Shown one piece after another: positions 1-64,000 of a stretch of DNA of 64,000 nt. Made by a program: the position numbers and the translations under genes. The DNA is from Oscillatoriaceae cyanobacterium M7585_C2015_266. GTDB taxonomy: Bacteria; Cyanobacteriota; Cyanobacteriia; Cyanobacteriales; Oscillatoriaceae. Under the pieces are notes generated by a model. It was not told the origin of the DNA, ran no database searches, and saw nothing but the letters and a program-made list of their open reading frames with translations. Every line of letters begins with the position of its first letter. The first letter of the stretch is position 1. The stretch covers positions 62,001-126,000 of the forward strand of contig DVEG01000029.1 of NCBI GenBank assembly GCA_015295835.1, in the 5' to 3' direction.

Positions 1-1378
1 TTTGCGCTTGTTTGGCGACGTATTCTACCTCAGAGCGCTCGCAGAAAGGCTTACCGTAGCGGAGGTTATTTTCGATGGTGGTGCTGAAGAGGAAACTGTC
101 TTGGGGAACACAGGCAATCGCTGCTCTTAACTCATGCAATTTCAACTCCGTAATATCGTATCCATCCAAAAACAACTGCCCCGGTTTAATATCCAGCAGT
201 CTTGGTATAGCGCTTGCGAGAGTGGACTTTCCCGAACCAATTGGCCCTACAATGGCCACTGTTTCTCCGGGCAAAATTTCAAAGCTAATCCCATCGAGGG
301 CAGGTTTGTCTGCACCGGGATAAGTATAAGTGAGCGAGCGCGCCGTCAGGCAACCCGCTACTGGCGCAGAAAACTGCACAGCACCGATACTATCCCGAAT
401 TTTTGGCTTTACGGAAAGAATCGACTCAATGCGAGCAATACTCACTTCTCCCCGCTGATAAGCCGTAATCGTAAAACCCAACAGCGCTGTTGGAAATACC
501 AACCTTTCTACATAAAGAATCAGGGCGATAAAATTACCCACTGTTAGTTCGCCTGTCTGAATCGCTCTCGCACCGAAAGTCAGCAAAACCAGCAAACTAA
601 CGCTTGCCAATCCTGCCAGAATCGGAAATAAAAGCGTGCGGGTTCTGGCTAAATTTAAATTCGCAGCTAGCAATTGCTCATTTGCTTCTCGGAAAGCGCG
701 GCGTTCGTTTTCTTCTTGGGCATAAATTTTAATCAGCGCAATGCCGCTCATGTCTTCCTGAATCAGCTCGCTGATTTCTGAGAGTTCTTGCTGCACACGC
801 ATCTGTTGATTGCGCAGGCTATCGGCAAAAAGCTGCACTAAAATTAGCATCAGCGGATAAACTGAAATCGCCAGCAAACTAAGCCGCAGGTGAATCGTCA
901 TCATTACCGGCAGCGTCAGCCCATAGGCAAATATTGTATTTGTTAAACTCAGTACAGCAAATCCGAGCAGCCGACGGATATTATCCACGTCGCTAGTGGC
1001 GCGGTTGATTAAATCACCTGTGGTTTTTTCAGAAAAATAAGATGGTTCTAGAGTTAGTATATGCTGGAAAATTTTCTGTTTGAGATCGAATTCCACTTGA
1101 CGCCCGACGCCAAACAGTAACATACGTGACGCTACCCGGATTGCCCACATGATGGTTGTCAGCACTAAAACCAGCAGTACATAGGGTAATATGGGTTGTA
1201 GGGAATCAACGGAGTGCGACTCTACTGTAAATTTGAGTTTGTCGATCGCATTGCGAATCAATAGGGGAATATAAATCCCCAATCCATTGACTATTAGCAA
1301 GGCAAGGATGCCCAAACTAGCTTTTTGCCAATAGGGGCGTAGGTAAGCAGCTAATTTTTGCAGTCGAGAGTGAGCCAT
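1..1378 (-). CDS. ABC transporter permease/ATP-binding protein (partial, C-terminus outside window)
   Basis: This is a half-size ABC exporter with a fused membrane domain and ATPase. Translation from the ATG at 1378 begins MAHSRLQKLAAYLRPYWQKA. It runs through a six-helix membrane region (roughly residues 20-310) into a nucleotide-binding domain with Walker A GPIGSGKST (encoded near 222-248) and a Q-loop context (CVPQDSFLFSTTIENNLRYG). The reading frame is still open at base 1, so the signature motif, Walker B and C-terminus lie outside the window. Family knowledge says such MsbA/MdlB-like proteins work as dimers exporting lipids, peptides or drugs. The substrate cannot be read from sequence. 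The gene is downstream of, and on the same strand as, two small membrane protein genes. Confidence 0.93.
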   Translation of the reverse strand, partial: MAHSRLQKLAAYLRPYWQKASLGILALLIVNGLGIYIPLLIRNAIDKLKFTVESHSVDSLQPILPYVLLVLVLTTIMWAIRVASRMLLFGVGRQVEFDLKQKIFQHILTLEPSYFSEKTTGDLINRATSDVDNIRRLLGFAVLSLTNTIFAYGLTLPVMMTIHLRLSLLAISVYPLMLILVQLFADSLRNQQMRVQQELSEISELIQEDMSGIALIKIYAQEENERRAFREANEQLLAANLNLARTRTLLFPILAGLASVSLLVLLTFGARAIQTGELTVGNFIALILYVERLVFPTALLGFTITAYQRGEVSIARIESILSVKPKIRDSIGAVQFSAPVAGCLTARSLTYTYPGADKPALDGISFEILPGETVAIVGPIGSGKSTLASAIPRLLDIKPGQLFLDGYDITELKLHELRAAIACVPQDSFLFSTTIENNLRYGKPFCERSEVEYVAKQAQ

Positions 1379-1482
1379 CTGTGAGAATTGAGGGGTAGAG
1401 TTAAAAAGCGGCACATAGCCTTATGGTAAACTGATTCAGAAACAGTGGCTAGATGTTATTATTAATTTTGTGATTTTTAGAG

Positions 1483-2049
1483 TTAATTGCGATCGCTTAT
1501 GTTTGTTTCTGATGGTTTTGGGCAAATCGTAAACGGATAGTAAAGTAGCGGCAAGCTTTTTTCTAAAACGCGACTTGTTGCATAAAGCCCTCTAGAACTT
1601 GGCACATAATCTACAATTCCTTGTCTCCCAGTTACGTTCACTGTTTGACCGATTTTTCCCCCCAGCCATTCAGCCGATGCCGGCATACTAGAAATCAGTA
1701 AAATCAGCAGGGCAGTGATTAGATTTTTTTTGATTTTTTTTCGCGATTCTTGGGCTTTTTTACCCTGCGGATCATCTTCTATTTTTCTATTTGCCTCTAA
1801 AAAACCTACGAGCAAAATTACAAGACATAATCCTAGTGGTTGGAGAGGAAATGTTAATACATTCCAAATCGATACTATGATTATGCAACCTGTATATTCT
1901 GGTAATCTTACTAAGAAAAAAACAACAACTGTAGCCAGAAATGCAATTATCAAATAGGTGCCGTAGTTTTTTTCAAAAAATTCTTTTAAAATCTGCCAAA
2001 GCAGAGCACCTATTAATAATAAAATCAAAAGATTGGTTATAGATAGCAT
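1483..2049 (-). CDS. Small membrane protein, paralogue of the next gene
   Basis: I do not recognise this family. Translation from the ATG at 2049 gives about 188 residues starting MLSITNLLILLLIGALLW. An in-frame start 36 codons upstream exists, but the paralogue at 2232-2828 begins with the matching MLNLTNLVILLLLGA, so 2049 is preferred. It has about four hydrophobic segments (near residues 5-20, 30-48, 60-85 and 105-125). A charged loop (about residues 85-105) follows helix three. A conserved tail resembles YVPSSRGLYATSRVLE...YYPF. Shared blocks with the neighbour include VSIW(N/Q)V(L/I)TFPL(Q/R)PLGLC. The pair probably arose by tandem duplication. Function is unknown. Confidence 0.7.
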   Translation of the reverse strand: MLSITNLLILLLIGALLWQILKEFFEKNYGTYLIIAFLATVVVFFLVRLPEYTGCIIIVSIWNVLTFPLQPLGLCLVILLVGFLEANRKIEDDPQGKKAQESRKKIKKNLITALLILLISSMPASAEWLGGKIGQTVNVTGRQGIVDYVPSSRGLYATSRVLEKSLPLLYYPFTICPKPSETNISDRN

Positions 2050-2231
2050 AAACTGGATAATTTTTCTTAAGATATGTCGCTGAAGACAAGCTTGTAAAAT
2101 CTCTTTGGAGTACCGAGCGCAAGCTTGTTTCAGCGGTATAATACACAGACTTTTCAATTTTTCCGGATAAATTTTTTATATTTTTTACCGCTTGTAATTT
2201 AAATTATATATTGTATATTTAAATATAAACA

Positions 2232-2828
2232 TTAAATAAAAAAAACGAGCTTGATTAGCAGCAGGAGCTGAACTATCTTGGAGGTGACGGTGGACAACGG
2301 CTCAGGGGCAAATTGACAAAAGTTAAAAGGATAATAAACAGGATATAAAAGACCTTCGAGAACGCGAGTGGTAGCTGAAAGACCTTGAATACTGGGAATG
2401 TAATTAGCAAATCCCGAACTTGTGGATATACGAATATCTTGACCTGTTATTCCAGCCAACCAACGAGCTGCTATGGGCGTACTGGAAAGTACTAATATTA
2501 CTAAGATCGCCATGAGACGCTCGGTCATTTTCTGGCGGGCTTTTTTATCTTCCTCTTGCTTTTTCATTCCTAGTAACCAAGTTAACAGTATAAGAACTAT
2601 ACACAGCCCCAAGGGTCTCAGTGGGAAAGTGATAACTTGCCATATAGATACAATTAAACTGCAATTTACAAAAGGCGGTAAGTTGACTATAAAAACTAAT
2701 AAAATGGTAAAAATTAACGCTGCTCTTAGATAATTTACGTAATTGTTTGTCAAAAAAATTTCTCTGATTATGGGAATAAGAAATGCACCAAGCAAAAGTA
2801 AAATAACTAAGTTAGTTAGATTTAACAT
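2232..2828 (-). CDS. Small membrane protein, tandem paralogue
   Basis: This 198-residue protein has four predicted hydrophobic segments and a charged cytoplasmic-looking loop (KKQEEDKKARQKMTER, about residues 89-104). It aligns with the downstream gene at 1483-2049 along its whole length: the N-terminal MLNLTNLVILLLLGA, the central block WQVITFPLRPLGLC, and the tail NYIPSIQGLSATTRVLE then YYPF. A short hydrophobic C-terminal extension (about residues 185-198) is absent from the paralogue. A 180 bp spacer separates the two genes. I cannot assign a known domain, and there are no enzyme motifs. A membrane-embedded accessory role is the most one can say. Confidence 0.7.
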   Translation of the reverse strand: MLNLTNLVILLLLGAFLIPIIREIFLTNNYVNYLRAALIFTILLVFIVNLPPFVNCSLIVSIWQVITFPLRPLGLCIVLILLTWLLGMKKQEEDKKARQKMTERLMAILVILVLSSTPIAARWLAGITGQDIRISTSSGFANYIPSIQGLSATTRVLEGLLYPVYYPFNFCQFAPEPLSTVTSKIVQLLLLIKLVFFI

Positions 2829-3152
2829 GATAATTTAAGCAATTTCTAGTAATAGCGGCGTTTTAGATAACTCTATCATAAAAGTTTGATTCTTATCTAG
2901 TAATTTTAAATAATTTTTTGCCTTAAATATAAGAGTAGATAATATAAAAGGTAAAATAATGTCGCGCTCGCATAGGGAGAAAAGATGGACATATTAACTG
3001 CGAGCGCAAGTGTATCAAAACGAACTGAGTGCGCCAATAGTATGTCTTGAGGAGTGAGGAGTATTTAGATTGTGTTAAGAAAAAACCAGTCAAAAAAACC
3101 GGGTTTTAAAGATAGCCTGTAAAAGCAGTTTTAACCCTCCCCCTTCTGGCTT
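2829..3152. other. Intergenic region with inverted GCGCTCGC pair
   Basis: No gene is visible in these 324 bases. The stretch is A+T-rich apart from two copies of the octamer discussed in the findings. They are in opposite orientation (GCGCTCGCA at 2964-2972, TGCGAGCGC at 2999-3007) and could form a perfect 9-bp stem with a 26-nt loop. Near 3083-3108 a short AAAACC...GGTTTT inverted repeat lies downstream of the phosphotransferase gene and could act as its terminator on the minus strand. Confidence 0.5.
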
Positions 3153-4643
3153 TTAAGTACGGCTTTTTAATTGATTCTGAATTGCCTGAATCACGGTTTG
3201 AATAGTTTTAACGCGGGCGTAGTATTTATTATTGCCTGGAACAATAGTCCAAGGTGCCGTCGGGGTACTGGTGCGCTGAATCATTTGATTAACGGCAACA
3301 TGGTAAAAAGGCCACTTTTCACGGTTGCGCCAGTCTTCCGAAGTGAGTTTATGCTGTTTAAACGGATTATTCTGACGTTCGGTAAACCGTTTCAGTTGTT
3401 CTTCTGGGCTAATATGCAGCCAGATTTTTACTAACACGCAGCCGGCGCTTGTGAGTTGCTCTTCAAACTCGTTGATTTCTTGATAGGCACGACGCCATTC
3501 GGCGTCAGTAGCAAATCCCTCAATCCGCTCGATCAAAACCCGCCCATACCAAGAGCGATCAAAAATACCGATGCTGCCGGCTGGCGGTAAGCGCCGCCAA
3601 AACCGCCAAAGGTAGTGGTAGGCTTTTTCCTCATCCGTGGGAGCGGCAAAAGCGTTGACTATATAGCTACGAGGATCGAGAACGTCTGTTAAGCGCTTGA
3701 TGGCTCCACCTTTGCCGGCGGCATCCCACCCTTCAAATAGCACGATCACAGGTATTTGGTGTTGGTGAATACTCAGTTGCAGCTTCAGCAGTTGCGCTTG
3801 TTCTTTTCGCAACTGTTTTTTGTATTCTTCTTTAGAGAGGCTCTGGCTGAGATCTACTTGAGATAAATAATCCGGTTCGCCGGGTTCTAGGCGCTCTTGG
3901 GGGGGCAAGCGCAAGGGGACAACGCAAGCTTGCAGGCGAGCGAGAGCATGGGTGAGGGTTGCCGCCATTGTTGTAAGCACTTTGACGCGCGCCCAGCGCC
4001 GACAGTCCCCTTCTACAAGGGTCCAAGGCGCATGACCAGTGCTGGTGTGAATGACCATTTCTTCGGCAAAGGCTTTATATTGATCGTAATGTTTAGCTTG
4101 TTGCCAGTCTTCTGGGCGCACCCGCCATGCGGCAAGTTCGTCTTTGGCGGCTTTTTTCAGGCGGCGTTTCAATTCTTTTTTGCTCAGGTGAATCCAGAAT
4201 TTGGCGAGCGCCGCCCCATCATCGGCTAGTTGGCGCTCAAAGGCATTGATCTGCCGCATAATGCTACTGGCGCGAGTTTCGCTCACTTGTTCTAAAAGTC
4301 GGTCTTCTAAAACATGCGTGTACCAACTGTGATAAAAAATACCTATGCTTCCCCGCGCCGGCAATTTCTGCCAATATCGCCACAAAAATGGATAGCGGCG
4401 TTCAGTTTCGCTGGGCGGCCAAATCGGGTGAACTTGGAACCCTCGTGGATCCATATATCCTATCATTTTTTTTACCAGTGAGCCTTTGCCCGCAGCAGCC
4501 CAGCCTTCTAGTACTACTATGGTGGGTAATTTTTTCTCCCAACAAGCTTGCTGCAGCGATCGCAACTTCTGCATTAGGGCTTCTATCTGGGTTTTGTAGC
4601 TTTCTTTATCCAGGGAAAGTGTCAAGTCTAGGGTGTCTAACAT
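3153..4643 (-). CDS. pap: Two-domain polyphosphate kinase 2; polyphosphate:AMP phosphotransferase
   Basis: The 496-residue protein is two fused PPK2 P-loop kinase domains. The N-terminal domain has Walker A GWAAAGKGS at residues 47-55 and the C-terminal domain has GWDAAGKGG at 305-313. The C-terminal copy has the canonical lid/Walker B region GIFDRSWYGRV (about 359-369). The N-terminal copy reads GIFYHSWYTHV, lacking the conserved Asp-Arg, so it is probably catalytically weak or structural. In this family two-domain enzymes use polyphosphate to convert AMP to ADP, linking polyphosphate stores to energy charge. The gene stands alone, with long spacers on both sides. The specificity for AMP is inferred from the two-domain architecture. 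Confidence 0.9.
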   Translation of the reverse strand: MLDTLDLTLSLDKESYKTQIEALMQKLRSLQQACWEKKLPTIVVLEGWAAAGKGSLVKKMIGYMDPRGFQVHPIWPPSETERRYPFLWRYWQKLPARGSIGIFYHSWYTHVLEDRLLEQVSETRASSIMRQINAFERQLADDGAALAKFWIHLSKKELKRRLKKAAKDELAAWRVRPEDWQQAKHYDQYKAFAEEMVIHTSTGHAPWTLVEGDCRRWARVKVLTTMAATLTHALARLQACVVPLRLPPQERLEPGEPDYLSQVDLSQSLSKEEYKKQLRKEQAQLLKLQLSIHQHQIPVIVLFEGWDAAGKGGAIKRLTDVLDPRSYIVNAFAAPTDEEKAYHYLWRFWRRLPPAGSIGIFDRSWYGRVLIERIEGFATDAEWRRAYQEINEFEEQLTSAGCVLVKIWLHISPEEQLKRFTERQNNPFKQHKLTSEDWRNREKWPFYHVAVNQMIQRTSTPTAPWTIVPGNNKYYARVKTIQTVIQAIQNQLKSRT

Positions 4644-4872
4644 CTGTTTGTATTAGTCGCTTTCAAAAGTCAGAGTAAATGCTACCGCGCTCGCAAATAG
4701 TTATTGTCAAAAGCTTCCTCAAGTGTTATCTTATCTAAATGGTAGAGACAAGTTTCAGTAAAACTCCACTGGCGAAATAAAAAAGTTTAACGATGCCCAA
4801 TTTCTTTAACAGCAACACCATACAATCGCTACGTCTTAGCTCGTAAACAACTGAATTAAAAAGGTATCGAAA

Positions 4873-5871
4873 GTGTCGCCAACAAAACCAACTATTCTAG
4901 TTACCGGCGGTGCCGGTTATATTGGCTCCCATGCAGTGCGAGCTCTGCAGCGTGCAGGCTATGGAGTGATTATTCTAGACAACTTGGTTTATGGGCATCG
5001 GGAAATCGCAGAAGATGTACTCCGCGCTCAACTAATTATCGGAGATACCCGCGATCGCCCCCTTTTGGACGAACTATTTCAAACCTACGATATCGCCGCT
5101 GTCATGCATTTTTCTGCCTTTGCTTATGTCGGAGAATCAGTAACTGATCCCGCTAAATATTACCGCAACAATGTCAGCGGCACACTCACACTCTTGGAAG
5201 CAATGGTAGCCGCTAATGTTAAAATTTTTGTCTTTTCTTCTACTTGCGCTACCTATGGCATTCCCCAGGTAATTCCTATTCCCGAAGAGCATCCCCAAAA
5301 TCCTATTAATCCCTACGGTGCTAGTAAGTTAATGGTAGAGCGTATTCTAGCAGATTTTGATCTAGCTTACCAGTTTAAATCTGTGAGTTTTCGATATTTT
5401 AATGCTGCCGGCGCCGATCCCTCTGGAATGCTCGGAGAAGATCACAATCCAGAAACCCATTTAATTCCACTGGCATTAATGACAGCATTGGGCAAGCAAG
5501 AATATCTCTCGGTATTCGGAACAGATTACCCCACTGAAGACGGAACTTGTATTCGCGATTATATTCACGTCAATGATATAGCTTCGGCGCATATTTTAGG
5601 CTTGGAATACTTGCTACAAGGCGGCAAAACAGATGCATTTAATTTGGGAAATGGCTCTGGTTTTTCCGTAAAAGAAGTAATTGAAACTGTAAGAGAAGTA
5701 ACAAAACGCCCCGTTAAGGTGATAGAATGCGCTCGCCGCCCAGGCGATCCCCCCATTCTCGTGGGCAGTAGCGAAAAAGCAAGAAAAATACTCGGCTGGA
5801 ATCCTCAATATCCCGATTTGAAAGAAATTATTACTCATGCCTGGCAGTGGCACCAACGCCGTCACGGGTGA
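4873..5871 (+). CDS. galE: UDP-glucose 4-epimerase
   Basis: This 332-residue extended short-chain dehydrogenase interconverts UDP-glucose and UDP-galactose, supplying galactose units for cell-surface polysaccharides and galactolipids. The NAD-binding GGAGYIG motif is at residues 12-18. The catalytic set is seen in SSTCATYG and in YGASK (about 150-156), and the length matches the family. The start is a GTG at 4873, because the Rossmann strand begins only a few residues later and an AAAAAGG sequence lies upstream. It is monocistronic here. Other members of the extended SDR family act on related nucleotide sugars, but the overall pattern (HFSAFAYVGESV, NLGNGSG) is typical GalE. Confidence 0.93.
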   Translation: MSPTKPTILVTGGAGYIGSHAVRALQRAGYGVIILDNLVYGHREIAEDVLRAQLIIGDTRDRPLLDELFQTYDIAAVMHFSAFAYVGESVTDPAKYYRNNVSGTLTLLEAMVAANVKIFVFSSTCATYGIPQVIPIPEEHPQNPINPYGASKLMVERILADFDLAYQFKSVSFRYFNAAGADPSGMLGEDHNPETHLIPLALMTALGKQEYLSVFGTDYPTEDGTCIRDYIHVNDIASAHILGLEYLLQGGKTDAFNLGNGSGFSVKEVIETVREVTKRPVKVIECARRPGDPPILVGSSEKARKILGWNPQYPDLKEIITHAWQWHQRRHG

Positions 5872-6206
5872 TATTATCGTAGAATTAATAGCCAGGATTT
5901 GGTGATTTGCAGGGAGAAGTTGATAGGGTAGCAATTTGTGTTAAAATAAAAGAAAATAAAAGAAAGTATCCGAGGGCGATCGCTCCAATATCTTATTCAA
6001 CTCTATCAGCAGTTTCAGATATTATAATCCCCAATCCATAAAATTAAAATATGCCGTTTCGCTTCCAGCCCCACCCGTACTGTAGCTTTCGACTATGGCA
6101 TTCAAATCTGCGGCGGCGATCGCAAATACTCTATTAAAATTGTAGAATTTAAAATAAATATCCAGATTTAACTAAATTTTGTATCAAAATATACAAATTT
6201 CCCAAC
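5872..6206. other. Intergenic region, no gene seen
   Basis: These 335 bases separate galE from the next same-strand gene. They contain two HIP1 palindromes (5976-5983 and 6116-6123) and otherwise A+T-rich sequence. A 27-codon ORF near 6051 has no features that support it as a gene. No terminator hairpin with a T-tract is obvious. Confidence 0.4.
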
Positions 6207-6626
6207 ATGCAGGTAATTAACTCCGTAGAATCTCCCGCAGCTAAATCGCTCATCTATCCCCCCCACACCATCAAACGAGCCGAGCGGGCAATACGCTGTG
6301 CCCCCTTTTCCAAAAAGCTATATACAACAATGCTTACCCAAAGCGTTTCTATAGGAAGCATTACCGGAGAATCAGGAGTGCAACTTGGCTACACGCGCTC
6401 GCCCAAAAGCGAACTTGCCGCCGACAGCGCCCTTTCATGGCTAATTCAAGTCGGGCTCCTGCGGCGAGAAGTCGATGGCCAGGGTCTCACCGACAGTTTT
6501 CGTCTCACCCCCTTGGGGCGTCAACTCGTAGAAAAATGGCAAGCGCAAGAAGAAAATTGGCTAACCCCCACTTTCAAAGATCGCTTCTTAAACGCCCTTA
6601 GTCGTTGGTTACGTCTACCCCTCTAA
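6207..6626 (+). CDS. Npun_F0494-type conserved cyanobacterial protein
   Basis: This 139-residue soluble protein looks like a member of the cyanobacterial family named after Npun_F0494. Recognisable blocks are YPPHTIKRAERAIRCAPF near residues 17-34, GVQLGYT near 56-62, and SELAADSALSWLIQVGLLRREVDG followed by DSFRLTPLGRQLVE, about 68-111. The second half resembles a winged-helix fold, with a helix, LLRRE wing strand and RLTPLGRQLV ending typical of transcription-regulator-like proteins. A DNA-binding role is only inference. It lies between galE and cobQ with 136 bp to cobQ, so a shared operon is possible but unproven. Confidence 0.75.
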   Translation: MQVINSVESPAAKSLIYPPHTIKRAERAIRCAPFSKKLYTTMLTQSVSIGSITGESGVQLGYTRSPKSELAADSALSWLIQVGLLRREVDGQGLTDSFRLTPLGRQLVEKWQAQEENWLTPTFKDRFLNALSRWLRLPL

Positions 6627-6762
6627 AACCAACAAATAGCACTTCACCAACTCCCCATGTTTCTGTTTTTTAGTCTATAGCGCCTATAATCCAGTTATGC
6701 CCAAACTGTAATAACATCCACAAAAAGCTACTAGCTGTAAGCTCAAGCGCCGCTCGCTGATT

Positions 6763-8229
6763 ATGAAAGCAATTATGGTAGTGGGAACGACTTCCCACGC
6801 TGGAAAATCAATACTGACTACCGCGCTGTGCCGACTGCTCGCACAAAGGGGATGGCGAGTAGCACCATTTAAAGGCCAAAACATGGCCCTAAATGCCTAC
6901 GTAACCGCTGATGGCGGCGAGATTGGTTACGCTCAGGCAGTACAAGCTTGGGCTGCCGGCGTCACCCCATGGGTGGAAATGAACCCAATCTTATTAAAAC
7001 CTCAAGGAGATATGACTTCCCAAGTGATATTAAAAGGTAAAGTCGTCGGCAAAGTCAGCGCTCAAGAATATTACGATAAATATTTTGATTTAGGATGGGC
7101 AGCGATCGTTGAATCCCTCAAGCACTTGTCAAGCGAATTTGACTTACTCATCTGTGAAGGAGCCGGCAGCCCTGCTGAAATTAATCTCAAGCACCGCGAT
7201 CTCACGAATATGCGAGTAGCTAAATATTTAAAGGCTAATACCCTACTGGTTGTAGATATCGATCGCGGCGGCGCTTTTGCTCACGTTATCGGCACTCTGG
7301 AGCTTCTTGAGCCTGACGAACGAGAGCTGATAAAAGGCATCGTCATTAATAAATTTCGCGGGCAGCGCGAACTCCTACAACCAGGAATCGACTGGCTAGA
7401 AAAACGTACCGGTATCCCCGTTGTCGGCATCATACCCTGGATAGAAGAAATTTTCTCAGCAGAAGACTCCCTTTCTTTACTCGATCGCCCCCATCGCAAA
7501 CTTCACAGCGAACTCACCATTGCTATAATCCGCCTGCCTCGCATTTCCAATTTCACCGACTTTGATCCCCTGGAAGCAGAAACTACAGTGACAGTGAAAT
7601 ATATTAACCCCAAACAAACCTTGGGACATCCAGACGCCGTGATTCTTCCAGGCACCAAAACTACAATCTCTGATTTGCTGGTTCTTAAGCAAACCGGCAT
7701 GGCAGAAGCAATTAAAAATTATGTCGCTGCTGGGGGTACGGTTATGGGGATTTGTGGAGGATTTCAGATGCTCGGAGAATTCCTTGCTGATCCTGATGCG
7801 CTCGAAGGGGAAGAAGGGCGATTTGAAGGGTTAGGACTTTTACCTATCAGAACTCTGATTACTCCCCAAAAAATAACTCGTCAGCGCCAAGTCACTTCTA
7901 CTTACCCCCAAGAAGGTTTGCCTATTGTCGGCTATGAAATTCATCAAGGGCGTACTCAGATTCTGGAAAATAAAACAACTCAACCTTTGTTTGATGATCC
8001 AACTTTGGGTATTGTCGATATCCAGCAATCTGTTTGGGGCACCTACCTACACGGTTTATTTGATAATGGTCCTTGGCGAAGGGCATGGTTAAATTATTTG
8101 CGTCAACAGCGGGGGCTTCCTTCTCTGCCAACGGGTATTCCTAACTACCGCGAGCAGCGCGAAACTATGTTGAATTCTCTCGCTGAGATTGTTTCAAAAC
8201 ATTTGGATTTAACACCAATTCTGTCTTAA
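6763..8229 (+). CDS. cobQ: Cobyric acid synthase
   Basis: CobQ performs four glutamine-dependent amidations of adenosylcobyrinic acid a,c-diamide to make adenosylcobyric acid in cobalamin (pseudocobalamin in many cyanobacteria) synthesis. The 488-residue length is normal. The N-terminal P-loop-like ATP domain begins MVVGTTSHAGKS (about residues 5-16) followed by PFKGQNMALNA. The C-terminal class I glutamine amidotransferase domain carries the catalytic-cysteine motif GICGGFQMLG (about 328-337) and the histidine motif YLHGLFDN. A small 2Fe-2S protein gene follows after only nine bases, suggesting co-transcription. cobU, for a later step of the same pathway, is in this window at 56152. Confidence 0.95.
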   Translation: MKAIMVVGTTSHAGKSILTTALCRLLAQRGWRVAPFKGQNMALNAYVTADGGEIGYAQAVQAWAAGVTPWVEMNPILLKPQGDMTSQVILKGKVVGKVSAQEYYDKYFDLGWAAIVESLKHLSSEFDLLICEGAGSPAEINLKHRDLTNMRVAKYLKANTLLVVDIDRGGAFAHVIGTLELLEPDERELIKGIVINKFRGQRELLQPGIDWLEKRTGIPVVGIIPWIEEIFSAEDSLSLLDRPHRKLHSELTIAIIRLPRISNFTDFDPLEAETTVTVKYINPKQTLGHPDAVILPGTKTTISDLLVLKQTGMAEAIKNYVAAGGTVMGICGGFQMLGEFLADPDALEGEEGRFEGLGLLPIRTLITPQKITRQRQVTSTYPQEGLPIVGYEIHQGRTQILENKTTQPLFDDPTLGIVDIQQSVWGTYLHGLFDNGPWRRAWLNYLRQQRGLPSLPTGIPNYREQRETMLNSLAEIVSKHLDLTPILS

Positions 8230-8238
8230 TAATTAGCC

Positions 8239-8478
8239 ATGAGTGTTAAAATTCGATTCTTACCAGATGATGTTGTTGTTGTTGCTGAAGTGGGAGAACC
8301 GCTATTAGAGGTGGCTTCCCGTGCTGGCGTTGAGATTCCTACTGGCTGCCTAATGGGTTCCTGTCACGCCTGCGAAGTTGAAATTGATGGTGGCGCAATC
8401 ATCTGTTCTTGCATTACGGCAGTGCCGCCCGGAAAAACGCAAATGACTGTTAATCTTAATTTTGATCCCATTTGGTAG
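8239..8478 (+). CDS. Small 2Fe-2S ferredoxin-like protein
   Basis: This 79-residue protein has a plant-type ferredoxin signature with Cys37, Cys42 and Cys45 in GCLMGSCHACEVE (CX4CX2C). The expected fourth ligand is normally about 29 residues later. Here the only candidates are Cys56 and Cys58, in IICSCIT, giving an unusually short spacing and a truncated fold. Small proteins with this compact layout are found in cyanobacteria and are annotated as 2Fe-2S cluster-binding. The gene starts nine bases after cobQ, so the two are probably co-transcribed. A link to corrinoid metabolism, for example as a reductant, is inferred from position only. Confidence 0.85.
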   Translation: MSVKIRFLPDDVVVVAEVGEPLLEVASRAGVEIPTGCLMGSCHACEVEIDGGAIICSCITAVPPGKTQMTVNLNFDPIW

Positions 8479-8522
8479 CAAATTTTAGCAAATATAAAAA
8501 CGCTGATTAGGAATATATTTTT

Positions 8523-9260
8523 TTATTTCTGAGTTTCAAAATAGGCTGCTAAGGCTTCAGAATCGCCTATTAATTTTCCGTCAATAAATACTTGCGGAAC
8601 CGTTTTTGCTCCTGTAGCCGCCCGCAATGCTCGCGTTGTAACCTGTTTGCCCACATACACTTCTTCGTATTCTAGTCCATGTTCTTTTAGCATGGCTTTG
8701 GCACGGGCGCAAAAAGGGCATCCCTCTTTTGAAAATAAGAAAACTGCTTTCGGTTTGGCTGCATTGGGATTGATATAATTTAGCATTGTGTAGGCGTCTG
8801 ATACTTTGAAGGGATCGCCCGGCTCTTCTGGCTCGATGAACATTTTTTCTATGACGCCATCTTTTACCAGCATGGAATAGCGCCACGAGCGCTTGCCAAA
8901 CCCTAAATCGGATTTATCTACTAGCATTCCCATACCGGCAGTGAATTCCCCATTGCCATCGGGAATCATCCGGATATTTTTCGCATCTTGAGCCTTTGCC
9001 CACTCATTCATCACAAAGGCATCATTCACTGAAATGCAGATGATCTCGTCTACGCCGTTTTCTTTGAAAGTCTTTGCCAGCTCGTTATATTCCGGTAAGT
9101 GGCTTGAGGAACAGGTGGGGGTGAAGGCTCCGGGCAATGCAAATACTATTACTGTTTTACCCTTAAATAGTTCGTCGGTGGTTACATTTACCCACTCATT
9201 ATTCTGGCGGGTGCGGAAGGTGACGTTGGGCACTCTCTGTCCTTCTTTATTGGGTAGCAT
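8523..9260 (-). CDS. Peroxiredoxin-glutaredoxin fusion protein
   Basis: This is a hybrid Prx5/Grx peroxidase of 245 residues. The N-terminal peroxiredoxin domain (about 1-165) has the peroxidatic cysteine at residue 50 in PGAFTPTC. The C-terminal glutaredoxin domain (about 170-245) has a dithiol site CPFC at 181-184 and the cis-proline motif TVPQVF. Family knowledge: such fusions reduce hydrogen peroxide and alkyl hydroperoxides with glutathione, the glutaredoxin domain recycling the peroxiredoxin domain in the same chain. It is cytoplasmic with no signal peptide. It is convergent with the cobQ/ferredoxin pair and has its own promoter region upstream of 9260. Confidence 0.93.
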
Positions 9261-9358
9261 GTATTTGTCTCCTTGAGATTCTTGAGTCGATTATAGCAAA
9301 CTCGTTATGAGTTTGATTTATTTGCGTGCGAAGATATCAAGTTACAAACTTGCAATGA

Positions 9359-9814
9359 TTAGCGCTCGCTCTTAAAGGAAAAAGCGGCGAGGGCGTAGTC
9401 GCGAAATCGCTCTAAATCAGCTTGAATAGTAGATTCCACGATGTGACCAAGAAATAAATTGTCCATTAACTGTCCAAGAAAGCCGGGGATAGCATAAGCA
9501 ACAGTCAGTTTGACAATACTAGTGCCGTGGCGATCGTAAAATCGCACTGCGCCACGATTGGGCAACCCATCTACGGATTCCCACTGAATAATCTGATTCG
9601 GTACTAATTTCAAAATCCGAGATAGCCAGCTAAATTCTAGATTACCAGTTGCTAACTTCCAACGAGATAAGTTAGGATTATCTTCAAGAATGTGAACCGA
9701 ATCAATCCATTTCATCCAACGAGGCATTTGCTCTAAATCTGACCAAAGGCTCCAAGTTAATTCAATAGGAACCTCCACCTCGATTTGTACGCTGTGTTCT
9801 AACCAATTAGACAT
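9359..9814 (-). CDS. SRPBCC family protein (cyclase/dehydrase-like)
   Basis: This 151-residue protein has the START/Bet v1-like helix-grip pattern: an N-terminal strand HSVQIEVEVPIELTWSLWSD, then WMKWIDSV, then a long C-terminal amphipathic helix from about residue 115. Members bind hydrophobic ligands. It lies 60 bp downstream of zds on the same strand, an arrangement I know from other cyanobacteria, so it is probably co-transcribed and may assist carotenoid or polyketide-like ligand handling. That function is inference. There is no catalytic motif to test it by, and no signal peptide. Confidence 0.85.
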   Translation of the reverse strand: MSNWLEHSVQIEVEVPIELTWSLWSDLEQMPRWMKWIDSVHILEDNPNLSRWKLATGNLEFSWLSRILKLVPNQIIQWESVDGLPNRGAVRFYDRHGTSIVKLTVAYAIPGFLGQLMDNLFLGHIVESTIQADLERFRDYALAAFSFKSER

Positions 9815-9874
9815 AGAATGAAATTGTAAAGTTTAAATGATGGGGTTACCAGAAACAATTTCCTATTAAATATC

Positions 9875-11350
9875 CTAAATAGAGACTGTCTGTTCTTGCG
9901 GAATAACAGATAATTTATGCGCGTTTTCCAGAATTGCTTTGGCTGCCTGACGCCCAGAAATTGTCGCCCCTTCCATACTATCTATGTAATCTTGCTGAGT
10001 ATAACTGCCAGCGAGGAAAAAATTAACAACTGGTGTCTTTTGAGGAGGGCGATAACGATCCATTCCGGGGGCTTCGCGGTAGAGAGATTGTGCTAATTTT
10101 ACCACACTATACCATGTCATATTCAAGTCGCGGGCTGAGGGAAATAAATCGCGAACTTGTTTGAGAACATGTTGAGCGATCGCTTCATTGCTTTCCTTAA
10201 TAAAAGGGTCACCTGGAGTAAGCACTAACTGTAGCAGAGACCCCTGCCCCTCGCGGTAATAATCTGCTGGGCTTGTTAGCGCCAAATCAGCAAAACAAGA
10301 AAAATCGGCATCAGGCGAATAGAGCAAATTATCGATCCCCGCTGCCTGCTTTAACTGTTTGCGCTTTTGTGGATCATTTATTTCTGTCACCCAACCGTCA
10401 AACCGCAACTGTACTGTTGCTACGGGCACTGTATCTAATTTATAGATATTATCAAATTCTGGCCACTTGCGCCATTCTGGTGGTAAAATTCGTTGAATTC
10501 CCGGTACATCGCAGGCGAAAACATAGGCATCGGCAGATATAATTTCTTCTGTTTTTCCATTCGCTACTACAATACCTGTGACGCGAGTTTCTCCTTTTTC
10601 CTCATTAAAGAGAATCTGACGCACTCGCCGTCGCGTGTAGATTTTACCACCCCGGTTTTCGATATATTTAATGATCGGTTTGTGCAGGTACTCATTGGGA
10701 GAACCTTCTAACATCCGCAACACCGACGCTTCAGTTTTCGCAGCAAAAAACTGAAAAATTGTCAACATGCAGCGAGCGGAAATATTTTCGCAATCGATAA
10801 AACCGAGGGCGTAGGCGATTGGATTCCACATTCGTTTGATACTGCCTTCGGAGCCGCCGTGAGTGCGAAACCATTCAGCGAAACTAATTTTATCGAGTTC
10901 GCGGATAGTTTTCATTGCCCCGTCGAAGTCTACTAAGCCGCGAATTAGGGGGCTGGTACCGAGGGCGAGCGCATTTTGAATTTTATCCTGTAGGGAAAGC
11001 TGAGAAGTAGTGAAGAATGCTTTTAATCCGTTAAACGGCGCACCAGTGATGAACCGGAAATCCAGAGAACCCGTTGTGCCGCCCCGATTTATAAATGTAT
11101 GAACATGTTCTTTGAGGCGTAGGTTGTCGAAAGCGCCTACTTTTCGCATCAACTCGAATAGGTTGTAGTAGCAGCCGAAAAAAACGTGCAATCCCATTTC
11201 GATGTGATTGCCGTCAGCATCCACCCAACTGCCTACTTTGCCCCCGACGAAGGGGCGAGACTCAAAGATTTCTACTTGGTGGTTAGCATCGACTAACTCG
11301 ACTGCTGTAGTCATTCCTGCCAATCCCGCACCGGCAATCGCAACGCGCAT
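9875..11350 (-). CDS. zds: 9,9'-di-cis-zeta-carotene desaturase
   Basis: This plant-type zeta-carotene desaturase introduces two double bases of unsaturation, converting zeta-carotene to a poly-cis lycopene, at the thylakoid or plasma membrane. The FAD-binding motif AGAGLAG starts near residue 6. Characteristic stretches include [28 protein letters not shown], and a C-terminal [18 protein letters not shown] flavin motif. I chose the ATG at 11350 (491 residues, [12 protein letters not shown]) because family members begin there and AGGATAGG lies just upstream. An in-frame start nine codons earlier (11377) exists. An SRPBCC gene follows. A terminator between this gene and ctaB separates it from the heme A genes. 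Confidence 0.94.
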
Positions 11351-11477
11351 TCTACCTATCCTGTTAACTTTCTTCACATATTTTAATATGATTGTGCAGG
11401 AACAGTCTATCAGAGATGTAGTTTTTTCTCTAAACGCGCTCGCCGTGTCTAGTCAAAAATGGGCAACAGCTAAAAAT

Positions 11478-11499
11478 AAAACCCGCCATAGCGGGTTTT
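11478..11499 (-). terminator. Rho-independent terminator after ctaB
   Basis: A perfect 9-bp hairpin, AAAACCCGC with GCGGGTTTT around a four-base loop, lies 14 bases beyond the ctaB stop. On the minus strand it is followed by ATTTTTAG. This suits termination of the heme A transcript ahead of zds. Confidence 0.8.
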
Positions 11500-11513
11500 G
11501 GTTAATAAAGATA

Positions 11514-12506
11514 TCAGCGTAGAATTATTGCATTAGGAATAGCGCTGATCATATGATGGATATTTTCCATAAGCGCTGCCGTCAAGTGATGAGTAAGAGG
11601 CGACGTATCAATAACCATTCCTGCGCACAATAGCATCAGGTAAACGATAGAATATTTAAAAAGCGATCGCGCCATTGTTCGTTCAGTAGGTGCTTGCAAA
11701 AGCTGCCAAGCCTTATTAACAAAAACTGCTCCCAGCAACACTGCAATTATACTATAAACCGTCCCCGTAGCGTGCAGAGGATAAACCAAAAATAGCGTCA
11801 AAGGCAGCATCAGCATAGTATAAAGCCAAATTTGACGGGCAGTAATTTCGTCACCAGCAATCACTGGCAACATTGGCACACCCACAGCCTTATAATCATC
11901 ACGAATCATCATTGCCAGTGCCCAGAAATGGGGGGGAGTCCACATAAAAATAATAGCGAACATCACCCAAGCTGCCCAACTGAGATTTCCCGTAACAGCC
12001 GCCCAACCAACAAGAGGTGGAATAGCGCCTGCAGCGCCGCCAATAACGATATTTTGGGTGCTATGACGTTTTAGCCAGTGGGTATAAACGAGAACATAAA
12101 AAACAATCCCAGACATTGCCAACAATGCCGCCAACAGATTTGCAAAAACTGTAAGCAATATGAAAGAAAGAGCGGCTAGAACTAAAGCAAAAATCAGGGC
12201 ATCACGAGGCTTTACCCTTCCCGAAGGAATAGGTCGCCAGCGTGTGCGTTCCATGATATAGTCTATATCGCTGTCATAAATGCAATTTATGGTATTGGCG
12301 GCACCAGAAGCAAAAGCGCCGCTGACAAGTGTTACAACTAACAGTAGAGGCTCGACTTTTCCAGCAGCAGCTACCCACATACTCGCTGCCGTGGTAATCA
12401 GCAAAAGTAGGATAATGCGGGGCTTGGTAAGCTGATAATAACTTTTGAGTACCTGTAAAAGGTTTTGATTATGGCGGGAAATATCGGTTGTTATTATTTC
12501 TTGCAT
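11514..12506 (-). CDS. ctaB: Heme o synthase (protoheme IX farnesyltransferase)
   Basis: CtaB/CyoE is a UbiA-type membrane prenyltransferase that transfers farnesyl from farnesyl diphosphate to heme b, making heme o. The 330-residue protein begins a UbiA domain at [14 protein letters not shown] (about 24-37). It has the first Asp-rich motif [15 protein letters not shown] (about 94-108) and the second in [16 protein letters not shown]. There are roughly nine membrane helices. Heme o is passed to CtaA, encoded 115 bp upstream on the same strand. Together they supply heme a to the oxidase encoded divergently at 13928-17326. A strong terminator follows at 11478-11499. Confidence 0.95.
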
Positions 12507-12537
12507 GGATTCCTTTCCTTGCAGCTTTCAGCTATGG

Positions 12538-12576
12538 ATTTTAGATTTTTGATTTTTGAATTTTCAAATCTAAAAT
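12538..12576. repeat. TTTTAGATTT-type intergenic inverted repeat
   Basis: An imperfect palindrome between ctaA and ctaB has the arms ATTTTAGATTT (12538-12548) and AAATCTAAAAT (12566-12576). The same word recurs, multiplied, between cruG and rnhA (28819-28916). It may be a small dispersed cyanobacterial repeat or a processing/terminator hairpin. Confidence 0.6.
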
Positions 12577-12620
12577 TTCCGGCTGAGTGCTGATAACTAA
12601 ACACAAAAATTACTCAAAAT

Positions 12621-13541
12621 TTAGGCTTGAGAAAATTGAGCGCGCTCGCGCCAAGAAAGGGCAGAAAATACCACCAACACTCCCAGTAAGGCGGCACCTG
12701 TAGCTTGGTGTGCCACTGTCAGCGGCTCAACTTGTAGATGCAAGCGGAAAGTGGCAACTCCAAGAGCAATTTGCCACACGAGCAAGCTGCCCGCCCAGTT
12801 TGCCAACTGACGCAGAGTTGGGTGGAGGGCTGGGGTGCGCCAAGCCATCCAGACGACGAGCAATGTTGCTAAAGTAACAGGGAAGACTGCGAAAATATGG
12901 CTATTCATCACCCCACAGAGCTGAGCATAGTCAAAGCACTGGTGCAAAGCCCACTGAGAGCCAACCAGTGCGCCCAAAAGGCTTTGTAAGTAAACGAGAA
13001 TAGCGGCAATCAAGCCAAACCAAAGCATCTTGCCGGCGGTGCCGGTGCCGCGATAGGGCATGAGAAATGTGCCGATGAGAAGGAGAGTGGTGAAAAAGAG
13101 TAGTGCGGTTCCTAGGTGGGCTGTGACGATATCAAAGCGGAGCAATTCGGTGACGGTAAGCCCTCCTAAGATCCCCTGGAAGATGATTAAAGCTAGGGTA
13201 AATATAGACGCCCAGGGCAGCCATTTGGGAAGCTGGCGCCGATTCCACCAGGATAAAACATTAAGTGCGATCGCTCCACAGCCGATTAGAGCTGCATCCA
13301 AACGATGAAACCACTCCAGAAAAACCTGTAAATTCATATACCTTGCTGGTACTAACTCACCATAGCAAAGTGGCCAGTCGGGGCAGGCAAGCCCTGCATT
13401 CATGACTCGCGTTGCACTGCCGACTGCCATTAGTAGCCAGGTAGCGAAGCTCAGCTTCCACACTAGGCGACGGATGTGCCTATTTACAGGGTTTTCTGTC
13501 AAAACTTCTCCATAGCCATTGTGTACGCTCGAGTTAGCCAT
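12621..13541 (-). CDS. ctaA: Heme A synthase
   Basis: CtaA (COX15 family) oxidises the C8 methyl group of heme o to give heme a. The 306-residue protein has about eight transmembrane helices. The conserved features are an early GSATRVMNAGLACPDWPLCYG (about 41-61) with a cysteine-containing extracytoplasmic loop, FLEWFHRLDAALIG with a heme-ligand His, and AHLGTALLFF and VAHQATGAALLGV with further histidines. It is upstream of ctaB on the same strand and divergent from the ctaCDE oxidase operon, with 386 bp between the start codons. Coordinated control of heme a supply and oxidase subunits is likely. Confidence 0.95.
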   Translation of the reverse strand: MANSSVHNGYGEVLTENPVNRHIRRLVWKLSFATWLLMAVGSATRVMNAGLACPDWPLCYGELVPARYMNLQVFLEWFHRLDAALIGCGAIALNVLSWWNRRQLPKWLPWASIFTLALIIFQGILGGLTVTELLRFDIVTAHLGTALLFFTTLLLIGTFLMPYRGTGTAGKMLWFGLIAAILVYLQSLLGALVGSQWALHQCFDYAQLCGVMNSHIFAVFPVTLATLLVVWMAWRTPALHPTLRQLANWAGSLLVWQIALGVATFRLHLQVEPLTVAHQATGAALLGVLVVFSALSWRERAQFSQA

Positions 13542-13927
13542 GTTCTCTACCTCACTTCAGAAATCAAAGTTAATTTAATGTCTAGTGATTACTCGTTTGA
13601 AGAGCGATCGCGCTTAGGAACTACTACGTTATCACCTTCCCTCCTAAACTGCTGCCATGAAAAGATTTTCTTAAAATTGTTACAAACATTAATTTAATGA
13701 TTAACCAGTAAAAATATATACAGAAATATTAGTAAAAAGCTACAATCTAAGAGTTTGTTCACGCAGCCAGAAAAGGTAAAATTATAAAAAAATTCCAAAG
13801 AATGTACGCTCACAGCCCAATACCCTAATAATTTGCTTTACCCTTATTAAGGGACGCACCCGCCCATCTGGTGCGGTAATAAATAAGCGCATGTTTGAGA
13901 AATTTTAACAGGAGGTCTTAAATCACC
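13542..13927 (+). promoter_or_regulatory. Divergent ctaA/ctaC promoter region with leader hairpins
   Basis: This 386-bp region separates divergent ctaA and ctaC. A HIP1 site is at 13604-13611. Near the ctaC side are two adjacent inverted repeats, CCCTTATTAAGGG (13841-13853) and CGCACC...GGTGCG (13855-13860 with 13870-13875). A strong ribosome-binding sequence AGGAGGT at 13910-13916 supports the GTG start at 13928. I cannot define promoter boxes with confidence. Confidence 0.5.
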
Positions 13928-14953
13928 GTGAACATCCCGAGTTCCATCCTCACCATGCTGGCAGGCATCGTGCTGACTCTGATCAGCCTATGGTATGGCC
14001 AAAACCACAGTCTACTGCCGGAGGCAGCCTCAAAAGAAGCCTCCGACGTAGATTCGCTGTTCAACGTCATGGTGACTATTTCCACCGGTTTGTTCTTGTT
14101 GGTGCAAGCAGTATTGATAATCTCAGCAATTAGATTTCGCCGCCGTAAAGACGACAATACAGACGGAGCACCGATACACGGAAATGTCCCCCTGGAAATA
14201 CTATGGACGGCAATTCCAGCCGTGATCATATTAGGAATTAGCGTCTACAGTTTTGAAATTTATAACCAAATGGGGGGGCTCGATCCGATGGCAGCGCATG
14301 AGCACGGCAATATGCAAATAGCGCACCAGATGAAAGGAGCAGCGATCGCAGCCCCTCTCCCCACTTCTTTTGAAGAAACCGCTCCCACACCGCCACCCCA
14401 AAAACAAATAGCTCTTGGCATCGGCGCCTCCCCCGAAAAACAAGGCAAACCAGCAGACTTATTAGTAAACGTTACCGGCTTGCAATACGCCTGGATTTTT
14501 AACTACCCTGAAAGTGGCGTCACAAGTGGCGAATTACACCTACCACTCGGAAAAGAAGTGCAACTGAACATAACCGCTCCTGACGTGCTCCACTCCCTTT
14601 GGCTGCCGGAATTTCGACTCAAACAAGACGCGATCCCCGGAAGAAATGCCGAACTGCGGTTCACTGCCAATAAAATCGGCGAGTACCCCATAGTCTGCGC
14701 AGAACTCTGCGGCAGCTACCATGGAGCAATGAGAACACGACTAATTGTTGAAACCCCGGAAGAATTTGAAAATTGGCTTGCTTCCCAGAAAGAAATGGCA
14801 AGTAAAGAATCTCTGGAAGAGGCGATCGCTATTAATCCAGCCAAAATGTCCGCTGGCGAATTTCTCGCTCCCTACGTCGAAAAAATGGGCATCGATGCAG
14901 CAGCGCTCGCTCAACTACACTCCCAACACCACCATACCACAGCCAGCAATTAG
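13928..14953 (+). CDS. ctaC: Cytochrome c oxidase subunit II
   Basis: This 341-residue subunit receives electrons from cytochrome c or plastocyanin at its CuA centre. Two N-terminal membrane helices (about 8-24 and 48-68, with a further hydrophobic stretch at 90-108) anchor it. The periplasmic/lumenal cupredoxin domain holds all CuA ligands: His222 in VLHSLW, then Cys257, Glu259, Cys261, His265 and Met268 in CAELCGSYHGAM. Start is a GTG at 13928 behind AGGAGGT. A Pro- and His-rich linker (about 120-175) is longer than in proteobacterial homologues. It is the first gene of ctaCDE, an aa3-type terminal oxidase of the cyanobacterial respiratory chain. Confidence 0.95.
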   Translation: MNIPSSILTMLAGIVLTLISLWYGQNHSLLPEAASKEASDVDSLFNVMVTISTGLFLLVQAVLIISAIRFRRRKDDNTDGAPIHGNVPLEILWTAIPAVIILGISVYSFEIYNQMGGLDPMAAHEHGNMQIAHQMKGAAIAAPLPTSFEETAPTPPPQKQIALGIGASPEKQGKPADLLVNVTGLQYAWIFNYPESGVTSGELHLPLGKEVQLNITAPDVLHSLWLPEFRLKQDAIPGRNAELRFTANKIGEYPIVCAELCGSYHGAMRTRLIVETPEEFENWLASQKEMASKESLEEAIAINPAKMSAGEFLAPYVEKMGIDAAALAQLHSQHHHTTASN

Positions 14954-15016
14954 AAACTAGAAAAGAAAAGGAAAAAGTTTAAAACCCAGATTTAAGCATT
15001 TGTCAAAAAATAAATT

Positions 15017-16678
15017 ATGACAACACAAATACAGCTACAAGAAGGAATCAAAATTTCCTCTGCCATTGCAGAAACCGCACAGCGGAAATGGCAAGACTAC
15101 TTTAGCTTCAACACCGATCACAAAGTCATCGGCATTCAATATCTCGTCACCAGCTTTATTTTTTACCTAATCGGCGGGCTGCTGGGCACAGCCGTTCGTA
15201 CGGAACTCGCCACCCCCGATCCCGATTTTGTCAGCCCCGAAGTCTACAATAGTTTGTTTACAGTACACGCCACAATCATGATTTTCCTGTGGATTATACC
15301 CGCAGGAGCAGGGTTGGCTAACTATTTAGTACCCTTAATGATCGGCGCTAAAGATATGGCGTTCCCCCGATTAAATGCCCTAGCTTTCTGGCTGATTCCC
15401 ATAAGCGGCATTCTACTATTAAGCAGTTTCTTCGTCGGAGCACCACAGGCGGGCTGGACATCCTATCCGCCTTTGAGCTTAATTAGCGGTAAAGCCGGGG
15501 AAGAAATCTGGATTCTCAGTATTCTGCTTTTGGGAACTTCGTCGATTCTGGGGGCAGTGAATTTTTTCGTTACTATCATAAAAATGCGAACCCCAGGCAT
15601 GGGCTTTAATCAAATGCCTTTGTTTTGCTGGGCAATGCTGGCCACTTCGGCGCTAATTCTTACGGCAACGCCGGTTTTGGCAGCAGCTTTAATAATGCTG
15701 TCGTTTGATTTGTTGACGGGAACGAACTTTTTTAACCCAGCCGGCGGCGGTGATCCAATTGTCTACCAGCATATGTTCTGGTTTTATTCCCACCCGGCAG
15801 TTTACATTATGATTCTGCCGTTTTTTGGGGTGCTATCAGAAGTAATTCCAGTTCATGCCCGTAAGCCAATTTTCGGATATAAGGCGCTCGCCTATTCCAG
15901 TTTAGCAATCGCATTCTTAGGCTTAATCGTCTGGGCGCACCACATGTTCACCAGCGGTACCCCCGGTTGGCTACGCATGTTCTTTATGATTGCCACAATG
16001 ATAATCGCCGTACCCACAGGCATCAAAATATTCAGCTGGCTAGCTACCATGTGGGGCGGAAAAATCCAGCTCACCAGCGCCATGCAATTCGCTATGGGCT
16101 TCATCTCTATCTTTGTACTCGGCGGCATCACCGGCATCATGCTAGCCTCCGTTCCCTTCGACATTCATGTTCACGACACTTACTTCGTCGTTGCTCACCT
16201 GCACTACGTCTTATTCGGCGGCGCAGTATTCGGTATATATGCCGCTCTCTACCACTGGTTCCCCAAAATGACAGGGCGTATGCTTAACGAACCCTGGGGG
16301 AGCGTTCACTTTATTCTCTCTTATGTCGGCTTTAACCTAACTTTCTTGCCAATGCACATTTTGGGAATTCAAGGAATGCCCCGGCGAGTGGCTATGTATG
16401 ATCCCAAATTTGCCGATTTGAATATGCTCTGCACTATCGGCAGCTACTTGTTGGCAGTTTCAACACTACCTTTTATCGTTAATGTCATCTGGAGCTGGAT
16501 GTATGGCTCCAAAGCCGGCGACAATCCCTGGAAAGGTTTGACTCTGGAGTGGATGACAACTTCACCTCCACCAATCGAAAATTTTAAAACTACTCCAGTA
16601 CTGGCCACTGGCCCTTATGACTACGGCAGCAACAAAAGTGATAACCAAAGTGACACCACTCCCCACTCCAAACCTTAG
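15017..16678 (+). CDS. ctaD: Cytochrome c oxidase subunit I
   Basis: This is the catalytic subunit carrying heme a, heme a3 and CuB; it reduces O2 to water and pumps protons. The 553-residue length and about twelve transmembrane helices are typical. Key sequences are FTVHATIMIFLW (heme a ligand histidine), WFYSHPAVYIMILPFFG (CuB histidine and the cross-linked tyrosine), WAHHMFTSG (two CuB histidines), and HDTYFVVAHLHYVLFGG (heme a3 and a histidines). It begins 63 bp after ctaC, and ctaE follows after 24 bp. The extra N-terminal 30 residues before FNTDHKVIGIQY are soluble. Confidence 0.96.
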   Translation: MTTQIQLQEGIKISSAIAETAQRKWQDYFSFNTDHKVIGIQYLVTSFIFYLIGGLLGTAVRTELATPDPDFVSPEVYNSLFTVHATIMIFLWIIPAGAGLANYLVPLMIGAKDMAFPRLNALAFWLIPISGILLLSSFFVGAPQAGWTSYPPLSLISGKAGEEIWILSILLLGTSSILGAVNFFVTIIKMRTPGMGFNQMPLFCWAMLATSALILTATPVLAAALIMLSFDLLTGTNFFNPAGGGDPIVYQHMFWFYSHPAVYIMILPFFGVLSEVIPVHARKPIFGYKALAYSSLAIAFLGLIVWAHHMFTSGTPGWLRMFFMIATMIIAVPTGIKIFSWLATMWGGKIQLTSAMQFAMGFISIFVLGGITGIMLASVPFDIHVHDTYFVVAHLHYVLFGGAVFGIYAALYHWFPKMTGRMLNEPWGSVHFILSYVGFNLTFLPMHILGIQGMPRRVAMYDPKFADLNMLCTIGSYLLAVSTLPFIVNVIWSWMYGSKAGDNPWKGLTLEWMTTSPPPIENFKTTPVLATGPYDYGSNKSDNQSDTTPHSKP

Positions 16679-16702
16679 TCACAATAAAACAGGTTAAAAT
16701 TC

Positions 16703-17326
16703 ATGCAAATTCCCACAATCGCTCCGGCAAAAACTGAACTCGACTATCATCACAGTTTTGAAGCAGCAGCTAGTCATCACGAAGGACATCCCGATCACCG
16801 ACTTTTCGGTATATTTGTGTTTCTGTTCGCTGAAGGGATGATCTTTTTCGGCTTATTTGCAGCTTACCTGATTTATAAAGCAACAGCTCCAGTTTGGCCA
16901 CCCGAAGGAGTTGAGCGCGAACTCCTTTTGCCGGCAATTAATACGGCAATTCTAGTTTCTAGTAGTTTTGTAATTAACCAAGGTAATGCTGCAATAAAGA
17001 AAAATAATGTTAAGGGTTTGCGATTTTGGCTCGCCGCTACGGCAATTATGGGCGCAATTTTTTTGGCGGGTCAAGCTTATGAATATTCTCACCTTAACTA
17101 CGGCTTGACGACAAATTTGTATGCTAGCTCGTTTTTCGTAATGACTGGATTCCACGGCTTGCACGTTTGCTTTGGCGTGCTTTTGATTGCTGCTGTACTG
17201 TGGCGATCGCTTAAACCAGGACATTACTCCAGCACTAGCCACTTCGGCGTCGAAGCCGCAGAAATCTACTGGCACTTTGTCGATATCATCTGGATTATCC
17301 TTTTCGTACTCCTTTACCTCCTCTAA
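16703..17326 (+). CDS. ctaE: Cytochrome c oxidase subunit III
   Basis: Subunit III is a non-catalytic integral membrane protein that stabilises the oxidase and its proton uptake. The 207-residue protein has five membrane helices in the short bacterial form. Family features include FLFAEGMIFFGLFAAYLIYK (about 37-56), VMTGFHGLHVCFGVLLI, and a terminal EIYWHFVDIIWIILFVLLYL. The N-terminus is histidine-rich. It is the last gene of ctaCDE. A 13-bp perfect inverted repeat follows nine bases after the stop codon. Confidence 0.95.
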   Translation: MQIPTIAPAKTELDYHHSFEAAASHHEGHPDHRLFGIFVFLFAEGMIFFGLFAAYLIYKATAPVWPPEGVERELLLPAINTAILVSSSFVINQGNAAIKKNNVKGLRFWLAATAIMGAIFLAGQAYEYSHLNYGLTTNLYASSFFVMTGFHGLHVCFGVLLIAAVLWRSLKPGHYSSTSHFGVEAAEIYWHFVDIIWIILFVLLYLL

Positions 17327-17334
17327 CACTTTTA

Positions 17335-17381
17335 GAGTACTAAAGTAATCACTCTTTACATATAGGAATACTTTAGTACTC
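17335..17381. terminator. Perfect 13-bp inverted repeat after ctaE
   Basis: GAGTACTAAAGTA (17335-17347) and TACTTTAGTACTC (17369-17381) form a perfect 13-bp stem with a 21-nt loop immediately after the oxidase operon. No T-tract follows, so it may be a transcript-stabilising or factor-binding element rather than a simple intrinsic terminator. Confidence 0.6.
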
Positions 17382-17579
17382 ACTATAAATGCGGCTGCTC
17401 AAAAAATTAAAATTCTTACAACAAACAAGAAAATCATCAGGTTGTGGACTTTAGCCCAAGTTCAATGGCCAATTTTACCTCCACAGGCAAAACTCCCCTC
17501 TTATACCCCATACCCCTAATCCCTGCTTAAACATTGACAAATAGATTTTTTTGTGTTATACGATAAAAAACTAGCACAT

Positions 17580-17653
17580 CGGGATGTAGCGCAGCTTGGT
17601 AGCGCGCCTGCTTTGGGAGCAGGATGCCGCAGGTTCAAATCCTGTCATCCCGA
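17580..17653 (+). tRNA. tRNA-Pro (anticodon TGG)
   Basis: The 74-nt cloverleaf has an acceptor stem CGGGATG paired with CATCCCG, discriminator A, and D arm GCGC...GCGC. The anticodon stem is CCTGC/GCAGG with loop TTTGGGA (anticodon TGG), and the T arm carries the GGTTCAAATCC loop. The CCA end is not encoded. Confidence 0.95.
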
Positions 17654-17959
17654 TTTGACATTTTCAGAAAAAGTGTTATCCTCGTTTGCAACTAAGCTAC
17701 TAAGCAGCGTAGTATAGTTATATTTATCTGGGATGCGGAACCACTTCCGTGCTAGCTTAGTCTGGGGAAAATAGCTCGCCCTTGTCAAATAGCAGGCAAA
17801 CCAGCCATAAAATTGCTATCGAGTTTGTGAGTATTTAAGCAAAAATAAACGCATCATTACATGAGAAAATACCAATATCCAAAGTAAAAGACTAAATCAA
17901 AAGTAAATGTCTGATTTTTCTTCTTAGTTGATAGTAGTGTTTCTAAAAAAGGAGCATTT
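17654..17959. other. Spacer between tRNA-Pro and the Tic22-like gene
   Basis: There is no gene in these 306 bases. A small hairpin GCGGAA-CCAC-TTCCGT lies near 17736-17751. The Tic22-like gene is preceded by AAAAAAGGAG at about 17945-17954, a good ribosome-binding site for the ATG at 17960. Confidence 0.4.
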
Positions 17960-18748
17960 ATGAAATCATTGATGCGCTGGGTAGCCGTTTTAGGCTTAAT
18001 GGGGGGAGTATGGGGTAGCCCTGCCATAACCGGGATGATGCGCAGTCTAGCTTTACCAGAAGCACAAGTAGTAGAAAAATTGCGCCCTGTTCCCATATTT
18101 ACCGTAACAGACGATAAAGGAACGCCACTGATTATTACTGTTTCTGAAGGTGACAAAAAAACCGACGTAGCGAGCTTCTTTATCAGCCAGCAAGACGCCC
18201 AGAAATTCGTAGAGCAAGTGAAAATAAAAAATCCCGAACTAGCAGAAAAAATAAGAGTTCAGCCCGTATCTTTAGCGGAAGTTTACCAAAAGCAAGAAGC
18301 ACAAAAATCTCAGAAAAATCCCCTGGAATTCGCTTATTTCCCTAAACAGCAGCAGGTAGATATAGCAATGGCACTGCTGCGACAACAGGGTCAAAACGTG
18401 CAGCAATTTAATGGCGTGCCCTTGTTTATAGCCACGGGAGGACCAGAAAAAGGCTACTTGACGATTCAGCAAGGTAACCAGCAAGTTATTCCGATTTTCT
18501 TTAATAAGGAAGACTTGCAGAATATGGTGAATCGCTTTCAGCAACAACAGCCAGAATTAGCAAGTCAAATTCAAATTAAAGTAGTAGATCTTGAGGGCGT
18601 AATCGAGACATTAAAAACTAAAAATGATCCACAGCTCAATCAAGTCGTACTGATTCCGCCTAGGGAGACAATAGAATATCTGCGATCGCTTTCACAAGGA
18701 GCTGGCAATCAAAATCCGCCCCAACAGACTGCTCCACAATCCAAATAA
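17960..18748 (+). CDS. Tic22-like periplasmic protein
   Basis: This 262-residue secreted protein matches the Tic22 family. It has an N-terminal signal peptide (about 1-25, GLMGGVWGSPA), then two repeats of a mixed alpha/beta unit. Each repeat begins with a strand such as PVPIFTVTDDKGTPLIITV or GVPLFIATGGPEKGYLTIQ, followed by PIFF/SFFISQQDAQKFVEQV-type helices. Family knowledge: the cyanobacterial homologue is a periplasmic/thylakoid-lumen chaperone-like protein needed for outer membrane biogenesis, and the chloroplast form helps protein import. The C-terminus is low-complexity (Gln/Asn/Pro). The stop TAA directly abuts the prmC ATG, so the two genes are very likely translationally linked. 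Confidence 0.9.
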   Translation: MKSLMRWVAVLGLMGGVWGSPAITGMMRSLALPEAQVVEKLRPVPIFTVTDDKGTPLIITVSEGDKKTDVASFFISQQDAQKFVEQVKIKNPELAEKIRVQPVSLAEVYQKQEAQKSQKNPLEFAYFPKQQQVDIAMALLRQQGQNVQQFNGVPLFIATGGPEKGYLTIQQGNQQVIPIFFNKEDLQNMVNRFQQQQPELASQIQIKVVDLEGVIETLKTKNDPQLNQVVLIPPRETIEYLRSLSQGAGNQNPPQQTAPQSK

Positions 18749-19657
18749 ATGCACAATAAAACAGAGCAGGTGGTATCAGGGTTAGAGCTGTGGCAGTGGC
18801 GCACTCAAGCTAAAGCCGCAGCTATGAAAGCAGGTATCGAACCCAAAGAAGTAGACTGGCTACTTCAAGAAATCACTCCCCTCGAACCCCTAGCACTGCG
18901 GCTAGAATCCTTTAAAGAGCAATCCAAAATAGAATTGCACCTGCCCCTAAAAGACTTAAACAAACTGTGGCAGCAGCGCATCGAGAAACGGGTGCCCCTT
19001 CAGTACCTTATTGGGCGGGCACGCTGGCGTCACTTTTCTCTAGCAGTTTCACCTGCCGTCTTGATTCCCCGCCCCGAAACTGAGCTAATCGTCGATTTGG
19101 CAGTAGAGGCGTGCAAAAATAATCCCTCCCTCGCTGTTGGGGATTGGGCAGATTTGGGCACTGGTAGCGGTGCGATCGCTTTTGGTTTAGCAGATGCCTT
19201 GACAAAAACAACAATTCATGCTGTAGATATTTCCCCAGAAGCACTAGCGCTTGCCCGTCAAAATGCCTATAAACTAGGTTTTACTGATAGAATAAAATTT
19301 TATCTTGGTTCCTGGTTTGAACCCATAAAAGCCCTAAAAGAGCAACTGAGTGGCATTGTCTCTAACCCGCCTTATATCCCAGATGAAATAATACCGCATC
19401 TTATGCCAGAAGTTGCCAAACATGAGCCGCATCTGGCTCTCGCTGGCGGTGCCGACGGTTTAGATTGCATAAGAGAGGTGATTACTTTCGCCCCTATTTA
19501 CTTGCGCCCAGGAGGTATATTAATCTTAGAAATGATGATAGGGCAAGCAGAAACCGTTGCTAAATTGCTAAACGCAACAGGTAAATACAGTCAGATTAAA
19601 ATATGTCGTGATTTGGCAGGGATAGAACGATTTGCGATCGCTCACAAAAGTTTATAA
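18749..19657 (+). CDS. prmC: Peptide chain release factor N5-glutamine methyltransferase
   Basis: PrmC (HemK) methylates the glutamine of the GGQ motif in RF1 and RF2. The 302-residue protein has an N-terminal helical substrate domain (about 1-95). A Rossmann methyltransferase domain follows, with PRPETE (108-113), the SAM-binding DLGTGSGAIA (about 135-144) and the catalytic NPPY at 206-209. The start codon immediately follows the stop of the Tic22-like gene, and tsaC begins 39 bp downstream, so this looks like a three-gene operon. TsaC and PrmC genes are neighbours in many bacteria, in keeping with both acting on the translation machinery. Confidence 0.95.
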   Translation: MHNKTEQVVSGLELWQWRTQAKAAAMKAGIEPKEVDWLLQEITPLEPLALRLESFKEQSKIELHLPLKDLNKLWQQRIEKRVPLQYLIGRARWRHFSLAVSPAVLIPRPETELIVDLAVEACKNNPSLAVGDWADLGTGSGAIAFGLADALTKTTIHAVDISPEALALARQNAYKLGFTDRIKFYLGSWFEPIKALKEQLSGIVSNPPYIPDEIIPHLMPEVAKHEPHLALAGGADGLDCIREVITFAPIYLRPGGILILEMMIGQAETVAKLLNATGKYSQIKICRDLAGIERFAIAHKSL

Positions 19658-19696
19658 TAAATAAAAAAATAAATAAATAAAAATAATATAAAGTCG

Positions 19697-20281
19697 ATGC
19701 CTCAAGTTTCTTTAGAAGCTTTAATTGCAGGAGTAAGAGCAGGGAAAGTAGTAAGTTTTCCCACAGATACAATACCAGCACTAGCATCATTGCCCGAATA
19801 CGCAGAATTAATTTTTGCTACCAAAAAGCGGGCATTAGATAAACCATTAATTTTAATGGCTGCCAAAGCAGAAGATTTATGGCCTTATGTTAAAGGTAGT
19901 CCAGAAGAAATGCAAATCTGGCAAGAAGTGGCCAAACGCTGCTGGCCAGGAGCGTTGACGCTGGTGCTGCCGGCACAAAGTGATCGCTTTCTGGCGCAAA
20001 TGAATCCTCTCGAGCCGACGACAATAGGCGTGAGAGTGCCTAACAGTGCGAGCGCACGAAAAATTTTGGCCGAAACAGGGCCACTAGCAACAACTAGCGC
20101 CAACTTATCAGGAGAGCCTCCCCTGCTTTCGGCAGCAGCAATAGAGGCGAAATTCCCAGAAGTACTGGTATTATCACCCGAAGCATTCGCATCAGAAGTA
20201 GCAACAGGGGTGGCTTCTACGGTAGCCAAGTGGAAGGGCAGCGGCTGGGAAATATTGCGACAAGGAGAGGTAAAAATATAG
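19697..20281 (+). CDS. tsaC: Threonylcarbamoyl-AMP synthase (YrdC/Sua5 type)
   Basis: This 194-residue single-domain YrdC protein makes threonylcarbamoyl-AMP from threonine, bicarbonate and ATP, the first step of t6A37 tRNA modification. Recognisable motifs are VVSFPTDTIPALAS (about 18-31), ATKKRALDKPLILM (about 42-55), a WPGALTLVLPA block (near 82-92), IGVRVPNS and TTSANLSGEPP. The fold is basic and dsRNA-binding-like. It lacks the C-terminal Sua5 domain. It is the third gene of the tic22-prmC-tsaC group. Confidence 0.93.
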   Translation: MPQVSLEALIAGVRAGKVVSFPTDTIPALASLPEYAELIFATKKRALDKPLILMAAKAEDLWPYVKGSPEEMQIWQEVAKRCWPGALTLVLPAQSDRFLAQMNPLEPTTIGVRVPNSASARKILAETGPLATTSANLSGEPPLLSAAAIEAKFPEVLVLSPEAFASEVATGVASTVAKWKGSGWEILRQGEVKI

Positions 20282-20410
20282 AAAGGGCGAGAAAAAAATG
20301 TGTTATCGTAATTGAGTTGGTTGCGGCTTTAAAGACTCAATACTGCTCAAACAGTGCAAGAAAAAATAAAAAAATGAGAAGCGAGCAAAACCATCTCCAC
20401 CAAACTGATT

Positions 20411-21352
20411 ATGGATTGGAGTAACTGGCTTTATCTAGCCACTGGGCTAGGAATTGGAATCGGGGGTTGTTTATTATTCGGCTCGCGTCGTGGTATTATC
20501 GAGACGCCGGCAAAAGAATCTAATGGCATTACTAATGCAGAAGTACAAGCGCTTCGGGAACAGTTGCAACAAACTCAGCTTGCCTATCAAATGGCATATC
20601 AGATGAGCCAGTTTAAAGGGGGCTTTTTGAGTCGCACAGCTCATGAATTGCGAGCGCCCCTCAATGGGCTAATCGGCGCGCTTGAGCTAATTCTAGGAAA
20701 TTTGTGCGACAATCCCGCTGAAGAGCGAGAATTTTTGCTCAAAGCTCGGGCATCAGCTCTCAAGCTAGTCGAAATGCTCGACGTGATTTTAGATGTTGCC
20801 AGACTAGAAAACGGCAAAACCAAGATGCAGGTACAGCCGTTGCAACTGTTGAAAGTACTTGAAGAAGTATATCACTTGACTCACTTGCAAGCAGCCGATC
20901 GCAATATTCACTTGAAACTAATCCCGCCCGAACCGGATATTTACATTTTTGCCGATCCTCGGCGATTGCGGCAGGTGTTAGTAAATTTAGTAGACAGTGG
21001 CATTACCCCGTCGACTTCAGGCAGTATATTCATCTCTGCGGCTGCCGATGTGGCGCGCAAAGAAGCCGCTATTTGGATTGACGGTGCTCGCTCAGAATCT
21101 GCTTGGAGTGAGATGAGCGATTTACTACGCTCTCCTCTACCAGCCAATGAGCAGATAAATGTCAATCAAGAGCTTTCACCAGGAATGATTTTTTTACTTA
21201 ATCAGAGGCTTTTGGAATTAATGCAGGGGCGTTTAGAAATTTTGCCCTTTCCCGGTGCCCTCCCTTCAGAAGAGGGAAAAACTGATTCAGGAGATATCAG
21301 GCGGATTCAATGCTCACTGCCGCTGGTGATTCCAGAGCCTGAATTTGATTGA
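20411..21352 (+). CDS. Histidine kinase-like protein with degenerate ATPase domain
   Basis: This 313-residue protein has an N-terminal membrane segment (about 5-23), a coiled-coil (about 43-65), and a clear HisKA dimerisation helix. The phospho-accepting histidine is His78 in SRTAHELRAPLNG. The following ATPase-like part is degenerate. The N-box reads QVLVNLVDSG (189-198) with Ser196 where the catalytic Asn is expected, and no DxGxG G1 box is present (the corresponding area reads IDGARSES). It may therefore be a phospho-accepting or scaffold protein rather than an active kinase. Its 3' end overlaps the convergent GNAT gene by 56 bp. No response regulator gene is adjacent. Confidence 0.8.
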   Translation: MDWSNWLYLATGLGIGIGGCLLFGSRRGIIETPAKESNGITNAEVQALREQLQQTQLAYQMAYQMSQFKGGFLSRTAHELRAPLNGLIGALELILGNLCDNPAEEREFLLKARASALKLVEMLDVILDVARLENGKTKMQVQPLQLLKVLEEVYHLTHLQAADRNIHLKLIPPEPDIYIFADPRRLRQVLVNLVDSGITPSTSGSIFISAAADVARKEAAIWIDGARSESAWSEMSDLLRSPLPANEQINVNQELSPGMIFLLNQRLLELMQGRLEILPFPGALPSEEGKTDSGDIRRIQCSLPLVIPEPEFD

Positions 21353-21785
21353 CGAGCAGAGGATTGTGTAGTACCATCGTAGTGCTTTGGTTATACTCGA
21401 AGCCAATCCGTTCGTAGAATTTTTGTTGATAGGTTGTCATTAGATAAACTTTTTCTACTTTACTCATCCGCGGGTGGCTCAAAACTGTCTGTACTAATTT
21501 CCGCCCCAGCCCTAATCCTTGATAGTCTGGGTGGATAACTACATCCCAAATACAGGCGCGATAAACTCCGTCTGAAGTGGCGCGGGCAAACCCGATCATC
21601 CTTTCTCCATCCCAGACACTGATTACTGGTTCGCTGTTGGCGATCGCAATTTCCAAATCTTCTATTTTCCTATCTTTTGCCCAGAAAGCCGTTGCTTTAA
21701 ATATCTCTTGTAGTTGCTTCAGATCCAATTTTGATTTGCGCTCGCAAAATTGAATATGACTACAATCCATTTTCTTTGATTTCAT
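21297..21785 (-). CDS. GNAT family N-acetyltransferase
   Basis: This GCN5-related acetyltransferase has the acetyl-CoA binding motif A, VIHPDYQGLGLGRKLV (about 91-106 of the ATG-21785 product), and a C-terminal FYERIGFEY motif. The preferred start at 21785 gives about 162 residues (MKSKKMDCSHIQFC); longer in-frame starts up to 21827 exist, but that extra segment is charged and unconserved-looking. It resembles the cyanobacterial/plastid GNAT group that includes serotonin/lysine acetyltransferases, but the substrate is not determinable here. It converges with, and overlaps, the histidine kinase-like gene by 56 bp. Confidence 0.85.
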   Translation of the reverse strand: MKSKKMDCSHIQFCERKSKLDLKQLQEIFKATAFWAKDRKIEDLEIAIANSEPVISVWDGERMIGFARATSDGVYRACIWDVVIHPDYQGLGLGRKLVQTVLSHPRMSKVEKVYLMTTYQQKFYERIGFEYNQSTTMVLHNPLLVNQIQALESPAAVSIESA

Positions 21786-22015
21786 TATTAATTTACTCTG
21801 CTCTTGATTCTTTTTTTCCTCAAGCAACTTCTCATCACTTCCCCTATTTTTTGTTGTAATACAATATTTCTCCTGCTTTACTCTAATTTTCTAATTAATT
21901 GCTGCTTTACATCTTCCCCTATTTTCCTTACGTATTTTATCAATACTCACAGAAATACACAATACCTTTTTCGGGTTTTTGATAATTTTTATGTTAAAAT
22001 TTAATGACATTTCAG

Positions 22016-22080
22016 AAAAAAGTGGAGAGTGGAGTGTTGAATATTAATTGGTTACTCCTCACTCCTGACTCCTCACTTTT
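22016..22080 (-). terminator. Imperfect long hairpin after hemB
   Basis: GTGGAGAGTGGAGTG and CACTCCTGACTCCTCAC-type arms form an imperfect long stem just beyond the hemB stop. On the minus strand the distal arm runs into CACTTTTTTCTG, suitable as a terminator. Such GAGTGGAGT-type text is common between genes in filamentous cyanobacteria. Confidence 0.55.
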
Positions 22081-22083
22081 CAG

Positions 22084-23067
22084 TTAAGCTTGTAACCAGC
22101 GGGCGACATCTTTAGCGTGATAAGTCAAAATCAAGTCAGCACCTGCGCGTTTAAAGCCGAGCAGAGTTTCCAAAACCACGCTTTTTTCATCAATCCAACC
22201 GTTGAGAGCAGCCGCTTTTACCATAGAATATTCGCCAGAGACATTGTAAGCAGCAACAGGTAGGTTACAAGCTTCCTTAACACGCCAGATAATATCCATA
22301 TAAGCAAGAGCTGGTTTCACCATCAGCATATCAGCCCCTTCAGCGATATCGAGAGCAATTTCTTTGAGAGCTTCGCGGCTGTTAGCGGGATCCATTTGAT
22401 AAGTTCTGCGATCGCCAAACTTTGGTGCAGACTCAGCAGCATCTCTAAAAGGACCATAGTAAGCAGAAGCATACTTAGCCGCATAAGAAAGAATCGGCGT
22501 ATCCGTATAACCAGCCTCATCCAATCCAGCTCGAATCGCTTGCACAAACCCATCCATCATACCAGAAGGCGCGATAATATCTGCTCCCGCCTTTGCCTGC
22601 GACACCGCCGTTTTCTTCAGCAGCTCCAAAGTTGGATCATTGAGGACGCGACCCGTCAAATCCCCTACTTCCAGATAACCACAATGTCCGTGACTGGTAT
22701 ACTCGCACAGACAGGTATCAACAATTACAATCAAATCCGGCACCGCTTCTTTTACTGCTCTTGTTGCTTTCTGGACAATACCGCAGTCATGCCAAGCTCC
22801 AGTTGCCTGTTCATCCTTACTTTCTGGAATACCAAATAGAATAATCGCCGGGATGCCGAGCTCATAAACTTCTTTCGCCTCTGCCACTATTTTATCTACC
22901 GAAAGCTGGTAGACTCCCGGCATAGATTTAACCTCAAGAGCAACCCCGTCACCGGGCACAGCAAACAAAGGATAGATCAGATCACTAACTTGCAAAACAT
23001 TCTCGCGCACCATCCTGCGAAGCTGGGGATGAGAGCGCAGACGGCGAGGGCGATTAATTGGGAACAT
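22084..23067 (-). CDS. hemB: Porphobilinogen synthase (delta-aminolevulinate dehydratase)
   Basis: HemB condenses two 5-aminolevulinate molecules into porphobilinogen, common to heme, chlorophyll and corrinoid synthesis. The 327-residue protein has Schiff-base lysines Lys198 (SYAAKYAS) and Lys251 ([13 protein letters not shown]). The metal site [14 protein letters not shown] (117-130) carries three cysteines (119, 121 and 129), the arrangement associated with a zinc-dependent active site. The Asp-rich magnesium type seen in plants would have aspartates at these places. The gene is monocistronic with a probable terminator downstream. Confidence 0.96.
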
Positions 23068-23168
23068 GACGTTTCTTAAAAGGCTCTAAATTCTCAAAAA
23101 CCAGTCTAAAACTTATCGCCGTCCCAAGACAAACTTGTTATATTACATTATGTAACAATTACTACAAA

Positions 23169-23188
23169 GGGCACGTCTAGGCGTGCCC
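23169..23188 (-). terminator. Hairpin after rpmA
   Basis: GGGCACG (23169-23175) pairs perfectly with CGTGCCC (23182-23188), 20 bases past the rpmA stop. On the minus strand it is followed by only a short T run (TTTG), so it is a weak intrinsic terminator or 3' stabiliser for the rplU-rpmA transcript. Confidence 0.65.
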
Positions 23189-23207
23189 CTAAAAAAATCA
23201 GGTTAAA

Positions 23208-23492
23208 TTAAACCGCCACTGAGGCAGATTCTGCTGCAGCAATCGGATAAACGCTTACTTTCTTCCGCCCCTTGCTCTTTCTTTCAAAAGCAACAATACC
23301 GTCGCTCAGAGCAAACAGAGTATCGTCACTGCCGCGACCTACATTCGAGCCTGGGTGAAACTTAGTACCGCGCTGACGAACTAAAATATTGCCAGCTTTA
23401 ACGATCTGTCCACCGAAGCGCTTGACGCCCAGCCGCTGGGCATTTGAGTCGCGACCATTGCGAGTGCTACCGGTGCCTTTCTTATGAGCCAT
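23208..23492 (-). CDS. rpmA: 50S ribosomal protein L27
   Basis: The 94-residue protein begins with the invariant [20 protein letters not shown], continues with LGVKRFGGQ and the core [16 protein letters not shown], then a short C-terminal Ala-rich tail. L27 sits near the peptidyl transferase centre, and its flexible N-terminus contacts tRNA. It is 87 bp downstream of rplU in the usual bacterial order, so the pair is co-transcribed. Confidence 0.97.
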
Positions 23493-23579
23493 TTTTTCCT
23501 CTCTTTTTACATCCTAAAATCAGATCACATCACATACATAAAGCCTGAGTCGGGCGCAACAACAAGCAAGCCCTATTAA

Positions 23580-23984
23580 CTATTCTGCTGTACTTTCTGA
23601 AGTAGGTTGTGGCGCAGCTTGTTCTTCAGCAGTTGGTTGGGCGTTGGCAGCAGAGGCGAGTACATTTCCGTTGACGCTGATAGAATTAATCATCAGCCGC
23701 GTGATTTCCTGCCGATGCCCCCGTTTTTTGCGAGTTTTCTTTTTGGGGCGCATTTTGTAAACTATAATTTTGCGCCCACGCAGGTGACGCATCACCGTTG
23801 CTTGGATAGTTGCCCCTTCTACAAAGGGCTGCCCGATGTGAAGCTCACCATTGTGCTGAACGAGCAATACTCTTTCTAGAGTAATTTCTTGATTTGGTTC
23901 TACGGGAAGCAACTCGACATCGTAGAAACGTCCCGGTTCTACTCGCAGTTGTTTGCCGCCGGTTTCAATAATTGCGTAAGTCAT
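23580..23984 (-). CDS. rplU: 50S ribosomal protein L21
   Basis: The L21 core reads [24 protein letters not shown]..., with the basic [14 protein letters not shown] stretch (about 78-91) binding 23S rRNA. I chose the ATG at 23984 (134 residues) because the conserved protein starts exactly there; an in-frame extension upstream to 24047 has no counterpart in the family. The C-terminal 30 residues ([15 protein letters not shown]) are a disordered acidic tail common in cyanobacteria. It leads the rplU-rpmA operon. A conserved-looking leader lies upstream (see 23985-24120). Confidence 0.95.
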
Positions 23985-24120
23985 GGATTTATAAAAGTAA
24001 AGTGCCGTACAGGTAGCCGACTGATAGTTCTTGTTAGAAACAGCCAACTTTAGCCGTGCCTGATCACACGACCTGACTTATGGCCACACCTGCTCCGAGC
24101 ATAAATAGACAGCCAATCTC
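23985..24120 (-). promoter_or_regulatory. Possible rplU leader
   Basis: The stretch upstream of rplU is G+C-richer than other spacers here and contains several short complementary segments (for example GCAGGTGTGGCC and GGCACGGC on the minus strand). Ribosomal protein L21 operons are known in other phyla to have structured autoregulatory leaders. I cannot match this one to a described family, so the call is tentative. Confidence 0.3.
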
Positions 24121-24154
24121 TTATTACTAGCAGTATGTTGAAATTTTGTCAAGC

Positions 24155-24451
24155 TCAATCCCGGCGTTGATAGTGGGAGCAACCCTGACAAGGACCGAGA
24201 GGATTAACAGCACAGCGGATAAATGGCGAGCGAGCATTAAACCGACAAGTCTGAGCGCCAATAGGGAGTGAAAATTCTTCGGGATCGTACTGGTTTAGGG
24301 AAGGGGGGAGGCGTTGGATACTGGGGTAGGTGGCTGTTTCCATAGCCCTGATTAGACGCGCTCGCACCCTAGTTTCGGTTTGACGTCGAGTCAAAATAGA
24401 AATAATCGGCGGCATTAAACCCAATAGGAAAATGACAATGATTTCTAACAC
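24155..24451 (-). CDS. DUF6464-type small membrane-anchored Cys protein
   Basis: This 98-residue protein starts with one transmembrane helix (MLEIIVIFLLGLMPPIISIL), followed by basic RRQTETRVRARL. It ends with a cysteine motif, CRFNARSPFIRCAVNPLGPCQGCSHYQ (four cysteines within 27 residues) that could bind metal or a cluster. I believe this is the cyanobacterial DUF6464 family; the function is unknown. It is divergent from the flavoprotein gene at 24476 with only 24 bp between starts, so their promoters must overlap or share sequence. Confidence 0.75.
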   Translation of the reverse strand: MLEIIVIFLLGLMPPIISILTRRQTETRVRARLIRAMETATYPSIQRLPPSLNQYDPEEFSLPIGAQTCRFNARSPFIRCAVNPLGPCQGCSHYQRRD

Positions 24452-24475
24452 AATTTTTCACCTACAATTGAAGTT

Positions 24476-25666
24476 ATGCAACTAGCTGATAAACATTTAG
24501 TTTTAATAGGGGGAGGTCACAGTCACGCGCTCGCTCTAAAATTATTAGGAGAAAAACCTCTATCTGGTGGGCGTCTTACATTGATCTCCGATACCCTCAG
24601 AGCACCTTATTCGGGGATGTTGCCTGGTTATATAGCAGGCTTTTACAAATTTGAGGAGTGTCACATAGATTTAATGTCTTTGGCCAAGTTTGCCGGAGCA
24701 GAATTAGTGCTAGATCGGGCGCTGGCACTGAATTTAGAAAAAAATCAAGTTGTACTTGCAAGCGGTAATAAAATAGATTTTGATTTACTCTCAATCAATA
24801 TTGGTAGCACACCAGCAATATTATCAGTACCAGGAGCAGCAGAATATGCAATTCCAGTTAAACCGGTGCCGCAGTTTTTGGCTAGTTGGAATCAATTACT
24901 GGAAGTAGTCAGAGAGCGGGCGAAAATTCAAAACCAGACGCCGCTTAGTCTGGGTATTGTAGGCGGGGGTGCTAGTGGGGTAGAATTAGCCCTAGCTATG
25001 CAGGCGCGTTTATCTAGAATTATAGCGGAAGCCCTAATGCCGGTTGAATGTTTGCAAATTCATTTATTTCATCGCAGTGCGGAAATAGCTACTGGGCATA
25101 ACAAAAGTACTCGCCGACGCTTACAGGAGTTACTCATCAGGCGAGGAATTGTGTTACATTTGCGAGAAGCAGTCAAGGAGGTGCGGCAGATAACAGGGGA
25201 AGAGAAAGCAGTATTAGTGCTGTGCGAATCAGGGGATTTGGTGAAATGCGAGCGCGTGTTTTGGGTAACTCAAGCCGCTGCGGCAAGTTGGCTAAGAGAA
25301 GCCGGGCTAGCAACTGACGAAGCTGGGTTTATTTTAGTAGCAGATACATTGCAATCTGTTTCTCATCCTCATATTTTTGCGGCGGGGGATGTAGCGACAA
25401 TCAGAGCACACCCACGCCCGAAAGCCGGGGTCTTTGCCGTACGTCAGGGCAAACCGCTATTTGAAAATTTGCGGAGAACGTTAGAGGGTAAACCCTTAAA
25501 ATCCTTTGTGCCCCAAAAGAAATATTTAGCTTTAATTGGAACAGGAGAGGGGGAGGCGATCGCATCTCGCGGCAACTTCTCGTGGGGAGCTTCGCCCCTG
25601 CTCTGGCATTTAAAAGATTGGATTGATCGACGATTTATGGCACAATTTGAATATCGTACAAACTAA
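24476..25666 (+). CDS. FAD-dependent pyridine nucleotide-disulfide oxidoreductase, SelD N-terminal type
   Basis: This 396-residue two-dinucleotide-domain flavoprotein resembles the domain (TIGR03169) that in many cyanobacteria is fused in front of selenophosphate synthase SelD. Diagnostic text: LIGGGHSHALALKLLGEKPL (about 10-29), LISDTLRAPYSGMLPGYIAGFY, the second Rossmann motif GIVGGGASGVELAL, and FAAGDVATI near the C-terminus. Here it ends where the SelD domain would begin, so it is a stand-alone form. It has the NDH-2-like layout and might be a quinone or sulfide-type oxidoreductase; the substrate is not known. A methyltransferase gene follows eight bases later. Confidence 0.88.
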   Translation: MQLADKHLVLIGGGHSHALALKLLGEKPLSGGRLTLISDTLRAPYSGMLPGYIAGFYKFEECHIDLMSLAKFAGAELVLDRALALNLEKNQVVLASGNKIDFDLLSINIGSTPAILSVPGAAEYAIPVKPVPQFLASWNQLLEVVRERAKIQNQTPLSLGIVGGGASGVELALAMQARLSRIIAEALMPVECLQIHLFHRSAEIATGHNKSTRRRLQELLIRRGIVLHLREAVKEVRQITGEEKAVLVLCESGDLVKCERVFWVTQAAAASWLREAGLATDEAGFILVADTLQSVSHPHIFAAGDVATIRAHPRPKAGVFAVRQGKPLFENLRRTLEGKPLKSFVPQKKYLALIGTGEGEAIASRGNFSWGASPLLWHLKDWIDRRFMAQFEYRTN

Positions 25667-25674
25667 TAGAAGTA

Positions 25675-26361
25675 ATGGTTTCAAAAAAAATATTTTCCTT
25701 AACAGCAGTTGTAATTTTTGCCATTTTCTTTTGTTGGATTAGCTCGCCTTTTGGCAGTATTACAAAGACAACTGCCGGTAGAAAAACAGACTCAGTTTAC
25801 GAGCAGCGTTCTTACCATAGTTCCGACGGCATAGGAAAATTTTACATGGGCAGGGAAATAGCAAAAGTAATGGGGCATCAGGGAGCGGGATGGTTAGAAA
25901 GAGCGAGCAGAGCAAGCGAAGAGCAGCCGCAGAAATTAGTAAAAGCTCTTAATTTAAAGCCGACAGATATAGTTGCAGACATTGGAGCAGGTACAGGCTA
26001 TATAAGCTTTTTGCTAAGTCGTATAGTGTCGCAGGAAAAAGTGCTAGCGGTAGATATACAGCCAGAGATGCTAGAGATATTAGAATATCTAAAAAAAGAG
26101 AAAAAAGTTACCAACGTCGAGACAATTTTAGGAGAGCCGCGGGCTCCCAAACTACCAGAATCGAGTGTAGATTTGGCAATAATGGTAGATGCCTATCACG
26201 AATTTGAATATCCCAGAGAAATGATGCAAGGGATTATCAAAGCACTCAAACCAGGGGGGCGAGTAGTTCTAGTAGAGTACCGAGGCGAAAATCCACTTAT
26301 ATTAATTAAACGCCTCCACAAAATGACAGAGAAGCAAATTAAGAAAGAAATGACAAGTTGA
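25675..26361 (+). CDS. Membrane-anchored SAM-dependent methyltransferase, C-terminus frameshifted
   Basis: This class I methyltransferase has an N-terminal anchor or signal (about 5-22). Then comes YMGREIAKVMGHQGAGWLER and the SAM motif VADIGAGTGYISFLL (about 100-114), with acidic motif II near AVDIQPEM. The open frame stops at TGA 26359-26361 after KKEMTS. The family normally continues with about 25 residues. Those are present in another frame: VELVWKETKNILPQQHLMIFEKKT encoded to a TAA at 26429-26431. A short indel near 26352-26358 has therefore clipped the last strand. Activity is uncertain. It is probably co-transcribed with the flavoprotein. Confidence 0.85.
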   Translation: MVSKKIFSLTAVVIFAIFFCWISSPFGSITKTTAGRKTDSVYEQRSYHSSDGIGKFYMGREIAKVMGHQGAGWLERASRASEEQPQKLVKALNLKPTDIVADIGAGTGYISFLLSRIVSQEKVLAVDIQPEMLEILEYLKKEKKVTNVETILGEPRAPKLPESSVDLAIMVDAYHEFEYPREMMQGIIKALKPGGRVVLVEYRGENPLILIKRLHKMTEKQIKKEMTS

Positions 26362-26586
26362 GCTTGTTTGGAAAGAAACAAAAAATATATTACCGCAGCA
26401 ACATTTGATGATATTTGAGAAAAAAACCTAAAAAAGCCCTATATCCCCCTTCAATCCCCATTACCCCCAATCCTGGCTGCCAATCCCCTACCATGGGAAA
26501 TGGCCATAGTCAGCAATTGAATTTTTCACAAATATTTGTAAACTGTTAACATTGCTTTACAATTTGAAAGTTTTTTAAGGAGTTAC

Positions 26587-27510
26587 ATGAAAGGACTGAT
26601 TGCTACAGAGCGCGTTTGCCTGATTGGCCATATAGGGGCAATGGTATTTGGAGTGGCTGGGCTGTTGCTGGTTTTACCCCACCCCGACTTTGTCATCAAT
26701 TTGTCGCCAATTGGTCAAATGTTTTTCCAGTTGGGCATGTCTGGGGGTGGAGTAATTCACATCCTTTTAGGAGCGACAGCAGTAGCAATCTATGCCTACC
26801 GCAACTTGGGAGTGCGACTGTGGCTGACGTTTATGGTGCCGGCGGTGTTGTTGTCACTGGGGAGCGAATTGCTGGGAACCAGCACCGGCTTTCCATTCGG
26901 GCACTACCGCTATCTGAGCGGATTGGGCTATAAAATAGCCGGGTTGGTGCCGTTTACGATTCCTCTGTCGTGGTTTTACATGGGGCTGGTTTGCTATCTG
27001 TTGGCACGCACGGCTTTGCAGAAGGTTGCGATCGGCAATTGGCTTCGCCAAATCGCAGCTATTGCTTTAGGTGCTATACTCCTTACCGCCTGGGATCTCG
27101 TTCTCGATCCAGCCATGAGCCAAACCACCTTTCCCTTCTGGCAATTCCAAGAAATCGGTGCTTTCTTTGGCATGCCTTACCGTAATCTTACAGGATGGCT
27201 AGGCACAGGCGCTTTATTCATGTCGGTTGCTACCTTGCTGTGGGGGAAAACGCCGATAGTCTTAACTCGCCCACAACTAAACCTACCCCTAACAATCTAT
27301 ATCGTTAACTTTGCCTTCGGAGCCTTAATTACCGTAGGCGCTCTCGATGCTCGCTTCTGGATTCCCACAGCCCTGAGCCTATTTTTAGGTGTAGTTCCTG
27401 CAATAATCATCTGGTGGGTTACCAAGCCTAGCCGGGAAAACGAAAAAGACATTCCCCCGGATGCAGGCTCTTTGATTCCCGTTGCTCCCTTGGAAGTAGC
27501 GGCAAAATAA
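26587..27510 (+). CDS. cruF: Carotenoid 1',2'-hydratase CruF
   Basis: CruF is a polytopic membrane protein (307 residues, about seven helices) that hydrates the psi end of gamma-carotene-type substrates on the way to myxol glycosides (myxoxanthophyll). Recognised family text includes LGSELLGTSTGFPFGHYRYLSGLGYKI (about 95-121), IPLSWFYMGLVCYLL, and WDLVLDPAMSQ with acidic residues. AAGGAGTTAC precedes the ATG. The next gene is cruG, the matching glycosyltransferase, as in other cyanobacteria. The assignment rests on sequence memory and on this pairing. Confidence 0.9.
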   Translation: MKGLIATERVCLIGHIGAMVFGVAGLLLVLPHPDFVINLSPIGQMFFQLGMSGGGVIHILLGATAVAIYAYRNLGVRLWLTFMVPAVLLSLGSELLGTSTGFPFGHYRYLSGLGYKIAGLVPFTIPLSWFYMGLVCYLLARTALQKVAIGNWLRQIAAIALGAILLTAWDLVLDPAMSQTTFPFWQFQEIGAFFGMPYRNLTGWLGTGALFMSVATLLWGKTPIVLTRPQLNLPLTIYIVNFAFGALITVGALDARFWIPTALSLFLGVVPAIIIWWVTKPSRENEKDIPPDAGSLIPVAPLEVAAK

Positions 27511-27619
27511 TTCGCGGTGCTAGCGGTGGTTAGGTTGTACACAAACAATCCATTCTCAGGATTGAAAAAAGCCAGCCACTCCACCCTAGCTGTATTCTAA
27601 AAAAATAATCTTACGGATA

Positions 27620-28828
27620 GTGACTGAAGAATTAACAGGCGCCCTTATTCTGGGCATACTCATAAATCAACTACCGGCAGTAGCGATTCTGCTATCGCGC
27701 TTGATTAAAGGTCCCAGTCGCAAGCCTCCCATAGAACCTCAATCGGCAACCCTGGATATGCTGGGCAGCGTCAGTATAGTCGTGCCCACGCTCAATGAAG
27801 CAAAAAGAATTGGCCCTTGTTTAGCAGGGCTGAGCCGTCAAAGTTATGAAGTGCGGGAAATTATTGTCGTAGATAGCCGCTCGCAAGACGGCACGCAAGA
27901 ACTGGTAAAGGCGGCAGGGCAAAAAGATCCCCGATTTCGCTTAATAGAAGACGAGCCTTTGCCCGCTGGCTGGGTGGGGCGCCCTTGGGCGCTACATTCT
28001 GGCTTTCTTTATAGTTCCGAGAAAAGTGAGTGGATTTTGGGGATCGATGCCGATACCCAGCCGCACCCCGGTTTAGTGGCGGGCTTGCTGGCGCGCGCCT
28101 CTCGTGAACAATATGATCTTATTTCTCTCTCCCCCCAATTCATCCTCAAGTATGCTGGCGAATTGTGGCTACAGCCCGCCCTGTTGCTGACTCTGGTTTA
28201 CAGATTTGGCCCTAGCGGCACCAAAGCCGAATGCCCTGAGCGAGTAATGGCTAATGGGCAGTGTTTTCTCTGTCGCCGCTCAGTTTTGGTACAAATGGGG
28301 GGATATACTAGCGCTGGCAATTCGTTTTGCGATGATGTCACTCTGGCGCGCTCGGTGGCGGCGGCTGGGTTTAAGGTGGGATTTCTTGACGGGGCGAAAG
28401 TTCTGAAAGTGCGGATGTATGAAGGAGCTTTAGAAACCTGGCGCGAATGGGGGCGCAGCCTCGATCTCAAGGATGCTTCTTCGCAAGCACAGGTTTGGGG
28501 GGATTTGTGGCTGCTGTTGGCGATTCAGGGGTTACCCCTGCCAATTGTCTTCTGTTTTCTGCTGTTTTCTTTGCCGCTTTCTTCCCTTTCTGTGTGTTTG
28601 TTGGGGTTAAATTTATTTTTGGTCGCAATTCGGTTTGCACTCAATTTCGCGCTCGCCCCTGCTTATGATCGTACGCAAGCCAAAAAACCTTGGATTTTCT
28701 GGCTTTCCCCTTTTGCCGATCCCCTGGCAGTGCTGCGAATTTTTCTCTCTGCTGTCAGCACTCCCAAGCAATGGCGAGGGCGCACTTACGGGCTACCTCC
28801 TACAATAAATCGCACTCTTAGATTTTAG
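27620..28828 (+). CDS. cruG: 2'-O-glycosyltransferase CruG
   Basis: This family 2 membrane glycosyltransferase (402 residues) is predicted to attach the sugar to the 2'-hydroxyl of myxol. It starts at a GTG with an N-terminal membrane segment (about 8-26). The GT-A core has VVPTLNEAKRIGPCL (about 54-68), the DxD motif in LGIDADTQPHPG (about 138-149), an acceptor region with SFCDDVTLARSV, and two or three C-terminal helices (about 295-350). It follows cruF by 109 bp, consistent with one operon for myxoxanthophyll synthesis. zds elsewhere in the window supplies upstream precursors. Confidence 0.9.
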   Translation: MTEELTGALILGILINQLPAVAILLSRLIKGPSRKPPIEPQSATLDMLGSVSIVVPTLNEAKRIGPCLAGLSRQSYEVREIIVVDSRSQDGTQELVKAAGQKDPRFRLIEDEPLPAGWVGRPWALHSGFLYSSEKSEWILGIDADTQPHPGLVAGLLARASREQYDLISLSPQFILKYAGELWLQPALLLTLVYRFGPSGTKAECPERVMANGQCFLCRRSVLVQMGGYTSAGNSFCDDVTLARSVAAAGFKVGFLDGAKVLKVRMYEGALETWREWGRSLDLKDASSQAQVWGDLWLLLAIQGLPLPIVFCFLLFSLPLSSLSVCLLGLNLFLVAIRFALNFALAPAYDRTQAKKPWIFWLSPFADPLAVLRIFLSAVSTPKQWRGRTYGLPPTINRTLRF

Positions 28829-28916
28829 ATTTTAGATTTTAGATTGCCAGTAAATCCAAAATCCAAAATCTAAAATCTAGTAATCAGTCTATCTAAAATC
28901 TAGAAATCAGTCTATT
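28819..28916. repeat. Tandem and inverted TTTTAGATTT repeats between convergent genes
   Basis: The left arm is several direct copies of TTAGATTTTAGA (28819-28845). The right arm has the complementary AAATCCAAAATCTAAAATCTAG (28856-28880). After that come two near-copies of a 15-base unit ending AATCAGTCTAT. The structure can form a long A+T-rich hairpin serving as a two-way terminator between cruG and rnhA. The motif also occurs at 12538-12576. Confidence 0.75.
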
Positions 28917-29758
28917 CTTTCTAATTGCCAGAGAATTTGGTTGCCCTCGCGACGGACGCGGGAGACGATCCAGTTGCGCCAGACCCAATTATCCCCCCGG
29001 CTGGTAACGGCGCTGGCGTTTACATCCATGAGGTCAGCGAGCTCGGAACTTGCGATCAGATAGCGTTTTTGGGCAATTTCATCGGCGATCCGCAGGGTTT
29101 CTACTAAATCGCGCAGTTGAGCGACCCTGAGTTCGCGGGGCACGCTTTCGGATTCAGCGGCAAATGGGGCATTTGAGTCTGTCATGGTCAGCTCAGATGT
29201 CAAAAGTTGAGGTGATACAGAAGAGGATTGTATCTTTTTGTTATCCTGATCGTGAGTTACTTCTGAACTAATTTCACTGGTAAGCGGCAGTTGTTTTAGG
29301 GATGGGGTTTGGCCCACAGAGAAGGCACGGGCGATCGCGTCACAGCGATCATTGTACAAGTTCCCTGAGTGTCCCCGAACGTGCTGCCAGCGGATTTTCG
29401 GAGAATTTAGCCTGTCGAGGCTTTCCCATAAGTCTCGGTTGAGAACAGGTTTCCCGTTAGAGGTGAGCCAGCCTTTTTTCTTCCAGCCTTTAATCCATTG
29501 GGTGATGCCTTTAATCAGGTATTCGCTGTCAGTATAAATGGTAACAGGGTCGGATTGCCTGGATTCCGCAAAAAATTCCAAAGCGGCAAGCGCTGCTTGC
29601 ATTTCCATACGGTTGTTCGTCGTCGCTGAGTCACTGCCGCCTAGTTCGTGAATTGAACCGTCTGCATAGCAAATGACTACTCCCCACCCCCCGGAACCTG
29701 GGTTGCCACTGCAAGCCCCATCGGTATAGACGCTGCTAATCGTTCTTGAGTTTGCCAT
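28907..29758 (-). CDS. rnhA: Ribonuclease HI with C-terminal extension
   Basis: RNase HI cleaves RNA in RNA-DNA hybrids. The N-terminal 150 residues carry the full active site: Asp13 (YTDGACSGNPG), Glu52 (NNRMEMQAAL), Asp77 (YTDSEYL), His130 (VRGHSG) and Asp140 (RCDAIA). The total length of 283 is nearly double the bacterial norm. After a low-complexity linker (about 150-190) there is a second module (about 200-283), helical and ending VTSRGDNWVWRNWIVSRV then ILWQLERID. It looks like a small nucleic-acid-binding winged domain found on cyanobacterial RNase HI proteins; that role is inference. Confidence 0.93.
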   Translation of the reverse strand: MANSRTISSVYTDGACSGNPGSGGWGVVICYADGSIHELGGSDSATTNNRMEMQAALAALEFFAESRQSDPVTIYTDSEYLIKGITQWIKGWKKKGWLTSNGKPVLNRDLWESLDRLNSPKIRWQHVRGHSGNLYNDRCDAIARAFSVGQTPSLKQLPLTSEISSEVTHDQDNKKIQSSSVSPQLLTSELTMTDSNAPFAAESESVPRELRVAQLRDLVETLRIADEIAQKRYLIASSELADLMDVNASAVTSRGDNWVWRNWIVSRVRREGNQILWQLERID

Positions 29759-30079
29759 TGGCGCTAAACTGCAAAGGAATTCTCACTTTCCTATGACTGT
29801 TAGTATCGGAAATAGCTGCGCTCGCACCCCCCACCAAGCCTACTGTCAGGGGCATTTCTATCATTATACCTCCTTTTTTATTCTTGATAATAATACGACG
29901 AATATTCCCTTGATGAATTAGTTCCCTGACATAGACTCTCGCCATTAATCGAAAATTCCTCTCTTCCCACTTTAGATGCATTTTCGTCTTCTGCTCTTTT
30001 ACGATTTGTTTCAGCTTCGCCTGGTGGATTGAACATCTATTGTTTCTATTCGCTCATAGGTATTTACTGGGGATGTCAT
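29736..30079 (-). pseudogene. DUF4342 gene relic with multiple frameshifts
   Basis: A strong ribosome-binding site (GAGGAGGAGC, complement of 30084-30093) precedes an ATG at 30079 that stays open for only about 20 codons. Downstream the DUF4342 hallmark VRELIHQGNIRRIIIKN... and IEMPLTVGLVGG appears in another frame (best seen in the open frame 29736-29981). Its expected N-terminal lead, REEFSINGESL, is encoded in a third frame. The expected membrane tail AQLFPILTVIGK is readable only after a slip at the run of six C/G near 29827-29832. At least three frame changes show this is a decayed gene. The 3' end overlaps the rnhA start. Confidence 0.7.
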
Positions 30080-30189
30080 TTTTGCTCCTCCTCGTTAATT
30101 TTTCAGAGGTTGAATGTTACTTTTATAGAATTGCGCTTCTGCCCTTTTTTTGTAGTGTGTCTCACCCCTCCCCCTCCCTATCTTAAAAC

Positions 30190-30825
30190 TTAGTCCGCCT
30201 CCCCCTCAATTTTCTCATACTCTTGCCAGTTAGATTCTATAAATTTTCTTAAAATTCCTATTATCTTCCCAACATTGTTGAGAAAATATTCATTTAAATC
30301 TATTGTTAATTTTTTTTCTTCCAAAATCAGAAATTTCCAAATGCTACCCGTAGTAATAACGCCATATATTTTACGAATTTCATTTCCTTTCCGTTGATTA
30401 AATAACTGCGCCGCTATCATTTCTGCCATGCACTGCCCTAAGCCAGATTCAATATTATCATTTTTTGCCTCTACAATAGTAATTACTGGAGCTTCAATCA
30501 AAAGTTGTTCCGGCGAAAGACTAATAATAAAGTCGCAATAACCAATTAAACCTCTTTCAGGATCTACATTAAATTCCTTTCCAGAAAATAAACTAATCCG
30601 ATTGTCTAATTGCCTTCTGAGTTCAATTAAAATAGGAGAAACAATCATTTCAGAGCGAGATTTTCCGAGTTTATAGCTAAAGCCAATGGAACATTATATT
30701 TGAGAGTTTCCAATAATAATTCACTGATTAGCTTCTGGTATTTCTGCAAAAAATCCGAAAATTTCAAAAAGTTTTACTCCAAAGCTATTTTTGATAGTTT
30801 CTAAGCTAAACTGGCTGTAAGACAT
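30190..30825 (-). pseudogene. Frameshifted PD-(D/E)XK-like cyanobacterial protein
   Basis: The longest open piece (30190-30648, 152 residues) starts mid-protein ([23 protein letters not shown]). It contains a restriction-endonuclease-like core, [11 protein letters not shown] and VITIVEAKN (Asp, Glu-X-Lys). The normal N-terminus of this common cyanobacterial family, MSYSQFSLETIKNSFGV...FFAEIPEA, starts at ATG 30825 but hits a stop at about 30720. The middle, [21 protein letters not shown], lies in a further frame. Two frameshifts (near 30725 and 30665) therefore break the gene. The catalytic part is intact and could still be expressed on its own. Confidence 0.75.
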
Positions 30826-30998
30826 TAGGATGTAAAAAAGTTATTATGTTAATTGTAACAGAGAAAGATAGGCGACGCTCCTCATAAAAACAAGATTAAG
30901 ATGTAATTAAAAGTGCTCATGTGAAGTATTGACAGGGCAGATAGCATAAAATATACCTAAAGTGCAGTGGAGATAATTATATCAAATTCAAGGAAATC

Positions 30999-32018
30999 AT
31001 GGCTGCAGCTGTTTTAGTAGAAAAACTGCAAAAGCGCTATGGCTCAACAGAAGCCGTAAAAAACGTATCATTTCAGATAGAACCGGGAGAAATCTTCGGA
31101 TTGCTCGGACCAAACGGAGCCGGGAAAACAACCACAATCCGCTGCCTGTGTACCCTGACAATGCCAAACGCAGGAAGATTAGAAGTGTGCGGCATTAACG
31201 TAGTAGCCAATCCCAAAGCAGCTAGAGAGCGCATTGGCTACGTAGCACAAGAAGTGGCCCTAGACAAAATGCTCACAGGGCGAGAACTCCTGCAATTACA
31301 AGCAGCACTATACCACATTCCTAGCAAAATAGCCAAAGAGCGCATCAATAGAGCGATCGCCCTATTAGGGTTAGAAGAATGGGCAGACAAGCAAACAGGG
31401 AAATATTCAGGCGGATTGCGGCGGCGTCTAGATTTAGCAGCAGGATTACTGCACCAACCAGAAGTTTTAGTATTAGACGAGCCGACAGTAGGGCTAGACA
31501 TAGAAAGCCGGATGGTAATGTGGTCATTTCTGCGGCAATTACGCTCAAGCGGCACAACAGTACTGATAACCAGTCACTATCTCGAAGAAATAGACGCCCT
31601 GGCGGATAGGGTAGCAATAATCGACAAAGGCGTAGTAATTGACACGGGAACACCTTCAGAATTAAAAGATAAAGTCGGGGGCGAGCGCATTACCTTACGC
31701 ATTCGCGAATTTTCCCCAATTGAAGAAGCCGAAAAAGTCAAAGACATACTGCGATCGCTTCCCTTCGTGCGCGAAATTATCATCAACAAAGCCCAAGGCA
31801 ACTCCATCAACTTAGTCGTCACACCCCAAAACGACACCCTAATCACCGTTCAACAAGTCCTACGCGATGCTGGCTTACCCATTTTCAGCATTTCCCAATC
31901 TCGCCCCAGCTTAGACGACGTTTACCTTGCTGCCACAGGTCAAACTCTCATTGATGCCGAACTAGCCGCCGCCGACACACGCGATCCCAAAGCTGAACGC
32001 AAGAAAAACATGCGCTAA
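30999..32018 (+). CDS. ABC transporter ATP-binding protein, DrrA-like
   Basis: This 339-residue stand-alone ATPase has Walker A GPNGAGKTTT (about 38-47), Q-loop GYVAQEV, signature YSGGLRRRLDLA (about 139-150), Walker B VLVLDEPTVGLD and a switch histidine TSHYLEE. The C-terminal extension of about 110 residues matches the daunorubicin-resistance (DrrA) group. The matching ABC-2 permease gene begins 97 bp downstream. Together they probably export a lipid-like or antibiotic-like compound. The substrate is unknown. Confidence 0.93.
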   Translation: MAAAVLVEKLQKRYGSTEAVKNVSFQIEPGEIFGLLGPNGAGKTTTIRCLCTLTMPNAGRLEVCGINVVANPKAARERIGYVAQEVALDKMLTGRELLQLQAALYHIPSKIAKERINRAIALLGLEEWADKQTGKYSGGLRRRLDLAAGLLHQPEVLVLDEPTVGLDIESRMVMWSFLRQLRSSGTTVLITSHYLEEIDALADRVAIIDKGVVIDTGTPSELKDKVGGERITLRIREFSPIEEAEKVKDILRSLPFVREIIINKAQGNSINLVVTPQNDTLITVQQVLRDAGLPIFSISQSRPSLDDVYLAATGQTLIDAELAAADTRDPKAERKKNMR

Positions 32019-32114
32019 TCTACAATCCGGGCGCCTTCCACAGCCGAATCCGCGTTAACCTAGAGGGTGAAATGCCATCAATACAGATACTACAGATAAA
32101 ACAAGAAAAATCAA

Positions 32115-33005
32115 ATGAGTCAGAGCACCACTCCTTTTAAACCCGATATCATTTGGGCGAATAGCCCCACTGAGGAAGCAAGCCTTCCCAGTTCTCCCCT
32201 AAGCGAATTCCTGCAAGAAACCCTTGCCCTCACTCGCCGACTATTCATCCAGTTACAGCGGCGACCCGCTACTTTGATTGCCGGTGTCATCCAGCCACTA
32301 ATGTGGTTAATTCTCTTCGGGGCGCTATTTGAGAATGCACCAAAAGATATGTTCGGTGATAACATCAATTACGCGCAATTTCTCGGCGCTGGCATCATCG
32401 TCTTTACCGCCTTTGCCGGCGCACTCAATGCCGGTTTGCCGGTAATGTTCGATCGCGAATTTGGTTTCCTCAACCGCCTGCTTGTCGCCCCATTGGCCTC
32501 ACGTTTTTCCATTGTTGCTGCTTCTGCCATCTTTATTATTACTCTCAGCTTTATTCAGACAGCCGCCATCGTAGCCGCCGGAGCTTTCTTGGGAGCAGGA
32601 TTGCCAAAAGTAGCAGGATTAGGCGCGCTCGCGCTTGTTATCTTCCTATTAGTTTTAGCCGTCACCGGTTTAAGTCTTGGTTTAGCCTTCGCACTACCCG
32701 GGCACATCGAACTTTTGGCTGTTATTTTCGTCACCAACCTGCCTCTATTATTTGCCAGCACCGCCCTCGCGCCACTTTCCTTTATGCCAAAATGGCTGCA
32801 AATTGTCGCCACCCTCAATCCCCTCAGTTACGCCATCGAACCAATTCGTTACGTATATATCCACAGCGACTTTTCTCTTACCAGTACTGTCATGCTCACT
32901 CCTTGGGGTGAAATCACTTTTAGCGGCGCTCTGCTAGTGCTTTTCGGCTTCGCAGTTGTTGCTTTAATCAGCATCCAACCCCTCTTGCGCCGTACTTTAG
33001 CTTAA
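32115..33005 (+). CDS. ABC-2 type transporter permease
   Basis: This 296-residue membrane protein has about six helices typical of ABC-2 permeases of the DrrB kind. A cytoplasmic N-terminus (FLQETLALTRRLFIQLQRRPATLI) is followed by helices near 55-75, 88-110, 133-160, 168-188, 198-215 and 268-288. The family-like motif FDREFGFLNRLLVAPLASR precedes helix three. A late loop has PKWLQIVATLNPLSYAIEPIRY, characteristic of this family. It is paired with the upstream ATPase; the two form a homodimeric exporter by analogy. Confidence 0.92.
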   Translation: MSQSTTPFKPDIIWANSPTEEASLPSSPLSEFLQETLALTRRLFIQLQRRPATLIAGVIQPLMWLILFGALFENAPKDMFGDNINYAQFLGAGIIVFTAFAGALNAGLPVMFDREFGFLNRLLVAPLASRFSIVAASAIFIITLSFIQTAAIVAAGAFLGAGLPKVAGLGALALVIFLLVLAVTGLSLGLAFALPGHIELLAVIFVTNLPLLFASTALAPLSFMPKWLQIVATLNPLSYAIEPIRYVYIHSDFSLTSTVMLTPWGEITFSGALLVLFGFAVVALISIQPLLRRTLA

Positions 33006-33113
33006 TAAAATTTTCGGCTAATAGCTATAAACAAGCGACTGGTAGCTATTAGCCGGCAACTAAAATAGGCTGGGATAAAATTGTAAATTAATAGTAGCCT
33101 TTACATTACCACT

Positions 33114-33482
33114 ATGAATATTAAAACCTCACCCTGGGTTATTCTAGCAGCATTCACCTTTGCAGGTGCGGAAACACTTGCCCTGCCTCAATCAACCTGG
33201 GCGCAAACCTGCAGCGCTCCCCAAAACTTGCAAGGGTGTAATTCTCCTTACGAGAGAGGCTCTTTTTCCAGTAGCAGTGGTGGAGATTTCAGCGTTTATG
33301 ATATCATTCACAGAGCGCAAATGGGCACATTAACTAACCTGGATGATTTTACTGCTGAACAGCGGGAAAATCTTAATTCTGCTGCTGAAAAATTCCGGGC
33401 ACAACAACTAAAGCGCATTCAAGAAGCACAACAGCAAACAGCCTCAGATAACCCGGCGCGCGCTCCTATTCCACAGCCGTAA
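33114..33482 (+). CDS. Small secreted hypothetical protein
   Basis: This 122-residue protein has a signal peptide (about 1-31, ending STWAQ), two cysteines soon after the cleavage site (TCSAPQNLQGCNSPYERG), and a Ser/Gly-rich stretch (SFSSSSGGDFSVYDIIHRAQMG). A Gln-rich helix and a Pro-rich tail follow. The pair of close cysteines suggests a periplasmic disulfide. I know similar short cyanobacterial secreted proteins but no function. It stands alone after the ABC pair, 109 bp downstream. Confidence 0.75.
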   Translation: MNIKTSPWVILAAFTFAGAETLALPQSTWAQTCSAPQNLQGCNSPYERGSFSSSSGGDFSVYDIIHRAQMGTLTNLDDFTAEQRENLNSAAEKFRAQQLKRIQEAQQQTASDNPARAPIPQP

Positions 33483-33537
33483 GGAAAGGATTAATAAATT
33501 TTCTCTCGCTTCCGGGCAATATCCGGAAGCTAAAACT

Positions 33538-35907
33538 TTACTCTTTCCGAATAAAATGTGCCCAAATTTTACCATCAGGTCCTGCTACCTCCTCCAAATA
33601 ATCATAAGGATAAACTAATTTTCGCCCTTCAGTGTCAATATAACCTGTCAAGGCATTTCCCCAAGGATCATTGACAATTAAACCTTGAGAATTGTAGCCA
33701 ATTGCACAAACAATGTGTCCCGATGCTGTCATCTCCCCAGCAATAACCACAGGGCGCCAATTTGCTAATTCATTTTTCACCTGTGCCCATGTTCGCGTCG
33801 TACTAAAACTACTCTCTAACCCGTAAGCACGAATCAGTGAGGAAAGAACGCTGTGATCCGTTTGAGAACCTTCGCCATATCTATCAAAGCACCACTGCAA
33901 CAATTCGTCTTCTAACTGCCCACCCCAACGAGGACGAATACCGTAGTAGTATAATACCATCGCGAGCGAAGTAACGTTGCAAGTTGACCAGTAAAAGCGA
34001 GGATTATCCCGCTGAGAAAAATACGGCACGTTTATTTCTACTTGATTTTGCAAGGGCTCAAAAATTTTATCCCCCCGCCGCATTTTCACATAACTGGGAA
34101 ATAGATAACCTGTGTTGCCAACTCCTGGGAATTCTTGACTAAGGGTTACTTTCAGATGCCCACTTTCTAGGGCATAAGCAATAACTCCATAAACCATTCC
34201 CGCCCTTACAGTCACTTTCTGGGTATTACTTAATTTGGAAGCATCGATAGGCTGATCTTTAAATACTGTTGTCTGTGCGATCGCCACTGTTAAAGCATCA
34301 GGATCATAAGGTAAAGTTTTGCCATCTTTTATGATTTCGACATCTCGCCAATAGACATATCCGAGATTTCCAAAACCTGGAATTGCTTCGCTAAGCTTTA
34401 CTTGAAAGTGACCTTTAAAACTGGCATAGCCGCTTATGTTGTAGCTTTTTCCACCACTCAATGTAATTTTTTGATTGTCTGCTAGCTTGGATGAATCGAT
34501 TGGTTGCGCTTTGAAAAGTACTGTTTTATTTACTAACATTTGAGCAAATATGGGAAGATTTTCTACATCTTCTTCGCTGGCTAAATTTATTAGTTTATCT
34601 CCTTTTTTTAACTGCACGTCATCGGCGTAAAAGTAGCCAAAATCTCCCACAGGCGGAACTGAAGTAGTAAGAGTTACTTTTAAATGACCGTCTACCAATC
34701 CGTATTGACGTACAATGAAATTTTGTCCAGCTTTGATAAGAATTTTTTGCTGGGTATCTAGAGTGCTAGAATCAACAGGTGCTGATTTAAAAAAAGTATC
34801 TGAGGTAATTTTCAAATTGAGCGATCGCCCAACCGACATAGCATCTTCAGTGACAGTAATATTCGCTATTTGGCTAGCAATCACCTCACCATTCTTGTCT
34901 ATTGCTTCAATTCGTAACCAACGAGCACCTGCTTCTTGAAATCCTTGATCTAATCTTACCTGCCAGCGGCTTAATGGCGGATTGAGAGTTACTGTCAGGG
35001 GATATTTATCTTCCGCTACTACTTTTATTTTAGCGACTTTTTGTGGAGCAAAAGTGCCGTTTAGTGTAATTGGCTGTTTCGCTAAAAATTCTAACGGTCC
35101 TAGAAAGTCTATTATTGGTGAAGAGGTAAGAACATTACTGCCACGGCTCAACTGTACAAAATTGGGATATAAATATCCGGTATTGCCAAAATTCGGTAAA
35201 TTTTCTGTCAAGGTGACTTTTAGATGTCCGCTTTCAAATAAGTAACCGGCAACACTATAAATCATACCAATGGGCAAGGTTGTTTTTTCATTGGGTTGGA
35301 GGTTGACGGCAGCAACCGGACGTTTTTTAAAAACAGTTGTTCTTAAAACTGTAAGATTAATAGCGTTAGGATTAAAAGGCACTTTTTTTATGCCGTCTTT
35401 GAGAATTTCAACATCTGGTGCATAAAGAAAGCCGATTTTGCCAAAGTAAGGGATTGCCTTTAGGAAAGTTACTCGAAAATATTCTTCAATGCAGGCATAG
35501 CCGAGGATATAAAAAGTTTGTCCTGCAGAAACTGAGATTTGCTTGTAAGCACTAAGCTGTGATGAATCTTTTGGTTGTAGTTTAAGTAGCGTATTTCGGA
35601 TGATCTTCAGAAGGGAACAACCGGGGGGCACCGCAGAGGGATTGTCTTTACCGAAAATACTCGGCGAAGTTTTGATAATTTGAACGTGTTTTTCGTAGAA
35701 ATACCCAAATTCTCCCACTGGTGCGATCGCACTTTCGAGTTCCACTTGGATATGGTTATCAACAGTTTTGTAGCGACGAACTTCTAGAGTACGAGCAGCT
35801 GCTACCCTTGCTTTTTGGCGATCATTTAAACGACTAGAATCTATAGGTGAGGCTTTAAAAAAAGTATCTTGTAAAATCTTTAATCTAGCAGGATTACTGA
35901 ATGACAT
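33538..35907 (-). CDS. C39-like cysteine peptidase with six SH3-like repeats
   Basis: The 789-residue protein has six copies of an about 70-residue beta module at 8-78, 99-169, 184-254, 363-434, 457-527 and 540-611. Each contains TVFKxxPIDSSxL and GHLKVTL...GNxGYxY-type text. They form two successive triads, with an Ig-like insert at about 265-354. The C-terminal 624-789 is a C39-like peptidase: catalytic Cys643 (STCNVTSLAM), His731 (SGHIVCAIGY) and Asp747 (VNDPWGN). There is no signal peptide or membrane segment. SH3-like repeats next to C39 domains suggest binding to and cutting of cell-wall or peptide substrates; that is inference. Confidence 0.87.
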   Translation of the reverse strand: MSFSNPARLKILQDTFFKASPIDSSRLNDRQKARVAAARTLEVRRYKTVDNHIQVELESAIAPVGEFGYFYEKHVQIIKTSPSIFGKDNPSAVPPGCSLLKIIRNTLLKLQPKDSSQLSAYKQISVSAGQTFYILGYACIEEYFRVTFLKAIPYFGKIGFLYAPDVEILKDGIKKVPFNPNAINLTVLRTTVFKKRPVAAVNLQPNEKTTLPIGMIYSVAGYLFESGHLKVTLTENLPNFGNTGYLYPNFVQLSRGSNVLTSSPIIDFLGPLEFLAKQPITLNGTFAPQKVAKIKVVAEDKYPLTVTLNPPLSRWQVRLDQGFQEAGARWLRIEAIDKNGEVIASQIANITVTEDAMSVGRSLNLKITSDTFFKSAPVDSSTLDTQQKILIKAGQNFIVRQYGLVDGHLKVTLTTSVPPVGDFGYFYADDVQLKKGDKLINLASEEDVENLPIFAQMLVNKTVLFKAQPIDSSKLADNQKITLSGGKSYNISGYASFKGHFQVKLSEAIPGFGNLGYVYWRDVEIIKDGKTLPYDPDALTVAIAQTTVFKDQPIDASKLSNTQKVTVRAGMVYGVIAYALESGHLKVTLSQEFPGVGNTGYLFPSYVKMRRGDKIFEPLQNQVEINVPYFSQRDNPRFYWSTCNVTSLAMVLYYYGIRPRWGGQLEDELLQWCFDRYGEGSQTDHSVLSSLIRAYGLESSFSTTRTWAQVKNELANWRPVVIAGEMTASGHIVCAIGYNSQGLIVNDPWGNALTGYIDTEGRKLVYPYDYLEEVAGPDGKIWAHFIRKE

Positions 35908-36168
35908 TAGTTCAATCCTATTAAATTAAACTTAACTATAATTACTGTAGCAAACTCAGCCCCTATCGGGGAAAAGAAAACTGCCCGCAGATAGCACTCT
36001 TACTTCTCTTACGAAATTTTGCCTATTATACTATATCTGTATACACTGCCCCCGCAGGGATTTGCCCCTCTGGGTACTATCATCATTACTAAGCCGTAGT
36101 TGGTGCATTTGTTATTCGGGATTTCGACTCAAATGCACCAAGCTATCATAACTTGCTATTAGTGATAA

Positions 36169-36615
36169 TTAAAGCACTTTCAAATTGTTTAAAATATCCT
36201 GGGCGTGAGTTTCAGGATTAAGCGTATCGCCCTCATAAACCTGCGCGATTCTGCCAATTCTATCTATAACGTAAGTAACGCGCTTGGCTTTGTCACCTTT
36301 CACCACATCATAAGCCCTCGTTATCGCACCATCGACATCAGCTAACAACGGAAAAGGCAATTGGTATTTTTCAGTAAATTTTTTATGAGACGTTTCGTCA
36401 TCGCGGCTTACGCCCACCACAGCAATGCCTTTATTGAGATAGGCGCTCCATGAATCCCGGAAACTGCACGCTTCTTTCGTACAGCCTGGGGTATCGTCTT
36501 TGGGATAGAAATACAAAACGAGGATTTTTCCTGCAAAATCTGATAGTTTTACAGTATTGCCGTTTGTATCTTTTGCGGTAAAAGCAGGGGCTGCTGTTCC
36601 AACGGGTAAAGTCAT
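36169..36615 (-). CDS. bcp: Thioredoxin-dependent peroxiredoxin Q (Bcp)
   Basis: This 148-residue atypical 2-Cys peroxiredoxin reduces hydroperoxides with electrons from thioredoxin. The peroxidatic Cys45 and resolving Cys50 are in the motif YPKDDTPGCTKEACSFRD (37-54). The rest reads as the standard AhpC/TSA fold (VVGVSRDDETSHKKF, PFPLLADVDG). Full length, cytoplasmic, monocistronic. It is a second peroxidase in this window besides the Prx-Grx fusion. Confidence 0.95.
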   Translation of the reverse strand: MTLPVGTAAPAFTAKDTNGNTVKLSDFAGKILVLYFYPKDDTPGCTKEACSFRDSWSAYLNKGIAVVGVSRDDETSHKKFTEKYQLPFPLLADVDGAITRAYDVVKGDKAKRVTYVIDRIGRIAQVYEGDTLNPETHAQDILNNLKVL

Positions 36616-36986
36616 GATAATTTATATTTAAATAGGCCTCTTGCTTGTTTTTATTATTATTATTATTATATTATATATCATGTCATTGTCAAACTGTCAA
36701 TGGAAACAAGCGCTGACAGAATAGATATTATTATTTTATTATTTTTTATTATTTTATTTTTTCAAAAGCGTGTTTGGCACTTATCTGTGGTGCGATAATG
36801 GGAAGTGAAGTTTTTAACCTTGTGAAATACTACCACAGGTAAAGGCTGAGATTGTTTTACTTTTGTTGTTTATTTAGTAAGGAAAGCGATTTTTCGGTTG
36901 CTCGAAGAAATACTCTAGGCTAAATCTTGAATTAGAAACTACAAAATTATTGTCATTCCTATTGTCATTCCAGACATATTTATTTT
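36616..36986. other. A+T-rich intergenic region, no gene seen
   Basis: This 371-bp spacer upstream of the PrxQ gene contains two A+T simple-sequence stretches: a run of ATT triplets near 36651-36671 and TTATTATTTTATT-type text near 36727-36764. No hairpin with a T-tract or ORF of interest was found. Confidence 0.4.
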
Positions 36987-38654
36987 TCACTCATAATCAA
37001 ATTTTGGAACTAATTTCAGCCTGCCGATACCGAGGTCTTTTTCCGAAAGCCACGGCACCTCAAATAATGCCATCATGTCTTTTAATTTGGGATTGCCGCG
37101 AGAAGCGCCAGTCAACCCTTTGGCAATGACTAATCCGCAGTAACCTTTAGTTTTCTTGCAGCGCTGAACCCATTTTTTACGGGCGGCGACGTGAACGGGG
37201 TCATTTTCCATAAACTCGCCAAACAAGTGCAGCTGGCCATTTTCAGTTTTCAAAATGCCCAAGTCGTATTCGATGCCCTCAAAAGGATCTTCTCCTGGAT
37301 TAAAGCCGATTCCCTTTAATCCGCCTGCTTCCTTTAATTCCCGAATTATTGCTTTAGCTTTGGATTGTGAGGTTTGAATTAGAACAATAGGCAAGCCGTC
37401 ACCAGCAGCCGTAACCTGCCCTGATTGATAGCACTCGACGCCTGCACGCAGGTGTTCGATGGTTTCCCAGGGTACCATTCCTAAGCTGAGAAAAGCGTTT
37501 TTGGGGACGAGATCATCGCGCAGGAGTATGGGGGAATCTTCTTCGTAGTCTTCATCTTCGGCGTTGTTTGCAGAAGCTATTTCCAAAAGTTCGTTTGCTA
37601 CCTCCGGTAGGGTAGAAACTTTGACATTAAGTGTCAGTGGTTTGGTTTCGCCGTCATTAGGTACGAAGATACGATAGCGACTGCTGAGGGCGGGCAAGGA
37701 TTCGCCTCTGAGTTTTTTACGATGGGAGCGCCAAAATCGATGCAGGGCTTCCAGTGCCACCCACATAGTCAGTGCTTCTTCTTCGTAGAGAAATGATCGC
37801 AAACCTTCAAGGGGGTGGAGGTTGCCAAAACAGGGTTTAATTTCTGAGTAGGGTAATTGGGCGAGATCGAAATCTTCATCCAATTGCTCTTCCTCAAAGT
37901 AGGTGGCGGCTTCGTAGCTGAGGAACAGACAATCTTGAGCGAGGAAGACTTCTTCGAGTTGCTCTATGGATTGATTGGCGAGCGCCCGTTGCCGGAAGCG
38001 TTTGAGAGAGTCAAGGGAGCGATACAGCAGTATGCCGTAATCCATTCCCAGCATCCCTAAGATACAGGCGTAGACGGTGTCAATATCCCACTTATTGATT
38101 TCGATGGCGATAATTTGGTGGTCTCCTAGCAATTCCCACGGAGCATCCTGCCAAATGTCATTAGCCTTTTTTAGCAAGGCTTCTGCATACTGGGGCGGCA
38201 CTTGTGGCGGTTTGGTTCTGACAACATCTTGAAAGCCCCGGAAAATTTCGTCAATTAGCGGCAAATTTGGTACATATTCTATAGATATATCCAGATTTTG
38301 CAGTACCCCGCGCAAGTAAAACTGAATTTCGCGATCTTTGACGACTATTTTTTGTGGACGTGCTGGTTGAGCGGGGCTGTGGGGATGTTCCATTGCTCGT
38401 AGTAAGGTGCGAACGATCGCCTCGGGGCCGCTTTCTGGGCTGACCATATCCATCGAGCGCACGAATCCTTGCGAACCATCCACCCAAAGAATGCACTCGC
38501 CAAAGCCCCCCCTTGCTTGCGGGGAACCTATTTCTGCTAATTCAGCCCTTGCGGCTGATTCTACTGCAATGGGACGGCGATCGCCTTCCCAGACGCTGGG
38601 AATTTGTGGTAATCTTTGTAGGCGACGGCGGGTAGAGTGATTGAGAGCTGTCAT
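36987..38654 (-). CDS. DUF6930-type cyanobacterial protein
   Basis: This 555-residue soluble protein is conserved in cyanobacteria. The N-terminal segment RLPQIPSVWEGDRRPI (about 13-28) and ECILWVDGSQGFVRSMDMVSPESGPEA are the parts I recognise. The middle (about 150-300) contains IIAIEINKWDIDTVYACILGMLGMDYGILLYRS. An acidic loop (EDEDYEEDS, about 366-374) precedes a C-terminal domain ending LPKLKDMMALFEVPWLSE-like text. No catalytic signature is evident to me. It is monocistronic, 317 bp divergent from the SufA/IscA gene. The DUF number is from memory. Confidence 0.78.
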   Translation of the reverse strand: MTALNHSTRRRLQRLPQIPSVWEGDRRPIAVESAARAELAEIGSPQARGGFGECILWVDGSQGFVRSMDMVSPESGPEAIVRTLLRAMEHPHSPAQPARPQKIVVKDREIQFYLRGVLQNLDISIEYVPNLPLIDEIFRGFQDVVRTKPPQVPPQYAEALLKKANDIWQDAPWELLGDHQIIAIEINKWDIDTVYACILGMLGMDYGILLYRSLDSLKRFRQRALANQSIEQLEEVFLAQDCLFLSYEAATYFEEEQLDEDFDLAQLPYSEIKPCFGNLHPLEGLRSFLYEEEALTMWVALEALHRFWRSHRKKLRGESLPALSSRYRIFVPNDGETKPLTLNVKVSTLPEVANELLEIASANNAEDEDYEEDSPILLRDDLVPKNAFLSLGMVPWETIEHLRAGVECYQSGQVTAAGDGLPIVLIQTSQSKAKAIIRELKEAGGLKGIGFNPGEDPFEGIEYDLGILKTENGQLHLFGEFMENDPVHVAARKKWVQRCKKTKGYCGLVIAKGLTGASRGNPKLKDMMALFEVPWLSEKDLGIGRLKLVPKFDYE

Positions 38655-38971
38655 AAACTCTATAACTCAAAAAGGAAACAATCTTTTTACATAAGGTAAC
38701 GGCACCGACAGGGCTTTACAAGCAATCTTTCTGTTGCTGACGCCCTTTTCTTTTTTTTACCCACTTCCCTATTGGGGAATTACATAGGCACTAACTCCTT
38801 TTTTTAGGTTGAGGATAAGCCACCGGATAGCCGTCCAACCCCTATTACAAGCATAGAGAGTTTTTTGCTTAGCGCGTCGCCCTGCTGTCAAGAATCTCTG
38901 CGATCTCTATACAATAGAGGCAATACCCTATGCATACTGCATTCCAGGGCACAAGGAGTCGTGCTTTTCCC
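38655..38971. other. Divergent spacer before the SufA/IscA gene
   Basis: These 317 bases between divergent starts hold no gene I can support. They contain several short G+C-rich segments (for example near 38698-38730) without a convincing terminator. An ATG at 38930 is in frame with the SufA/IscA gene but lies outside the conserved protein. Confidence 0.35.
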
Positions 38972-39328
38972 ATGACACAAGCAATTGAATCTCAAAAACG
39001 GGGCATCCAGATTACTGAAAAAGCCCTCAAGCAAATTTTGGCCCTGCGGGAGAGCCAAGGTGAGGAGCTCTGCCTGCGGGTGGGTGTGCGCCAAGGCGGC
39101 TGCTCTGGCATGTCTTATATGATGGATTTTGAGCAAGTTGCCAATATTCGCCCTGACGATGAAGTCTACGACTATGATGGTTTTAAGGTCGTCTGCGATC
39201 GCCGCAGCATCCTCTACCTCTATGGTTTAGTCCTCGACTATAGTAATGCCATGATCGGTGGCGGTTTCCAATTCATAAACCCCAATGCCACTCAAACTTG
39301 TGGCTGTGGTAAATCCTTTTCTGCCTAA
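38972..39328 (+). CDS. Iron-sulfur cluster assembly A-type protein (SufA/IscA)
   Basis: This A-type carrier of 118 residues holds Fe-S clusters for transfer to target proteins. The three ligand cysteines are Cys44 (GGCSGM), Cys110 and Cys112 (TCGCG). The ATG at 38972 gives [19 protein letters not shown], the normal family start; an in-frame upstream ATG at 38930 adds 14 unconserved residues. In cyanobacteria proteins of this group take part in Fe-S homeostasis and redox signalling rather than being essential scaffolds. Confidence 0.93.
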
Positions 39329-39622
39329 ACTTACTCCCCCATTCCTACTTTCTGGGGTGTTGCCTTTGACTCAAGCATAAAGGATGAAGGATGAAGCGAG
39401 ATTTTTCTCACTTCTGACTTCACCTTGAAAGGTTTTATTAAAAATTAAATATCTTTATTCATAACTCGTGACTCGTGTCGCGTGCTGCTAATAGTGCTGA
39501 GCGTTTAGTGTTGTTGAGTGTGGAGTATTGAGTGCAGAAGGCACTCCGCAGCGCAGTAAAATAGTTCGGCGCGCTCCCAAGCCAAGGCTGTACGCGCAAC
39601 GATAAGTTAGTGTGTTTGGAAT

Positions 39623-40045
39623 ATGACTCAAGTCGCTGAATCACTTTTCAAAGAAGCAATCGAACGCTATCAAGCAGGAGAAGGTGCTGATACGCTGATT
39701 CCAGTTTTTAAGGAAATATGCGAGCGCGCCCCTAAAAACAGCAATGCTTGGACTTGTTTAGCGTGGTTGTACCTGCTAGACAATAAACCAGCTCAGGCTT
39801 ATAAAGCCGCCCAAAAAGCTGTCAAATTAAATCCCCACGATGCCCAAGCTCGCGTTAATCTAGCTCTCGCCATGCTCGACAGTTCCCAAAAAGGCGTGCG
39901 CCAGCAAATTGAAACTGCCGCGCAGTTACTGCTCGTTTCTGAAGAATTGCGGCAGGAGGTTAAAAAGAATATTGAAGATGGATTAAGTAGAAAAGCTGAT
40001 TGGAAGAGCTTGCAACGAGTAAAAGCCTGGTTATTTGATGTTTGA
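39623..40045 (+). CDS. TPR repeat protein
   Basis: This 140-residue all-helical protein has roughly two to three tetratricopeptide repeats: AIERYQAGEGADTLIPVFKEICERAPKN, then NAWTCLAWLYLLDNKPAQAYKAAQKAVKLNPHD (a near-perfect TPR ending in LNP), then ARVNLALAMLDSS. The C-terminal helix EELRQEVKKNIEDGL ends in a tryptophan-containing tail. It is expected to mediate protein contacts. The partner is unknown, and the gene stands alone. Confidence 0.87.
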   Translation: MTQVAESLFKEAIERYQAGEGADTLIPVFKEICERAPKNSNAWTCLAWLYLLDNKPAQAYKAAQKAVKLNPHDAQARVNLALAMLDSSQKGVRQQIETAAQLLLVSEELRQEVKKNIEDGLSRKADWKSLQRVKAWLFDV

Positions 40046-40262
40046 TTCCCATTTTTTCTTGTGACACTTTCGCAAAGGTTGTGTCGCCGCGCCGCACAAC
40101 CATTCTACTGATTCGCCGCTCATAATGTTAAGAAATATTTTTGATTTTTTAATAATTAGCAATAATTATTTATAAAACTTAATTGAAAAAATAGAAAAAC
40201 TAATGATAAGATTTTGTGAACCAAAGGATTACAGATTCTTTTATCACAGGAGTTAAGCAATT

Positions 40263-40457
40263 ATGACTAATGAAGTTGTAAGCATCAAACCGGAAACCCG
40301 CAACCATAAAGGATTTTTTATCCAAGAAGCTTCATATAAGCTAATGGGGATTGATAAATCAGGCTGGGCGTTAATTTGCATCGATGATGCAGTCTGCCAC
40401 TATGTTGATCCGGATAATTTGGAAATATCCGAAGACACCGATGGAGAAATTGCGTGA
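40263..40457 (+). CDS. Small hypothetical protein
   Basis: A 64-residue acidic protein, MTNEVVSIKPETRNHKGFF..., contains one central strand-rich segment (SGWALICIDDAVCHYVDPDNLEIS) and two cysteines. Translation is supported by AGGAGTTAAGC just upstream (about 40247-40257) and a strong terminator right downstream at 40507-40545, so it looks like a real, monocistronic small gene. Function is unknown. Confidence 0.7.
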   Translation: MTNEVVSIKPETRNHKGFFIQEASYKLMGIDKSGWALICIDDAVCHYVDPDNLEISEDTDGEIA

Positions 40458-40506
40458 GTTTTAATACCTAGCACTTTTACAATCGCGGTCAATATGTTTC
40501 ATAAAA

Positions 40507-40545
40507 TGGCTGTCCTCGTGTAAGTAGAGGAACAGCCAAATTTTT
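40507..40545 (+). terminator. Rho-independent terminator
   Basis: TGGCTGT (40507-40513) pairs with ACAGCCA (40532-40538), extended by CTC/GAG inside, and is followed by AATTTTTTT. It ends the transcript of the 64-residue protein gene. Confidence 0.85.
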
Positions 40546-40611
40546 TTGAAAAGCGAGCGACAGCCAGTTGAATATGTGAAAAAATACTTAAGTAAATATA
40601 TTCAACTAATA

Positions 40612-41541
40612 TTATTTAAAACTCGCCACCACTTCTTCTAAAGCTTGCTTTATTGTCGAATATTGGTACTCGAAACCGGATTCTAAAGTGCGTTTTGGCA
40701 AGACTTTTTGACCTGAGAGAACAACTTGAGCGGCATCTCCTAAAAGTATTTCTAATACAAAAGAGGGAACCGGCAGCCAAGAAGGGCGGTGCATCACTTG
40801 TCCGAGAGTTTGGCATAATTCAGCCATGCGAACTGGATTGGGGGCAGTGGCGTTGAAAATACCGGTCATTGCTGGATCTTTGAGAGCTTTCAAAATCAGG
40901 GCAACCATATCGTCGCGGTGAATCCAAGAAAACCATTGCCGCCCGCTGCCAAGTGGCCCACCGACAAAAAGTTTGAAAGGTAAAAGCATTTTAGCGAGCG
41001 CCCCGCCATTACCCAGAACAATGCCTGTGCGCAAAATCACCAAACGGGTTCCAGACTCTTTAACCTTTTGCGCTGCTGCTTCCCAGGCTTGACAAACTTC
41101 TGCCAAAAAATCATTTCCCGGCGGGGAGGTTTCGTCAAACACTGCCGTTTCCGAAGTACCGTAATAACCGATCGCCGAGGAATTGACCAAAACCTCTGGT
41201 TTCGGATTAGCAAGAGCGATCGCCTCAACAATTTTTTCCGTGCCGAGCTTGCGGCTATCGATAATTTCCCGCTTATGCTTTGGCGAAAAGCGTCCTTCAG
41301 CGAGCGCAGCCCCTGCCAGATTTACCACCCCATCACACCCAGCAAGAGATTGTTGCCAATCCCCCGACTGTTGAGGCGTATAGCCGACAATTTCCAGATT
41401 TTGGAAAACATTTGCTGGAAACACCTGCCGTGCCCGGAACGGATTGCGCGTCAAAACCAGCACGTGCTCGCCCTGCTGGTGCAACTTTTCTACCAATCGA
41501 GTACCAATAAATCCAGTAGCCCCTGTAACAGCAACTTTCAT
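40612..41541 (-). CDS. TIGR01777-type SDR epimerase-like protein
   Basis: This 309-residue atypical short-chain dehydrogenase matches the TIGR01777/SulA-like group. It has the NAD(P)-binding GATGFIGTRLVEKL (7-20), ALTRNP-type second strand, VNLAGA, SSAIGYYG, and C-terminal PVPSFVLEILLGDAAQVVLSGQKVLPKR (about 260-287), the signature of the family's C-terminal domain. The substrate is unknown. It has no close operon partner, and is divergent from the aldolase gene by about 250 bp. Confidence 0.9.
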   Translation of the reverse strand: MKVAVTGATGFIGTRLVEKLHQQGEHVLVLTRNPFRARQVFPANVFQNLEIVGYTPQQSGDWQQSLAGCDGVVNLAGAALAEGRFSPKHKREIIDSRKLGTEKIVEAIALANPKPEVLVNSSAIGYYGTSETAVFDETSPPGNDFLAEVCQAWEAAAQKVKESGTRLVILRTGIVLGNGGALAKMLLPFKLFVGGPLGSGRQWFSWIHRDDMVALILKALKDPAMTGIFNATAPNPVRMAELCQTLGQVMHRPSWLPVPSFVLEILLGDAAQVVLSGQKVLPKRTLESGFEYQYSTIKQALEEVVASFK

Positions 41542-41789
41542 AATTCGATCATGCCGAGCTTAATACTTCTTAACCATAATAGGGGGTTTGGTGTCATCAG
41601 TGGCCTAATTTTGACAACCTCAAAAAAAATTACTAGCATCGAAATAGACTTTCCAGGCTGCGCTGCTGACGCCAAAAAAGCCAAGAGTGAGAAAGCAAGC
41701 TACAACAAACGATGATGATATAAAACATAGAAAGTCCAAGAACGCGAGCCAGGGAAAAAATTCCATCGAAGCTTTGAGGAAAAATTGCC

Positions 41790-42872
41790 ATGACGACCGT
41801 TCTAAACAAACCCAACTTTATCGAGTCGTTGCTAGGTGAGGAAGCAGAAAACCTGCTCGCATACAAGGCGAAAATTCCCAAAGAAATGCTGCACTTGCCG
41901 GGGCCGGATTTTATAGACAGGATCTGGGCACAGAGCGATCGCCCCCCGCAAGTACTACGCAGCTTGCAACAATTGTATAGCACAGGCCGATTGGCCAACA
42001 CAGGCTACCTTTCCATTTTGCCCGTAGATCAGGGAATCGAACACTCCGCCGCAGCATCCTTTGCACCCAACCCCATCTATTTCGATCCCGAAAATATTAT
42101 TAAGCTAGCGCTCGCAGGCGGCTGCAACGCCGTAGTCTCCACCTTAGGCGTTTTAGGCAGCGTTTCCCGTAAATATGCCCACAAAATCCCCTTCATCGTC
42201 AAAATCAATCACAACGAACTGCTCACCTATCCCAACAAATACGACCAGATCATATTTGCCTCTGTCGAACAAGCCTGGAATCTGGGAGCAGTCGCTATAG
42301 GAGCAACAATTTACTTTGGTTCCGAAGAATCAACCCGCCAGATTCAAGAAGTAAGCAAAGCCTTTGCTCGCGCCCACGAACTAGGCATGGCAACTATCCT
42401 CTGGTGCTACCTGCGCAACAGCGCCTTCAAACAAATCAAAGACTATCACTTATCCGCCGATCTCAGTGGCCAAGCCAACCATCTAGGAGTAACCATAGAA
42501 GCAGATATCGTCAAGCAAAAACTGCCCGAATGCAATAACGGTTATGCTGGCGTCTCCCAAGCTACCGGCAAAAAATACGGTATGACAGACGAACGAGTAT
42601 ACTCAGAACTGACGAGCGATCATCCCATTGACTTGACACGCTATCAAGTACTCAATTGCTATGCAGGTCGCGTTAGTTTGATAAACTCTGGTGGCCCTGC
42701 TAGCCAAAATGACTTTGCCGAAGCAGTACGCACAGCAGTGATTAATAAACGCGCCGGCGGCTCAGGATTGATTTCTGGTCGCAAGACTTTTCAGCGTCCG
42801 TTTGAAGAAGGGGTAAAATTATTTCACGCTATCCAAGATGTCTATCTTTCCCCTGATGTCACGATCGCCTGA
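41790..42872 (+). CDS. Class I fructose-bisphosphate aldolase (DhnA type)
   Basis: This 360-residue Schiff-base aldolase cleaves fructose-1,6-bisphosphate (and may act on sedoheptulose bisphosphate) in glycolysis and the Calvin cycle. Recognisable parts are [17 protein letters not shown] (about 76-92), [16 protein letters not shown] (about 136-151), [27 protein letters not shown], and the C-terminal [36 protein letters not shown] phosphate-binding region. Cyanobacteria often have it in addition to a class II enzyme. The gene is monocistronic. Confidence 0.92.
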
Positions 42873-43364
42873 GTGAGAGAAAAAATGAATAATCCTTTTT
42901 TCTCTTAGCTTGCTCCCATAAGACTAATTTGAAACTTTTAGGTTAAATATGGCTTATAACTCTACCCAAACTACTAAAAAATGTTGACATACTTACAAGT
43001 ATTTCTTATTATCCCTCCATGCCCGAACGCCAGGAAGAGAAACCCCGTTTTCTTTTAAAAAAACCTGGTTTCTGATACGCAAATCCTTTGGGAGGATTCT
43101 GGAAACCCGATTTTTTTTGGTAAAGGCGTCGAATCCGGGTTATCTCCCTCGACACACCAGATTTGTGAAAAATTTCATGATAATTAGGAAAGCTTTAGCT
43201 GCAAATAAATAATTGGAAAAATAATATAAATGTTAAAGAATTTTAAAGAAAAGAAGTGGGACAAGCAAGGAAAGACACTGAAAAGTTAAAAAAACACAAA
43301 TGTCAAGAAGGATATGGAAATTGTCTGAGACATTAGAAAATGGCAGCAATGGAGCAAATAAAGC
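42873..43364. repeat. Intergenic region with AGAAACC/GGTTTCT palindromes
   Basis: This 492-bp spacer upstream of the aminotransferase gene has no gene. It has a hairpin of AGAAACC (43038-43044) with GGTTTCT (43067-43073). Further GAAACCCG and CCGGGTT-like fragments up to about 43145 look like degenerate copies of the same element. A similar AAAACC/GGTTTT pair lies near 3083-3108. This is consistent with a small dispersed intergenic repeat. Confidence 0.5.
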
Positions 43365-44528
43365 ATGAAACTGGCAGCACGAATTGGTAAAGTGACACCT
43401 TCTTTGACATTGGCGATCGATGAGAAAGCCAAGGCGATGAAAGCAGAAGGCATTGATATTTGTAGTTTTAGCGCTGGAGAACCAGATTTCGATACGCCCG
43501 CGCATATAAAAGCAGCAGCAAAACAGGCGCTAGACGCAGGAAAGACCAAATATGGGCCAGCAGCCGGAGAGATGAAGCTACGAGAAGCGATCGCCCGCAA
43601 ACTGCAAACTGAAAACAGTTTAGATTACAAAGCAGAAAATATCATTGTCACAAATGGCGGCAAACATTCCCTCTATAACTTAATGATGGTGCTGCTAGAG
43701 CCAGGCGATGAGGTAATCATACCTGCGCCCTATTGGCTAAGCTATCCAGAAATGGTAACCCTGGCTGGTGGGGTGTCAGTCATCGTTCCTACTGATGCCA
43801 AAAGCAACTATAAAATTACCCCCGAACAATTGCGCGCAGCCTGTACCCCTAAAACCCGTTTGTTCGTGATCAATTCGCCCTCAAATCCTACCGGTATGGT
43901 TTACACGCCAGAGGAATTGAAGGCACTGGCAGAAGTTGTCGTCGAGAAAGATATCTTGGTTGTCTCTGATGAAATATATGAGAAAATTATCTACGACGGC
44001 GCCAAACAAGTCAGTATCGGCTCTTTCGGAGCTGAGATATTCGCCCGGACGATTGTTAGTAATGGCTTTGCTAAAGCATACTCAATGACAGGCTGGCGAG
44101 TAGGCTATCTGGCAGGACCAAAAGAAATCATAAAAGCAACTATTACTCTGCAAAGTCACAGCACATCTAATGTCTGTACTTTTGCCCAATATGGAGCGCT
44201 CGCAGCTCTAGAGAGTTCCCAAGATTGCGTCGAAGAAATGCGTCAAGCCTTTGCTGAACGGCGTAAGGTAGTGCTAGACTGGCTTAACCGTATACCTGGG
44301 TTAACCTGCCCAATACCGGAGGGAGCATTTTACGTCTTTCCCAATATTAGCAAAACGGGAATGAAATCCCTGCAATTTTGCGACGCGTTGTTGGAAAAGG
44401 GAGTTGCAGCAGTTCCTGGAATTGCTTTTGGCTCCGATGACTGTATCCGCCTCTCCTATGCAACTGATATGGCTACAATTGAAAAAGGCATGGCTAGGTT
44501 GGAAATATTTGTGAAATCTCTAATATAA
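43365..44528 (+). CDS. aspC: Aspartate aminotransferase (class I PLP enzyme)
   Basis: This 387-residue fold-type I aminotransferase interconverts aspartate/2-oxoglutarate and oxaloacetate/glutamate (some relatives also accept prephenate). Features are [11 protein letters not shown] (35-45), the [17 protein letters not shown] substrate lid, [11 protein letters not shown] (170-180), and the PLP lysine Lys237 in [17 protein letters not shown]. The arginine clamp is in the C-terminal SYATDM-like region. A mutated copy of its last 60 bases lies at 46228-46290 (see findings). Confidence 0.93.
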
Positions 44529-44668
44529 ATATAAAGCGAGTCATCTAATAGCGCGAGCGGGATTAATATAGAAAGTAGTGCGGGCACTGCCAGATTTTTC
44601 TTTGGCAATATCCCCACTACTGCTTACTTATAATTTATTCTAAAAACTAAAATCTAAATCTCTGATGT

Positions 44669-46144
44669 ATGTCTATACTATCCGAGTTGCAAGCCCGAGC
44701 CGCCGAATATCTCCAACAGCAGCAATACAGCGAAGCGATCGCTCTTTACGAGCAAAGCATTCAAGAAAATCCGAAAGTCATGTCCAACTATTGGCATCTC
44801 GGCTTAGCTTACTTGCTGCAAGGGCAAGAATCAGAAGCTCAGGTTACCTGGCTTTCAGCTATGGCACAGGCAAGTCCAGAACAAGTAAATGTATGGACTG
44901 AAGAACTCATTGAGGTTTTAGAAGCAGAAGCCCTCCGGCGCGAAGCAGTTTCTGATTTTCAAATTGCCTGGGTAATTCGTAAGTACATTTATGAATTTGC
45001 TCCAGAAAAATTTAACAATCTACTATCGATTGTATGGCTATCCTTACAAATAGAAGGATTTTCTCTACAACAAATCAAACAGGAAGTATCAAAATTTTAT
45101 ATTAGGCTTTTGGATAATAAAAGTAATGAATTTGATAGAGAAAAAACTTTACAAATTTTGAAAAGGTTTGTATATATAAATCCTTTCCACGAGATATTTG
45201 ATCTTTTTGAAGAAGAAAAATATAGTGATTTTTTTGTCGATAATAAAAAATGCTGGATAGAAATAAAAAGAGAATTAAGTGATGCTTATAATAATCGGGG
45301 CAAGATTCTATACCAGCAAGGAAGGTTCAATGAAGCTGCTATACATTTTCAAAAAGCAATAGAATTGGCTGAAGAAAACGAAAATAGAGAATTGGCTGTA
45401 AAGATTTCAAACATGGGGATGGCAATTGCCAAGCAGGGAAAATATGAAGAGGCTGTTAAATATTTTCAGCTAGCAGCTGAACGAGAGCCAAGCTTAAAAG
45501 AAGTCAATTTTTATTATATAAAATGGGCAAAATATGAAGCAGAAAATGCAAAAAAAGGTTATCAATTTACTCAAGATTGGTTTAGCATGAATATTCCATT
45601 ATGGGAAAGCTATTTGAGTAAGTTTGCTAATGCAGCAGATATCAATTTTTTAGAAATAGGTAGCTGGGAAGGTAGAGCTACATGTTGGCTTTTAGAAAAA
45701 ATACTCACTCACCCAACTGCTAGAATTACATGTATAGATACATTTAAAGGCAGCCTCGAACACTTACAATACGATCAAACATATCTGCAAACAATAGAAG
45801 AGCGATTTGATTTTAATATTGCGAGAACGGGAGGGGAAAAAAAAGTACAAAAAATAGTGGGAAGATCCCAAGAAGTGATGTGATCGCTACCCTTAAATTC
45901 CTACGATGTAATTTATATTGATGGCTCTCACCTAGCAGCTGATGTTCTGGCAGATGCAGTGTTAGCTTGGGAACTTCTCAAAGTAGGCGGTACAGTTATT
46001 TTCGATGATTATGATTTTGTGTTTCCTGAAAAACCAACTCAAAATACTAAAAATGGCATAGATTCTTTTTTAAGCTGTTACAGCGAAAAAATTAAGATAA
46101 TCCATAAAGGTCATCAAGTTATAATTGAAAAAAAGGCTGATTAA
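44669..46144 (+). pseudogene. TPR protein with C-terminal methyltransferase, interrupted by in-frame TGA
   Basis: The first 404 codons encode TPR units (about residues 4-110 and 207-280, e.g. GKILYQQGRFNEAAIHFQKAI). The start of a class I methyltransferase domain follows (FLEIGSWEGRATCWLLEKIL, about 328-347). Codon 405 is TGA (45881-45883). In the same frame the rest of the domain continues without a break for 86 codons: SLPLNSYDVIYIDGSH, DAVLAWELLKVGGTVIFDDYD, to TAA at 46142. The uninterrupted frame shows a recent nonsense mutation rather than a natural end. The body of the gene is more A+T-rich than its neighbours, a hint of separate origin. Confidence 0.85.
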
Positions 46145-46227
46145 AATAGGCAATAAGCACGGGCAAAAATATGATGGGGTAAAGCAATAACTGGACTATG
46201 GTAAATGCATCTTATCTAATTGCTATT

Positions 46228-46290
46228 TTATGACTATAGTCGAAAAAAGGCATGGCTAGATTGAAAGCATTTGTGAAATCACAAATATAG
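46228..46290 (+). repeat. Partial duplicate of the aspC 3' end
   Basis: These bases closely match aspC 44469-44522 or so. Shared text includes GGCATGGCTAG and ATTTGTGAAATC, with a handful of substitutions and one extra A. In the right frame it reads GMARLKAFVKSQI plus stop, against [13 protein letters not shown] plus stop in aspC. It is a non-functional fragment lying beyond the broken TPR-methyltransferase gene. Confidence 0.8.
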
Positions 46291-46391
46291 AGCGATCGCC
46301 TCTAAGAACTCAACAGAGAAAAACCGTGCAGAAATCGGGGTGGTGGCAACCCCTAGACGTAAATATTGCCATAAAAAAATTAAAAACCACT

Positions 46392-46685
46392 CTACTGGCG
46401 AATATAGAAATCGCTAATTCCCTCAGGAGGTTGGTACTCAACCACAACCTCTTTGACAACAGCAGCACGAGGTCCTCTATGACACCATTGGACGATCGCC
46501 TCTACCGCCTCTTTCGTTCCTTCAAAAACAGCTTCTACTCTCCCATCAGGAAGATTGCGAACCCAACCGCCAACACCGAGCTGATTAGCTTTTTGCAAAG
46601 TTGTGTAACGGTAGGCAACGCCCTGAACTTTCCCTGAAACAATAACGTGAGCGCGGATTGACTCCGGCAGTGGTGGCTCATGCAT
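46392..46685 (-). CDS. acyP: Acylphosphatase
   Basis: This 97-residue small enzyme hydrolyses acyl phosphates. The phosphate-binding signature VSGKVQGVAYRYTT (16-29, with the catalytic Arg) and the Asn-containing second motif GWVRNLPDGRVEAVFEG (40-56) are intact. It is a full-length alpha/beta sandwich, cytoplasmic and monocistronic. Confidence 0.95.
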   Translation of the reverse strand: MHEPPLPESIRAHVIVSGKVQGVAYRYTTLQKANQLGVGGWVRNLPDGRVEAVFEGTKEAVEAIVQWCHRGPRAAVVKEVVVEYQPPEGISDFYIRQ

Positions 46686-46893
46686 TGATCACTCTGACAA
46701 TACCTGCTAATTCTAGGATTTAATTTTAATCAAGAAAAAAATATCATAGAGTGAGAAATTATGCTTAGATATAGGGCCTAGTCGGTGGGAATTTATAGAA
46801 AAATCAATGGCCATAGAATAGGCTGTAGGTACCTACTCTAATTCAACGCTACCGTAATGTATGCTTTTTGGTAATATGAGCGTACTAAATCCT

Positions 46894-47271
46894 ATGTCTG
46901 ACTTACCCCCACTCAATACCGAGACAATTTGGGCAATTCTTAACGAAGAAATTGACGACGCCACAGTCAATCAACTCCTCTGGCATTACTTAGGATATCG
47001 CTACGATGCGCTCGCCAACCGCTGGGATAACACCAACGTTTCTCCCGAATGGCGCCAAGAATACCCCGAACCACCGGATTTCATTAACTGCCGCCCCCCT
47101 ACAGTAAAGCTCACCCGTTCCATTCCCCCAGAAAATAAGCAACTGCTAAAAGAACAGTTGGGCTTCAAAGGCTACAAAATAGGCGAGTTTGGTCCAAGAC
47201 AGACACGGCGGGCAACGGCGGCAAACTGGTTGCTAAGCTATATGAAAACAAACAATAAGTGTAATAAGTAA
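46894..47271 (+). CDS. DUF1823 family protein
   Basis: This protein is found in cyanobacteria and chloroplasts. The family region begins LPPLNTETIWAILNEEIDDATVNQLLWHYLGYRYD (about 3-37) and ends with GFGPRQTRRATAANWLLSYM-like text. I chose the ATG at 46894 (125 residues) because homology starts there; in-frame ATGs at 46861 and 46876 would add 11 or 6 residues. Function is unknown; the conserved aromatic and acidic residues suggest a small soluble helper. Confidence 0.85.
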   Translation: MSDLPPLNTETIWAILNEEIDDATVNQLLWHYLGYRYDALANRWDNTNVSPEWRQEYPEPPDFINCRPPTVKLTRSIPPENKQLLKEQLGFKGYKIGEFGPRQTRRATAANWLLSYMKTNNKCNK

Positions 47272-47464
47272 AATATTACATGCATCTTCAACAACTGGGG
47301 CGATTTGCCATAGTTTCAAAAATACGGAGCGCCTACCCATAAAAAATTTATTCACCCTTTCCCACCTACCCCCAAACCCCCAATCCCGGCGACTATCCAA
47401 CCAACCCTCGAAAATAAACTTGACAAAATACTAAAATCTACAATCTCTGTGAGAGGGTGAGAAA

Positions 47465-48952
47465 ATGCTGGAACCAGGCTCTGTATTACAAGAGCGTTAC
47501 CAACTAAAACAGCAACTAAATAAAAACCCTATCCGCCAAACTTGGCTAGCTGAGGATAAAAAATTAGGCGAGCGCGTCGTAGTCAAGCTACTAACATTCG
47601 CAGCCCATCTGAAATGGGAAGATATTAAACTATTCGAGCGGGAGGCAGAAGTACTAAAGCGGCTTTCTCACCCCCAAATTCCCAAATATCGCGATTATTT
47701 TACCGTAGATGATCGCTTCATCTGGTTCGGCTCCGTATACGAATACATTCCCGGCACTTCTTTACAACAAATGCTGGATCAAAAACACCAATTCACCGAA
47801 GAACAAGTCCGCCAAATCGCCAGAGACGTACTAGAAATCTTAATATACCTGCATTCTCTTACCCCGCCAGTGCTGCACCGCGACATCAAACCCAGCAATT
47901 TAATCTTAGGAGCCGACGACAAAATTTATCTCGTAGATTTCGGAGCAGTACAGAATCAGGCAGTAGCAGCAGGCGCAACTTTTACCGTTGTAGGAACTTA
48001 CGGCTACACCCCAATCGAACAGTATGGGGGGCAAGCACAAGAAGCATCTGACTTGTATGCACTTGGTGCAACACTAATTCACTTGCTTACGGGTACCCCG
48101 CCTGCAGATTTGCCATTGCGAGATTTACGCCTGCAATTTCGCGATCGCCTACGTTACCCAGTCAGCCTCACTTTTCTCAGTTGGATAGAACACTTAACAC
48201 AACCCGCCCTAGAAAGGCGCTTCAGCTCGGCAGAGCGCGCCCTAAAAGCACTCGACGCCGGGCAACTCGTTTCCACAGAAACCCCTCCCCTAGGAGCACC
48301 AGCCGACACCCGTGTCATCCTCAATCAATCGCCGCAACAGCTGGAAATAGAAATTCCCGCTCGCTTTGAAATAGAATTACTCGAACCAAGTCAACAATTT
48401 ATCAACCGTGTCGTAGAAGCATTTAAAGGAATTGTTACTAAAGCGATCGCCACAATCAAAAATTCAGAAATATTCACCCGAAGCTCTTTTTGGTGGCGAG
48501 TCGGCGCAGTAGGCTTTATCAGTGCCGTAGTCGGATTATGTTTACCTCTACTTCTTTATCTTATTGGCATAGTCATTCTTTTAACAATCGCAGTGGGAGT
48601 ATGCTGCTTTTTTATCCTATTGGGCAACTGGCTGGCGCATCGGCGTAGTTATTTCGAACGCACCTACGTTTGTTTTGATAGGAATAGTTTTACTTTAGAA
48701 TGGCAACAAATCGGACTATTAAATTATCGCCGGCAAAAAGGCATAACATCTGAAATTCAAGAAGTTTCAGTAGCTCCTTATTACGACCCTAATAGTCCGA
48801 AAAATTCTCCCCCTCAGTTAGCAGTAGTAGTGACAACAGGTATTTTTCAAGAAACAGTCGAAAAATATGCTTTTGGTCAAGAATTAAGCGAAGCAGAATT
48901 GGTTTGGCTAGTGCAGGAAATTCGTCAGTGGTTGGGAAATAAACCCCGTTGA
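47465..48952 (+). CDS. Serine/threonine protein kinase with membrane tail
   Basis: This 495-residue Hanks-type kinase has the ATP lysine Lys41, catalytic loop HRDIKPSN (138-145), DFG at 158-160 and activation segment GTYGYTPIEQ (177-186), so the kinase core (about 12-265) looks active. After a linker, two adjoining membrane helices (about 345-390) are followed by an about 100-residue C-terminal cytoplasmic-looking domain (HRRSYFERTYVCFDRNSFTLEW...). Such kinases are abundant in filamentous cyanobacteria; the substrate and signal are unknown. The stop overlaps the region preceding mtnX. Confidence 0.92.
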   Translation: MLEPGSVLQERYQLKQQLNKNPIRQTWLAEDKKLGERVVVKLLTFAAHLKWEDIKLFEREAEVLKRLSHPQIPKYRDYFTVDDRFIWFGSVYEYIPGTSLQQMLDQKHQFTEEQVRQIARDVLEILIYLHSLTPPVLHRDIKPSNLILGADDKIYLVDFGAVQNQAVAAGATFTVVGTYGYTPIEQYGGQAQEASDLYALGATLIHLLTGTPPADLPLRDLRLQFRDRLRYPVSLTFLSWIEHLTQPALERRFSSAERALKALDAGQLVSTETPPLGAPADTRVILNQSPQQLEIEIPARFEIELLEPSQQFINRVVEAFKGIVTKAIATIKNSEIFTRSSFWWRVGAVGFISAVVGLCLPLLLYLIGIVILLTIAVGVCCFFILLGNWLAHRRSYFERTYVCFDRNSFTLEWQQIGLLNYRRQKGITSEIQEVSVAPYYDPNSPKNSPPQLAVVVTTGIFQETVEKYAFGQELSEAELVWLVQEIRQWLGNKPR

Positions 48953-49020
48953 TAAAATTTTTGCTGAAAAACGGTTATAACAACTCTATCGCCAACATCA
49001 ATCAAATTGAGAGGTGGAAT

Positions 49021-49674
49021 TTGTCAGCACCATTAATCCAAAATCCAAAACGAGTGGTTTTTTGTGACTTCGACGGCACTATCACCACTGAAGAAACTTT
49101 TGTAGGAATGCTCAAGCATTTCACACCGGAACTTTCTGCCAAACTAATGCCAGAAATGTACGCCCTGCGATTGACACTCCGGGAAGGAGTACGACAGTTA
49201 TTAGAGTCTATACCGTCAAAACGCTATCCTGAAATTCTCGACTATGCCCGCTCTCAAGTGATACGTGCCGGATTTGTAGAATTACTCGATTTTCTCGATG
49301 CTAAAGGAGTGCCGTTTGTGGTGGTTTCAGGAGGCTTGCGAGGCATGGTGGAAATTGTACTCGGCTCACTGAGGAAGCGAGTACAGGCTATCTATGCAGT
49401 AGATGTGGAAACTAAAGGCGAATATCTGCAAGCAAAGTCTGAGTATGAGGGTGATACAGAGTTAATGTCAAAGGTGAAGGTGATTGAAAAATACGCGCCA
49501 GATGAATCAGTGGCAATAGGGGATTCAGTTACGGATCTAAATATGGCTATGTATGCATCGGTAGTGTTCGCACGGGATCGCCTCGCCCAATATTTGGAGG
49601 CTCGCCAAAAGCCTTACACTCCCTGGAATGATTTTTTTGATATCCGTGATACTTTATCCCAGCGTTGGCAGTAA
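49021..49674 (+). CDS. mtnX: 2-hydroxy-3-keto-5-methylthiopentenyl-1-phosphate phosphatase (MtnX)
   Basis: MtnX is a HAD-family phosphatase of the methionine salvage pathway. The nucleophile motif VVFCDFDGTITTEETFVGML lies near the start, motif II in PFVVVSGG, and motif IV in VAIGDSVTDLNMA. I chose the TTG at 49021 (217 residues) because it follows GAGAGGTGG and places the family's N-terminus correctly. An in-frame TTG at 48949 would overlap the kinase stop codon and add 24 unconserved residues. mtnB follows 76 bp after the stop, so both salvage genes are probably one transcript. Confidence 0.88.
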   Translation: MSAPLIQNPKRVVFCDFDGTITTEETFVGMLKHFTPELSAKLMPEMYALRLTLREGVRQLLESIPSKRYPEILDYARSQVIRAGFVELLDFLDAKGVPFVVVSGGLRGMVEIVLGSLRKRVQAIYAVDVETKGEYLQAKSEYEGDTELMSKVKVIEKYAPDESVAIGDSVTDLNMAMYASVVFARDRLAQYLEARQKPYTPWNDFFDIRDTLSQRWQ

Positions 49675-49750
49675 TATTATTAAAGGATAATAAAATAAAT
49701 GCGCTCGCCCTCTTTTGTACAACAGAAAAGATTCTAAACGAAGAAAAAAT

Positions 49751-50386
49751 ATGAATGATGATCCGCGCCCTGGTTTAGTCGCCGCTGCCCGATGTTTCTA
49801 CAGGCAAGGGTGGATGGTTGGCACTGCTGGCAATCTCTCCGCTCGCCTCAGCGATGGCAGTTTTTGGATTACAGTCAGCGGTAAAGCTAAAGGAGAATTA
49901 CAACCAACTGATTTTATTCGTATCGCCCCAGACGGCACTGTGTTAGAGCAGTATGAGCCAAGCGCTCGCCCTTCCGCTGAAACTAGCATCCATCAAGCAA
50001 TTTACTCTTTGTTTCCAGAAGCAAAAGCTTGTTATCATGTCCACTCTATAGAGGCAAATTTAGTTTCTCGTTTTGTCAAGCAAGATTTTCTCCCCTTACC
50101 ACCAATAGAAATGCTAAAAGGTTTGGGAGTTTGGGAAGAAAATCCTAATGTGGCTATGCCAGTATTTGATAACCATCTTCATGTTCCTCGGATTGCCGCT
50201 GAAATCTGCGATCGCTTTCAAAAACTTCCCCCCTCAATTCCTGCCTTACTCATCCGCGATCACGGTATCACCGTTTGGGCATCCTCAACAGCTGCCGCCC
50301 GCAATTATGTCGAATTAGTTGAGTATATTTTACGCTATATCTTAGAAGCACGTAAAGTAGGTATTGGGATACCTGCTGTTTATTAG
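49751..50386 (+). CDS. mtnB: Methylthioribulose-1-phosphate dehydratase
   Basis: MtnB is a class II aldolase-fold zinc enzyme that dehydrates 5-methylthioribulose-1-phosphate, the step before MtnX. The 211-residue protein (ATG 49751, MNDDPRPGLVAAARCFYRQG) has the family's GWMVGTAGNLSARL (about 18-31), the zinc-binding histidines in CYHVHSIEANL, and a C-terminal IRDHGITVWASS. An in-frame upstream TTG at 49715 adds 12 basic residues and is less likely. Together with mtnX it forms a short methionine-salvage cluster. Confidence 0.92.
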   Translation: MNDDPRPGLVAAARCFYRQGWMVGTAGNLSARLSDGSFWITVSGKAKGELQPTDFIRIAPDGTVLEQYEPSARPSAETSIHQAIYSLFPEAKACYHVHSIEANLVSRFVKQDFLPLPPIEMLKGLGVWEENPNVAMPVFDNHLHVPRIAAEICDRFQKLPPSIPALLIRDHGITVWASSTAAARNYVELVEYILRYILEARKVGIGIPAVY

Positions 50387-50463
50387 CAAGCAATGCCGCT
50401 GTATTACTAAATCAACCTTGCTAATAGCCAAATCAATTAAGTTAGAATTCCAGTAAAATAACT

Positions 50464-51507
50464 ATGTCCAATTACACCCGAATTCTTTCCATTGACGGCG
50501 GCGGTATCCGAGGCATTATACCAGGACAGATTTTAGTTGTATTAGAAGAAAAACTCAAGCAGCGTACAAACAAACCTAATGCCAAAATAGGAGAATTTTT
50601 TGACTTAATAGCAGGCACCAGTACGGGAGGAATTTTAACCTGTATTTACTTGTGCCCAGAATCAAAAGGATCGACAAAACTACGGTTCAGTGCCAAAGAT
50701 GCAGTTGATTTTTATTTAAAATATGGAAAGGAAATTTTTTCTATTTCTTTTTGGAGAAAAATACAATCTTTCTGGGGTATACTCGATGAAAAATATCCAT
50801 CCGAGCCAATTGAAAAAATTTTAAAAGAATATTTTCAAGATTTAAAAATGAGCGACTTATTAAAACCATGTTTAGTAACAGCTTATGATGTAGAAAAAAG
50901 AAAAGCTTGCTTTTTTACACAGCACGATGCCAAAAAATGTGGCGACTTTGCAGATTTTTTTATCCGAGATATTGCTCGCTCAACTTCTGCTGCACCTACT
51001 TTTTTTGAAGCAGTCAAAATTCATTCTCTTTCCGGTGAAAGCTATGCTCTAATTGATGGAGGTGTTTTTGCAAATAATCCTACCCTTTGCGCATATGCAG
51101 AAGCACGTACTAAATTACAGCGAAAGTCTACAGCTGAAGAGCTAGTAACAGGAAATCCAACAGCAAAAGATATGGTAATTTTGTCGCTAGGTACAGGAGA
51201 TATACAACGACCATATAATTATAAAGAAGTTAAAAAATGGGGGAAAATTCAATGGGCAAGACCCCTTATTGACATGATTATGACAGGAGTAGCAGAAACT
51301 GTAGATTTCCAAATGAAGCAGGTTTTTAGAACAATTCCAAACCCGAATCAATATCTGAGAATTAACCCTTTTGTGCCTGCCAACAGCCCTATGAGTAGAA
51401 TAGATAATGTCTCAGAGGAAAATCTCATTGCTCTCCAACAATTAGGAAATAATACAGCTTACGAATATAGTAAGTTATTGGATGAATTTATAGAATTTTT
51501 GCTGTAG
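50464..51507 (+). CDS. Patatin-like phospholipase
   Basis: This 347-residue patatin-fold lipase has the oxyanion motif DGGGIRG (11-17), nucleophile Ser53 in GTSTGG (51-56), and catalytic Asp198 in IDGGVFANNP. There is no signal peptide. Standalone patatins hydrolyse membrane lipids; the SIDGGGIRGIIPG type is also used as an effector (CapV) in CBASS anti-phage systems. No nucleotidyltransferase gene or ubiquitin-like partner is nearby, so a housekeeping or unlinked effector role is more likely. It is flanked by mtnB and a small ORF. Confidence 0.9.
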   Translation: MSNYTRILSIDGGGIRGIIPGQILVVLEEKLKQRTNKPNAKIGEFFDLIAGTSTGGILTCIYLCPESKGSTKLRFSAKDAVDFYLKYGKEIFSISFWRKIQSFWGILDEKYPSEPIEKILKEYFQDLKMSDLLKPCLVTAYDVEKRKACFFTQHDAKKCGDFADFFIRDIARSTSAAPTFFEAVKIHSLSGESYALIDGGVFANNPTLCAYAEARTKLQRKSTAEELVTGNPTAKDMVILSLGTGDIQRPYNYKEVKKWGKIQWARPLIDMIMTGVAETVDFQMKQVFRTIPNPNQYLRINPFVPANSPMSRIDNVSEENLIALQQLGNNTAYEYSKLLDEFIEFLL

Positions 51508-51970
51508 AAAATGTTAAAATAAATATTAAAAAGGTTATATATATTTATATTTAAATTTAAAATTTAAAATTATTTTGATAGGTAATTTATACATAAAGAT
51601 TTTGCAGCCTTTTTCTTTTCTTGCAGCAGGCGAGCAAACGCATCAGTTTCAAGCTTTGGCGAGAATTTTTATTTAAGGAATATTAACTTATTTTAAGCAT
51701 CGTTACGAAGGATAGGCATAGCACAGATTTATCAGTAAAAATCTTGAGATAAGCTTAAGAAAAATAGCTGAGCTGAGGAGGTGCAGTAATCAGTACCAAA
51801 AAAAATAAATTTTGTCAAGAGTAATAGGATAGAATAGCTCTGGGATTGGCAAAAAGATTAAAAATCAAACAGCGAGAAAGTATGCTGAATTGGCAGTAGT
51901 AGTAGTAGAGTCTGACTGCAACTGGGGCAAGCAGAAACTCATTAACTACCATATAGAGGGGATAACAATT
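51508..51970. other. A+T-rich intergenic region
   Basis: This 463-bp spacer is very A+T-rich at its left end (51510-51570). There is a GAGGAGGTGC at about 51775-51784 without a start codon in a useful place, and a (GTA) repeat near 51895-51907. I see no gene. Confidence 0.35.
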
Positions 51971-52165
51971 ATGTCATCAAACAACAAAAAGACGCGGCAA
52001 ATCCTCTCCTTTTTGGAAAAGGAGATATTAAATATTCATACGCCAGAATTTCAACAGGGATACCGAGATGCGTACACTCATGAATCATTAAAGTCAGAGC
52101 ATCCCGACTATTTAGCAGGCTACATGCAGGGCACAAAAGATCGGGTACGGTATCGAGATTGTTGA
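51971..52165 (+). CDS. Small conserved-looking hypothetical protein
   Basis: This 64-residue protein has the ATG at 51971 (MSSNNKKTRQILSFLEKEIL). Its core, YRDAYTHESLKSEHPDYLAGYMQGTKDR, resembles short cyanobacterial proteins with a helical YxxAY...GYxxGxxD pattern. In-frame codons upstream to 51890 look unconserved. It has no catalytic motif. It is separated from tRNA-Thr on the other strand by five bases. Confidence 0.6.
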   Translation: MSSNNKKTRQILSFLEKEILNIHTPEFQQGYRDAYTHESLKSEHPDYLAGYMQGTKDRVRYRDC

Positions 52166-52170
52166 GACAG

Positions 52171-52242
52171 AGCCGATGACGAGATTTGAACTCGTGACCG
52201 TTCGATTACGAATCGAATGCTCTACCGCTGAGCTACACCGGC
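52171..52242 (-). tRNA. tRNA-Thr (anticodon CGT)
   Basis: The 72-nt cloverleaf on the minus strand has acceptor GCCGGTG/CATCGGC (one G-T pair) and D arm GCTC...GAGC. The anticodon stem is TTCGA/TCGAA with loop TTCGTAA (anticodon CGT), and the T loop is GTTCAAATC. CCA is not encoded. Confidence 0.95.
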
Positions 52243-52314
52243 ACATCCATGTGAAGATAATAACGCGATCGCGCCTAAAAAATCAACTAGCGATCGCGCC
52301 TTTTAATTAGCCAT

Positions 52315-54129
52315 TTATTTAACAACTTTTCCCCCAGCTTGAGACGTCAGAACTCCTTCTGCCTGATTCAAGCCAATCGCTCCGGAATAAACCAGACCCC
52401 GTTGCATATCCAGCGTCAGAATCACCCCATCCCGAATAATCTTCGTAGCATTCTTCACTCCCAGAATCACCGGCACTCCCAGACGCATTCCAATCACCGC
52501 TGCGTGAGAAGTCAAGCTATCCTCTTCCGTAATCACCCCAGCCGCCTTTCGCATTGCTTCCACAAAATCAGCATTAGTACGAGGAGCCACCAAAATCTCA
52601 CCTGGATTAAAATTCCCCAAATCTGCCGCCGAATAAGCCACCCGTGCTCTACCACTCACCGCCCCCTGGCCCATGCTAGTACCTTTACCTAGCACCGCCG
52701 TCACCACCTCAACCTTAATCAAATCCGTCGAACCAGCCACACCTTGCAGAGTTCCCGCCGTCATCACCACCAAATCCCCATCGGAGAGCAAATTCTTCTC
52801 CTGCGCCACATTCAGTGCCGCCTGAAACGTCTGAGCCGTTGACGGCAAATCCAGCACCAACAGAGGCTTCACCCCCCAAACTAATTGCAACTGTCGCGCC
52901 ACCTCGACGTGAGGCGTTACTGCCAGAATTGGCGTAGAAGGGCGGAATTTAGAAACATTGCGTGCCGTTGCCCCCGTTTTAGTAAGAGTCATAATTGCTG
53001 CTGCCCCCAATTGCTCTGCAATCTGCCCGACAGCTTGACTGATAGCATTAGGAATTGATCTACCGCTGTCGCCCCCCTTAGGCACATTACAAGTAATGCG
53101 CTCCTGCTCGATTCGTTGAGCGATTCTAGCCATAGTTTCCACGGCAGCGACTGGATACTGCCCCACTGCCGTTTCATTTGAGAGCATCACCGCATCGGTG
53201 CCATCGAGAATAGCATTAGCCACATCGGAAATTTCGGCGCGGGTAGCGCGGGGACTATTAACCATGCTGTCTAGCATTTGGGTAGCGGTAATTACTGGAA
53301 TGCCTAAGCGGTTGGCAAGAGCAATCAAACGCTTCTGCAAAAGTGGCACTTCCTCTGCCGGCATTTCTACTCCCAAATCGCCCCGTGCCACCATCACTCC
53401 ATTTGCGAGGGAGAGAATCGCTTCCATTTGTTCGATCGCCTCGTGCTTTTCAATTTTGACGATCACTGGCACCTGCTTGCCGGCATTAGAAATAATTTCT
53501 TTAATTTCCAAAACGTCTTCTGGCTTGCGCACGAAGCTCAAGGCTACCCAGTCCACTCCCTGATCCAAACCGAAGAGCAAATCCTGACGATCTTTTTCGG
53601 TTAAAGCTTTGATAGACAGGTAAACTCCTGGAAAATTAACCCCCTTGTGATTCGAGAGCTTCCCGCCAACCACAGTGCGACAGTAAAGTTCGCCAGCGGC
53701 GCGATCAACTTTTTCCACTCGCATTTCCACGCGCCCATCATCGAGGAGAATAGTTGCTCCTTCCGGCACTTCCTCCGCTAGAAGTTCGTAAGTAATTGAG
53801 GCCATTTTTTGGTTGCCGATGACTTTTCGGCTTGTAAGAATGAACGGCTCGCCTTTTTGCAAATAGATAGAACCGTTCTCAAACCGCCCCAAGCGAATTT
53901 TTGGCCCCTGTAGGTCTTGTAAGATGCCTACTGGCTGGTTGAGTTCAAAGGAGGTTTGCCGAATTAGGCGAATACTGCGCTGGTGGTCCTCGTGCGTGCC
54001 GTGAGAAAAGTTCAGTCGCAGGGTTGTGGCGCCTGCTTCAATAATCGCCCGCAATACTTCGGGGCTGCTGCTAGCAGGGCCAATGGTGGCGACAATTTTC
54101 GTCCGACGCTGGGGAGTTCGCAGTTGCAT
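52315..54129 (-). CDS. pyk: Pyruvate kinase with C-terminal phosphohistidine-like domain
   Basis: This enzyme converts phosphoenolpyruvate and ADP to pyruvate and ATP. The 604-residue protein has the PK core (RRTKIVATIGPASSSPEVL, residues 8-26; MVARGDLGVEMP; the catalytic lysine in VIVKIEKHEAI). It carries an about 115-residue C-terminal PEP-utilising domain (about 485-604) with TEEDSLTSHAAVIGMRLGVPVILG, as in many cyanobacterial and Bacillus enzymes. The extra domain contains the phosphohistidine-type His but its role in pyruvate kinases is not settled. Monocistronic; divergent from rnz. Confidence 0.95.
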   Translation of the reverse strand: MQLRTPQRRTKIVATIGPASSSPEVLRAIIEAGATTLRLNFSHGTHEDHQRSIRLIRQTSFELNQPVGILQDLQGPKIRLGRFENGSIYLQKGEPFILTSRKVIGNQKMASITYELLAEEVPEGATILLDDGRVEMRVEKVDRAAGELYCRTVVGGKLSNHKGVNFPGVYLSIKALTEKDRQDLLFGLDQGVDWVALSFVRKPEDVLEIKEIISNAGKQVPVIVKIEKHEAIEQMEAILSLANGVMVARGDLGVEMPAEEVPLLQKRLIALANRLGIPVITATQMLDSMVNSPRATRAEISDVANAILDGTDAVMLSNETAVGQYPVAAVETMARIAQRIEQERITCNVPKGGDSGRSIPNAISQAVGQIAEQLGAAAIMTLTKTGATARNVSKFRPSTPILAVTPHVEVARQLQLVWGVKPLLVLDLPSTAQTFQAALNVAQEKNLLSDGDLVVMTAGTLQGVAGSTDLIKVEVVTAVLGKGTSMGQGAVSGRARVAYSAADLGNFNPGEILVAPRTNADFVEAMRKAAGVITEEDSLTSHAAVIGMRLGVPVILGVKNATKIIRDGVILTLDMQRGLVYSGAIGLNQAEGVLTSQAGGKVVK

Positions 54130-54307
54130 GAATTACAATTCCGAGAAATAGAGCTGAAGGTTTACCTTGTTTTTGGCTAGTATTTGATTATCGTCTGTGC
54201 AGTGTCTTGAGAGTGATCAGATTTTCTGCTGTTTGACGATGCGGTTCGCCTGGGTCGGTAGTTTAATCTTATAGGTAAGGATTGGTGAATTTGAATAGGG
54301 TTGGCGA

Positions 54308-55267
54308 GTGCAAATTATTTTTTTAGGAACGAGTTCTGGTGTACCAACGCGAGCGCGCAATGTTTCTGGCGTTGCTTTGCGCCTGCCTCAGCGGGCGGAA
54401 TTTTGGCTCTTTGACTGTGGCGAAGGTACCCAACACCAAATCTTGCGTAGCGATTTGAAAATCAGCCAGCTTACTCGTATTTTCATCACCCACATGCACG
54501 GCGACCACATTTTCGGCTTAATGGGTTTGCTCGCTAGTGTAGGTCTTGCCGGCAATCCTCATCGCATCGATATTTATGGCCCGACCGGGCTTTCAGACTA
54601 CCTGCAAGCCTGTCAGCGCTACTCTTATACCCATTTTTCTTACCCGATTAAGGTTCACAAGATTCAGCCCGGTGTCATTTACGAAGATGAGGAGTATCAG
54701 GTTAGTTGTTCCCGCCTCCACCATCGCATCACCGCTTTCGGCTACCGTATTACCGAAAAAGATCGTCCAGGGCAGTTTAATGTCGAAAAAGCTAGGGCCT
54801 TGGGAATTCCTTCAGGCCCGATATATGGCCAGTTAAAACGCGGCGAAATCGTTACTCTGCCAGATGGGCGCGTTTTTAATGGAGCAGAATTCTGTGGCCC
54901 TCCTCAAGTTGGCCGCAAAGTTGTCTACTGTACGGATACTATATACTGTGAAAACGCGGTTGAGCTGTCTCGGCAGGCTGACGTTCTCATTCACGAGGCT
55001 ACTTTCTCTCATAAAGATGCCCATATGGCTATGGAACGCTTACACTCGACTTCGACAATGGCGGCACAAGTAGCTTTGAATGCCGGCGTTAAGCAACTGC
55101 TGATTACTCATTTTAGTCCTCGCTATGGCCCAGGCAATGAGATCGTCCTTGATGATTTGCTGCAAGAAGCCCGGGCGATTTTCCCGAATACGGATATGGC
55201 TTACGATTTTATGAGTTACGAGGTTCCCCGCCCTCAAGCACCTGAATTGACTACAATTGGGGATTAG
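54308..55267 (+). CDS. rnz: Ribonuclease Z
   Basis: RNase Z trims tRNA 3' ends. The 319-residue metallo-beta-lactamase protein begins at a GTG (54308), [21 protein letters not shown]. The zinc motif THMHGDH (61-67, with His62, His64, Asp66 and His67) and the C-terminal [10 protein letters not shown] motif are intact, as is the tRNA-binding exosite region around 150-175. Short-form RNase Z length. Confidence 0.95.
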
Positions 55268-55289
55268 CCCTCCCTCTTTGCTAATTGGG

Positions 55290-55841
55290 TTAGGATGCAA
55301 TCTCTCTAGGACATTGGCAAATCGGCAAATCTAATGACAACTCTGCCAAGAAGTTTTGCTGGTTGTCTCTATTGTCGCTATCCACTTTCTTTTTTTCTTG
55401 TTCTTGTTCTTGTTCTTGTTCTTGGGCATTGGCTTTGAGTAAGCGATCGCAAATCCAATTCAGATGTTTCTTTGTGTTTACCGGCACTCGCGGCGCTGGA
55501 ATCTCGTTATTTGGCCACCACCCCAGATCGTAGCAAGGACACGATGCGGCTGGCATTCCTTTCGTCCTTACCGGTATGGGCATGGGGCAGCGCGCACACA
55601 CTATTATTTCCCATTCTGGAGTCAATAATTGGGCTATTGTCTCTTCTGTACCCTCTAAATAGCAGTCTCCTGAATTTGGGGAGGTAATTTTCCGCCAGAC
55701 TTCTTCAAATTCTTTACTGTACAAATCGCCCCTAAATATCGGTTTCGGCAGGCAAGCTTCTTCGCTTTTGCAAATTATAACTTTTTTTCCAAGCTGAAAC
55801 CAATATGCCAAATATTGTCTGACTTGATTTGCAGATGCCAT
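55290..55841 (-). CDS. Hypothetical cysteine-rich cyanobacterial protein
   Basis: This 183-residue soluble protein has a cluster of cysteines in the middle (IIVCARCPMPIPVRTKGMPAASCPCYDLGWWP), a possible metal site, and a low-complexity EQEQEQEQEQEKKK linker (about 139-152) encoded by five TTGTTC-type hexamers. It is not known to me by family name. The repeat keeps the frame in steps of two residues. It is convergent with rnz, with only 22 bp between the stop codons. Confidence 0.7.
   Translation of the reverse strand: MASANQVRQYLAYWFQLGKKVIICKSEEACLPKPIFRGDLYSKEFEEVWRKITSPNSGDCYLEGTEETIAQLLTPEWEIIVCARCPMPIPVRTKGMPAASCPCYDLGWWPNNEIPAPRVPVNTKKHLNWICDRLLKANAQEQEQEQEQEKKKVDSDNRDNQQNFLAELSLDLPICQCPREIAS
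55396..55426 (+). repeat. Hexanucleotide tandem repeat
   Basis: About five copies of TTGTTC in tandem, inside the coding region of the cysteine-rich protein. They encode Glu-Gln on the minus strand, so length change would keep the reading frame. Confidence 0.85.
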
Positions 55842-56151
55842 AGGGGATGATCAAATTGGTCAAAAAAATGATTGCTGTAGCTTTGCAAGCCTGCATTCCC
55901 CAACCTTTTGTTGGCGTCAGCAGCGCTTTTTCTTTGCAGCGCAATAACCGGGGCTTCTCCAATTTAACATAATTTGACAAAAATTTACAATCTTCAATCT
56001 CTGCGCTGGGTTTGTTATCTTTCTGCAAGCGTTGCACATGGGCAGCACATAAGTGCCAGCACGAAAATATTGCTGATGTGAGTTTCTTAGTTTTATGTTA
56101 GCGTTTTTGATTTAAAAATTTAAATAATGTAATAAATATTAAGATTTGTGT
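55842..56151. other. Intergenic region, no gene supported
   Basis: These 310 bases lie upstream of the cysteine-rich protein gene and downstream of cobU. An open minus-strand frame covers 55732-56037 but has no family-like features, and its start overlaps the next gene, so it is left out. No promoter or hairpin is clear. Confidence 0.35.
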
Positions 56152-56706
56152 TCAAAAGGGGAGAGGCTGTCCGAGAACGCTAAGGTTTAAAACATGACCA
56201 CCAGTAACCAAGTAAACAGGATTGGCGAGCGTACCTGTGAAACGGACGAGATTACCAAGGCGCTCGCGGAAAATTCTACCAAGGGGATAAGCCGGCACCA
56301 CACCCCAGCCAGTTTCCTCTGCCACCAAAATTACATCGGCAGTAGTCTGCTGCAAGCCTTGCAAAAAATCTTGCTGAACTCGCTCCCAAGTAGCATCGTC
56401 CAGATCTAAAAGATTAGCTACCCAATTGCCAAGAGAATCCACTAGCAGGCAACTGCCCGCCGATGCAGTAAGTATCGTAGTCGGTAATTTCTTCGGCACT
56501 TCTATAGTTATCCAATTAGCAGGGCGTCGCTGACGGTGTCGTTCAATTCGAGCTTGCCACTCCTGATCCTCCGGAGCAAGTTCAGCCGTAGCAACGTAAG
56601 TCACCGGTTTACCAGTAGAAGTGGCTAGGAGCTCTGCCCATTCACTTTTGCCAGACTTAACAGGGCCAAGAACCAGACTGAGTAATTTTGCAGGTAAATT
56701 CTTCAT
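56152..56706 (-). CDS. cobU: Adenosylcobinamide kinase/adenosylcobinamide-phosphate guanylyltransferase
   Basis: CobU (CobP) phosphorylates adenosylcobinamide and then attaches GMP, in lower-ligand assembly of cobalamin-type cofactors. The 184-residue protein has Walker A GPVKSGKS (14-21), and YVATAELAPEDQEWQARIERHRQRRP with the guanylylated histidine region (about 37-62). SLGNWVANLL and a C-terminal GRIFRERLG complete the match. It complements cobQ at 6763. Monocistronic here. Confidence 0.93.
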   Translation of the reverse strand: MKNLPAKLLSLVLGPVKSGKSEWAELLATSTGKPVTYVATAELAPEDQEWQARIERHRQRRPANWITIEVPKKLPTTILTASAGSCLLVDSLGNWVANLLDLDDATWERVQQDFLQGLQQTTADVILVAEETGWGVVPAYPLGRIFRERLGNLVRFTGTLANPVYLVTGGHVLNLSVLGQPLPF

Positions 56707-56871
56707 TGAAAGTGAAATAGGAATTTTAGACTCCAGGGTAGTGGGATGGAATATAAGCTGACTCCAAAAAAAGAGGTGAGAAAACCAATTTCTAATTACC
56801 GATTATCTATTATCAAAATATATATTAGGCAAAACAACTCAACTTCCCAGCTATTGCCGGAGAATGACTGT

Positions 56872-57822
56872 ATGCCACGCCCGCGGGTTTCTGCAATTAT
56901 CTGCACGCACAATCGGGATAAATATTTAGGCGCTGCTATTGATAGTTTGCTAGCGCAAGATTTTCAGGATTTTGAAATTATAGTAGTAGATAATGCATCT
57001 TGCGATCGCACTTATCAAATCGTCAGCGAAAGACTATCCCACCAGCATCTCAAATACATTTACGAGCCTACCCTCGGTTTATCTGTAGCTCGCAATACTG
57101 GCGCCCGCGCAGCCAGCGGTGAAATTCTTGCCTATCTCGATGACGATGCCGTTGCCAGTAGCGGCTGGCTGAGTAGTTTATATTCTGCCTATGAAAACAA
57201 CCCTCGTCTAGCGATCGCCGGCGGCAAAGTTACCCTGATTTGGCCACCTGAACTCCAACCCCCCTCCTGGCTTTCTCCAGCACTTGCCGCCAACTTGGGC
57301 GCTTACGATTTAGGCGATGATATAGTTTACATTCACCAGCCCGGTTTGACCCCAAGAGGATTGAACTATTCCATCCGTCGCTCTTTTTTAGAAGCAATAG
57401 GCGGGTTTGATGTTCATCTAGGTCGCATCGGCAAAAAGTTATTATCAAATGAAGAACTACAGGTAACCGAAATTGCACTCCAGCAGGGGTGGCAGGTAGC
57501 CTATATTCCCACTGCTCTTGTGGCCCACCACGTAGCCCCTGAGCGCCTCAACAAGTCGTGGTTTTTACAGCGGGGTTGGTGGCAAGGGATTAGTGAGTGT
57601 TACCGGGAACAGCGCTGCGGTTATAATAGTTTGTCCCAGTTGGGACGAGGAGGAGAACGCTTAGTGAGGGGGCTTTACAAATGCCTGAAATACATCGCCA
57701 ATCCAGCGCTTCGCTTCGATAATTTCGTCTATGCCTGCGCTCAAATTGGATATTTAAGTGCTGCCCTCGGCTTTCTGTTATCCTCTAAATCAGTTTACAG
57801 TCAAGAAAATTTAAAACTATAG
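56872..57822 (+). CDS. hpsE: Glycosyltransferase family 2, HpsE-like
   Basis: This 316-residue GT-A glycosyltransferase starts RPRVSAIICTHNRDKYLGAAIDSLL (about 3-27), with DNASCDRT and a DDD acidic motif (LAYLDDDAVAS). A C-terminal region with WFLQRGWWQGISECYREQRCG matches the HpsE group of hormogonium polysaccharide enzymes. The ATG at 56872 follows GGAGAA; an in-frame extension to 56746 is basic and unconserved. It leads a three-gene set with another GT2 gene and an acetyltransferase, 90 and 0 bp apart, suggesting one operon for an extracellular polysaccharide involved in gliding motility. The Hps name is by similarity. Confidence 0.85.
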   Translation: MPRPRVSAIICTHNRDKYLGAAIDSLLAQDFQDFEIIVVDNASCDRTYQIVSERLSHQHLKYIYEPTLGLSVARNTGARAASGEILAYLDDDAVASSGWLSSLYSAYENNPRLAIAGGKVTLIWPPELQPPSWLSPALAANLGAYDLGDDIVYIHQPGLTPRGLNYSIRRSFLEAIGGFDVHLGRIGKKLLSNEELQVTEIALQQGWQVAYIPTALVAHHVAPERLNKSWFLQRGWWQGISECYREQRCGYNSLSQLGRGGERLVRGLYKCLKYIANPALRFDNFVYACAQIGYLSAALGFLLSSKSVYSQENLKL

Positions 57823-57911
57823 AGTAAAATTTTAATAGATAATCAAACCCCTATATCTAGCCCAAACTCTTCCGCTGATGGCTAATTTGAAATCGGTTAA
57901 ACCACCTTACC

Positions 57912-58853
57912 ATGACCTGTCAATCCTCTAAAATACCAGTCTCGGTTCTTATTCCTGCAAAAGACGAAGAGAAAAATCTGCCAGCTTGTCTAAGTAGCGT
58001 TTATAGAGCAGATGAAATATTTTTAGTAGATTCCCAGAGCCGCGATCGCACCGTCGAAATCGCCGAAAGCTTCGGAGCAAAAGTAGTACAATTTTATTTT
58101 AACGGACGCTGGCCAAAAAAGAAGAATTGGTCCCTGGAAAACCTACCCTTTCGCAACGAATGGGTATTAATCGTTGACTGCGACGAGCGCATAACTCCTG
58201 AACTATGGGATGAAATTGCCGAAGCAATCAAAAATCCCAACTATGCCGGTTACTATCTAAACCGTCGTGTATTTTTCCTTGGCACTTGGATTCGCCACGG
58301 AGGCAAATATCCAGACTGGAATCTACGCTTATTTCAGCACAAAAAAGGACGATACGAAAACTTAGGCACAGAAGAAGTTCCCAACACAGGCGATAATGAA
58401 GTACACGAACACGTCATTTTACAAGGGCGTGTAGGATATCTCAAAAATGACATGATTCACGAAGACTTTCGGGATATTTACCACTGGATCGAACGGCACA
58501 ACCGTTACTCCAACTGGGAAGCGAGAGTCTATTTTAATATTATAACTGGAAAAGACAATAGCGGCGCAATTAGCGGGAATTTATTCGGAGATGTAGTGCA
58601 GCGCAAACGGTTTTTAAAAAAATTGTGGGTTTGGCTGCCCTTTAAACCCACCATAAGATTTATTTTATTTTATTTTATTCAGCTCGGTTTTTTAGATGGA
58701 AGAGCTGGTTATATTTACGGACGACTTCTGAGTCAGTATGAGTATCAAATAGGCGTCAAACTATACGAATTGCGCAGATTTGGTGGTCAATTGAATGTCC
58801 CAACTTTTACAACCCAGGCAAAACCGATTTCTCATCAAGACGCGCATACATGA
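57912..58853 (+). CDS. Glycosyltransferase family 2
   Basis: This 313-residue enzyme is of the KdtX/WaaE-like GT2 kind. PVSVLIPAKDEEKNLPACLSSV (about 10-31) is the nucleotide-sugar start. Then VDSQSRDRTVEIAESFGA, WVLIVDCDERITPEL with the acidic motif, and an RHGGKYPDWNLRLFQ acceptor loop. C-terminal hydrophobic segments (about 245-270) may associate with the membrane. It overlaps the following acetyltransferase start by four bases (ATGA), a sign of translational coupling. It probably adds a sugar to the same polysaccharide as its neighbours. Confidence 0.88.
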   Translation: MTCQSSKIPVSVLIPAKDEEKNLPACLSSVYRADEIFLVDSQSRDRTVEIAESFGAKVVQFYFNGRWPKKKNWSLENLPFRNEWVLIVDCDERITPELWDEIAEAIKNPNYAGYYLNRRVFFLGTWIRHGGKYPDWNLRLFQHKKGRYENLGTEEVPNTGDNEVHEHVILQGRVGYLKNDMIHEDFRDIYHWIERHNRYSNWEARVYFNIITGKDNSGAISGNLFGDVVQRKRFLKKLWVWLPFKPTIRFILFYFIQLGFLDGRAGYIYGRLLSQYEYQIGVKLYELRRFGGQLNVPTFTTQAKPISHQDAHT

Positions 58854-59527
58854 CAGATTCTAATTTTTCTGCCTCTGCAAACGAAATCAATCATCCACCA
58901 CCACAAGACAATCAATCGATAGATATTCAGAAACAAAAACCCGTGCTGGATGCTCAGCCTTGGGTGGATTTGCGCAAATACAATCAATCCTGGTTTGAGC
59001 GGGGGCGCCCCGGTTGGGTTATTATGTTGTGGTGGTTAGTGCAAGCAGTTGCATTTCCCCTTAGCCCCCACTTTTGTTACGGATTCCGGCGCTGGTTACT
59101 GCGACTTTTCGGCGCTCGTCTCGGCACCGACGTGCGTATCCGCCCCACCGCAAGAATAACCTATCCCTGGAAAGTGGAAATTGGAGATTATAGTTGGATT
59201 GGAGATGACGTAGTTTTGTACAGTTTTGATAAAATCCGCATCGGGCAGCACTGCGTGATTTCACAAAAATGCTACCTGTGTACGGGCAGTCATGATATTC
59301 GCGATCGCGCCTTTGGTCTAATAACAGCACCAATAGAAATTGGCAATGGCGTATGGATAGCAGCAGATTGTTTCATCGGTGCAGGAGTAAAAATCGGGGC
59401 AAATGCCGTCATCGGAGCGCGCAGCAGCGTATTCAGAGATATTCCAGCAGGGCAAGTAAGCTGGGGGAATCCTTGCAAACCTAGATATGCCAGAGTGATG
59501 AAAGAGTCAGAAACAGGCGAGAGCTAG
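58850..59527 (+). CDS. hpsU: Hexapeptide acetyltransferase, HpsU/WcaF-like
   Basis: This 225-residue left-handed beta-helix acetyltransferase has, after a membrane-facing N-terminal region (VIMLWWLVQAVAFPLSPHFCYGFRRWLLRLFG), the hexapeptide-repeat core: LGTDVRIRPTARITYPWKVEIGDYSWIGDDV, with HDIRDRAFG and a C-terminal VIGARSSVFRDIPAG and NPCKPRYAR. It matches the colanic acid WcaF/WcaB group and the enzyme called HpsU in hormogonium polysaccharide loci. It likely O-acetylates the polysaccharide. It overlaps the upstream GT gene by four bases. Confidence 0.87.
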   Translation: MTDSNFSASANEINHPPPQDNQSIDIQKQKPVLDAQPWVDLRKYNQSWFERGRPGWVIMLWWLVQAVAFPLSPHFCYGFRRWLLRLFGARLGTDVRIRPTARITYPWKVEIGDYSWIGDDVVLYSFDKIRIGQHCVISQKCYLCTGSHDIRDRAFGLITAPIEIGNGVWIAADCFIGAGVKIGANAVIGARSSVFRDIPAGQVSWGNPCKPRYARVMKESETGES

Positions 59528-59581
59528 GTGTTGTAGAAATCTACAAAACAAGCCCTCGCCCTACTACAAATTAACCTAAAC

Positions 59582-60349
59582 TTACCGTCTTACAACTTGC
59601 TCCAAATTACCATCTTTCCAAATCCCCTCCAATCGCGTGCCAGTGGCATAAATAAACACCCCATTACCGTGTTGTAAATTATTGCGAAACTCCCCCTGAT
59701 AGCGGTTGCCACTGGCGAAAGTACACACCCCAAAGCCGTGAAGCTGCCCGTTGCGAAATTCTCCTTGACAGCGACTGCCATCAGCATAGATAAAAACTCC
59801 TTTTCCCTGTTTCCTGCTATTGCGAAACTCGCCCTCATAGCGGTTGCCAGTGGAAAACGTGCACACTCCAAATCCGTTAAGCTGCCCGTTGCGAAATTCT
59901 CCTTCACAGCGCGTGCCATCTAAAAAAGTAAAAACCCCTTTTCCATTGATAACGCCATCTTGAAACTCTCCCTCATAGCGATTACCATTAGCAAACATGC
60001 AGACACCTTTACCATTAAGCAAGTCATCTCGAAATTCCCCCTCGCAATCGGTTCCGTCTGCGTAGCTAAAAACACCGCGCCCGTGTCTGACGCCATTGCG
60101 AAACTCTCCGGTGTAACGATTGCCGCTGGGAAACACACACGTTCCTTTACCGTTAAGAACACCCCCTTGCAATTCGCCTTGACAATAAGTATTAGTTGAT
60201 ATATTTGCATCGGCAGGCATAGAGAAGCCAAGCAAATTCATTAAAGTTGCACAGGCTGCAATTATTGGTATAATCGACCCTTGCGGAATAGTCTGAAATT
60301 TACAAGCAGTAGATTTATATATATCCGCTGGAAAAATCAATGACACCAT
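59582..60349 (-). CDS. MORN repeat protein
   Basis: About eight MORN repeats of about 23 residues follow an N-terminal hydrophobic segment (IIPIIAACATLMNLLGF, about 27-43 from ATG 60349) that may be a signal or anchor. Repeats alternate in two types: one with GTRCEGEFRNGQLNGFGVCTF (Cys-containing) and one with GNRYEGEFRNxxxxGKGVF, so the repeat unit is effectively a pair. The ATG at 60349 is preceded by AGGAG; an in-frame TTG at 60406 adds 19 residues. MORN proteins often bind membranes or act as scaffolds. It is 90 bp from, and divergent to, the DUF3370 gene. Confidence 0.9.
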   Translation of the reverse strand: MVSLIFPADIYKSTACKFQTIPQGSIIPIIAACATLMNLLGFSMPADANISTNTYCQGELQGGVLNGKGTCVFPSGNRYTGEFRNGVRHGRGVFSYADGTDCEGEFRDDLLNGKGVCMFANGNRYEGEFQDGVINGKGVFTFLDGTRCEGEFRNGQLNGFGVCTFSTGNRYEGEFRNSRKQGKGVFIYADGSRCQGEFRNGQLHGFGVCTFASGNRYQGEFRNNLQHGNGVFIYATGTRLEGIWKDGNLEQVVRR

Positions 60350-60439
60350 TGCCTTAAAATTCTCCTGCTTGGGGTTGTTCAACAGATTGATTATATAAAT
60401 TCTCAAAAACAGCTAAAGTTTCATTAAAACACAAGCGCA

Positions 60440-61894
60440 ATGTTATTTTGGCCAATTTTTCCGCTTGCCCAAATCCCCGCTATTCCTGCATTCCCACCCC
60501 TGCAAGCGCGGGTTGAGACGCAGCCAGCTCCTCCTCTACTGCCACCAAAAGAAATGCTGCCGCCATTGGATATGGTGCCGCCATTAGATGAGGTGCCTCC
60601 TCAAGAAGTGGTAGAAGCAACGGAAATTCGCCCTTTACCGGGGGAACTCGATAGTATTCCGGTGTTTAATAGTAATAGTCCGGAGGTTGTACTTACAGAA
60701 GGAATTTTGCTTTCGACATTTCCGCCAAATGGAATGCGCTCGCCACAAGCGCATTTAAACTTCCCTTTGCAAGGAAGATTTGACTTGTTCACTCACCACA
60801 TTGCAAGAGCGAGAACGCAGGCAGAAACGCGCACGCTTTATCAAGGGATAATCCTGTACAATCCCAATCCCCAACCCGTCATTTTTGAGATATTGCAGGG
60901 CGCGAGTTATCTAACTTCTCCCGACGCGTTATTTATCGATTTGCCAGATTTGGTAGACAACACTGCCGGCACCGTTTTTTCCGGTCCGGGCAGTCGCGCC
61001 ATGAGCGATATTTTACGCGGACTTCGGCAACCAAATTGGCCGACACAAATAGTGATTCCGCCGGGGCAAACCACTATGTTGATGAATTTGCCGATTCCGG
61101 TTGGGAAAGTGGTTCCTTCTTCAAATGGGCGCTCAACGCTGCTGCGATTGTCGAGTAGTGCGCCGATTTATGTGGCTAATTTGGCAATGTTTGCGCCGCT
61201 CACTGCCGACGGTAGTGAAAGGGCTCCTACTATAGAAGAGTGGCAAAATCTGCTGATAAATGGAGATTTGGCTGGTCCTCGGGATAAAGCACCAACGCCT
61301 CTTGATCGCCCTGTTGGCGAAGTGGTTTACGGGCGAGTAGCAGGTGTCGCCTCTGGTTCGCGGTGGACGGCGAAAATTACTGATAATCCGAGTGTAGAAT
61401 ATTTGAGTATTCCTAAACAAGGACAGTCAATTTCTTATGCTTTGAGTACGGTTCACGAGATTACTTTCGGCACTAATCAGGTGCAAAGTGCGAAAATGCA
61501 CGTCCGCTATCCTGATACTGCTTATTATGCTCATGGTAATTACGCTATTGAATATAATCTGACTTTGCCGCTATACAATCCAAGCGATCGCTCTAAGAAG
61601 GTAACTATTTCGCTGCAAACGCCTTTGAAATCAGACGAGCCAAAGAATGGAATTTTATTTCTCAAACCGCGTGATCGACAGATATTTTTTAGAGGCACAG
61701 TGAAGGTAAGCTATATCGATGAGCGGGGAGCTTCACAAACCCGCTATTTTCATTTGGTACAGCGACGTGGACAAAAGGGCGAACCTTTGTTAACACTGAA
61801 TCTGCCTCCGGGCGGGAGCCAAGAAGTGCAGATAGACTTTCTCTATCCTCCTGATGCTACTCCCCCGCAGGTTCTTACAATTAGAACTTTGTAG
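60440..61894 (+). CDS. DUF3370 family protein
   Basis: This 484-residue cyanobacterial protein has a short hydrophobic N-terminus (LFWPIFPLAQIPAIPAFP) and a Pro-rich repeat (PPLDMVPPLDEVPPQEV, about 43-59). The DUF3370 body follows: TEIRPLPGELDSIPVFNSNSPEVVLTEGILLSTFPPNGMRSPQAHLNFPLQGRFDLFTHHIAR. A C-terminal part with KVTISLQTPLKSDEPKNGI is followed by GSQEVQIDFLYPPDATPP. It is likely exported. Known members are surface-associated, possibly linked to polysaccharide; that is from family memory. It is convergent with pcxA with 82 bp between the stop codons. Confidence 0.86.
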   Translation: MLFWPIFPLAQIPAIPAFPPLQARVETQPAPPLLPPKEMLPPLDMVPPLDEVPPQEVVEATEIRPLPGELDSIPVFNSNSPEVVLTEGILLSTFPPNGMRSPQAHLNFPLQGRFDLFTHHIARARTQAETRTLYQGIILYNPNPQPVIFEILQGASYLTSPDALFIDLPDLVDNTAGTVFSGPGSRAMSDILRGLRQPNWPTQIVIPPGQTTMLMNLPIPVGKVVPSSNGRSTLLRLSSSAPIYVANLAMFAPLTADGSERAPTIEEWQNLLINGDLAGPRDKAPTPLDRPVGEVVYGRVAGVASGSRWTAKITDNPSVEYLSIPKQGQSISYALSTVHEITFGTNQVQSAKMHVRYPDTAYYAHGNYAIEYNLTLPLYNPSDRSKKVTISLQTPLKSDEPKNGILFLKPRDRQIFFRGTVKVSYIDERGASQTRYFHLVQRRGQKGEPLLTLNLPPGGSQEVQIDFLYPPDATPPQVLTIRTL

Positions 61895-61976
61895 GTTGTT
61901 TTTTTTTCCGGGAAAATAACAAAAGGGCATTGATTTATTTTATCCTCTACTTGCCAATGCCCTATTTTCTAATTTC

Positions 61977-63347
61977 TCACTCATTCATATTTCGGTAAGT
62001 TGCCACAGCCGAAGGCGAAATACGATTTAAGTAGCGGAAAATCCAATACTTGAAAATAGTATCGAGAATCACCGGAAAAGTAGCAATAAATAAATAGATA
62101 AACGAGCGGTTTTCTGGCAGCCCTAAATGTCTGGATATACCTTCTAGAATCACTTCCCAGCCGTGCGGCGAGTGAAACCCGACGAAAATATCTGTGAACA
62201 AAATAATAATAAATGCCTTGGCGCTGTCGCTCAAACCATAGATTATGTCATCTATAAAAGACTTCAAAATACCTATCTCTTGTTGACTTTTGGCAATAAC
62301 CAAACCAAAGGCGACAACGGATAGCAAATCTGAGAATACATTTTTAATTGCATTAGAACTCCTCTTTTTAAATTCCTCTGCTATTTCCTCTGCCTTTTGT
62401 TTAACTTTTTCCTCCATTTCTTGTTGAGATAGTTGAGGAGCTGCCCCTATTAACATTTGGAATTCTAGTTTTTCTTGAAAATGTTTTAGTTCGGCAAAAG
62501 CTTCTTCTTCCATATCGATATTTAAAAATATTTCCGTTTTCCCCGCCTGATGGAAGTGATCGATAATTGGTCCAACTATGAAGTTTTTGGCAATTTGGTG
62601 CGTCAGTAGTGGAATCAGAATCAATAATAAAATGAATTTGATAGAAACAATGGTTTTTGTTTTAGAATAGCGGAAAGATTCCAAAACTTCTTCTTCAGCT
62701 TTTGGATCGAGTTCTCGCTTCAGTCGATCAAGGGTTCTCAAAATCGAACGCGGCAAGAAACTGGTTTTATCGGCAATGGATTCAGACATTTTTGCAGAGT
62801 TGACAGCCGAGGCATAGGAGTTTTTCCCGTATCCAGGCGTAGTTTTTGGCTCATTGGCAGTGTCGGTTATGCCAGGGCTTGCAGCGATTATAGATGGAGG
62901 GGAAAGTAGAGAAAGCGATCGCTCTTCATCACTGTATTTTGCTATCACTTTATCAATAAATTTCAGCTTTTCCAGAGTTGTAGAAGTTTGCCCTTGCACC
63001 TGAATCTCAGCCCAGTGATGGGAATATCCTATATAATCAGGAGGAATTTTTTTCGGTTTACTGATATTGATCACACTGCTAATTGAACGGCTGAGCCGAA
63101 AGGTTGATAACTTGACTTTTATGATATTAAGGTATTTTGTCAGCTCGCTCTGAAAATAAGCTAAGACATTTTCACTGTAATTAGCCGATTCGGCTGAGAT
63201 TTTCTGGCCATTAAAATGCTCGTTTTCGATTGCTGCGATCGCTCTTGCTGCCTGATAGGCTTCATCCAGCGCTCGCTCTGGAGTTTCCAAAAGCCATTGG
63301 CCAGCACTCTGTAAGTATCCTTTGATGTTAAAATTAGGTATTCTCAT
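61977..63347 (-). CDS. pcxA: Proton extrusion protein PcxA (CemA family)
   Basis: This 456-residue membrane protein is homologous to chloroplast CemA. It supports light-induced, Na+-dependent proton extrusion and CO2 uptake in cyanobacteria. The N-terminal cytoplasmic part includes WLLETPERALDEAYQAARAIAAIENEHFNG (about 18-47). A long linker follows, then four C-terminal helices (about 235-255, 345-365, 385-400 and 425-445). FYGLSDS/AFIIILFTDIFVGFHSPHGWEVILEG is diagnostic. The charged coiled-coil segment between helices 1 and 2 (LKHFQEKLEFQMLIG...) is typical. Confidence 0.92.
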   Translation of the reverse strand: MRIPNFNIKGYLQSAGQWLLETPERALDEAYQAARAIAAIENEHFNGQKISAESANYSENVLAYFQSELTKYLNIIKVKLSTFRLSRSISSVINISKPKKIPPDYIGYSHHWAEIQVQGQTSTTLEKLKFIDKVIAKYSDEERSLSLLSPPSIIAASPGITDTANEPKTTPGYGKNSYASAVNSAKMSESIADKTSFLPRSILRTLDRLKRELDPKAEEEVLESFRYSKTKTIVSIKFILLLILIPLLTHQIAKNFIVGPIIDHFHQAGKTEIFLNIDMEEEAFAELKHFQEKLEFQMLIGAAPQLSQQEMEEKVKQKAEEIAEEFKKRSSNAIKNVFSDLLSVVAFGLVIAKSQQEIGILKSFIDDIIYGLSDSAKAFIIILFTDIFVGFHSPHGWEVILEGISRHLGLPENRSFIYLFIATFPVILDTIFKYWIFRYLNRISPSAVATYRNMNE

Positions 63348-63679
63348 CTTTTTTATTTGTTTTTCACATCATGAAATATTTAACTTAAAAATCCAAGTTT
63401 CTAAAAATTTCACAGTTTTTCTTAACGAGAGAAATCCGAAGCTTAGCCATTTAATAAAGTTTCTTCCCAATTTCTAGTAGTCGGAATGGGTTCAGCTTTA
63501 ACGCTTGCTCTCTAGGTGATTGTACCACAGACTAAATCTTTTAAAGGAAAAAACATAGGAAAATCTTAAGTATAAATACTAGGTAGGAGTTTCACCCCGC
63601 CCCAAATTGCCCTTGTGGAGGGAAGTGCCTTCGCCAGGATAAAAAACAATGATAGACTCTCGAAAAGTGGAGGAAAGTT
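63348..63679. other. Divergent spacer between pcxA and the last gene
   Basis: These 332 bases lie between the pcxA ATG (63347) and a GTG start at 63680. GGAGG at 63669-63673 fits the latter. A+T-rich sequence around 63540-63590 could contain divergent promoters; no specific boxes are called. Confidence 0.35.
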
Positions 63680-64000
63680 GTGTTAGATAGTTCAATTTGG
63701 ATTACTGGTTCGTCGAAAAGCGGCAAGACAGCTTGTTTAGTAGATTACTTTTGCCTGTGGGTTGAGAAAATCAGGAAAAACAACAGTCTTCTCAACCGAA
63801 AAACCTCAAAAATTTTAGTCTTTGCCGCAAATGGAGATAACCGGCAGGAATTGGCAGAGCGGCTCGAACACGCTGGGGCAGGAGCTCCCGTACCGGTTCA
63901 CTCGACAACACCGGTGGGTTTTTTCCAAGAAGAAGTAATGTTATTTTGGCCCTTGCTGATTCAGCGATTGGACTTGCGCGCCCAATTTCCCTTGCGCTTG
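63680..64000 (+). CDS. P-loop NTPase (partial, continues past window)
   Basis: An open frame from a GTG at 63680 runs to the window end (107 codons, no stop). It begins MLDSSIWITGSSKSGKTACLVDYF, a clear Walker A (GSSKSGKT) very near the N-terminus. KILVFAANGDNRQELAERLEH follows, reminiscent of superfamily I helicase/nuclease-like or recombination NTPases. The identity cannot be settled from the fragment. GGAGG lies seven bases upstream. Confidence 0.6.
   Translation, partial: MLDSSIWITGSSKSGKTACLVDYFCLWVEKIRKNNSLLNRKTSKILVFAANGDNRQELAERLEHAGAGAPVPVHSTTPVGFFQEEVMLFWPLLIQRLDLRAQFPLRL

Follow-up and report, generated by a model that had tools for sequence, protein, structure and literature searches.

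Why is a TPR-methyltransferase gene with an otherwise open frame interrupted by a TGA codon, and why does this codon lie in an octamer that is a single base away from HIP1 (GCGATCGC)? The locus is located in the window (the whole analysed stretch of 64,000 nucleotides) from a cyanobacterium whose genome has filamentous cyanobacteria as its nearest relatives. The whole frame extends on the plus strand from an ATG at 44669 to a TAA at 46142-46144. The in-frame TGA (45881-45883, plus strand) is codon 405 counted from this ATG and is part of the octamer GTGATCGC (45880-45887), in which the other seven HIP1 bases are intact; one transition separates it from CGA. It closes an ORF of 404 aa (44669-45883, plus strand) that comprises the N-terminal TPR region and the start of the SAM methyltransferase domain. 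Downstream, a tail of 86 sense codons plus TAA (45884-46144, plus strand) holds the remaining methyltransferase domain with the motifs DVIYIDGSH and VGGTVIFDDYD and is still conserved. Both the position of the stop and the open frame with a methyltransferase tail behind it had been described in an earlier note made from the sequence alone, and both were confirmed. Upstream, an aspartate aminotransferase-like gene (43365-44528, plus strand) also adjoins the homologue in five other loci (L040, L039, L012, L014 and L022), so that the TPR-methyltransferase gene is vertically inherited. The acylphosphatase-like gene downstream (46392-46685, minus strand) is also found close to the homologue in L014. 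Searches of the surrounding sequence for Rfam families and promoters yielded nothing above chance, and a blastn search of plasmids found no match to the gene tail.

The comparison with relatives that the earlier note had proposed was carried out on codon 405. In all 22 independent homologues this codon specifies Arg (CGA in 14; CGT, CGC, CGG and AGA in two each), and in a more remote subfamily Val or Ile predominates at the position. Judged from this alignment, the ancestral codon was most likely CGA, and a one-step C-to-T change in CGA would be the simplest history. None of the near-full-length homologues (three same-family genomes) and none of the domain homologues elsewhere is interrupted. 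Thus, the gene bears the mark of a recent nonsense (pseudogene) allele, a stop inside a domain that relatives keep intact. The note had also stated that a change of T back to C restores both Arg and HIP1. For Arg this holds. For HIP1, the octamer is exactly GCGATCGC at the homologous place in six homologues (L044, L043, L085, L045, L014 and L022), and the same-family orthologues L040, L039 and L012 have CGA without HIP1 (GCGAGCGC, GCGAACAT and GCGAACAT, respectively), so that an ancestral HIP1 in the focal lineage is only inferred. GCGATCGC is proposed as the immediate ancestor because seven bases are intact and HIP1 recurs at this site in homologues. The mutated CGA very probably sat in such an octamer.

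What would the stop do to the protein? The read-through product contains TPR repeats and matches Pfam Methyltransf_24 (PF13578) with residues 328-448, which places the stop within the methyltransferase domain. A model of this domain (mean pLDDT 90.7) displays a class I O-methyltransferase fold with MeT1 as closest structure (6g7d, E 4.7e-11, TM 0.73), and Rv1220c (5x7f) and Rv0187 (6jcl) are other nearest folds. In the model, the stop corresponds to domain residue 108. Core strands are predicted at 29-33, 55-60 and 96-100 before it and at 115-120, 140-148, 178-183 and 187-191 after it. Three core strands would thus remain, and the truncation would remove four others together with the D-x-x-Y-I-D-G-S-H motif. 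The truncated product is presumably dead as a methyltransferase, as the second half of the Rossmann-fold domain is gone, and its TPR part could persist.

The age of the lesion was assessed by branch lengths on a single topology, fitted once to the part upstream of the stop and once to the part downstream of it. The focal branch has 0.29 substitutions per site before the stop vs. 0.19 after it, and 23 of 24 near-invariant residues downstream of the stop are kept. This speaks against an old pseudogene, as there is no relaxed constraint past the stop. A tail as conserved as the upstream part indicates that the change either happened very recently, is polymorphic or is a sequence error. By this measure, the lesion would be either very recent or an error in the sequence. 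This agrees with the recency proposed previously, and a sequence error makes the same prediction.

A fault in the consensus or the assembly, or a variant carried by a minority of the sequenced population, with the gene intact in most or all cells, is an unlikely reading. It would account exactly for the undecayed tail, and the host assembly (3.98 Mb) is a draft in 35 contigs. Moreover, the interruption is the sole clear case of its kind in a 2.0 Mb genome sample (stretches L088-L148 and L203-L242 of G000): A single-stop scan returned 14 candidates, mostly neighbouring genes sharing one frame, and no second TGATCG-interrupted gene. By contrast, a random error would rarely be a CGA transition within HIP1, and nothing observed points to poor sequence quality. 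The same scan revealed a Rubisco-activase-like frame broken by TAA (MSAGE*ESPDAGEP; G000:C23, about 40482, L121) and an Uma2-like frame broken by TGA (DTIP*FPVPL; G000:C18, about 146485, L095). The latter is probably another CGA-to-TGA change, outside HIP1.

A tail conserved to the same degree as the upstream part is also what would be expected if the TGA were read through or if the split gene were still functional with its tail under selection. This is very improbable, as the stop is present in no relative. A C after a stop codon is a leaky context, but the base that follows this TGA is a T, and no RNA family match was found nearby. The next in-frame start in the tail is GTG at 45959. It is located deep in the domain core; translation restarting at this codon would therefore yield a fragment only.

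We consider it likely that a recent single C-to-T transition converted a conserved Arg codon CGA, very probably that of the in-frame HIP1 octamer, into TGA and broke the TPR-methyltransferase gene, recently enough for the remaining gene not to have decayed. As a plausible addition, the cytosine may have been 5-methylated by the sole C5-methyltransferase of the host and then lost by deamination. The same genetic event could have arisen by ordinary deamination or replication error, with methylation uninvolved and HIP1 incidental. This is well within the possible, if short of an even chance. C-to-T is the commonest mutation in general, and HIP1 could be incidental because it is found everywhere in this genome: The window contains 44 copies vs. 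0.84 expected, the genome 2862 (0.72/kb) and the 2.0 Mb sample 1467. On the other hand, of the 47,628 C-to-T changes that could create a stop codon in the 2.0 Mb, only 110 (0.23%) fall on HIP1 read in the frame xxG CGA TCG C. An accidental premature stop on a HIP1 CGA should thus be uncommon, a figure that is post hoc and concerns a single case. The coincidence is suggestive.

Methylation of the lost cytosine presupposes an appropriate enzyme. The genome encodes one C5-methyltransferase (PF00145; L108:1474-2808). It shares the recognition core NTLRAGT...PRPIH...REAARLH with C5-methyltransferases sampled from HIP1-rich relatives. Relatives without an enzyme match at E 1e-60 include the HIP1-poorest genomes, G003 (0.012/kb) and G014 (0.036/kb). 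The HIP1-rich G035 and G036 are also below this cut-off, and the G035 enzyme is diverged with the same recognition core. In Synechocystis, CGATCG carries m5C at its first C (PMC6604393). RCCGGY words are depleted in genomes with an RCCGGY enzyme (PMC4390886). In the 2.0 Mb sample, RCCGGY occurs at expectation and CGATCG is 5.3-fold over-represented. The shared recognition region, the non-depletion of RCCGGY and the abundance of HIP1 together suggest that the sole C5-methyltransferase probably, not certainly, targets CGATCG. An RCCGGY enzyme (DmtD) was considered and found less likely, as RCCGGY is not depleted and the endonuclease beside related plasmid enzymes fits no Pfam or NCBIfam family. 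Vsr (PF03852) had no match in the genome, while control genomes gave matches. The earlier attribution of the stop to decay of a methylated HIP1 therefore has a probable CGATCG C5-methyltransferase and no detected Vsr in its favour; deamination as the cause is no more than plausible.

Small Citrobacter and Klebsiella plasmids (L151:1273-3325, L153) also encode C5-methyltransferases, which share 58-60% identity with the HIP1-type enzyme of cyanobacteria. There they adjoin an endonuclease of no known Pfam or NCBIfam family, and the pair is possibly a CGATCG restriction-modification system.

If methylated HIP1 sites decay, a genome-wide excess of TGATCG should be observed, as was also proposed in the note. 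The signal was weak. The hexamer TGATCG itself occurs about as often as expected (O/E 0.9-1.1), and the octamer GTGATCGC shows a roughly 2- to 2.7-fold enrichment. At synonymous sites, T is found in 17/402 cases (17 T : 385 C) at the methylated C (frame xGY GAT CGC), in 4/113 at the methylated C seen through the coding-strand A (CGA TCR) and in 31/802 (31 T : 771 C) at the unmethylated C (GCG ATY GC). The raw C-to-T rates are thus equal (4.4% for methylated vs. 4.0% for unmethylated C), which favours ordinary mutation. Relative to background codons, the odds are 0.086, 0.045 and 0.026 for the three frames in this order, and with correction for codon usage the ratio of methylated to unmethylated C is about 2.9 (95% CI 1.6-5.0, 2.0 Mb sample), which argues against it. 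Intergenic one-off variants lean the same way as the corrected ratio: C2-to-T (GTGATCGC) occurs 17 times, C6-to-T nine times and C8-to-T five times, though for 17 vs. 9 p = 0.17. Hence, the C-to-T excess at the methylated C is mild, has the predicted direction and depends on the codon-usage correction. In pairwise orthologous comparisons of other cyanobacteria, no excess was found: synonymous changes amounted to 0/943 at the first C vs. 108/4263 at the other C, with few independent sites. A congeneric comparison (G019/G046) had segments that are not syntenic and six usable sites. HIP1 is strongly maintained, with synonymous C-to-T variants at less than 1/10 of background codon odds, and this, too, speaks for ordinary mutation. 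Taken by itself, the lesion looks like an ordinary recent gene-breaking mutation.

HIP1 is accompanied by another frequent word in this genome. The non-palindromic HIP1 one-off GCGAGCGC/GCGCTCGC has 2117 sites vs. 357 for the reversed word, an O/E of 14 over the second-order expectation and equal density within and between genes. It is the second highly iterated word of the host genome. Most relatives have the word at low frequency or not at all, and one same-family orthologue carries GCGAGCGC at codon 405. The highly iterated sequences that Elhai described are palindromes, and a literature text search found no paper on GCGAGCGC/GCGCTCGC. In addition, GGCC is strongly under-represented (O/E 0.29; 2.0 Mb sample, G000).

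If methylation was the cause, the locus would be a concrete case of what HIP1 methylation costs in mutations; the function of this repeat is debated. As the evidence stands, it is a single recent gene break in an accessory gene. It is quite doubtful that CGATCG methylation makes each in-frame CGA-TCG HIP1 (110 in half the genome) a nonsense hotspot in HIP1-rich cyanobacteria that lack Vsr; strong maintenance would then have to be sustained at the expense of some repair or selection mechanism. The general result is that HIP1 positions in the host genome retain their cytosines more than 10-fold better than codon usage predicts. Furthermore, the codon-aware comparison of methylated and unmethylated cytosines inside HIP1 provides a workable decay test.

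Among known proteins, the class I SAM O-methyltransferases (PF13578; MeT1, Rv1220c, Rv0187) resemble the product in domain match and fold. In contrast to them, the protein found here has TPR repeats fused to the domain, which is truncated behind its third core strand. Known hotspots of m5C deamination include the Dcm CCWGG sites in E. coli. The locus would share with them a C-to-T change at a probably 5-methylated cytosine, and the host has no detected Vsr gene. In contrast to the Dcm sites, CGATCG in the host displays at most a mild genome-wide excess and is no demonstrated hotspot. The closest counterparts are systems in which the CGATCG C5-methyltransferases DmtC and M.Ssp6803I go with HIP1 (Elhai, 2015, PMC4390886; Synechocystis methylation study, PMC6604393). 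They are matched here by a HIP1-rich genome, a site one base off HIP1 and a single C5-methyltransferase with the recognition region of enzymes sampled from HIP1-rich relatives. In Synechocystis, m5C was determined at CGATCG (PMC6604393), whereas methylation in the present host is putative. The HIP1 literature consulted emphasises gain and maintenance of the repeat (PMC4390886, PMC6604393), whereas the reading considered here is decay by deamination.
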